The notes below the pieces were generated by a model, which worked only from the letters and a program-made list of their open reading frames with translations, was not told the origin of the DNA and did not search any database. From positions 1 to 32,337 of the forward strand of contig JAAYJT010000078.1 of assembly GCA_012522795.1 (NCBI GenBank): a stretch of 32,337 nt of DNA, given 5' to 3'. Both the position numbers and the translations under genes were made by a program. Shown piece by piece: positions 1 to 32,337 of the stretch (its first letter is position 1; each line of letters opens with the position of its first letter). Source of the DNA: Bacteroidales bacterium (GTDB lineage: Bacteria; Bacteroidota; Bacteroidia; Bacteroidales; JAAYJT01).

Positions 1-2449
1 CTTTAACAACTGTGTAGGCATAAGTTCCGGGTTCTACAGTAAATAAATACTGACCTGCAGGATTTGTAACAGTTCCAAGTGTAACAACAGCATCTGTTAT
101 TGGAGCTCCATTTTGATCAGCAACGTTGAAAGTTACAGTATATTCGTCAGGTGTTGCTCCGCCAAGAGTTATTGTACCATTTTCAGTACCGGAAATAATA
201 TCTTGTGCCTGAAGACTTGATATAATAGCATCAACAAGTACAAATTCAAATGTTCCTGCAGTGTTAGGTGTTATAAATTCAAATGTTGCAATAACACCTT
301 CGTTCCCAAGGAAATATGCATTAGTGAATGAAAAAGCAAGTGATCTGAAAATAGTTGTATTAGGTAATACAACGGCATTTATTTGATGTCCTGCAGCTCT
401 ATCAGTTAATGCAGCCGAATTGGCAACATAGTCAAATCCTTCAGGTAAAGGAATATCAAACTGCCATGCAACAAACTGGTCTTCATTAATAATCTCCATT
501 TCAACAATTATATTACTTCCGGGTTCGGCAGTAACATCGTTGATCTTCATAATGTTTGATCCATAAGTTCCTTTGGGTTCACCTTTGCCTCCAAGAACAA
601 TATTAACAGTTTCAACAGCATCAAGTACGTTGATTATTCCATCACCATTAACATCAGCATTTTCGAAAATAAATGGTGTGGGGTTAAGGCCCATAATGTG
701 ATTTATAATTGCTACAACATCAAGCACGTTAACAGCGCCATCGCCATTAGCATCACCGGGTGTTCCACATGTTGGAGGAACGTGTGGTCCGTTTGTGAAA
801 TCAGCATCAGTGAATGTAAAATCCTGAATATATTTGTATTGAACTGGTTGATCGGGGTCACCACCGGTAAATGATTGATATGCAAAAGGAATGGTATAGG
901 TGTCACCATCTGAGAAAATATAATATGATGCAGTACCCTGATAAGCTTCTAGCCAGCCTTCCGACAGGTAAGTAACATTTTCAACATCAGTGTATTTACG
1001 TGTGGTTACATCAAATCCCCAGCACCAGATGTCGGGCATTACATTATCAGTTACACCTTCAAAATCGGTATCATTCCATGATAGGAATACCTTTTCTCCA
1101 TCCTGGGTAACTGAAGCCTGTGAACGGCTGTCTTCAGCAATTTCTCCCCACTCACCGCGGAAAGTATTATTGTGTGTAACAAATTGTGCAGCAAAGCAGG
1201 CTCCCTGACTTACTGAGTAAATATGGAAAGTAGCTCCATAGCCTCCGCTGGCAATAATGGAATATGGATTATCAGCACCTCCGGATACACCAATGGTAAC
1301 AGCAATATGGATGTCTCCATTTTTGTCAACTACCATGTCGTGGGTGAAGGCAGTGGTATATAAAGCTGAATCACGATGAACCAGTTCGGGGTTTACCCAA
1401 AGATTGTCCCACTGTTCATCTGTAAGATAATATTTGACTTCATCAAAACCGTCAGGTCCGCTAAGAACAATTGCAATAGGATCTGACCATGTCTGACCAC
1501 CGTCAACAGTTTTGTAAATAACAGGGTAATAAGCATAGCCTGCAGCAAAAGGGTCGCCGCCATTGTCAGCTAGTAAGCTCATATATCCAATTTGTCCGTT
1601 GGGAGCAAAAGCAATTCTTTCATCAGCAGGTGCATTGCCCGGTTCAAATGCAGGTAAATATTTAACCCATCTGTCATAAGTATAATCCTTATTTGCCTGA
1701 TCAAATGTTCCTTTAACAAACAGCAGGCTGTCAGTGTATTGATCGCCTAAGCCATCAATTTTAGCAGGTTCGTAAACCCAGATGTCACCGTTTACTGGAT
1801 TGATAGCCATCGCTGAAGGTACATTTTGACGGAATGGAGGTCTTGAACCCCAGTCATTTTGGGTAGGACCACTAGTCTGATCCAGTTTATGAACTCCACC
1901 GGCATATCCGCCCCATGAACCGGGTCCTGCATTACTACCATCGAGAGTTGGTGCGAAATATGAGAAATATGCATTGTCAGGATCGGTATTACCTGTAGGA
2001 TTATAGATAACACCCTGTGGGTATCTGGCATTATCACCTCTGGTAGGATCATAAACCTGGATATTGTTGGTAAAAGTCATGCCACCATCGGTGGATAAAT
2101 CATAAGCCAAATATCCACTTCCCGGGGGAATGAGCATACGATGTGCAAATGCAACAGTATTCAGGTTGTTGTCAGCCCAAAGAGCTGTACGACCACCATT
2201 GTATAGACCATATGCATTGCCTGACCCGCCTATGGGGATAATAGAAACAATGTCGCGATTACCTGCATCTACAACAGGTTTTTCCGGTACATTGAAAGCA
2301 TTAACAACTGTGGAATTGTTAATGAGGACTTCGTTAAAATTCCGATCAGTGCGAAATTCAGGATGAATATCGCCTTTCATCTGATAGCGCTGTGCGCTAA
2401 GCGATATCACTGCAAGGAGTGAAATTGTTAATAGTAGTGTTTTTTTCAT
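1..2449 (-). CDS. Large secreted protein with dockerin and cohesin-like modules (3' end outside window)
   Basis: Reading the minus strand from the ATG at 2447-2449 gives one open frame of about 816 residues that leaves the window at base 1. It starts with a signal peptide (MKKTLLLTISLLAVISLSAQ). The first ~540 residues look like a BNR/sialidase-type exoprotein, with phrases such as STDGGMTFT and KTVDGGQTWSDP. Near residues 565-610 are two dockerin-type calcium repeats (GDANGDGAVNVLDVV and ADVNGDGIINVLDAV). A cohesin-like beta domain follows (VEMEIINEDQFVAWQFDIPLP), then a start of an Ig/carboxypeptidase-regulatory-like domain (VTFNVADQNGAPITDAVVTLG). Dockerin next to a cohesin-like domain is common in secreted Bacteroidota proteins. 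The C-terminus, where a type IX secretion signal could sit, is not visible. Function is unknown; it is probably extracellular. Confidence 0.85.
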   Translation of the reverse strand, partial: MKKTLLLTISLLAVISLSAQRYQMKGDIHPEFRTDRNFNEVLINNSTVVNAFNVPEKPVVDAGNRDIVSIIPIGGSGNAYGLYNGGRTALWADNNLNTVAFAHRMLIPPGSGYLAYDLSTDGGMTFTNNIQVYDPTRGDNARYPQGVIYNPTGNTDPDNAYFSYFAPTLDGSNAGPGSWGGYAGGVHKLDQTSGPTQNDWGSRPPFRQNVPSAMAINPVNGDIWVYEPAKIDGLGDQYTDSLLFVKGTFDQANKDYTYDRWVKYLPAFEPGNAPADERIAFAPNGQIGYMSLLADNGGDPFAAGYAYYPVIYKTVDGGQTWSDPIAIVLSGPDGFDEVKYYLTDEQWDNLWVNPELVHRDSALYTTAFTHDMVVDKNGDIHIAVTIGVSGGADNPYSIIASGGYGATFHIYSVSQGACFAAQFVTHNNTFRGEWGEIAEDSRSQASVTQDGEKVFLSWNDTDFEGVTDNVMPDIWCWGFDVTTRKYTDVENVTYLSEGWLEAYQGTASYYIFSDGDTYTIPFAYQSFTGGDPDQPVQYKYIQDFTFTDADFTNGPHVPPTCGTPGDANGDGAVNVLDVVAIINHIMGLNPTPFIFENADVNGDGIINVLDAVETVNIVLGGKGEPKGTYGSNIMKINDVTAEPGSNIIVEMEIINEDQFVAWQFDIPLPEGFDYVANSAALTDRAAGHQINAVVLPNTTIFRSLAFSFTNAYFLGNEGVIATFEFITPNTAGTFEFVLVDAIISSLQAQDIISGTENGTITLGGATPDEYTVTFNVADQNGAPITDAVVTLGTVTNPAGQYLFTVEPGTYAYTVVK

Positions 2450-2487
2450 TTGCTTACTTTTTAGGTTACTAATTAAGTTTAACTCAG

Positions 2488-2521
2488 CAAAATTAATAAA
2501 AATTGTATTAATTGATACAAA
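2488..2521 (-). promoter_or_regulatory. Bacteroidota-type promoter for the secreted protein
   Basis: On the minus strand TTTG (2518-2521) is followed 22 bases later by TAATTTTG (2488-2495). This fits the Bacteroidota -33/-7 pattern TTTG...TAnnTTTG. It lies about 40 bases before the start codon at 2449. Called from consensus only. Confidence 0.5.
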
Positions 2522-2610
2522 TCCCCTGTTTTTTTTTAAGTTTTTTATGAATTACTATATCCAAAACTCATAAATATGATGAAAAATTAACAGAATATTC
2601 AAAGCATTTA

Positions 2611-2618
2611 TACTTTTG
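2611..2618 (+). promoter_or_regulatory. -7 element upstream of ccmB
   Basis: TACTTTTG matches the Bacteroidota -7 consensus TAnnTTTG and ends 7 bases before the ccmB ATG, so the transcript would have almost no leader. No clear -33 TTTG is seen at the usual distance. Confidence 0.45.
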
Positions 2619-2625
2619 CAGTCTT

Positions 2626-3282
2626 ATGATCAAACATATATTTACTCTTGCAGGAAAAGATTTTTTACTTGAGCTTAAGCGGCCATATCTACTTAATGGT
2701 ATGCTGCTTTATGTAGTTTCCACTGTTTTTATTTGTTACCTTGCCTTTGATGGTATAATTGATGAAAAAACCTGGAATGTATTGTACTGGATCGTTATTT
2801 TGTTTGCATCTGTTAATTCCGCAGGACGAAGTTTTTCAGAAGAGTTTTCAAAACGCCATCTGTATTATTATTCAATAGCAAATCCGGCAGCAATAATTCT
2901 TGGCAAAATGTGCTATAATGCTGTTTTATTGGTTATAGTAGCACTTCTGGGTTTTTCAGTTTTTTCACTGTTTCTTGGAATACCAGTTGAAAGCAGAGTA
3001 ATGTTCATGTTAGCAGCTATAGCGGGAAACATCAGTTTTGCAATATTGCTTACAATGGTGGCAGGTATAGCTTCACGAGCCGAAGAAAATTTCACGTTGA
3101 TGGCAATTCTGAGCTTTCCTATTGCATTACCCAAGTTGCTGATCCTTATCAATCTTACACGAAATGCCATTGAACGTGGAATTTGGTCAGAAGCAATTAA
3201 ACCATTCGCTTCATTATTCGTTTTACAAATACTGATAATCGTTCTGGCATTGCTTTTATTTCCCTATTTGTGGAAAGACTGA
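2626..3282 (+). CDS. ccmB: Heme exporter protein B (CcmB-like ABC permease)
   Basis: This 218-residue protein has about six hydrophobic segments and the CcmB N-terminal pattern (KDFLLELKRPYLLNGMLLYVV; later SFSEEFSKRHLYYY). CcmB is the inner-membrane partner of the CcmA ATPase. With CcmC it drives release of heme-loaded CcmE in system I cytochrome c maturation. It is the first gene of a tight ccmB-C-D-E cluster; the next gene starts 27 bases downstream. No ccmA is in the window, so the ATPase must be encoded elsewhere or be absent. Length is normal for the family. Identification rests on the fold, the motifs and above all the neighbours. Confidence 0.88.
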   Translation: MIKHIFTLAGKDFLLELKRPYLLNGMLLYVVSTVFICYLAFDGIIDEKTWNVLYWIVILFASVNSAGRSFSEEFSKRHLYYYSIANPAAIILGKMCYNAVLLVIVALLGFSVFSLFLGIPVESRVMFMLAAIAGNISFAILLTMVAGIASRAEENFTLMAILSFPIALPKLLILINLTRNAIERGIWSEAIKPFASLFVLQILIIVLALLLFPYLWKD

Positions 3283-3309
3283 AGCGTTCAGACCAAATAT
3301 GTAAATTTT

Positions 3310-3978
3310 ATGAGGTGGATTTATAAAATATTAAGTATTGTACTGCTGGTTTACGCTGTTGTAGCTGGGCTTACAATTAAAATACCCTTCGATTTGCCTG
3401 TTATTCATGAGAGTATTCGTAATCTGTTTTATCATGTGAGTATGTGGTTTACCATGATCATAATCTTCCTGATATCCTTTGTTTACAGTTTAAGATATTT
3501 AAAGGGTTTTAACCTTGAATATGATCGCATAGCTGTAACTGCAGCTCAGGTAGGACTGGTTTTTGGAATGCTTGGGATTTTTACCGGAATGTTATGGGCA
3601 AATGAAACCTGGGGAGCTCCATGGGTTCGTGATCCTAAACTAAATGGCGCAGCAATGAGCCTTCTGGTATATTTTGCATACCTGATATTAAGATCATCAA
3701 TAACTGATGAAGAAAAGAGGGCGAGAATATCAGCGGTTTATAATATTTTTGCTTTCATTCTGATGATAATTTTTCTTGGCATTTTACCAAGACTATGGGG
3801 AGATTCGCTGCATCCGGGACAGGGTGGAGGACCTATGACTGTGGCTAAATTGGATTCAACCCTGCGTATCATATTTTATCCTTCAATTATTGGATGGATA
3901 TTACTTGCAGTATGGATACTTGAACTTAAGATTAGGGTTAAACGTTTAAATGAAAGATTAAACTCCGATGAGATATGA
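3310..3978 (+). CDS. ccmC: Heme exporter protein C (CcmC/CcsA family)
   Basis: This 222-residue protein has six predicted membrane helices. It carries a diverged tryptophan-rich heme-handling motif at residues 101-108 (WGAPWVRD, for the family's WGxxWxWD). Flanking histidines that fit the external heme ligands are H42 (FYHVSMW) and H168 (DSLHPGQGG). CcmC presents heme to CcmE on the periplasmic face of the inner membrane. The stop codon overlaps the start of ccmD (ATGA), which indicates translational coupling. The protein is a little shorter than E. coli CcmC, as is usual outside Proteobacteria. Confidence 0.92.
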   Translation: MRWIYKILSIVLLVYAVVAGLTIKIPFDLPVIHESIRNLFYHVSMWFTMIIIFLISFVYSLRYLKGFNLEYDRIAVTAAQVGLVFGMLGIFTGMLWANETWGAPWVRDPKLNGAAMSLLVYFAYLILRSSITDEEKRARISAVYNIFAFILMIIFLGILPRLWGDSLHPGQGGGPMTVAKLDSTLRIIFYPSIIGWILLAVWILELKIRVKRLNERLNSDEI

Positions 3979-4142
3979 TTGACGAAAATAAAATGTATGT
4001 TGTAGTCGGTGTATTGCTGATCATCCTTCTAGGTTTGTTTTTATATCTTATAACTATTGATATAAAACTTCGGAAGATTGAAAAAAAGTATAATAGGGAA
4101 AATAAGCCTAAAACCAGATCAACAGTAGTAACCGGGAAATAA
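3975..4142 (+). CDS. ccmD: Small membrane protein CcmD
   Basis: A 55-residue frame starts at the ATG overlapping the ccmC stop (ATGA at 3975-3978) and ends with TAA at 4140-4142. It has a short N-terminus (MIDENKMY), one hydrophobic helix (VVVGVLLIILLGLFLYLIT), and then a basic charged tail (IDIKLRKIEKKYNR). This is the classic CcmD design: one transmembrane segment and a Lys/Arg/Glu-rich cytoplasmic tail. CcmD stabilises the CcmABC-CcmE complex. Its position between ccmC and ccmE supports the call. Sequence conservation in this family is low, so layout and position are the main evidence. Confidence 0.85.
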   Translation: MIDENKMYVVVGVLLIILLGLFLYLITIDIKLRKIEKKYNRENKPKTRSTVVTGK

Positions 4143-4151
4143 TAAAGGTTT

Positions 4152-4574
4152 ATGAAAACCAGACATATTATCTTAATTCTTGTAGTTGCTGTAGTAACAG
4201 GTATTATAATAACAACATTTTCGGGTTCGGGAGCATATAGCCATTTTGAAGAGGCATTTAACCATCCCGGACGCGATTTTCATATAATCGGGAAGCTTAA
4301 TACCCAAAAAGCATTGGAATACGATAGTCATATTGATCACAATTATTTTGCTTTTTACATGTTCGATCAGCACGGTAAAGAATCAAAAGTGGTTTATCGG
4401 GGAGCTAAACCGCAGGATTTTGAGAAATCGGAACAGGTTGTGATAATTGGCAGCGCTGAGGATGGAGTATTCAATGCCAAACAGTTATTGTTGAAATGTC
4501 CTTCAAAATATAATGAAGAAGGACTGCCACAGGAATACGACGATACAAAATTTGATAAAGTATCGCAGGATTGA
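4152..4574 (+). CDS. ccmE: Heme chaperone CcmE, cysteine variant
   Basis: This 140-residue protein has an N-terminal membrane anchor (IILILVVAVVTGIIITTF) followed by a periplasmic OB-fold domain of CcmE type (residues ~40-125; KVVYRGAKPQDF, VVIIGSAEDGVFNAKQLLLK). CcmE takes heme from CcmC and passes it to apocytochrome c. In the classical protein heme binds covalently to His in an HxxxY motif. Here the motif is C116-PSK-Y120 (CxxxY), the variant known from Desulfovibrio, archaea and other lineages. It begins 9 bases after ccmD and is the last gene of the cluster. No ccmF, ccmG or ccmH follows. Confidence 0.92.
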   Translation: MKTRHIILILVVAVVTGIIITTFSGSGAYSHFEEAFNHPGRDFHIIGKLNTQKALEYDSHIDHNYFAFYMFDQHGKESKVVYRGAKPQDFEKSEQVVIIGSAEDGVFNAKQLLLKCPSKYNEEGLPQEYDDTKFDKVSQD

Positions 4575-4760
4575 TGCAGGTCTAACATTTATAAGAACTT
4601 CCTGTCAGATATTCTCCACTGACCGGATCCGGGTCATTCCATCTCCTTTTCACTTTGTGGTACTGCTGATAGTAGTGGTTCATGACTTTATGAACTCTGT
4701 TGTTTTTGCAAAAACATTGTTAATCGAAACACAAACCGGCTTAAAAACCCGGAAAAAGTA

Positions 4761-4768
4761 TATTTTTG
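4761..4768 (+). promoter_or_regulatory. -7 element upstream of rocD
   Basis: TATTTTTG fits TAnnTTTG and lies about 50 bases before the ornithine aminotransferase ATG, in the 243-base gap after ccmE. No convincing -33 element was found. The open frame at 4513-4797 in this gap is not believed to be a gene. Confidence 0.4.
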
Positions 4769-4817
4769 CAAATTATAAGTTGAGCGTACTTAATTAAACT
4801 TCTAAATATTTTTCTTT

Positions 4818-6041
4818 ATGAAACAGACTATCACCGCTAAACAAGCGATGGAACTTGAAGACCGTTATGGTGCCCATAATTATCACCCATTACCGGTTGT
4901 ACTTGCCAAAGGTGAAGGTCCTTTTATGTGGGATGTTGACGGCAAGCGTTATTATGATTTTCTTTCGGCATACTCGGCTGTAAACCAGGGGCATTGCCAT
5001 CCTGCCATCGTTAATGCCATGATCGAACAGGCAAAAACACTTACATTGACATCCAGGGCTTTCTATAATGATGCTCTTGGTGTTTTTGAAAAATTTGCCA
5101 CTGAATTCTTCGGATACGACAAATTATTGCCTATGAATACCGGCGCCGAAGGAGTTGAAACAGCTATTAAACTCTGCCGCAAATGGGCTTATGAGAAAAA
5201 AGGTGTTCCTGAAAATCAGGCAAAAATCATTGTTTGTCAAAACAATTTTCACGGACGTACAACAACCATTATCAGCTTGTCAACCGATCCGGATGCAAGG
5301 GGTAATTTTGGACCTTATACCCCCGGTTTTGAAATAATACCTTACAACGATCTGAAAGCACTTGAAAAAGCGCTGGAAGACCCGAATGTTGCAGGATTCC
5401 TGGTTGAACCTATCCAGGGTGAAGCAGGTGTTTTTGTTCCTGACGATGGATATATGGCTAAAAGCAGCGAGTTATGCAAGCAAAAGAATGTGTTGTTCAT
5501 AGCTGATGAAATCCAGACCGGCATTGCTCGTACCGGACGTTTATTATGCTGCGACCACGAGAATGTAAAACCAGATATTCTGATCCTTGGTAAAGCTTTG
5601 TCAGGAGGAGTTTATCCCGTTAGTGGAGTATTTGCCAACGATGAAATTATGCTCTGTATTAAACCGGGACAACATGGCTCAACATTTGGAGGTAATCCTA
5701 TTGCAGCAAAAGTTGGAATAGCTGCTCTCACTGTTGTAAAGGAAGAAAAGCTGGCTGAAAAATCAGAAAAACTGGGAAAGATCTTCCGTGAAGAAATTAT
5801 GAAGATAAATTCTGATATGGTCGAAGGTGTACGTGGCAAGGGTTTGCTTAATGCTGTTGTCATAAAACCAAAGAACGGCAAGGAGGCCTGGGATGTTTGC
5901 CTGAAAATGGCAGAAAATGGATTGCTTGCAAAACCTACCCACCGTCATTTTATACGCTTTGCTCCACCATTGATTATCACCGAAGAACAATTAATGGATG
6001 CAATGCGTATCATTCGTGAATCAGTAGAATCATTTAATTAG
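4818..6041 (+). CDS. rocD: Ornithine--oxo-acid aminotransferase
   Basis: This 407-residue class-III PLP aminotransferase transfers the delta-amino group of ornithine to 2-oxoglutarate, giving glutamate-5-semialdehyde and glutamate. It links arginine/ornithine and proline metabolism in the cytoplasm. Landmarks are the N-terminus ([23 protein letters not shown]), the [18 protein letters not shown] segment, [34 protein letters not shown], the PLP-ring aspartate in ADEIQTG, and the Schiff-base lysine K259 in ILGKALSGG. Length and motifs match eukaryotic-type ornithine aminotransferase. It appears monocistronic, with a strong terminator 22 bases after the stop. Confidence 0.93.
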
Positions 6042-6063
6042 GCTTTTTGTTTCATAGTTTTTG

Positions 6064-6094
6064 AACCGTCTTCCGCAAGGGAGGCGGTTTTTTT
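6064..6094 (+). terminator. Rho-independent terminator after rocD
   Basis: An 11-bp stem (AACCGTCTTCC with GGGAGGCGGTT, two G-T pairs) closes on a GCAA tetraloop and runs into seven Ts (6088-6094). The orientation serves rocD. Confidence 0.9.
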
Positions 6095-6212
6095 ATTGCG
6101 TTAGATCCTTTATCAACAAAGAAATTCCTGCTGCTGAAGACAGTGGAGAATTGGGTCGTCAGAAAATTATTGTAAACTAAATTTCCGGTTCAGATTTTTA
6201 AGAAAAAACTTC

Positions 6213-7529
6213 TTACTTATTGATATCGAATTCGTCCTGAAGTGTTTTAACACAATCAAGTTTTTCCCATGCGAAAAACTCAACTGTTTTCTTGAATTTC
6301 CGGCAATGCGCACCATTTCCGGTAGATTCACCACTGTCAGGGTCATAACATACTTCAATCTCGGCGGTATAAGGATCGCGCCCAAAATGCCCGTAAGTTG
6401 CCGTAGGCAGATAAATGGGATTTTTAAGCCCGAATCTTTTGACAATAGCGTACGGACGCAAATCAAATATTCCTTTGATGATTTCACCAATAGCCCCGTC
6501 AGTAAGTATTTTGCCATTGATATCCTTAACTTTTGCTGTGCCGTATGTATTAACATACAGTCCAACAGGTTCGGCAACTCCGATTGCATAAGCCACCTGA
6601 ACAAGAACTTCATCGGCAATTCCTGCTGCAACCATGTTTTTGGCAATATGCCTGGTTGCATAAGCAGCCGAGCGGTCAACCTTTGATGAATCTTTACCGC
6701 TGAAAGCTCCTCCTCCGTGAGCACCACGGCCTCCGTAAGTGTCAACAATGATCTTACGACCTGTTAATCCGGTATCACCATGAGGTCCCCCGATTACAAA
6801 TTTTCCTGTGGGATTAATTAGTAAAGTGAAATTATGATCGAAAAGCTTTTTTACTTTTTCTGGAAGAGTACTGCTTTGCTTAACCCTTGGAATAAGTATT
6901 TCTTTTACATCTTTTTCAATTATTCTGCGCATTTCCTGATCGCTGGCAAAAGGATCATGCTGGGTTGAAATCACTATAGAATCAATACGCCGGGCAATAT
7001 TTTGGTCATCGTATTCAATAGTAACCATTGATTTTGAATCGGGTCGCAGATACAGCATTTCTTTACCTTCATGTCTGATGGCTGCAAGCTGCTGAAGCAG
7101 AACATGCGATAATTCAAGAGCCATAGGCATATAATTCTCCATTTCGTTTGTAGCATAGCCAAACATCATTCCCTGATCGCCCGCACCCTGTTCTTCAGAA
7201 GTTTTTCGTTCAACTCCCATGGTAATATCAGGACTTTGTTCATGAATGGTGGAGATCACACCGCATGAATTGTATTCAAACCCATATTCTCCTTTGGTAT
7301 AACCAATCCTCTTAATTGTATTTCTTGCAATGTTCTGTATATCAATATAGCTTCGGGTCTTAACCTCACCGCTGCAAACCACCAGTCCTGTAGTAACCAA
7401 TGTTTCGCAGGCGACTTTACTTTCAGGGTCATGCCGCAGAAAGTCATCAAGCAGTGCATCAGAGATCTGATCGGCAATTTTATCGGGATGTCCTTCAGAA
7501 ACAGATTCAGAAGTAAACAGATAGTTCAT
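6213..7529 (-). CDS. metK: S-adenosylmethionine synthetase
   Basis: This 438-residue enzyme makes S-adenosylmethionine from methionine and ATP in the cytoplasm. The three-part MetK fold is evident: [20 protein letters not shown] at the N-terminus (ATP/methionine site), [12 protein letters not shown] near residue 115, and the glycine-rich phosphate loop [24 protein letters not shown] near residues 270-290. It is longer than E. coli MetK (384 residues) because of insertions and an extended C-terminus (residues after ~395), as in many Bacteroidota MetK proteins. It has its own promoter-like element upstream and converges on rocD. A 193-residue open frame inside it on the same strand is only a shadow. 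Confidence 0.97.
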
Positions 7530-7558
7530 GATATAATGAGTTTAATAAAAATAATCTG

Positions 7559-7566
7559 CAAAATTA
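7559..7566 (-). promoter_or_regulatory. -7 element upstream of metK
   Basis: On the minus strand TAATTTTG matches the TAnnTTTG consensus about 30 bases upstream of the metK start codon. No SAM riboswitch-like structure was recognised in the short leader. Confidence 0.45.
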
Positions 7567-7617
7567 GTTCTTTTTTGGCTTTCTGTCTCTTATAGGGTTT
7601 GATTTAATACCTTTAAT

Positions 7618-7679
7618 ACCGATTGGAAAAATATAACAGACCAATTATACCGGATGGCAAAATATAACAGACCAATTAT
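7618..7679. repeat. Two tandem 31-bp repeats between DUF819 gene and metK
   Basis: Bases 7618-7648 and 7649-7679 are adjacent copies of a 31-bp unit, 28 of 31 identical. The last 20 bases (AAATATAACAGACCAATTAT) are perfectly conserved. They lie in the 311-base gap 7530-7840 upstream of metK and beyond the end of the DUF819 gene. The remainder of the gap shows only the metK promoter element. Role unknown: operator pair or simple duplication. Confidence 0.8.
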
Positions 7680-7840
7680 CGCTCCGCTCAATTGTTCTGA
7701 ATATTTTAACCACCGGCATTAACGATTGTAATTTACAAAACAGCTTGGACTATTTTGTAAATACAATTCGTATAAGTCAGAAAAGTTTTCAAAAAAATAA
7801 GGTAACTAATTGTTTGCCGATAACAGAAAATATACGGGGT

Positions 7841-9097
7841 TTATAAAGCGTGAAGCAATGTTGCAACCAAAAATCCCAGATAATTCCCTATAGCATATCC
7901 GATAATCCCAACGGTGATCCCCGGTACAATAATATGCCTGTTGCCTATAGCACCAGCAATTACAGGAACAAACGGCGGGGAACAAATTAAGCCTACTGAT
8001 GTTATCATAGTTGTGTCAGCATCAATTTTGAATATTTTATTGATGATAACATTAAGGATAAGTGAGCCAAAAACCGCCACTGTGATATATGCAAAAAGTC
8101 CTGGCGTCAATCCTGCAAAATTTCTTACATCAGCCATTGATGCAACTACAATGCTAAATATAAGTATCAGATACATACCCGATTCAAAGGTTTTGTCAAT
8201 GCGGTTTATTACAGGGATAAGTGATGCAAGTATGCCAAGAGTAGTAATGGTAAGGATCACAACTACCATTGTTAAATTACCAGGAGTAAGCATGCTCAGA
8301 ATTATGCCTATCGCAAAAATGCCAATTGCCACAAGATAGGCTTTCAGCAAAGGATAGAATTTTTCACGGCGTAGAATACCCCAGAAAGGGTCTTTTCCGT
8401 CAAGGTCTTTGATCTTCACCTCGTCAAGCGGGATTGGGAATTTGGGCAGGAAGCGGTGAAACACTTTTTGACCAACGGTCATCAGAAAAGCAATATAAAA
8501 AGCACCGATTATAAGATCATAGGTGTGTGTGAGGATATATGTATTGGCGTCAACATCGAGCATCATTTTTAATGCAGCGAGGTTAGGTGTTCCGCCTGTA
8601 TACACCCCGATAAGCAATCCGGAAACTTTCCAAAGATTGGGCATGCCTTTTCCTCTGAAAATGAAATAACCGGCTACTACCACAGTAACAACCGAAAACA
8701 ATCCTACAATTAGAGAAATGAAGGTTTTTCCTGCCATTTTTTTCCATTCCTTCACATTGGCTGAAAATAGCATCAGCGGGATCGCCAGTAAAATGGTGAT
8801 GCTCATAAGAGTATCGCGAAGTTTGTAAATGTTAAAGGCAAGAAGATCTTTTCTGGTAATTAAATCATCTGCAATTAATGCTTTTATATCTTCATTGTTT
8901 GCATTAGGATTTATGGTAAGGTATTCGTTAAGGTAAGTTCCCATTGAAGGCAGAATACCTATATTCCCAAGTATCAGACCAACGGCATAAGCTATGATTA
9001 CCGCTCCCAGCTTGTTCACAAAGGGAAAACGATGACAAAGATGCAGTATGAGTAATGGGGTGAAAATGTAAAAAACTGCAAGTAAAATTATGATCAT
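7841..9097 (-). CDS. DUF819 family integral membrane protein
   Basis: A 418-residue, strongly hydrophobic protein with roughly ten or more predicted membrane helices. It has the DUF819 pattern: an N-terminal pair of helices ending in GAVIIAYAVGLILGNIG, then LLAIPLMLFSANVKEW, the glycine-rich GVYTGGTPNLAALKMML, and near the end TSVGLICSPPFVPVIAGAIGNRHIIVPGITVGIIGYAIGNYLG. DUF819 proteins resemble sodium-coupled transporters, but the substrate is unknown. It has no obvious operon partner: metK is 311 bases away on the same strand, and the lipoprotein gene lies 78 bases upstream. Confidence 0.85.
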   Translation of the reverse strand: MIIILLAVFYIFTPLLILHLCHRFPFVNKLGAVIIAYAVGLILGNIGILPSMGTYLNEYLTINPNANNEDIKALIADDLITRKDLLAFNIYKLRDTLMSITILLAIPLMLFSANVKEWKKMAGKTFISLIVGLFSVVTVVVAGYFIFRGKGMPNLWKVSGLLIGVYTGGTPNLAALKMMLDVDANTYILTHTYDLIIGAFYIAFLMTVGQKVFHRFLPKFPIPLDEVKIKDLDGKDPFWGILRREKFYPLLKAYLVAIGIFAIGIILSMLTPGNLTMVVVILTITTLGILASLIPVINRIDKTFESGMYLILIFSIVVASMADVRNFAGLTPGLFAYITVAVFGSLILNVIINKIFKIDADTTMITSVGLICSPPFVPVIAGAIGNRHIIVPGITVGIIGYAIGNYLGFLVATLLHAL

Positions 9098-9175
9098 AAT
9101 AACTGATTTTAGTTAGCCAAAAACTAAAAAGCCAATATCTGCTTTGTTCTTTAAAATATTTTGATCCCTGTTTTT

Positions 9176-9772
9176 CTATTTTGCCACAAAATCATTTCTA
9201 ACCTCAATCCATCCCGGATAATCGAGGTTGCGCCCACTTACCATGATGTAAGGCTTGAGCTTAACCATCACACGGCTAGTTTTACCTGACCCGTCAGCAA
9301 GCCCTAAAGCAAAATCAATGATTTTTTCTCCTTGTTTTCCCTGCAATACTTCAGCAAGATTAAAAGCAATGTTGACAGGAAGCGTTGCAGTGCTGTTAGG
9401 TTCTGTAGTGAATCTTTCCTGAATACTGCCATTGAGCATTTGCAAATCGTCAATGAATAAAATCCAATCCAGTTTATTTATGGAGGCAGTCTGATTATTT
9501 GGATTGTTTACCTGAAGATTAAGGTTGAAGTTAAGCGGAAGCTGATTGTTCAGTACGGCATTTGTAAGCTGCAAAACATCAAGCGGACGTATATCAGAAA
9601 AGCTTTGAATATTTGAAACGTTCACTCCGGCAAGGCTAATATCCGTAACTGTATGAATACGGAATTTACAGCTTGAAAGCGCTGCCATCTCCTCAACCTG
9701 TCGCAATACATCACAGGAACTGAAAAATAATGTAGTTACTAAGATAATTGCTGCTAAATTTTTTCTTTTCAT
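9176..9772 (-). CDS. LEA2-like lipoprotein
   Basis: The frame is open to 9868, but the ATG at 9770-9772 is preferred because it starts a proper lipoprotein signal (MKRKNLAAIILVTTLFFSSC, with Cys at the lipobox end). That gives 198 residues. The mature part has the LEA type 2 / WHy layout: LPLNFNLNLQVNNPNNQTASINK, a hydrophobic strand WILFIDDLQMLNGSIQE, then a beta-rich half ending KLKPYIMVSGRNLDYPGWIEV. Small LEA14-like lipoproteins of this kind are frequent in Bacteroidota and are thought to sit in the periplasm or outer membrane. Specific function unknown. The upstream acylase fragment ends 92 bases away. Confidence 0.8.
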   Translation of the reverse strand: MKRKNLAAIILVTTLFFSSCDVLRQVEEMAALSSCKFRIHTVTDISLAGVNVSNIQSFSDIRPLDVLQLTNAVLNNQLPLNFNLNLQVNNPNNQTASINKLDWILFIDDLQMLNGSIQERFTTEPNSTATLPVNIAFNLAEVLQGKQGEKIIDFALGLADGSGKTSRVMVKLKPYIMVSGRNLDYPGWIEVRNDFVAK

Positions 9773-9864
9773 GGAAACTAGATTTATAGTTAAACAAATT
9801 ATTACAATAAAAGTATTTTTGCATAAAAACCGTCTGATGCGCAGCTTTTGAAACAATGCCCTGC

Positions 9865-10695
9865 TCAAGCCAAAGATCTTTTTCTAAAATCATTGTTTAA
9901 AAACATTTCAATTTGATTGCAATAATATTTGCTTGCAGGGATACCCGATGTTCCTGTGGGAATTGCCACATATGATTCAGTAAGGTTTGCCATATTGAAA
10001 ACATGCCTTTGCGAGGTACCATACACAACTGAATCTGGATTATGAAAACTGTAAGCCATCGGGTTTACAGTATGAAAGCTTCCGTCAACAGAGAAAGTAC
10101 CCTTATTGAATCCGAAGATTTTATTTAGTATTTTTACCGAGCCAAGAAAATGCTTCAGGTTTAACTGATGAATATTGCCCCATTTCCAGTTAGCAGGATC
10201 TTTATCCACGTTCTTTTCGAGCCATTCAACTGTTTCTTTGAAGCTTAACAGAACAATCTCATCAAAAGTCTCAAAATGCTGAGTGTTAACATAGTCAATC
10301 CATGACGATGAAGAATCTCTCCAAAGATATTCAAACTTGTTATGAATAATTACGCTGCTCAGTTCTTTGAAAAGGTCTTCTCCTAATTCGTCAGAAAGTG
10401 AGTTTTTGATAAAAGCGGCATAAAATTCTTCAAAAATCGTGGTGGCAGTACTTTCGGCTATAGGTGTTCTATCCCACGAGTTTAACAAGCTCAGTGCTTT
10501 TTGCCCGTTTGCCGAAAGATCATTCGCTGTTGAAATTATCTTTATCAGCTCATCTGTATAACGATCTGCCAACCTTGAATGAAAATCGCACAGTATTTCT
10601 TTAAAATCCTCTGTGCCAAGCTTATCTTTTGCATTTATCATTTCTCTGATCCTGTTAATTCTGTAAGGCATTAAGAGCCAATAATACATTATCAT
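9865..10695 (-). pseudogene. Penicillin acylase family, C-terminal fragment
   Basis: The 276-residue frame matches only the C-terminal part of the beta chain of penicillin acylase (Ntn-hydrolase) proteins: PYRINRIREMI, the FHSRLADRYTDELIKII helix, WKWGNIHQLNLKHFLG, and SFHTVNPMAYSF followed by TSQRHVFNMANLTESYVAIPTGTSGIPAS. Full-length members have about 700-850 residues and start the beta chain with the catalytic serine. That serine and some 500 residues before this region are missing. In-frame sequence upstream reaches a TAG within ten codons, and only 141 bases separate it from the next gene. It is most likely the remnant of a deletion; a reused stand-alone domain cannot be excluded. Confidence 0.75.
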
Positions 10696-10836
10696 CGGTT
10701 TCTGATAAAACCCAATAAGACACTAAGAATTTTTCTGAAAGCTTTCATGCTATTTGTTTTTTGGATGACTAAAAATTAAAGATGTAAAGGCATTATTTCA
10801 AAAAGACATTGAAACCCAAACATCTGCATTTATTAA

Positions 10837-12180
10837 TCACACTTTTGCAACTGATGCCATAAAACTACGTGTAATCATGCTGAATGATTTAAAACGTTCA
10901 GCAATTGCCAAAGTCATTGCATCCACAGCTTCCTGACCTTTTTCATTTCTCATAACTTCAACTATCCTTTTAATATCAGGCAACTCACTTGCTTCAACCT
11001 TTGGGTCAGATACCATTTTATAAGGCATATATTTCTTTATTGTTTTATCCATGAAAACCGATTTTTCAGAGGCTTCTTTCGATACAACCTCTATCAAAAA
11101 TTTCTGATCAAAGGGTGTGTGAGGCTGCGGATGTGTAAGAGCCTGCAAAAAAGGATGTTCCCAATCCTGTTGTTCAAAAGCTTTACGGAGTATCTGTACC
11201 TGAAATTCTTCAAGAGCAGTATGTCTGTTTGAAACTAACTGAACAGCCCTGTCTTTAGCTCCCGGGAATCCAATTATAGCTTTGAAATTAATCCACAACA
11301 TTCGCAAAACACTAACACCTGGAAGCGGCTTGCTATGATATGGCATTGAAGGATCTGATACATAGTGCATGCCCCAGCCCATAAATCTCCAGCCCCAGTA
11401 ATCTTCATTTTGTGCAAACGCAAATTCTGAAAGTGCTTTATACAAATTAAGCCTGTAATCCACGTAAGTTCGTTTCAGAAACGGACCAAACTTGTATAAA
11501 ATGCCGGCTTCATGAAAAAAACACATGTGAAATGGCGCCTGACTGCTATATTCCAGATTTGGATTGCCAAAAGGCTGAACACCAAATCCATAGGTTTTGC
11601 CAAAGTCAGTGCTATTGTCTACGAATAATCCCAGATCAAGACCATAATCCGGTTCGTTATTGGCAGTACACAACACTTCGAATGGAGAAACAAGTTCGCC
11701 TTCGTTTATTAGAATATAAATATTGTCAAGTATCAGACTTAAATCCTCAAGTGTGGTGATATCTTGCGGGTCAACTATTGTTCTGCCGCCAGCCACTACT
11801 CCCGGCATTAATTGCAGATATAATGGTGCTTTCAGGTTCTGATTAATCCGAATGGCAGAATAGAATCGCAACAAAATATCATCAGGATTTCCGGTTTCTT
11901 TGAAAGCCAGCGCATCAGGGCAAGGCGCATAATTAGGAAGATTATCACGCGACCATGTTTCATGCTGGGCAAGAAAAAGCTCTAATTCCTTTTCGTTGTC
12001 TGATAAAAATACTTTCAGGCTTTTGGCTGCTATTGAGTCGGATGTTTTCCAAAAAGGCAAATCCTTTAGAGCGGCATAAGCAAGTAAAGTGTGTTCATTC
12101 CACGCCTGAACGCTGAAATTAATATTAAGGAACAATAAAACAAGAGCAAAATAAGCTGAGATGGTTGGTTTGATTTTCAT
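10837..12180 (-). CDS. Secreted zinc-dependent phospholipase C / P1-nuclease-like protein
   Basis: A 447-residue protein with a signal peptide ending at a VQA cleavage-type site, which would leave Trp27 as the mature N-terminus (WNEHTLLAYAAL). In the zinc phospholipase C / S1-P1 nuclease superfamily the mature N-terminal Trp is itself a zinc ligand. The hallmark HxxxDxxxPxH is present at H272-YVS-D276-PSM-P280-Y-H282. An aromatic-rich helix precedes it (NEDYWGWRFMGWGMHYVSD). The middle region is longer than in P1 nuclease, so this is a diverged subfamily with unknown substrate (phosphodiester bonds expected). The TonB receptor gene upstream ends 21 bases before its start, so the two are probably co-transcribed. 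Confidence 0.7.
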   Translation of the reverse strand: MKIKPTISAYFALVLLFLNINFSVQAWNEHTLLAYAALKDLPFWKTSDSIAAKSLKVFLSDNEKELELFLAQHETWSRDNLPNYAPCPDALAFKETGNPDDILLRFYSAIRINQNLKAPLYLQLMPGVVAGGRTIVDPQDITTLEDLSLILDNIYILINEGELVSPFEVLCTANNEPDYGLDLGLFVDNSTDFGKTYGFGVQPFGNPNLEYSSQAPFHMCFFHEAGILYKFGPFLKRTYVDYRLNLYKALSEFAFAQNEDYWGWRFMGWGMHYVSDPSMPYHSKPLPGVSVLRMLWINFKAIIGFPGAKDRAVQLVSNRHTALEEFQVQILRKAFEQQDWEHPFLQALTHPQPHTPFDQKFLIEVVSKEASEKSVFMDKTIKKYMPYKMVSDPKVEASELPDIKRIVEVMRNEKGQEAVDAMTLAIAERFKSFSMITRSFMASVAKV

Positions 12181-12201
12181 AGCTTACTGTTGTTAAGTGG
12201 T

Positions 12202-14526
12202 TTAAAAACTGATACTTACGCCTAAACTAGGCATAATTGGTAATTGGTCAATACGTTCGCCGGTAAGACGATCCATATAAAATACATTTTTACGGCTATA
12301 AATATTTGTGACGCTTGCGGTGGCTTCAAGTTTTGAATTCTTGCCTAATTTGGCCAAATACTTAAGACTTAAATCCAGACGGTGATAATCTGACAGGCGG
12401 CCTCCGTTCAGATTTGCATAAATAATTCCAATTGTTCCGTTTTCCCGCAGATAATCAGAGAAAATACCATCCATGAAAGGAAGGCGTTCGTAATAACCTT
12501 GTGACTGGGTAAATGGGAAACCACTGCCATAATTAAAACGGCTGCTGAGTTCCCAGTTCTTCTTATCACCAAGCTGATAGCTTACAACAATATTGGCACT
12601 ATGCCGGCGGTCGAAATGCGGAAAATATCTCATCAGCTCATCGTAGCGGTCAACATAGGTTAACGAATATACAGCCCACACGTATAATCTGCGTCTGTCG
12701 TATTTCAACGAGAGATCAACACCTTTGGCAACACCTGTCTCTATAATGAAGTCTTTACGAAGTCTTTCAGGTTTGTCAGAATTCTCTCCAACATCTTCGT
12801 AGAGTTTGTCGCGGTTCAGATTTGTAAGCTGGGTATAATCCTTTATATAACCTTCAAGGTTTGCCAGCAGATTTTCGTTTATATCATATTCAATTCCGAA
12901 AATAAAATGATAAGCTTTTTGTAATCTGTGAGTTACATCCTTTTCGTCGAATTTTTTAGGAAGATTATCAGGTCCGGATAAAAATCCATAAAAAAGGTTT
13001 ACAACATCACGATCAGAGGTTCCGCTGAGCAGATTTTGAGAATATAATCCTGTAGCAAGTTTCAGACGAAAATAAGTTGTTGCATTATATTTAACTGCCA
13101 GGCGCGGCTCGGGTGATAATTCAGCCAATGATGCATACCATTGCACACGAAGCCCCGGCTCAATAAGAAATTTACCTGTATTGTGCAGATATTTGGCAAA
13201 TAATGCCAGTTCAGTAGTATTTTGTTTTTGTCTTACCTGCCATCCAAGGGAATTGTACAGAGTAAAATCAGTCATAAATCCCAGAGATTCAATTCCGTAT
13301 TTAAAGCTGTTTTTTCCCATGAAATAAGTAAATGCCAACCCGACATTAAACCCGTTGATCTCACTGGTACGGGGTCTGCCATCAGTTTCATTAAGAGCAA
13401 TCCTATAAAGAGAATAGGAAGCATTACCTTCAAGCAGGGCAGGCGATTTTCCGGGTATTACCAGAAAATTCATTCCACCTCCGTAACTATTCCAGTTAAA
13501 CTCGCTTACAAGACGATAATTCACATCATCCTGAAACCTGAATCCAAAAAAGCTGATCTTGTTTCCGCTTCCGGCATTAAATGATGCCTTACCATAAATG
13601 TCAAGAAAAGTATAGGGGAGTCCTTTACTGTCAATGTAATTATAAAACAGGTCGGCACTCTGTTTTAGATATGAGTTTTTTACAGATAGAATAAATGATG
13701 CACTTAGATCATTAGTTTGATCTTCTTTTTGTTTGATCAAAGGACCTTCAAGCAGAAGCTTGGCTCCCAGAGTGGAAGCATCAGCCTTACCTGAAAAACG
13801 GCTGCGATTTCCATCACGAGTGGTAAGGTTCATTGCTGATGAGATCCTCCCGCCATATTCTGAGTTGAAACCACCGGTGAAAACATCAACATTTCGGAGC
13901 AGATCAGTATCAAAAACCGAAAACAACCCTATTGAGTGAAAAGGATTGTAAATAGTCATTCCATCAAGCAAAACCTTGTTTTGTATTGGCGGACCTCCAC
14001 GAATATAAAGCTGTCCCCCCTGATCACCGGTAAAAATCACTCCGGGTAATACCTGAAGGTATTGTGCCAGATCGGACTGACCTCCAAATGTAGGCAATTG
14101 TTTTATTTGTTTTGGAGTGATCTTGACAACGGATGTACGTGTTTCAGTTAGCGCTTCTTCTCGCTGGGCTGTTACCTGAACTCCTTCAAGCTGAATATTA
14201 CTAGTTGTCAGATAAAGATTTTTAGTAACAACATCATTAGCTTTTAAAGTCATATCTATTTTTAATGTATCATGCCCTAATGATGTAACCATCAGAATAT
14301 AACTGCCCGGTGGAATACGGCTGATCACAAAATAGCCATTAACGTCGGTAGCAGCTCCTATTGAAGTTCCTTGAAAATAAACGTTGGTAAAAATTACAGG
14401 TTCACCTGTTTCTTTTTCGTAAACAAAACCCCTTACTGTGCCGTATTGTGCAACAGTAGTGATTGTAGTAAAGAGCAGGACTATCAGTATATAAAGGTAG
14501 AGAAAATGCGATTTTCGTAAAAACAT
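12202..14526 (-). CDS. TonB-dependent outer-membrane receptor
   Basis: 774 residues. After a signal segment (to about residue 27) comes a carboxypeptidase-D-regulatory-like domain (GTVRGFVYEKETGEPVIFTN, residues ~28-115), then the plug domain (TSVVKITPKQIKQLPTFGG, VLPGVIFTGDQGGQLYIRGG, KVLLDGMTIYNPFH, DVFTGGFNSEYGGRIS; ~125-235). A long beta-barrel follows and ends in a terminal aromatic (GVSISF). Such receptors import large substrates across the outer membrane using TonB energy. There is no SusD partner. The gene is followed by the zinc PLC-like secreted protein at 21 bases, which hints at a shared function. Substrate unknown. Confidence 0.93.
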   Translation of the reverse strand: MFLRKSHFLYLYILIVLLFTTITTVAQYGTVRGFVYEKETGEPVIFTNVYFQGTSIGAATDVNGYFVISRIPPGSYILMVTSLGHDTLKIDMTLKANDVVTKNLYLTTSNIQLEGVQVTAQREEALTETRTSVVKITPKQIKQLPTFGGQSDLAQYLQVLPGVIFTGDQGGQLYIRGGPPIQNKVLLDGMTIYNPFHSIGLFSVFDTDLLRNVDVFTGGFNSEYGGRISSAMNLTTRDGNRSRFSGKADASTLGAKLLLEGPLIKQKEDQTNDLSASFILSVKNSYLKQSADLFYNYIDSKGLPYTFLDIYGKASFNAGSGNKISFFGFRFQDDVNYRLVSEFNWNSYGGGMNFLVIPGKSPALLEGNASYSLYRIALNETDGRPRTSEINGFNVGLAFTYFMGKNSFKYGIESLGFMTDFTLYNSLGWQVRQKQNTTELALFAKYLHNTGKFLIEPGLRVQWYASLAELSPEPRLAVKYNATTYFRLKLATGLYSQNLLSGTSDRDVVNLFYGFLSGPDNLPKKFDEKDVTHRLQKAYHFIFGIEYDINENLLANLEGYIKDYTQLTNLNRDKLYEDVGENSDKPERLRKDFIIETGVAKGVDLSLKYDRRRLYVWAVYSLTYVDRYDELMRYFPHFDRRHSANIVVSYQLGDKKNWELSSRFNYGSGFPFTQSQGYYERLPFMDGIFSDYLRENGTIGIIYANLNGGRLSDYHRLDLSLKYLAKLGKNSKLEATASVTNIYSRKNVFYMDRLTGERIDQLPIMPSLGVSISF

Positions 14527-14775
14527 GAGGATTTTCTTATAGTTAAGCCGGCAAAATTAGACAAAAACACATTAATTTACTTGCTATGGATCATATATTA
14601 CTTGAAATCTAATTTTCCGATCATCGAATTTCGGGAAGCTAAGAACCATTAATGTCAAAATCAGCAGGCGATTTGTCAACAAATTATCGAACAGGAAGAC
14701 GAAAAAATTTTTGATTAAAAACATGACAGAAAGCTAATTTCCTGGATTTTTGCATTTTGTCAAAACTATTTCTCT

Positions 14776-14798
14776 GTGTACTTGTTTACGAAGTACAC
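14776..14798. promoter_or_regulatory. Small perfect hairpin upstream of icd
   Basis: GTGTACTT and AAGTACAC form an 8-bp perfect stem around a 7-base loop. It lies about 68 bases before the icd start, within the 339-base divergent gap 14527-14865 between the TonB receptor and icd. It could be an operator or a leader structure. Nothing else clear was found in the gap. Confidence 0.4.
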
Positions 14799-14865
14799 TA
14801 AATATTAAAAAAGTAAGGCTCATCAGTTTAAGTATTCATTAAAACCACTTAAAACAATATTTGAT

Positions 14866-16143
14866 ATGGCTCAAGCTCAAAAGATTACTATTTCAGGCGA
14901 ACAGCTTCAAGTTCCTGATTTTCCAATAATACCGTTCATTGAAGGAGACGGAACAGGTCCGGATATTTGGCGCGCATCGGTAAGAGTATTGGATGCTGCT
15001 GTTGAAAAAGCGTATTCCGGAAAACGAAAACTTATGTGGAAAGAGGTTCTGGCAGGTGAAAAAGCCTTTAACCAGACAGGTTCTTGGCTGCCGGAAGAAA
15101 CACTTACTGCTTTTCGGGAATATCTTGTTGGAATTAAAGGTCCGCTTACTACACCTGTTGGAGGTGGTATTCGTTCGTTAAACGTGGCTTTACGTCAGGA
15201 ACTCGATCTTTATGTTTGCTTGCGACCTGTTAGGTGGTTCAAGGGAGTACCCAGTCCTTTGAAGGATCCGTCAAAAGTTGATATGCACATATTTCGTGAA
15301 AATATCGAAGATATTTATGCTGGTATTGAATTTATGCATGGTAACCCGGAAACTGAAAAGATCAAGAGTTTTTTGATGTCGGAAATGGGAGTTAAGAAAT
15401 TGCGTTTCCCTTTAACCTCTTCTATTGGTATAAAACCTATTTCACTTGAAGGCACAGAAAGACTTGTAAGGGCTGCTATAAAATATGCACTTGATAAAAA
15501 ATTACCTTCGGTAACCTTGGTTCACAAAGGAAACATCATGAAATTTACTGAAGGAGCGTTTAAACAATGGGGATATGAACTTGCCGAAAAAGAATTTGGT
15601 GATAAAGTATTTACATGGGTAATGTACGACCGCATAGCACAGGAAAATGGTATCAAAGCTGCTGATCAGGCACAAAAACAGGCATTGGAACAGGGTAAGC
15701 TGTTGATCAAGGATGTTATTGCTGATGCTTTTTTACAACAGATTTTATTGCGTCCTTCTGAATACAGTGTGATAGCAACAATGAACCTCAACGGAGACTA
15801 CATCAGCGATTCGCTTGCTGCCATGGTTGGAGGTATCGGGATAGCTCCGGGTGCAAACATAAATTATATGACCGGACATGCTGTTTTTGAAGCTACTCAT
15901 GGTACTGCCCCTAAATATGCAAACCTCGATCAGGTTAATCCCGGCTCGGTTATTTTAAGTGGCGCTATGATGCTTGAATACCTGAACTGGAACGAAGCTT
16001 CTGACAAAATAATCAGTGCACTTGAAAAAACAATTAAGCAAAAGCTTGTTACCTACGATTTCCATCGCTTGATGGAAGGTGCAACATTGCTTAAAACATC
16101 TCAATTTGCCGATGAAATGATAAGAAATATCTTTAGTGATTAA
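14866..16143 (+). CDS. icd: Isocitrate dehydrogenase (NADP+)
   Basis: This 425-residue enzyme oxidatively decarboxylates isocitrate to 2-oxoglutarate in the TCA cycle. It closely follows E. coli-type Icd: [12 protein letters not shown], the substrate loop [12 protein letters not shown] with S104 at the position of the phosphorylatable serine of E. coli, the LRPVRWF segment, [30 protein letters not shown] and [12 protein letters not shown]. In the last motif K350-Y351 correspond to the E. coli NADP-selecting Lys-Tyr pair, so NADP use is inferred. Citrate synthase follows 85 bases downstream on the same strand. No kinase/phosphatase gene is in the window. Confidence 0.96.
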
Positions 16144-16228
16144 GTTTTTCGGCTAAAATCCAGAGATCTTATTTTTTAAGTTTCAAAATAATTATTCATT
16201 AATGATTCACAATCAATAATTAACCACT

Positions 16229-17539
16229 ATGAGGATTAAGGATAAATTACGTCAAAAAATTGAAGAATGGCGCCCCCGTACTGAAAAACTGCTGAAAGAA
16301 TATGGCGATGTTGTCATTGATAAAGTAACTGTTAGTCAGATTATTGGCGGTATGCGCGGAATTAAATCTCTGGTTACTGATATTTCTTATCTCGATCCAA
16401 TGGAAGGTATCAGGTATAGGGGATATACATTACATGAGGTTTTTGAGAAACTGCCAAAACCCAAAGGTGCGGAAATGCCTTATGTAGAGGCTCTGTATTA
16501 TTTATTGCTTACCGGCGATATTCCAACTGAGGAAGAAGCCAGTGAAATGATTGATGAATTCAACAAGCGCAGAATACTGCCTCGTTATGTTTATGAGGTG
16601 ATTGATTCTTTTCCGTGTTGTAGTCATCCCATGACCATCTTCTCTGCAGCCGTTATGACAATGCAGCGGGAATCATTTTTCGCAAAGAAATACCACGCAG
16701 GTATCAGTAAGCTTGAGTATTGGGACCCGATGTACGAAGATGCACTTAATCTTTTAGCCAAATTACCTGAAGTAGCCACTTATATTTTTGCTAAATTATA
16801 CAGAGACGGCAAACGTATTCAGTCAAATCCAAACCTTGACTATGGTGCCAATTTTGCACACATGATGGGCATAGCTCATCCTTACGATGAAGTTGCCCGT
16901 TTGCATTTTATTATTCATGCCGATCATGAAAGCGGTAATGTAAGCGCACATACAGGACATCTTGTTGCTAGTACTCTTGCCGATGTTTATCTTAGCATAT
17001 CTTCAATGGTGAACGGACTTGCTGGTCCTCTTCATGGCCTGGCTAATCAGGAAGTATTGCGCTGGCTTCAAGACCTTATGGAAATGCTTGACGGACAAGA
17101 GTCAACGGAAGAAGAACTGAAACAATATGTGTGGAATACACTTAATAGCGGGCAGGTCATCCCTGGTTACGGACATGCCGTACTTCGTAAAACTGATCCC
17201 CGTTATACTATTCAAAGAGAATTTTGTTTGAAACATATGCCCGAAGACCCTCTCTTTAAACTGGTAAACAAGCTTTATAAAGTGGTGCCTCCCATATTGC
17301 AGGAGCAGGGGAAAGCCAAAAACCCATGGCCCAATCTCGATGCTCAGACAGGTGTTATACATTGGCACTACGGAGTTACACAATACGATTTTTATACTGT
17401 GCTTTTTGCTATTGGCAGATCACTTGGAATTGCTGCAAATTTAGTCTGGGACCGTGCTTTGGGTTATCCGCTCGAAAGACCTAAATCGGTAACAACTGCC
17501 ATGCTTGAAGAAATGGCAGCTAATGCAAAGGCGCAATAA
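16229..17539 (+). CDS. gltA: Citrate synthase, mitochondrial-like type
   Basis: 436 residues, catalysing condensation of oxaloacetate and acetyl-CoA to citrate. The catalytic triad is present at H269 (GPLHGLANQEVL), H316 (PGYGHAVLRKTDPRY) and D371 (NPWPNLDAQTG). The spacing equals that of pig heart enzyme H274/H320/D375 for the last two. The C-terminal half reads like the eukaryotic mitochondrial enzyme (EQGKAKNPWPN, RALGYPLERPKS) rather than the hexameric E. coli type. Similar eukaryote-like citrate synthases are known from Geobacteraceae. It sits directly after icd. The symbol is by function, not by orthology to E. coli gltA. Confidence 0.95.
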   Translation: MRIKDKLRQKIEEWRPRTEKLLKEYGDVVIDKVTVSQIIGGMRGIKSLVTDISYLDPMEGIRYRGYTLHEVFEKLPKPKGAEMPYVEALYYLLLTGDIPTEEEASEMIDEFNKRRILPRYVYEVIDSFPCCSHPMTIFSAAVMTMQRESFFAKKYHAGISKLEYWDPMYEDALNLLAKLPEVATYIFAKLYRDGKRIQSNPNLDYGANFAHMMGIAHPYDEVARLHFIIHADHESGNVSAHTGHLVASTLADVYLSISSMVNGLAGPLHGLANQEVLRWLQDLMEMLDGQESTEEELKQYVWNTLNSGQVIPGYGHAVLRKTDPRYTIQREFCLKHMPEDPLFKLVNKLYKVVPPILQEQGKAKNPWPNLDAQTGVIHWHYGVTQYDFYTVLFAIGRSLGIAANLVWDRALGYPLERPKSVTTAMLEEMAANAKAQ

Positions 17540-17617
17540 AAACAACTCAACTTTGTAATTCCGCATTGTTTTATTAATTACTCAGGTGTTAAAACCTTGT
17601 TTTTCTATATTTATATC

Positions 17618-18028
17618 ATGATTCAGCAATATCATATACAATTGCCGGCCTTTAGCCGCGGATTTCATATCATTACTGATCATATCCTTAATTCTGTTGA
17701 TCAGCTCCCTGAGAAAGGCGTTATGCATGTTTTTATTCAGCATACTTCGGCAGCACTTACAATAAATGAAAATGCCGATTCAACTGTATTGCTGGATTTT
17801 GAGACGGTGTTTAATAAATTGATTCCAGAAAATGTACCATATTATCGTCATATTATTGAAGGTAGTGACGATATGCCTGCTCATATAAAAGCTTCACTGC
17901 TTGGTTCGTCAGTAAATATCCCTGTGAAAAACGGGCGCCTGAAGCTGGGAACCTGGCAGGGAATTTATCTGTGTGAATTCAGGAACAGAGCAGGAAAAAG
18001 GAATCTGGTTATAACTGTAATTAGTTAG
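17618..18028 (+). CDS. YjbQ / UPF0047 family protein
   Basis: 136 residues from the ATG at 17618. The frame extends upstream to a TTG at 17597, but the extra residues (MFFYIYI) do not belong to the family, which normally starts close to MIQQYHIQLPAFSRGFHIIT. Signature motifs are HTSAALTINENADSTVLLDFE, the HIKASLLGSSVNIPV segment and GRLKLGTWQGIYLCEFRNR. The family forms compact trimers; some members show secondary thiamine-phosphate synthase activity in vitro, but the physiological role is unclear. It ends 17 bases from the convergently transcribed barrel protein. Confidence 0.9.
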   Translation: MIQQYHIQLPAFSRGFHIITDHILNSVDQLPEKGVMHVFIQHTSAALTINENADSTVLLDFETVFNKLIPENVPYYRHIIEGSDDMPAHIKASLLGSSVNIPVKNGRLKLGTWQGIYLCEFRNRAGKRNLVITVIS

Positions 18029-18045
18029 TAAACCTGAAAAAGTCA

Positions 18046-18717
18046 TTAGTAAGGCCTGATTATAATGCCCACTGTCAATGGTGATATTTCAGGACCTTTA
18101 TCTTTTTCAAATAATTCTGTGAATCCGTAATAAGCTGTTAGGTTCATCCATTTATAACCAACAAGTGCATAGGCACCAATGCGATAATCAGATATGTTTT
18201 GATTGTTGTGAACCTTTCTCTTGATTTCTGTAGAATTATTACCAGTGTATTCCTTTCCTTTGTATTTGGTTTTATCTGAAATAAGATAACCAATTTTGCC
18301 ACCCAGGGCAAAATTTATCAGACTTTTGGTCGTGTAATTAATTTCGAGTGGAAGTTCAATGAAATTAAGATTCAGCTTGTTTTTCTTAAAAGTATTATCT
18401 GCCGGAAATTTTTGAAACTCTGAAATTCCGTTGCTGGTATGCAAATAAGAATTCTTTAGATACATGTTTTGAGTCGCAACAGATAAACCTGCTGAAATAC
18501 CAAAATTTGATTCTTTGAATTTATACTGATACATGAGATAAAGGTTAACACCTCTGTTTATGGTTTTAAGTTTCACTGTGTCAGGCATATTCAGCCATAT
18601 ATCTGAGTTAAGCTCAAAACCAAATTTCATATTACGTATTGAATAGGGGCTGATTCCCTGTGCATTAGTACTAACAGTTATAAGAGCCAAAATGGATACA
18701 ATTAAGAAGCGTTTCAT
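18046..18717 (-). CDS. Outer-membrane beta-barrel protein (PorT-like family)
   Basis: 223 residues with a signal peptide (MKRFLIVSILALITVSTNAQ). The rest alternates hydrophobic and polar residues as in a small outer-membrane barrel: GVNLYLMYQYKF, SNFGISAGLSVAT, LNFIELPLEINYT, NFALGGKIGYLI, YRIGAYALVGYKW. It ends with VGIIIRPY. The pattern matches the outer-membrane beta-barrel family common in Bacteroidota (PF13568-like). Function unknown. It is transcribed away from the membrane AraC regulator, with a 263-base gap between the two starts. Confidence 0.78.
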   Translation of the reverse strand: MKRFLIVSILALITVSTNAQGISPYSIRNMKFGFELNSDIWLNMPDTVKLKTINRGVNLYLMYQYKFKESNFGISAGLSVATQNMYLKNSYLHTSNGISEFQKFPADNTFKKNKLNLNFIELPLEINYTTKSLINFALGGKIGYLISDKTKYKGKEYTGNNSTEIKRKVHNNQNISDYRIGAYALVGYKWMNLTAYYGFTELFEKDKGPEISPLTVGIIIRPY

Positions 18718-18952
18718 GATAATAGTTTTAAATTAAGAGATTCCAAAGCTACAATTATTTTTAAAACAGTTATGTTTGTTGAACAATAACGAAAAATATT
18801 GACATTAGTTTTATTTAAGCTGGCAAAAGTGGAAGAAAGTACATTGTTTTAAGCGTTTTTGAGCAAACCATCTCAGGAATTTTACGAACTGAGCTTTTAA
18901 ATTTTAACATTCTTTCTCTTTCAGAGATAAACACAAATGATAAAATATTCTA

Positions 18953-18960
18953 TATTTTTG
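18953..18960 (+). promoter_or_regulatory. -7 element upstream of the membrane AraC regulator
   Basis: TATTTTTG fits TAnnTTTG and lies 20 bases before the ATG at 18981. The twin palindromes found upstream of the array genes are not present in this gap, so self-regulation through them is not indicated. Confidence 0.45.
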
Positions 18961-18980
18961 CCATTATTAAAGTAAAGTAT

Positions 18981-20183
18981 ATGTTAACCAAGAATAACCT
19001 GATTGTAATTTTGTATTCATTGCCGGTTTATCAGCAATTATTTTTTACAGTTCAGTTAATATCATTTAAAAAGTCAAACCCGTCAAGAAAGTTTCTTGGA
19101 TTGTTATTGCTGGCTATGACACTGTTTTTAGTTATAAATGCAGTGTCAAATCTTGGATACCAGCCTTATGTTATTCAATTTCTTGTAACTCCACTCATTT
19201 TAATGATATTGCCCTTTGAGTTTTTGTATTTACTTTCATTGTTTAATAAAAATGATCAGATCAAGACCTGGAGTGCCTTAATATTATTTATTCCTGCTTT
19301 CGTAATGCTTATTGCTGAATTATCAGGTTTTGGCTTTTCTGAAACCATTAAACATTCAACTTATTTAGGGAATGTTAGTAATTCTTTTAATGAACTTGAA
19401 GCAGGTGGCAATCCTGTTTCAGATACTTTACGAATTACTTTCATGATAATTATAATCACACAAATTGCTTTATCAGCTCTCAGAATAACAGATCTGGTCA
19501 AGTCTGAACAAGAAAAAGTGAATTCAGATCCCCAATTTTTACCTCACATAAGTTTTTTATGGATAAAAATTATTTCCGGTAATTTGATTATTTTTTTAAT
19601 AGTCAGTTCAATACAGATTTTTGCCTTGGGGTCAAACAATTTTTATTTTATAATATTCACTAATATTTTAATGCTCATTAGTGGAGGTCTTGTTGGATAT
19701 TATGGTATGAAACAGGATGTATTATTGCAGGAAATATCCGGTGTTGGAGTATTAAGGAATTTTAGTTTAAGGAATGAAGAATCAGGTCAGGCTGAAAATG
19801 AATCAAACATAGTAGATGATGAAGCTGCCGGAATCATAAATAAAATACAAGAGATAATGGAAGAGCAAAAGCCATATCTTTCAAAAAAATATACTATAAA
19901 TGATCTGAGCATTGAGTCAGGTATTAAGCAACATCGCCTAACAACCGTTATTAACGATACAATGGGTACTAACTTCAATGGCTTGGTAAATAATTACCGG
20001 ATAAAAGATGCTATATCCATGTTAGAAGACAATAAACAGAATTACACCATTGATGCTATTGCTGATATTACTGGCTTTAGTTCACGATCAACGTTTTATG
20101 CATGTTTTAAAAAGATAACCGGATTAACTCCCAAAGATTATATGTTAAGCGCTAAGAATAATATTCATGAAACAGAAACGTGA
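18981..20183 (+). CDS. Membrane-embedded AraC-type regulator (7 TM helices + HTH)
   Basis: 400 residues. The N-terminal ~245 residues hold seven hydrophobic segments at about 5-28, 38-60, 65-90, 98-121, 149-172, 193-215 and 220-243. A linker leads to an AraC-type DNA-binding domain at about 290-390, with YTINDLSIESGIKQHRLTTVI as the first helix-turn-helix and YTIDAIADITGFSSRSTFYA then FKKITGLTPKDYM as the second. It should sense a signal at the inner membrane and bind DNA directly. It is convergent with the CTERM-gene array and shares a bidirectional terminator with its first gene. Decayed copies of its 3' end recur between array genes, tying its history to the array. I infer that it controls the array through the palindromes. 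Confidence 0.88.
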   Translation: MLTKNNLIVILYSLPVYQQLFFTVQLISFKKSNPSRKFLGLLLLAMTLFLVINAVSNLGYQPYVIQFLVTPLILMILPFEFLYLLSLFNKNDQIKTWSALILFIPAFVMLIAELSGFGFSETIKHSTYLGNVSNSFNELEAGGNPVSDTLRITFMIIIITQIALSALRITDLVKSEQEKVNSDPQFLPHISFLWIKIISGNLIIFLIVSSIQIFALGSNNFYFIIFTNILMLISGGLVGYYGMKQDVLLQEISGVGVLRNFSLRNEESGQAENESNIVDDEAAGIINKIQEIMEEQKPYLSKKYTINDLSIESGIKQHRLTTVINDTMGTNFNGLVNNYRIKDAISMLEDNKQNYTIDAIADITGFSSRSTFYACFKKITGLTPKDYMLSAKNNIHETET

Positions 20184-20228
20184 ATGCCTGTATATTTCTG
20201 TGCTTCCTCTAATAGTATGAGAAAACAA

Positions 20229-20263
20229 AAAAGGGGCTGCCAACTTGTGAGGCAGCCCCTTTT
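20229..20263. terminator. Bidirectional terminator between regulator and cassette A
   Basis: A perfect 13-bp stem, AAAAGGGGCTGCC with GGCAGCCCCTTTT, around a 9-base loop. The A-tract and T-tract make it work on both strands. It is the first member of a terminator family (core GGCTG...CAGCC) found after every array gene. Confidence 0.92.
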
Positions 20264-20285
20264 ATAATCTTACTTTCTAATTAGT

Positions 20286-21134
20286 TTAAAATATTCTCCT
20301 AAAGCGAATAACAACAAAACTTAACATAAGAGCTATACCCACATAAAGTGCCCAATGTGAAAGGGGAACTGGAGTAGGTGGATTAATTGTAGGATAATCA
20401 CATGAATATTGAAGATTGTTTTGAAACATTATTCCGGCTCCTTGATCTTCTACATACCCCCATTCATATGTACAGGTGGTTGCTGTTACAGTTCCATTGC
20501 CAAATGTATATTGAATAGTAGTTGGTTTACCACTGCTTTGTTCGGCAGTAATAATAAGTGTACCAGGATACAGATTTGTAAAATATCCATGGCTGGCATA
20601 ATTGCCATAAAAAGGACTTGGAACTCCGGCTACAATTGGATGTGAAGCATCAATAACTATATTATAGTCTTCAATGTGTACTACGGTACTAACACCACCA
20701 GGCAGGTCCACGGGAACAAGTGGTGAGTTCCATCCATAAGTTGCTGCATGAACCTGCAATCTTCCACCATTCTGTACAAAGTTAACAAACTTAGAGAAAT
20801 TTGCCGAAAATGCAGTGTGAAAAGCTGCGTTTTGATCTGATTCTACAATAATTACATCAAAATCATCAAAATTCATTGAAGGGAATTCTGATGAATTAGC
20901 AGTTGTAACATTATGGCCTTGAGCTTGTAAAAAAGAGACAGTGACATCTATACCCCAGGGAAAATTGTTTCTAAGGACCAAAAAATTACATTCACCGTTC
21001 CTGGTAGGATTGGCAAAAACTTCCGATTTAAGATAAGTTGGTGTGTAGTCACTAGGTGCAACATTTGTGTTTTGTTGAGCAAATACGCTTCCCATCAACA
21101 AGAATGCGATTAAAAGAAGATTCAAATTTTTCAT
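20286..21134 (-). CDS. Array gene A: secreted glutamine-amidotransferase-like fold protein with CTERM tail
   Basis: 282 residues: signal peptide (MKNLNLLLIAFLLMGSVFAQ), a variable body, a Pro-rich linker (NPPTPVP) and the array tail (PLSHWA, hydrophobic helix, RFRRIF). The body resembles class-I glutamine amidotransferase / ThuA-type folds: FLQAQGHNVTTANSSEFP, FDDFDVIIVESDQN, FVQNGGRLQVHAATYGW, and ASHPIVAGVPSPF near residue 175. No catalytic Cys-His pair was recognised, so binding rather than catalysis is likely. The protein is expected to be exported and held by its C-terminal helix until processing. It is the first cassette next to the regulator, and most similar in kind to gene F. Function unknown. 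Confidence 0.85.
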   Translation of the reverse strand: MKNLNLLLIAFLLMGSVFAQQNTNVAPSDYTPTYLKSEVFANPTRNGECNFLVLRNNFPWGIDVTVSFLQAQGHNVTTANSSEFPSMNFDDFDVIIVESDQNAAFHTAFSANFSKFVNFVQNGGRLQVHAATYGWNSPLVPVDLPGGVSTVVHIEDYNIVIDASHPIVAGVPSPFYGNYASHGYFTNLYPGTLIITAEQSSGKPTTIQYTFGNGTVTATTCTYEWGYVEDQGAGIMFQNNLQYSCDYPTINPPTPVPLSHWALYVGIALMLSFVVIRFRRIF

Positions 21135-21162
21135 AATAAATTGATTTTAGTTAAACATGATG

Positions 21163-21314
21163 CAAAAGTATAATAACAAAAAATAAATATAAATATTTAG
21201 ATGTATAAATATGTCCGGATTTTGCAATTCAGGACATATTTATTTATAGATTGCTGATAAACAGCACTATGATTGAGGTTGGTTTTTGTCCTGAATTAAT
21301 AATTCAGGACAAAA
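21163..21314 (-). promoter_or_regulatory. Promoter and twin palindromes of gene A
   Basis: The -7 element TACTTTTG is at 21163-21170 (minus strand). Palindrome 1 at 21207-21241 has 16-base arms, 14 of 16 paired (AAATATGTCC...GGACATATTT). Palindrome 2 at 21284-21314 is perfect: TTTTGTCCTGAATT, three bases, AATTCAGGACAAAA. Centres are 75 bp apart, and palindrome 1 is centred 54 bp upstream of the -7 element. No good -33 element is present, as expected for activator dependence. Likely binding sites of a dimeric regulator. Confidence 0.8.
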
Positions 21315-21510
21315 TACTTGGTTCATGTATTTTGTTAAGAAGATAAAAGTATTTATTAACTGAAAGGAATAAATATGTAAAACGGTATTTGTAGCTTATG
21401 CAAAAGATTAAGTTAAATCGGCTTAAGCTTATGATTGGTTAGGCAACAATACGTAGTAATCATGATTAACTGGACATGTATATTTGTTTCATTGGCTAGA
21501 TGATAATTGT

Positions 21511-21623
21511 CGGATTTAGTTAACGCTCAGCTATCTCTGCATGTTTTAAAAATGATTACCGGATTGACTCCTAAAGATTATATGTTAAGAGCTAAGAATA
21601 ATATTGAGGAAACTGAAATATAA
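21511..21623 (+). pseudogene. Decayed 3' end of the AraC regulator, copy 1
   Basis: Matches the last ~110 bases of the regulator gene (about 20073-20183), from GGATTTAGTT(A)ACG through GCATGTTTTAAAAA to the stop. In frame the end reads ITGLTPKDYMLRAKNNIEETEI. An inserted T (AAAAATGATTACC for AAAAAGATAACC) and a TAA upstream break the frame. It keeps the regulator's position relative to the following terminator. Confidence 0.85.
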
Positions 21624-21651
21624 GTTACTGTGCTCTTTTATAAGAAACAAC

Positions 21652-21678
21652 AAAGGCTGTCCTTTTGAGACAGCCTTT
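21652..21678 (-). terminator. Terminator of gene B
   Basis: AAAGGCTGTC and GACAGCCTTT form a 10-bp perfect stem, the same family as the terminator at 20229-20263. It lies 24 bases beyond the stop of gene B. Confidence 0.8.
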
Positions 21679-21701
21679 CATAGATACTACTTCAACTTAT
21701 C

Positions 21702-23366
21702 TTAAAATATTCTCCTAAAGCGAATAACAACAAAACTTAACATAAAAGCAATACCCACGTAAACTGCCCAGTTTGAGAGGGGTATAGGTTGAATTGATTC
21801 AGACCAGGTAAATGATGCTGTATCGTTGAGTGCACCAACAACGGCCATAATATTATCAGTACCCGGATTTGGACCATCATAACAGAATGTAGCTATTCCG
21901 CTTTCGTTTGTAAATGCAAAGCCGGTGCTCGCACTGTTAGGTCCTGTAATATTAAAGTCAACCCTGACACCAGTCACAGGCTCGCCAAAATTGTTCAGCA
22001 AAGTTGCTTGCCAGCAGCGGGTGGTATTTATCGGTGAACTGCCTGTTTTCGGGCTTATTGTTAGTGAAACTACTGTAGCAACCTCGCCAAATGCCTGTCC
22101 TCCAATATAGGCGTATGAATCAGCTTCAGTATATCCATAAACAAGCAGTCCTATAGGTAAGTTACTTGTAACTGTGTGGATTCCATTGGGAACAGACACT
22201 TGTGCACCAGAATAAGTGGTGCCCGGAATTGCAGTCCAGGAACTTGGGGCTACGCTGGCACCGTCTACCTTTACATTTCCGGTATTTGATGTAGGTGAAG
22301 TAATGTTTAAATAGTTTATTGCTATGTTGCTTGTACCAGCAGAGATTACATAATTGTTTAAAACCTGTTCGTCAGGAGGTATTAAGGAAAAACAAGGGTC
22401 GCCAGTGGTATTATCAGCCGATACTCCTTTACAAAATTGACCAACCAAAATAGGTTTGTTGGCTGTAATTTTATTATAGGATGTACTGGATAAATCTGTT
22501 TGGTAAAACTGACCTGCATTTAAAGTTGCAACAACAGATCCGTTAATACTTACCTCAGTGTTGCTTTGTTGTGCCATTATTCTAAATACATCTCCGGCAG
22601 TTCTTTCTGCTAATGGAACTGTTACAAAGCTCTGACCCCATGTATTTACCGGTGTTAACTGTTGAACTATGTAATCACAAGCAGTTACTCCAACAGGAAT
22701 ATTAGCGCAATTATTTGACCCAAACACGCCTACCGGTTTATCGGACACAACTCTTGATCCGGTGTAATCACTGCCTGAAGCGGTCGTCCTAAGTTGAAAA
22801 ACTTGTCCCGTGTTTAAAACCACATTTCCGGTAACTCCTGCAGACCAGCCGGGGCTTGAGGCTGTTGGAGTAATCGAAACATTGGTGTTGTCTTCTGTAG
22901 CTACGACAGTAAGCTGTATGCCAAGATTGTTATTTTCATATGCCATAACATAATAATCGTTTCCAAGTGCATCAACCGGAAGCCCTAGATAAGCATCTGT
23001 AGAAAAATCTCTTTGGCTCATAACATAAACTGTCACCGGATTATCTGAAGTTACATGTATCCCTTTATTATGTATTGACCCATTTCCTGTAACCTCCACT
23101 GCCATTGGAAGAGTGATTGTTTCCAGAGTGCCGGCTGTAATATTTACAGTTGTTGAAAAAGCAGGGTCTGTTATGTTTATATTAACAACTGAATTATTTT
23201 CTGCTGTGATGTATAATTGCCTTACACCTGTAGCATCATAATTTGCAGGAAATGCAAGCCAGAATTCGGTACCTTGACTGGTTTGTGCTTGCAGGTTCAA
23301 ATTTGCGGAGATTGCCAATATAAATATTAGCACTAGGTTCTTTATTGAGATTAAAGTATTTTTCAT
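21702..23366 (-). CDS. Array gene B: IgGFc-binding-like plus Ig-like domain protein with CTERM tail
   Basis: 554 residues. A signal segment (to ~28) is followed by a long beta-rich region of IgGFc-binding N-terminal type (SQGTEFWLAFPANYD, HVTSDNPVTVYVMSQRDFS, DAYLGLPVDALGNDYYVMAY, VVSDKPVGVFGSNNCANIP; ~30-430). Then an invasin/Big-1-like Ig domain (VSLTISPKTGSSPINTTRCW ... VTGVRVDFNITGPNSAS; ~435-522) and the tail (PIPLSNWAVYVGIAFML then RFRRIF). Such surface domains are linked to adhesion in other bacteria; no ligand can be named here. Gene C ends 57 bases upstream on the same strand, and the repeat promoter lies upstream of C, so C and B are probably one transcript. Confidence 0.87.
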   Translation of the reverse strand: MKNTLISIKNLVLIFILAISANLNLQAQTSQGTEFWLAFPANYDATGVRQLYITAENNSVVNINITDPAFSTTVNITAGTLETITLPMAVEVTGNGSIHNKGIHVTSDNPVTVYVMSQRDFSTDAYLGLPVDALGNDYYVMAYENNNLGIQLTVVATEDNTNVSITPTASSPGWSAGVTGNVVLNTGQVFQLRTTASGSDYTGSRVVSDKPVGVFGSNNCANIPVGVTACDYIVQQLTPVNTWGQSFVTVPLAERTAGDVFRIMAQQSNTEVSINGSVVATLNAGQFYQTDLSSTSYNKITANKPILVGQFCKGVSADNTTGDPCFSLIPPDEQVLNNYVISAGTSNIAINYLNITSPTSNTGNVKVDGASVAPSSWTAIPGTTYSGAQVSVPNGIHTVTSNLPIGLLVYGYTEADSYAYIGGQAFGEVATVVSLTISPKTGSSPINTTRCWQATLLNNFGEPVTGVRVDFNITGPNSASTGFAFTNESGIATFCYDGPNPGTDNIMAVVGALNDTASFTWSESIQPIPLSNWAVYVGIAFMLSFVVIRFRRIF

Positions 23367-23423
23367 AATTCTTTATTTTTAAGATTCGACTAATTTTATT
23401 TTTTGGATTCAACTTACGAATCA

Positions 23424-23840
23424 CTAGTTGGTAATCACCTTAATATTCTTAAACTCAAAACTCGTAATATCAGCTTTGTGCGTAGGAATAATTTTGATAG
23501 CCAGAACTATTAAATCCGAGCTTTCAGCTTCTGAGCAGTCCGATTGAAGTGATGCTCCTGGAGCAACAATATGTTCTTTAAGCCCGTAACGTGCTTCTAC
23601 ATTCATTCCAGAAACATTATCATTTACTACGTCAGTCCAGGTTACTTTAACCCCATAATTGTTTTTGTTAACAATTTTAAGAAATATGGCATCCTGTCCG
23701 TTGCATTCGCCAATTTTGTAATAGAAATCAACATTGCCTGTTGATTTGTTGAGTGTCCAGTCGCTGGCAAAACCATGACTAATGCTACCCATGAAAAGAC
23801 CCACAGATAGCAAAATTGTAAAGAAAATTGATTTTTTCAT
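23424..23840 (-). CDS. Array gene C: small secreted protein without CTERM tail
   Basis: 138 residues with a signal peptide (MKKSIFFTILLSVGLFMGSI...GFASDW). The mature part has about 110 residues and looks like one beta-sandwich (VDFYYKIGECNGQDAIFLKI, YGVKVTWTDVVND, APGASLQSDCSEAES, DLIVLAIKIIP), with two cysteines. I do not recognise the family. It lacks the VPLSNWA tail carried by every other array gene. It sits between the standard cassette promoter and gene B and so takes the first position of a two-gene unit. It could be a soluble partner of the B protein; that is inference from position. Confidence 0.8.
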   Translation of the reverse strand: MKKSIFFTILLSVGLFMGSISHGFASDWTLNKSTGNVDFYYKIGECNGQDAIFLKIVNKNNYGVKVTWTDVVNDNVSGMNVEARYGLKEHIVAPGASLQSDCSEAESSDLIVLAIKIIPTHKADITSFEFKNIKVITN

Positions 23841-23868
23841 GTTAAATTTATTTTAGTTAAACATGATG

Positions 23869-24021
23869 CAAAAGTATAATAACAAAAACTACATATAGAT
23901 ATTTAGATGTGTAAATATGTCTGGATTTTGCAATTCAGGACATATTTATTTATAGATTGCTGATAAACAGCACTATGATTGAGGTTGATTTTTTGTCCTG
24001 AATTAATAATTCAGGACAAAA
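23869..24021 (-). promoter_or_regulatory. Promoter and twin palindromes of genes C-B
   Basis: The -7 TACTTTTG is at 23869-23876. Palindrome 1 is at 23913-23947 (GTCTGG replaces GTCCGG in one arm). Palindrome 2 at 23991-24021 has perfect 14-base arms around AAT. The distance from -7 to palindrome 1 centre is again 54 bp, and the AATTCAGGAC half-sites are 76 bp apart. Confidence 0.8.
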
Positions 24022-24217
24022 TACCTGGTTCTTGTATTTTGTTAAGAAGATAAAAGTATTTATTAGCTGAATGGAATAAATATGTAAAGTGGTATTTGTA
24101 GCTTATACAATAGATTAAGTTAAATCGGTTTAAGCTTATGATTGGTTAGGCAACATTATGTAATAACCATTATTAACAGGGCATACATACCAATTTCATT
24201 GACCAGATGATAATTGT

Positions 24218-24330
24218 CGGATTTAGTTCACACTCAGCTTTCTATGCTTATTTAAAAATGGTTACCGGATTAAGCTCCTAATTTTTATATGTTAAGAGCT
24301 AAGAATAGTATTGAGGAAACTGAAATGTAA
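24218..24330 (+). pseudogene. Decayed 3' end of the AraC regulator, copy 2
   Basis: Aligned with copy 1 and the regulator end: GGATTTAGTTCACACTCAGC, then TTACCGGATTAAGCTCCTAA, then TATATGTTAAGAGCTAAGAA. The PKD codons have become TAATTTT, bringing an in-frame stop. Not functional. Confidence 0.8.
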
Positions 24331-24355
24331 GTTACTGTACTCTTTTATTAGAAAC

Positions 24356-24388
24356 AACAAAGGCTGCCCTTTTGAGACAGCCTTTGTT
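24356..24388 (-). terminator. Terminator of gene D
   Basis: AACAAAGGCTG and CAGCCTTTGTT form an 11-bp stem of the array terminator family, 22 bases beyond the stop of gene D. Confidence 0.8.
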
Positions 24389-24409
24389 GAATTATGTTTT
24401 TAGATTATC

Positions 24410-25768
24410 TTAAAATATCCTTCTGAAACGGATAACTACAAAACTTAACATAAGAGCTATACCTACATAAAGTGCCCAGTTTGAAAGGGGCACCGGAGGC
24501 CCTCCCAGTATCCATTCTAATGTAATTATATTTGAGCACTGATTGACTCCCTGACTGTTTTGGAAGCAGGCCTGGATCTCATCAACACCTGGTCCACCTA
24601 TCCCTAAGTAGGAAAAGAATGCATCTCCTGCAGCATTTGTTGTTCCTGTACCTGCAACTCCGGAGTTAGGCCCTGATAATACATTAAAACTTACAGTCTT
24701 ACCCGCAACCGGATTTCCATTATTGTCTTGAATATGAGCTTTTACGGTATGGCTTGAGCCAACGTTTTCTTGTACCGTTGTTTGAGTTAATAAGATACCT
24801 TCACCAATGATAGCAGCACCTGAAATTTGGAAGTATGACAAAAAGATATTGTCATCGTTTGAAGGATTTATTGTACTAATAAGGATATTTGTTGTTGTAT
24901 TATCTATAAATGGCAGCAAACTATACAGTTCATCGTCATAGCGAATATCACAGCTTGAACTACTGTAAGGATCAGGAGGATTTGTATTAAGATCTCCAAT
25001 ACCACCTACCGTGATTAATGCACCATTAGCTAATACACCATCGTCATAACCATTTGCTGAACTTGTAAGCCGCTGACCGTTTACATCAATTATTGATATT
25101 TGCCCCAAACAGGGTCCATTTGCTGAGAATGATATACCCAAACCCATATCAAGAACTGAGCTCGGATCGTTTGGGTCAATTGGCTGCCCTAAGGCAAGAG
25201 AAAAGTTATCACCTGTTGTGCTTAAAGCACCAAACATTATAACAATGGTTTTTTCATATGTTAGTGGATCAGCAAAAACTACAAGAAGTGCAGTACCATC
25301 AATGTTATTAGAATTACATTCACCAACTGTCAGTGTATTTATCCCGGCTGGTGCAAGGTCAATTATTCCTGCAACTAAAGAAGTAATATCAGCATAATGA
25401 TTATAACTGGATATTCCACTGGTTGTGCTGAAATCCCAATTAACCGGTGTACCATTTACGGTTATGCATCCGTTAGGAATAGAATAAGATGTAAATCCTG
25501 TTGAGGCTCCCATTATAATTGCTTTTACTACTGTAGATCCTGAATTTGGTTTATCTACTCTAATAGGATAACTTGAACTAAGGCTTCCCGCGCCATCGGC
25601 CGAGATAGTGTATTTACCTGTTATAGAATATATCTGAGACAGACCATTAGCCAGTACCACACTATTGTTGTTTTTGGGGTCAGGATTGGTACCATAAGTG
25701 TTTGACTGGCTGTAGGAGGTAGCTATAAAAGCCACCATCGCAATTGATAAAAATAGAACTTTTTTCAT
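24410..25768 (-). CDS. Array gene D: DUF3344-like plus Ig-like domain protein with CTERM tail
   Basis: 452 residues: signal peptide (MKKVLFLSIAMVAFIATSYS), then a beta-rich body (VVKAIIMGASTGFTSYSIPN, NHYADITSLVAGI, TALLVVFADPLTYEKTIVIM; ~20-320) that resembles the DUF3344 family of secreted proteins. A Big-1-like Ig domain follows (VQENVGSSHTVKAHIQDNNG, TVSFNVLSGPNSGVAGTGTT; ~325-420), then the tail (VPLSNWA, helix, RFRRIF). The Ig domain is related to the one in gene B (compare DFNITGPNSAS and SFNVLSGPNSG). Expected to be exported and membrane-held. No ligand or activity can be assigned. Confidence 0.83.
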   Translation of the reverse strand: MKKVLFLSIAMVAFIATSYSQSNTYGTNPDPKNNNSVVLANGLSQIYSITGKYTISADGAGSLSSSYPIRVDKPNSGSTVVKAIIMGASTGFTSYSIPNGCITVNGTPVNWDFSTTSGISSYNHYADITSLVAGIIDLAPAGINTLTVGECNSNNIDGTALLVVFADPLTYEKTIVIMFGALSTTGDNFSLALGQPIDPNDPSSVLDMGLGISFSANGPCLGQISIIDVNGQRLTSSANGYDDGVLANGALITVGGIGDLNTNPPDPYSSSSCDIRYDDELYSLLPFIDNTTTNILISTINPSNDDNIFLSYFQISGAAIIGEGILLTQTTVQENVGSSHTVKAHIQDNNGNPVAGKTVSFNVLSGPNSGVAGTGTTNAAGDAFFSYLGIGGPGVDEIQACFQNSQGVNQCSNIITLEWILGGPPVPLSNWALYVGIALMLSFVVIRFRRIF

Positions 25769-25796
25769 GTTAAATTGATTTTAGTTAAACATGATG

Positions 25797-25949
25797 CAAA
25801 AGTATAATAACAAAAACTACATATAGATATTTAGATGTGTAAATATGTCCGGATTTTGCAATTCAGGACATATTTATTTCTAGATTGCTGATAAACAGCA
25901 CTATGATTGAGGTTGATTTTTTGTCCTGAATTAGTAATTCAGGACAAAA
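25797..25949 (-). promoter_or_regulatory. Promoter and twin palindromes of gene D
   Basis: -7 TACTTTTG at 25797-25804. Palindrome 1 at 25841-25875 is identical in core to that of gene A. Palindrome 2 at 25919-25949 keeps perfect 14-base arms around AGT. Spacing to the -7 element (54 bp) and between half-sites (76 bp) is conserved. Confidence 0.8.
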
Positions 25950-26145
25950 TACCTGGTTCTTGTATTTTGTTAAGAAGATAAAAGTATTTATTAGCTGAAT
26001 GGAATAAATATGTAAAGTGGTATTTGCAGCTTATGCAATAGATTAAGTTAAATCGGCTTAAGCTTATGAATGGTTATAAAACATTACGTAATAATCATGA
26101 TTAACAAGGCATGTATACCAATTTCATTTTCCAGACTATAATTGC

Positions 26146-26256
26146 GGGATTTAATTTACGCTCAGCTTTCTATGCTTATTTAAAAATGATTACCGGATTA
26201 AGCTCCTAATTTTTATATGTTAAGCGCTAAGAATAATATTCAGGAAACTTAAATGT
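26146..26256 (+). pseudogene. Decayed 3' end of the AraC regulator, copy 3
   Basis: GGGATTTAATTTACGCTCAGC, TTACCGGATTAAGCTCCTAA and TATATGTTAAGCGCTAAGAA align with the regulator end. AGCGCTAAGAATAATATTCA is identical to the functional gene. Stops and shifts elsewhere make it non-coding. Confidence 0.8.
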
Positions 26257-26283
26257 GAATACCTGTATATTTCTATAAGAAAC

Positions 26284-26318
26284 AACAAAGGGCTGTCTTT
26301 TTGAGACAGCCCTTTGTT
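26284..26318 (-). terminator. Terminator of gene E
   Basis: AACAAAGGGCTGTC and GACAGCCCTTTGTT form a perfect 14-bp stem with a 7-base loop, the longest of the array's terminators. Confidence 0.85.
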
Positions 26319-26339
26319 GAATTATGTTTTTAGATTATC

Positions 26340-27272
26340 TTAAAATATCCTTCTGAAGCGGATAACAATAAAACTTAACATAAGAGCTATACCAACGTAA
26401 AGTGCCCAGTTTGAGAGGGGAACTTCACTTGGCGGTTGAGGGATTACTGGATCTTCTACACATGCATCAAATGCAAAACGCTTGTTTGTAAGCCAGCCAA
26501 CCTGATTATCAACACTGTTAACTCCAATAAAATCTGTTCCCGGCCATCTAAAACGACCTACAAGTGCAAAATCTACTCCATTACCTTTATTAATACCAAC
26601 AGTTGCAGCTGATCCTCCGAATCCATTGACTCCACCTGAAGCGCTACCTGTAGTCCACTCCATGGATTCATATGCAAATGCAACGTTATGACCTAATCCA
26701 ATAAGAGGATCATTACCATCAGTTATGATAAGTTGAAATGTATTACGTTTATCACCTTGAATATTATAATAACCAACTTTATCCCAAATAACTACCAGGC
26801 GGTTTGGATTGGTAGTCATTTTGTAATGTACACTACCAAAACCACCACGGGTATCTACGTCAGCCCAGAAGGGAGCTACCATAGCATATCCGTTTATAGG
26901 GAAGCCTGTTGGAGTATAAGTATAATAAGCCTGATCAAATGAAACGTTTCCATTATTGTTTATATAGAACTTAGTATAGTCCGTTTCGTATAAACAAAAA
27001 GTAAAAGGGAGAGTCAACTGTTGTGTATAACCGTCATCATTTGGTTGCATAGCTAAAATAAACGAGTCATCAAGCTGTACATAAAATCCAGTATTACGTA
27101 TAGATTCATCTGGAAGGATGGGTGTGATAGGACCATTGTAATGAACCTGTGCAGGTTGCTCAATCAATCCCTTTTCTTTTAAAGTCTGATAATCCGGCGA
27201 ATATGGATTTTGTCCATACGAAACGCCAACAAACATAATTGCTACGATAATTACATTGAATACTTTTTTCAT
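26340..27272 (-). CDS. Array gene E: nidogen-like domain protein with CTERM tail
   Basis: 310 residues. A signal peptide (MKKVFNVIIVAIMFVGVSYG) is followed by a NIDO-like domain: TLPFTFCLYETDYTKFYINN, GNVSFDQAYYTYTPTGFP, YAMVAPFWADVDTRGGFGSV, LVVIWDKVGYYN, FQLIITDGND, GGSAATVGINKGNGVDFAL (~75-240). Then a linker (CVEDPVIPQPPSEVP) and the tail with one change in the helix (SFIVIRFRRIF). NIDO domains occur in extracellular-matrix and bacterial surface proteins. Its upstream region differs from the other cassettes: no decayed regulator and only half-palindromes, so its promoter is the most diverged in the array. Confidence 0.87.
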   Translation of the reverse strand: MKKVFNVIIVAIMFVGVSYGQNPYSPDYQTLKEKGLIEQPAQVHYNGPITPILPDESIRNTGFYVQLDDSFILAMQPNDDGYTQQLTLPFTFCLYETDYTKFYINNNGNVSFDQAYYTYTPTGFPINGYAMVAPFWADVDTRGGFGSVHYKMTTNPNRLVVIWDKVGYYNIQGDKRNTFQLIITDGNDPLIGLGHNVAFAYESMEWTTGSASGGVNGFGGSAATVGINKGNGVDFALVGRFRWPGTDFIGVNSVDNQVGWLTNKRFAFDACVEDPVIPQPPSEVPLSNWALYVGIALMLSFIVIRFRRIF

Positions 27273-27303
27273 AATAAATAATTTTAGTTAATAAACAATT
27301 CCG

Positions 27304-27460
27304 CTAAATTAAAAACTGCGCGAAGTTAAGTCTATTCTTAAGTGCTGTCAAATTTTAAATGTATGAATTTAAAAATTCCGGACATATGAGTTTTTAAGTA
27401 GCACATTATCAGTATTGTAGAAAGTGCTGGCGCTTTGTTGTTTTTGTAAATTCCAGACAT
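27304..27460 (-). promoter_or_regulatory. Diverged upstream region of gene E with two half-sites
   Basis: The 395-base gap 27273-27667 does not align with the repeat copies beyond its edges. A weak -7-like TAATTTAG is at 27304-27311. Two half-sites, ATTCCGGACAT (from 27375) and ATTCCAGACAT (from 27450), sit exactly 75 bp apart, the spacing of the full palindromes elsewhere. The other arms are lost. No regulator remnant is visible. Confidence 0.55.
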
Positions 27461-27612
27461 TATTTTATAGTGATAAACTGTAAAGTTGTTGAATCAATCA
27501 TAAAAAAAAAAGTATTTTTACTACTGCCGTAACTATATTGAATTATAAGTTTTAACAGGAATAATGCAATTTTTATAACATAATTGTATGTTGGTATTAT
27601 TTTCATTTATAC

Positions 27613-27645
27613 AAAAAAGGCTGCCTTTTAGAGACAGCCCTTTTT
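27613..27645 (-). terminator. Terminator of gene F
   Basis: AAAAAGGCTG pairs with CAGCCCTTTTT with one bulged C; same family as the others, 22 bases beyond the stop of gene F. Confidence 0.75.
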
Positions 27646-27667
27646 ATAATTTTACTTTCAAATTAGT

Positions 27668-28489
27668 TTAAAAAATTCTCCTAAAGCGAATAACAACAAA
27701 TGTTAACATAAGAGCTATACCTACATAAAGTGCCCAGTTTGAGAGGGGAACTGGAGTAGGAGGTATTGGGGGAGGGGCAACAGCGGTAAAGAGATTTTCA
27801 AATAATTGCTGTCGGTCCTGAGCCAGAGGTGTATCAGTGAGATAACCTATTATTATAGCTTTCCCATTGTTACTACGAATTATTGCACCATTTCCATTGG
27901 GGAAAGTAGCTAAGGTTTCAGCATCACCGGTTGCATTTACCCCTGTACTGAATACATTCCATCCCGGGTTAGTCAAAGGCATTGGATTACTTACATTGTA
28001 TTCTATGGATGGATCCAGATGCATTGGCGTTTGATTGTATACACCAGTATATTCAGCATTAAAAAACATAGCAAAATCATTGTCCATCCTCCAGTCATTA
28101 AAAACCAGAGCTCCGCCATTTGCAATATAATTTGCAAAAGCTGTAAGCAAACCAGGCTTCCACGCCTCCCATTGATAATTTTGATTAAAGCCAACGGCTA
28201 AACCAAAATTGCCGGTATTAAGTTTATTGGTAAAATCGTACCAGTCTGTTGCAACAGTAACTGTGTAACCAAGATGAACCAGTGCTTCAGGTATTTTCCC
28301 ATCAGAATGCTCTAAATCAATATAAAGAAGTGCATCTGCAGCACCTCGTGAAGATCCAATAACTTGCCCGTAATACTTTGCAAAGGTATTAGTTGCTCCT
28401 TCAGGGGCATTGTTTCCTTCTGCAAATAATGAGATTGTTGAAATCATGCAGAACACTGCAAGTGAGAATTTTAATAATTTTGTTTTCAT
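27668..28489 (-). CDS. Array gene F: secreted glutamine-amidotransferase-like fold protein with CTERM tail
   Basis: 273 residues from the ATG at 28487-28489, chosen because it starts the signal peptide (MKTKLLKFSLAVFCMISTIS). The frame opens eight codons earlier (MFNKILFI), but those codons correspond to the 5' leader of the other cassettes. The body looks like an amidotransferase/ThuA-type fold: GRAADALLYIDLE-like start, VHLGYTVTVATDWYDF, NTGNFGLAVGF, FANYIANGGALVFNDWRMD, and GKAIIIGYLTD near residue 215. The tail follows a Pro-rich linker (PPPIPPTPVP), with one change in the helix (MLTFVV). Related in plan to gene A, but the two bodies are far apart in sequence. No active-site residues recognised. 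Confidence 0.84.
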   Translation of the reverse strand: MKTKLLKFSLAVFCMISTISLFAEGNNAPEGATNTFAKYYGQVIGSSRGAADALLYIDLEHSDGKIPEALVHLGYTVTVATDWYDFTNKLNTGNFGLAVGFNQNYQWEAWKPGLLTAFANYIANGGALVFNDWRMDNDFAMFFNAEYTGVYNQTPMHLDPSIEYNVSNPMPLTNPGWNVFSTGVNATGDAETLATFPNGNGAIIRSNNGKAIIIGYLTDTPLAQDRQQLFENLFTAVAPPPIPPTPVPLSNWALYVGIALMLTFVVIRFRRIF

Positions 28490-28517
28490 AATAAATAAAA
28501 TTTTGTTAAACATATTG

Positions 28518-28660
28518 CAAAGATATGATTAACAAACTAAAATATGAGGTATAAACATGTTCGAAATTGTGAAATCCGGACATATTTGTTTCTAAATCGC
28601 TGATAAACAGCAGTATAGTGTGGATTATATTTTATTTTGAATTAATAATTCAGGACAAAA
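28518..28660 (-). promoter_or_regulatory. Promoter and twin palindromes of gene F
   Basis: -7 TATCTTTG at 28518-28525. Palindrome 1 at 28553-28587 is degraded on one side (CATGTTCGAAATT against AAATCCGGACATATTT). Palindrome 2 at 28630-28660 keeps AATTCAGGACAAAA, but the other arm is TTTTATTTTGAATT. Palindrome 1 is centred 45 bp from the -7 element instead of 54. Confidence 0.7.
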
Positions 28661-28855
28661 TACTTGGTTCATGTATTTTGTTAAGAAGATAAAAGTATTT
28701 ATTAACTGACTGGATTAAATATGTAAAGCGATATTTGCAGCTTATGCAATAGATTAAGTTAAATCGGCTTAAGCTTATGATTGGTTAGGAAACATTACAT
28801 AATAGCCAAGATTAACAGGGCAGGCATACCAATTTCATTCACCAGATGATAATTG

Positions 28856-28970
28856 CGGAATTTAGTTCACACTCAGCTTTCTATGCTTGTTTTAAAAATT
28901 ATTACCGGATTAAACTCCAGTAGATTATATGTTAAGAGTTAAGAATAATATTCATGAAGCAGAAACGTGA
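28856..28970 (+). pseudogene. Decayed 3' end of the AraC regulator, copy 4
   Basis: The closest remnant to the functional gene at its 3' end: AATAATATTCATGAAGCAGAAACGTGA against AATAATATTCATGAAACAGAAACGTGA, followed by the same post-stop bases (ATACCTGTA for ATGCCTGTA). PKD has become AGTAGAT, with a frame change. Confidence 0.82.
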
Positions 28971-28999
28971 ATACCTGTACTTTTCTATAAGAAACAAAA

Positions 29000-29026
29000 A
29001 AAGGCTGCCTTTTAGAGACAGCCTTT
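29000..29026 (-). terminator. Terminator of gene G
   Basis: AAAGGCTG and CAGCCTTT form an 8-bp stem of the array terminator family, 23 bases beyond the stop of gene G. Confidence 0.72.
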
Positions 29027-29049
29027 CTTAGATACTACTTCAACTTATC

Positions 29050-29817
29050 TTAAAATATTCTTCTGAAACGGATAACAACAAAACTTAACATAAGAGCTAT
29101 ACCCACATAAAGTGCCCAATTTGAAAGGGGAACAGGTTGTGGAGGTGGTTGTACTCCGGGTGTTTCGCTTCCAAAGGTTATGTCATCAAAACCGATATAA
29201 TTTGCGGAGCCAATGAATTTAACCGACTTTGCAACACCATCAAATGCAACTCCAACAGGTTCCCAAATATTATACTGACCTCCGGGAATAGGTAAAGATC
29301 CCAATGCAGGAAGAATCATGCTTGCTATTAAGTTTCCTGTTGCATTTAAGCCATCATATACTTCAACAGAACCACTGTTATTTATGTTAGAATAATAAAA
29401 CGAAAAACCGGTTTCAAAACCTGCTGCAACGTTCATTATTGCACTGTTTTCATCCAGGAAAAACATGATAGTTGAAGGGGAAGGTTCATTTTGGAAATTT
29501 CCGGTTCCACCAGCATATTCAGCTATAATTGATAATGTTGGACCGGAAAAAGTTATACCATAGTTTGGTCCTGGTCCAAATCCACCACCTGACATACCCC
29601 CATTGTAATAATCAAGAATTGGCTGTGAGTTACCAAGTCCTTCAAAATCCAGTACAATTACATCACGATGTTGCTGGTGGTTTTTGCCCATATCAATAAT
29701 CTGCTCTTTTGTAATTGTTGGCTTAACACTTGGGTTATGCAGTGTTTGTGCCTGAATTGAACCTGCAAGAATAATACAGATACTGACCAATGTTAGAATA
29801 GAAAATAATTTTTTCAT
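29050..29817 (-). CDS. Array gene G: PEP-CTERM-type domain protein with CTERM tail
   Basis: 255 residues from the ATG at 29815-29817, which starts a signal peptide (MKKLFSILTLVSICIILAGS). The frame stays open to 29952, but that would take in promoter and palindrome DNA. The body follows the plan of many PEP-CTERM exoproteins: it opens with VIVLDFEGLGNSQP, has a Gly-rich GGMSGGGFGPGPNYG loop, a jelly-roll-like middle (GFETGFSFYYSNINNSGSVE, VYDGLNATGNLIA) and closes with FIGSANYIGFDDITFGS. The usual linker (PGVQPPPQP) and tail follow. This family likeness is independent support for reading the tail as a sorting signal. It is the last cassette of the array. Confidence 0.85.
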   Translation of the reverse strand: MKKLFSILTLVSICIILAGSIQAQTLHNPSVKPTITKEQIIDMGKNHQQHRDVIVLDFEGLGNSQPILDYYNGGMSGGGFGPGPNYGITFSGPTLSIIAEYAGGTGNFQNEPSPSTIMFFLDENSAIMNVAAGFETGFSFYYSNINNSGSVEVYDGLNATGNLIASMILPALGSLPIPGGQYNIWEPVGVAFDGVAKSVKFIGSANYIGFDDITFGSETPGVQPPPQPVPLSNWALYVGIALMLSFVVIRFRRIF

Positions 29818-29845
29818 AATAAGTAAAATTTTGTTAAACATGGTA

Positions 29846-29996
29846 CAAAGATATAACTGTAAGAAGCCTTGTGCAAATATTATATAAATAGATATGTCCT
29901 GAATTGCAAAATCCGGACATATTTTTTTTATGTTGTTGATACCCAGCACCAATGCTGTGGTTGTATTTTGTCCGGAATTATTAATTCAGGACAAAA
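29846..29996 (-). promoter_or_regulatory. Promoter and twin palindromes of gene G (palindrome 1 inverted)
   Basis: -7 TATCTTTG at 29846-29853. The 31-base palindrome 1 core at 29892-29922 is the exact reverse complement of the core upstream of gene A (21209-21239). Palindrome 2 at 29966-29996 reads TTTTGTCCGGAATT, ATT, AATTCAGGACAAAA. Centre spacing is 74 bp and the -7 distance 54 bp. The remainder of the 430-base gap to 30247 shows no array repeat, only the promoter of the next gene. Confidence 0.78.
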
Positions 29997-30177
29997 ACCC
30001 AGTTTTTAAACCACTTGTAATTGTAGAAACTATTTAAAATTGTTGAGAAATGTAAATGCGGAAATACCAGATAATCCTTGCTAAAATCAAAACTAACATG
30101 ATAGCTGTTATTGGGTTTAAATCCATCTTTGAGAATAAAACTTAACCCAAATTGTGCTAAAAAATCATTTATTCGGA

Positions 30178-30185
30178 TAATTTTG
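30178..30185 (+). promoter_or_regulatory. -7 element upstream of the class-IV aminotransferase
   Basis: TAATTTTG fits TAnnTTTG about 62 bases before the ATG at 30248. No strong -33 element. Confidence 0.4.
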
Positions 30186-30247
30186 TCTTTTCAATTAAAT
30201 TATTCTGGCTGATAGTTATTAATCGTGTTTTAAATGCCCTGGATACA

Positions 30248-31072
30248 ATGGATGAGTGTACGCGCCGATATTTTATATTAAATAATGAACTGAAAGATAT
30301 TTCAGAATTCTCAGACTATTTTGGTAATCCTGAAAAATATATTTATGAGGTTTTCCGTGTTCAGGAAGCCATGCCCGTTTTCATTGAAGATCATCTTGAC
30401 AGATTATGGTACACAGCCTTGATTTCTGGTGTAGTGCTTCCTTTTAGCCGTAAGGATATCCTTAAAGAGATTCATATGCTTGTAAAGGCTAATCCTTCCG
30501 GAGATGGTAACATAAAGATATTCATAACATTGCCAAATCATGGGGAAATGCTCAGGCTGCTTTATTATACGCCTCATCAGTATCCCACCAAAGAACAGTT
30601 CTCAAAAGGAGTTGCAGCGCGTTTGTTTAATGCTGAGCGCGAGAAACCAAATGCTAAGATAATGGATGTTGCATTACGTAGTGCCACCGATCAGATAAAA
30701 ACTGAGAGGAATGTTTATGAAGTTCTGTTAGTAAACGGTCAGGAATTTATTACTGAGGGAAGCCGCTCAAATGTGTTCTTCATTCAGAACCAAAAGATTG
30801 TAACTCCACCGGTTCATACTGTACTTGAAGGGGTTACCAGAAAAAACATTATTCAGCTTTGTAAAGAAAATGATATTGAACTTATCGAAGAACCGGTTCA
30901 TATAACTGAACTGAATAAAATGGATGCAGCATTTATATCAGGAACTTCGCGCAGAGTGCTTCCTGTTTGTTGTATTGATGATTTGAATTTTAATTCGCAG
31001 CATCCGCTTATTCCCATGCTTCAGCGGCTTTTTGAAGACAGGGTTATGCAATATATCAACAGGAAAAAGTAA
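30248..31072 (+). CDS. Class-IV PLP aminotransferase (IlvE/PabC family)
   Basis: 274 residues with the fold-type IV layout: an N-terminal IYEVFRVQEAMPVFIEDHLDRLW segment, the presumed Schiff-base lysine in PNAKIMDVALRSATDQIK, then NVYEVLLVNGQEFITEGSRSNVFFI, the PPVHTVLEGVTRKNII phosphate-binding turn, and FISGTSRRVLPV near the end. The family includes branched-chain aminotransferase, D-amino-acid aminotransferase and aminodeoxychorismate lyase; the sequence alone does not settle which. There is no ilv or pab gene nearby. It converges on sucD, ending 19 bases from it. Confidence 0.85.
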   Translation: MDECTRRYFILNNELKDISEFSDYFGNPEKYIYEVFRVQEAMPVFIEDHLDRLWYTALISGVVLPFSRKDILKEIHMLVKANPSGDGNIKIFITLPNHGEMLRLLYYTPHQYPTKEQFSKGVAARLFNAEREKPNAKIMDVALRSATDQIKTERNVYEVLLVNGQEFITEGSRSNVFFIQNQKIVTPPVHTVLEGVTRKNIIQLCKENDIELIEEPVHITELNKMDAAFISGTSRRVLPVCCIDDLNFNSQHPLIPMLQRLFEDRVMQYINRKK

Positions 31073-31091
31073 AAATCAGAGTATTGATCTT

Positions 31092-31964
31092 TTATCTTTG
31101 GATCAGTGATAACATGGTTTGCCCAATATTAGCAGGTGAATCAACCACGTGTATTCCGCACGATCTCAGAATTTCTTTTTTAGCTTCGGCAGTGTCGCTA
31201 TGACCTCCAATAATAGCTCCGGCATGTCCCATAGTACGGCCTTTTGGAGCTGTTGCCCCTGCTATGAAGGCTACCACAGGTTTTGTACCTTGCTCTTTAT
31301 ACCATTGAGCTGCTTCAGCTTCCATTCCGCCACCAATTTCTCCAATCATTACAATACCTTTTGTTTCGCGATCATTCATAAATAATTCAATAGCATCACG
31401 CGTTGTGGTTCCAACAATTGGGTCGCCTCCTATACCTATGGCTGTAGTTTGTCCAAGTCCTACTTTTGTTAGCTGATCGACGGCTTCGTAAGTCAGGGTT
31501 CCAGAGCGGGAAACAACCCCGATTATTCCTTTTTGATGAATGAAATCGGGCATAATCCCTATTTTTGCTTCACCGGGAGTAATAATTCCCGGACAGTTTG
31601 GGCCAATAAGCCGGCAGTCTTTATCTTTCAAATATTCTTTTACTTGAACCATGTCCTGAACAGGTATGCCTTCGGTTATACATACAATAACTTTAATATC
31701 TGCTTCGGCAGCTTCCATAATGGCATCGGCAGCAAAAGCCGGTGGAACAAAGATTATTGATACATTTGCTGTAGTTTGCTTAACAGCCTCAGAAACTGTA
31801 TTGAATACCGGCCTGTTGAGATGAGTTTGTCCGCCCTTGCCGGGTGTAACCCCACCAACTACATTAGTTCCGTATTCAATCATCTGCCCTGAATGAAAAG
31901 TACCTTCAGTGCCAGTAAAACCCTGCACAATTACTTTGGAATGTTTGTTTACTAATATGCTCAT
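31092..31964 (-). CDS. sucD: Succinyl-CoA ligase, alpha subunit
   Basis: 290 residues. The N-terminal CoA-binding Rossmann domain ([37 protein letters not shown]) is followed by the ligase domain ([44 protein letters not shown]). The phosphohistidine is H247 in [13 protein letters not shown]. With SucB-type beta subunit SucC it interconverts succinyl-CoA and succinate with ATP or GTP formation in the TCA cycle. No sucC is seen on either side within the window, so the two subunits are apparently encoded apart. Length is normal for the family. Confidence 0.97.
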
Positions 31965-32236
31965 TTTTTAATTAATTTATTTAAATGCTTTGAAATACAA
32001 TATGTTATCGGTTTTACTCAGTTCGCAAAATAAACGGCAAAGATAAAAGCATTTTATAATCCAGCATATTTTATGACTTTCTGAATTTTGTTCTTGAGTA
32101 CACATAGTTAAAACCCAACAGCATTTTATAACTCCCGTCGGGCTTTCAAACAAGCTTTTAAAATAAGGGTTCATAGGGTTTCAGAAACCAGTTTCAGATT
32201 TTAATCTTAACTGAATTATTCATAAAAACAGAAAAA

Positions 32237-32301
32237 ATGCGGGTAAATATACTGCTATTACATTGAATAACAGTATATTTGTTGTGCCAAAACCCCCGCA
32301 T
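32237..32301. other. Large imperfect hairpin upstream of sucD
   Basis: An outer pair ATGCGGG (32237-32243) and CCCGCAT (32295-32301) encloses an inner long stem, AAATATACTG(C)TATT with AATA(A)CAGTATATTT (32245-32280). It stands in the 373-base region 31965-32337 after the sucD start, where no gene is seen. It may be the terminator of a gene beyond the right edge or a structured leader element. The open frame at 31977-32174 is not credible. Confidence 0.6.
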
Positions 32302-32337
32302 TATGGACAAAGATAAAATAAAAAAATTATCCCCTAA

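Follow-up and report, generated by a model that had tools for sequence, protein, structure and literature searches.

The locus considered here raises the question of how a row of surface-protein genes sharing one C-terminal sorting tail is controlled, and whether the AraC-type regulator encoded opposite them, predicted to be membrane-bound, is responsible. Most of what is known about how exosortase-sorted surface proteins are regulated comes from the proteobacterial PEP-CTERM box. In Proteobacteria, PrsK/PrsR, together with an upstream DNA box, regulates PEP-CTERM genes, and site, regulator and tail have matching phylogenetic profiles; further regulators and motifs outside the PrsK/PrsR class were anticipated (PMC1569441). 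In a PEP-CTERM system, one target is RpoN-dependent (PMC9850573). The window analysed here is a stretch of 32,337 nucleotides from a Bacteroidales bacterium (contig JAAYJT010000078.1). Taken together, the evidence presented below makes it likely that a one-component membrane activator, composed of a seven-transmembrane (7TM) sensor and an AraC domain, controls a regulon of CTERM surface proteins via twin sites.

The regulator gene (18981-20183, + strand), defined by its open reading frame, Pfam domains and an AlphaFold2 model, encodes a protein of 400 amino acids. Residues 313-388 correspond to an AraC helix-turn-helix in Pfam (PF12833, E 1e-13; PF00165, E 1.5e-10). With 51.8 bits for PF12833 (cut-off 33.6), 41.4 bits for PF00165 (cut-off 26.6), and a C-terminal domain whose PDB matches in a structure search are AraC-type domains, the protein belongs to the AraC/XylS family. 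The N-terminal 250 residues have no Pfam match. The AlphaFold2 model (9 sequences, pLDDT 76.6, pTM 0.71) contains long helices at residues 4-27, 34-58, 69-87, 97-128, 145-182, 192-214, and 221-252, hence seven predicted transmembrane helices in residues 4-252 (18990-19736, +), then a low-confidence linker (residues 255-275) and a compact AraC-type DNA-binding domain (residues 279-399; 19815-20177, +). Loop charges are compatible with an N-out/C-in topology. A known receptor fold was sought for the 7TM part and rejected, the matches being GPCR-like seven-helix bundles that are weak, with TM-scores <0.5. With a transmembrane input and a DNA-binding domain predicted on one chain, the protein qualifies as a membrane-bound one-component regulator. 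A sequence-only reading of this DNA had described seven hydrophobic segments joined to an AraC helix-turn-helix domain and had called for a topology prediction; because Pfam, AlphaFold2, PDB and loop-charge results agree with it, this description is right, as a prediction. Proteins of this general 7TM-AraC type are common in the order (71/393 genomes at E<=1e-40), so that the novelty is the regulon and not such proteins as such. The window's own genome (G000) also encodes a distant 7TM-AraC paralogue (G000:C43 27681-28850, E 1.6e-41 to the family profile).

Facing the regulator on the opposite strand are six genes whose products end in a near-identical C-terminal sorting tail with the consensus [VI]PLSxWA[LV]YVGIA[LF]ML[ST]F[VI]VIRFRRIF. 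The convergent arrangement already proposed for the regulator and the array holds, since the two 3' ends, at 20183 for the regulator and at 20286 for tail gene 1, face each other. A single hairpin terminator (20229-20263), recognized from its sequence and from counterpart hairpins in the spacers and read from both sides, lies in between. On the - strand then follow tail gene 1 (20286-21134), with a weak ThuA-like body, tail gene 2 (21702-23366), with an IgGFc_binding body, tail gene 3 (24410-25768), which is Big_1-like, tail gene 4 (26340-27272), with a NIDO domain, tail gene 5 (27668-28489), whose closest relative adjoins an exosortase in genome G002, and tail gene 6 (29050-29817). The bodies mostly share no relationship, and for each of them a relative with the tail is found in another genome. 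A small gene without tail (23424-23840, -) lies 5' of tail gene 2 and shares its promoter. Its product is of the secreted type; a similar gene is found 5' of the IgGFc gene in G002, and a gene of G157 (L119 1696-2133) is placed in the same manner. Elsewhere in the window, two adjoining copies of a 31-nt repeat (7609-7670) lie upstream of a gene (6213-7529, -) that resembles S-adenosylmethionine synthetase by sequence.

Four spacers of the array carry, on the + strand, a dead copy of the regulator 3' end and its terminator (21512-21679, 24219-24386, 26147-26314, and 28858-29026). These fragments match the regulator at ~20073-20240, that is, its last ~110 coding nucleotides plus the terminator, and contain stops and frameshifts. 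From the duplicated 3' ends it had been concluded that the cassettes took the regulator along. The four duplications are indeed present, but this conclusion does not stand: the copies are dead fragments seen in the window's genome only, and G002, of the same genus and arranged alike, is devoid of them. The notion of a regulator moving as a passenger on the cassettes was therefore rejected. The simplest reading of the remnants is a tandem duplication with one edge within the regulator 3' end. Because G002 has the regulator, convergent tail genes and sites without any remnant, the association of regulator and tail genes is independent of this duplication. Spacers of ~200 nt separate the distal site, described below, from the 3'-end copy in four cassettes (21311-21513, 24018-24220, 25946-26144, and 28657-28855), with 87-91% mutual identity. 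The idea that they are decayed regulator sequence was discarded, since neither the regulator nor the rest of the window matches them convincingly.

The tails resemble those of the IPTL-CTERM/exosortase H system (TIGR04177), being a short sequence made of a Pro motif, a hydrophobic stretch and a basic end, and the associated exosortase of related genomes is XrtH-like in size and in its best curated neighbours. However, the six isolated tails match neither the IPTL-CTERM nor the PEP-CTERM model at E<=10, and comparison with the curated CTERM models gives only a marginal LPXTG-anchor hit above cut-off. In addition, the exosortases encoded beside the regulator in G076 and G084 score 40.5 and 40.3 bits vs. 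a cut-off of 86 for XrtH (TIGR04177), even though they carry the general exosortase signature TIGR04178. Assignment of the tail to IPTL-CTERM and of the enzyme to XrtH was thus rejected, both being below the curated cut-offs. The window's own genome yielded no XrtH-like exosortase of the kind present in G001, G002, G048, G076, and G084; the sole exosortase found there is XrtX-like (91 bits, XrtX cut-off 170) and belongs to a polysaccharide-type cluster (G000:C98 36696-37283; L022 6697-7284). In every genome inspected, a membrane protein of 171-182 amino acids adjoins the XrtH-like exosortase (L019 11876-12397, L021 7175-7714, L058 6063-6578, L110 4941-5456, and L111 685-1212). For those of L019 and L021, NCBIfam gives no match and Pfam none that is significant; the protein is likely an unnamed exosortase partner.

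What the tail genes share upstream is a pair of palindromes. Twin palindromes had been seen in the array from the sequence, and they are confirmed upstream of five transcription units, two per promoter and 74-76 bp apart, with one further degenerate set. The proximal and distal putative operators are found at 21212-21236 and 21287-21311 for tail gene 1, at 23918-23942 and 23994-24018 for the unit made of the small gene and tail gene 2, at 25846-25870 and 25922-25946 for tail gene 3, at 28558-28582 and 28633-28657 for tail gene 5, where one half of the distal site is degraded, and at 29895-29919 and 29969-29993 for tail gene 6. Tail gene 4 has a degenerate putative operator (27360-27384). With a 23-bp pattern and <=2 mismatches, 8/9 matches in the window's genome are in the array. 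The general site is a 24/25-bp inverted repeat, TGTMCGRATN6-7ATYCGKACA, whose consensus was derived from G000, G002, G084, L050, and G048. Since the pattern was partly built from these, only the other genomes constitute a blind test, and G076, G179, G270, G157, and G250 are outside the derivation.

Eighteen genomes were scanned with up to two mismatches allowed. At <=1 mismatch, every match lies at a tail gene or a tail relic except one, G048:C214, where the contig stops short of the downstream gene; G250 has a twin pair of sites at two mismatches. Specificity was assessed with the 25-bp form in 393 genomes of the order, the reversed pattern serving as control. The six exact matches are all in genomes with tail genes, three being 5' of tail genes, two 5' of tail relics and one at a contig edge. 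At <=1 mismatch, 20 matches are obtained, 9 in genomes with tails or relics and 11 elsewhere, the latter number being on a par with the 10 given by the reversed pattern. Two lineages show a variant of the same length, TGTCCGTCTGGGTTTTAAACGGACA in G335, present twice, 75 bp apart, and TGTACGTCTAAGCTCTAAACGTACA in G275, and the sites of G203 are weak. Tail genes not linked to the regulator have upstream sites as well, in G048:C15 and in G002:C44, with the exosortase pair coming after the tail gene in the latter. A recognizable site is missing at the tail genes of G002:C43 and G002:C64 and at two of the three of G270:C27. In G048:C37 (L064, upstream of the tail gene 3643-4185), half-sites such as ATGTACGAATAAA occur as direct repeats with no inverted repeat. 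Direct half-site repeats are a known arrangement for AraC regulators.

In the window itself, the palindromes sit in repeated, clearly duplicated spacers, as would be expected if they were structural or recombination elements (terminators or cassette ends) that spread with the array rather than operators. Such an origin is nevertheless very improbable, because in other families the palindromes are also found 5' of single tail genes that are unlinked, because they lie on the upstream side of the transcription start, and because separate hairpin terminators exist. Their distance to the promoter, examined further below, also argues against it.

If the palindromes are operators, the next issue is which protein binds them. 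Orthologues of the regulator were found among 99 relatives in G002 (44% identity), G076, G048, and G084, and in named Bacteroidota MAGs at L046, L047, L049, L050, and L051, the latter on a short contig. A draw of 393 genomes of the order adds G270 (the same place as L046), G275, G179, G335, and G203. Tail genes are convergent to the orthologue in G002, G275, G335, and G203, divergent from it in G084, L050, and G275, and ~8 kb away in G270; at the orthologue of G048, no tail gene is nearby. The XrtH-like exosortase and its 171-182 aa partner adjoin the orthologue or lie within a few kb of it in G076, G179, G335, G203, G275, G084, L047, and L049, being its immediate neighbours in G076, G179, G335, L047, and L049. 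Close homologues that never adjoin tail-bearing genes would have counted against the sequence-only reading; orthologues in other families do adjoin tail genes and/or the exosortase pair, and the link between regulator, twin palindrome and tail gene is conserved across several families of the order.

Co-occurrence points in the same direction. With an orthologue threshold of E<1e-100, which leaves a gap to the next match at 1e-74, 10/393 genomes have the regulator. Tail genes are present in 17/393 genomes and in 9 of these 10 (hypergeometric P 4e-13, a nominal value uncorrected for kinship). The exception, G179, has the orthologue and no tail gene, and keeps twin sites at the place where G076 and G270 have a relic ending in ...EILRFRRIV. 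Three related genomes have well-kept twin sites 5' of such a relic (L076 5768-5976, L123 5007-5233, and L128 5283-5500), with an adjoining pseudouridine synthase gene; the relic may have decayed recently or may encode a short product that is conserved. Conversely, G001 has a tail gene and the exosortase, and the regulator was not found there.

These distributions bear on the idea that a different factor binds the palindromes as operators of the tail regulon, the 7TM-AraC protein being a neighbour or a fellow target. A 24/25-bp inverted repeat would suit other dimeric regulators too, the promoter of the regulator gene itself lacks, in the window, a site at the stringency of the scan, and in G157 and G250, whose assemblies are 76-78% complete, sites are present and the orthologue was not found. 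Yet tail genes go with this particular clade of regulators, in 9/10 genomes, the twin sites of L050 and G084 are flanked by the regulator and a tail gene in divergent orientation, and half-sites also occur as direct repeats. On balance, a different factor appears unlikely, and binding by the 7TM-AraC protein is the preferred reading. An additional hint comes from the protein sequences. In the recognition helix of the second helix-turn-helix, residue 373 is Tyr in six regulators from genomes with sites starting TGTC and Asn in five from genomes with sites starting TGTA, and is the sole cleanly split column; Tyr is also found in two other members of the family. Because the Tyr group is a single clade, this split counts as one event on the tree, and protein-DNA covariation was therefore rejected as proof. 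The split remains suggestive only of a link between the regulator and its site.

How the bound regulator would act can be approached from the promoters. Upstream of tail gene 1, a TAnnTTTG element, the Bacteroidota -7 box, is found (TACTTTTG; 21163-21170, -), with equivalents at the other intact promoters. Where the element is present, the centre of the proximal site lies either 43-44.5 or 53-54.5 bp 5' of this element at most promoters of G000, G002, G335, G270:C26, G157, G084, L050, G250, and G275, a geometry noticed in the very data that define it. The two classes are one helical turn apart, and the exceptions are G048:C15, G270:C27, and the degenerate tail gene 4 in the window. Twin sites are spaced by 74-76 bp in G000, G002, G335, G076, G179, and G270 and by 144-145 bp in G084, L050, and G250. 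The fixed spacing of the proximal site, with one-turn steps, is what would be expected of an activator facing RNA polymerase, while a terminator or a recombination site would need no such phasing. Upstream of the NIDO tail gene (27272-27620), there are degenerate sites only and the TAnnTTTG box is absent, unlike at the neighbouring genes; this promoter is possibly silent or rewired.

The same geometry weighs on the sign of the regulation. Two sites on one promoter, with a conserved spacing of either class, recall looping systems, of which AraC with araI/araO is an example. The regulator could accordingly repress the tail genes, or switch them both ways by looping of distal and proximal sites. 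We hold this to be possible though not probable, since the proximal site is 5' of the promoter element and not over it, at an activator-like spacing.

Activation thus remains the favoured model. The regulator would control the surface-protein genes whose products carry the PxSxWA...RFRR sorting tail, these proteins presumably being processed by the exosortase that is often encoded beside the regulator in other genomes. It would bind, probably as a dimer, TGTMCGRAT-N6/7-ATYCGKACA or a lineage variant of it 5' of each tail gene. With the proximal site on a fixed helical face relative to TAnnTTTG, the bound regulator could touch RNA polymerase. The second site, 75 bp farther 5' (144-145 bp in other lineages), may serve cooperative binding or looping. 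As for the signal, the sequence-only reading supposed that it may come from the envelope. It is also conceivable, if rather doubtful, that what the 7TM part detects is the sorting machinery or its substrates, in the form of either exosortase occupancy or cleaved tails in the membrane.

Compared with known systems, the regulon is analogous to that of PrsK/PrsR, with a dedicated regulator and a conserved site 5' of genes with exosortase-type C-terminal tails, and the proteins are unrelated. PrsK/PrsR is a two-component system with a sigma-54 enhancer-binding regulator, whereas the present system has one 7TM-AraC protein, inverted repeats in pairs and a TAnnTTTG element. Kinase, receiver and AAA domains are absent from the regulator, which therefore falls outside the PrsK/PrsR class. 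The YSIRK-targeted surface antigen transcriptional regulator (TIGR04094) is also of the AraC type and encoded beside genes of sorted surface proteins. However, the present regulator scores 33.8 bits vs. a cut-off of 200, with a match within the DNA-binding domain only, and has a 7TM sensor. ToxR/TcpP-type regulators are single-pass, winged-helix proteins. Like them, the regulator is a membrane one-component protein that would act on its promoters itself, direct binding being predicted here; unlike them, it has seven helices and an AraC domain. A literature search, with subscription papers mostly outside its coverage, found no description of a 7TM-AraC/tail-gene regulon.

Across several families of the order, the regulator is accompanied by the paired sites and the surface proteins. 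We propose this combination as a Bacteroidota counterpart of the proteobacterial system, with a defined putative operator, a defined promoter geometry and a predicted single-protein membrane sensor. The regulon can be listed from DNA alone, and the signal of the regulator becomes a testable question. If the 7TM part did sense sorting, surface-protein output would be tuned to sorting capacity, and the regulator would make up a one-protein feedback circuit for a CTERM sorting system.
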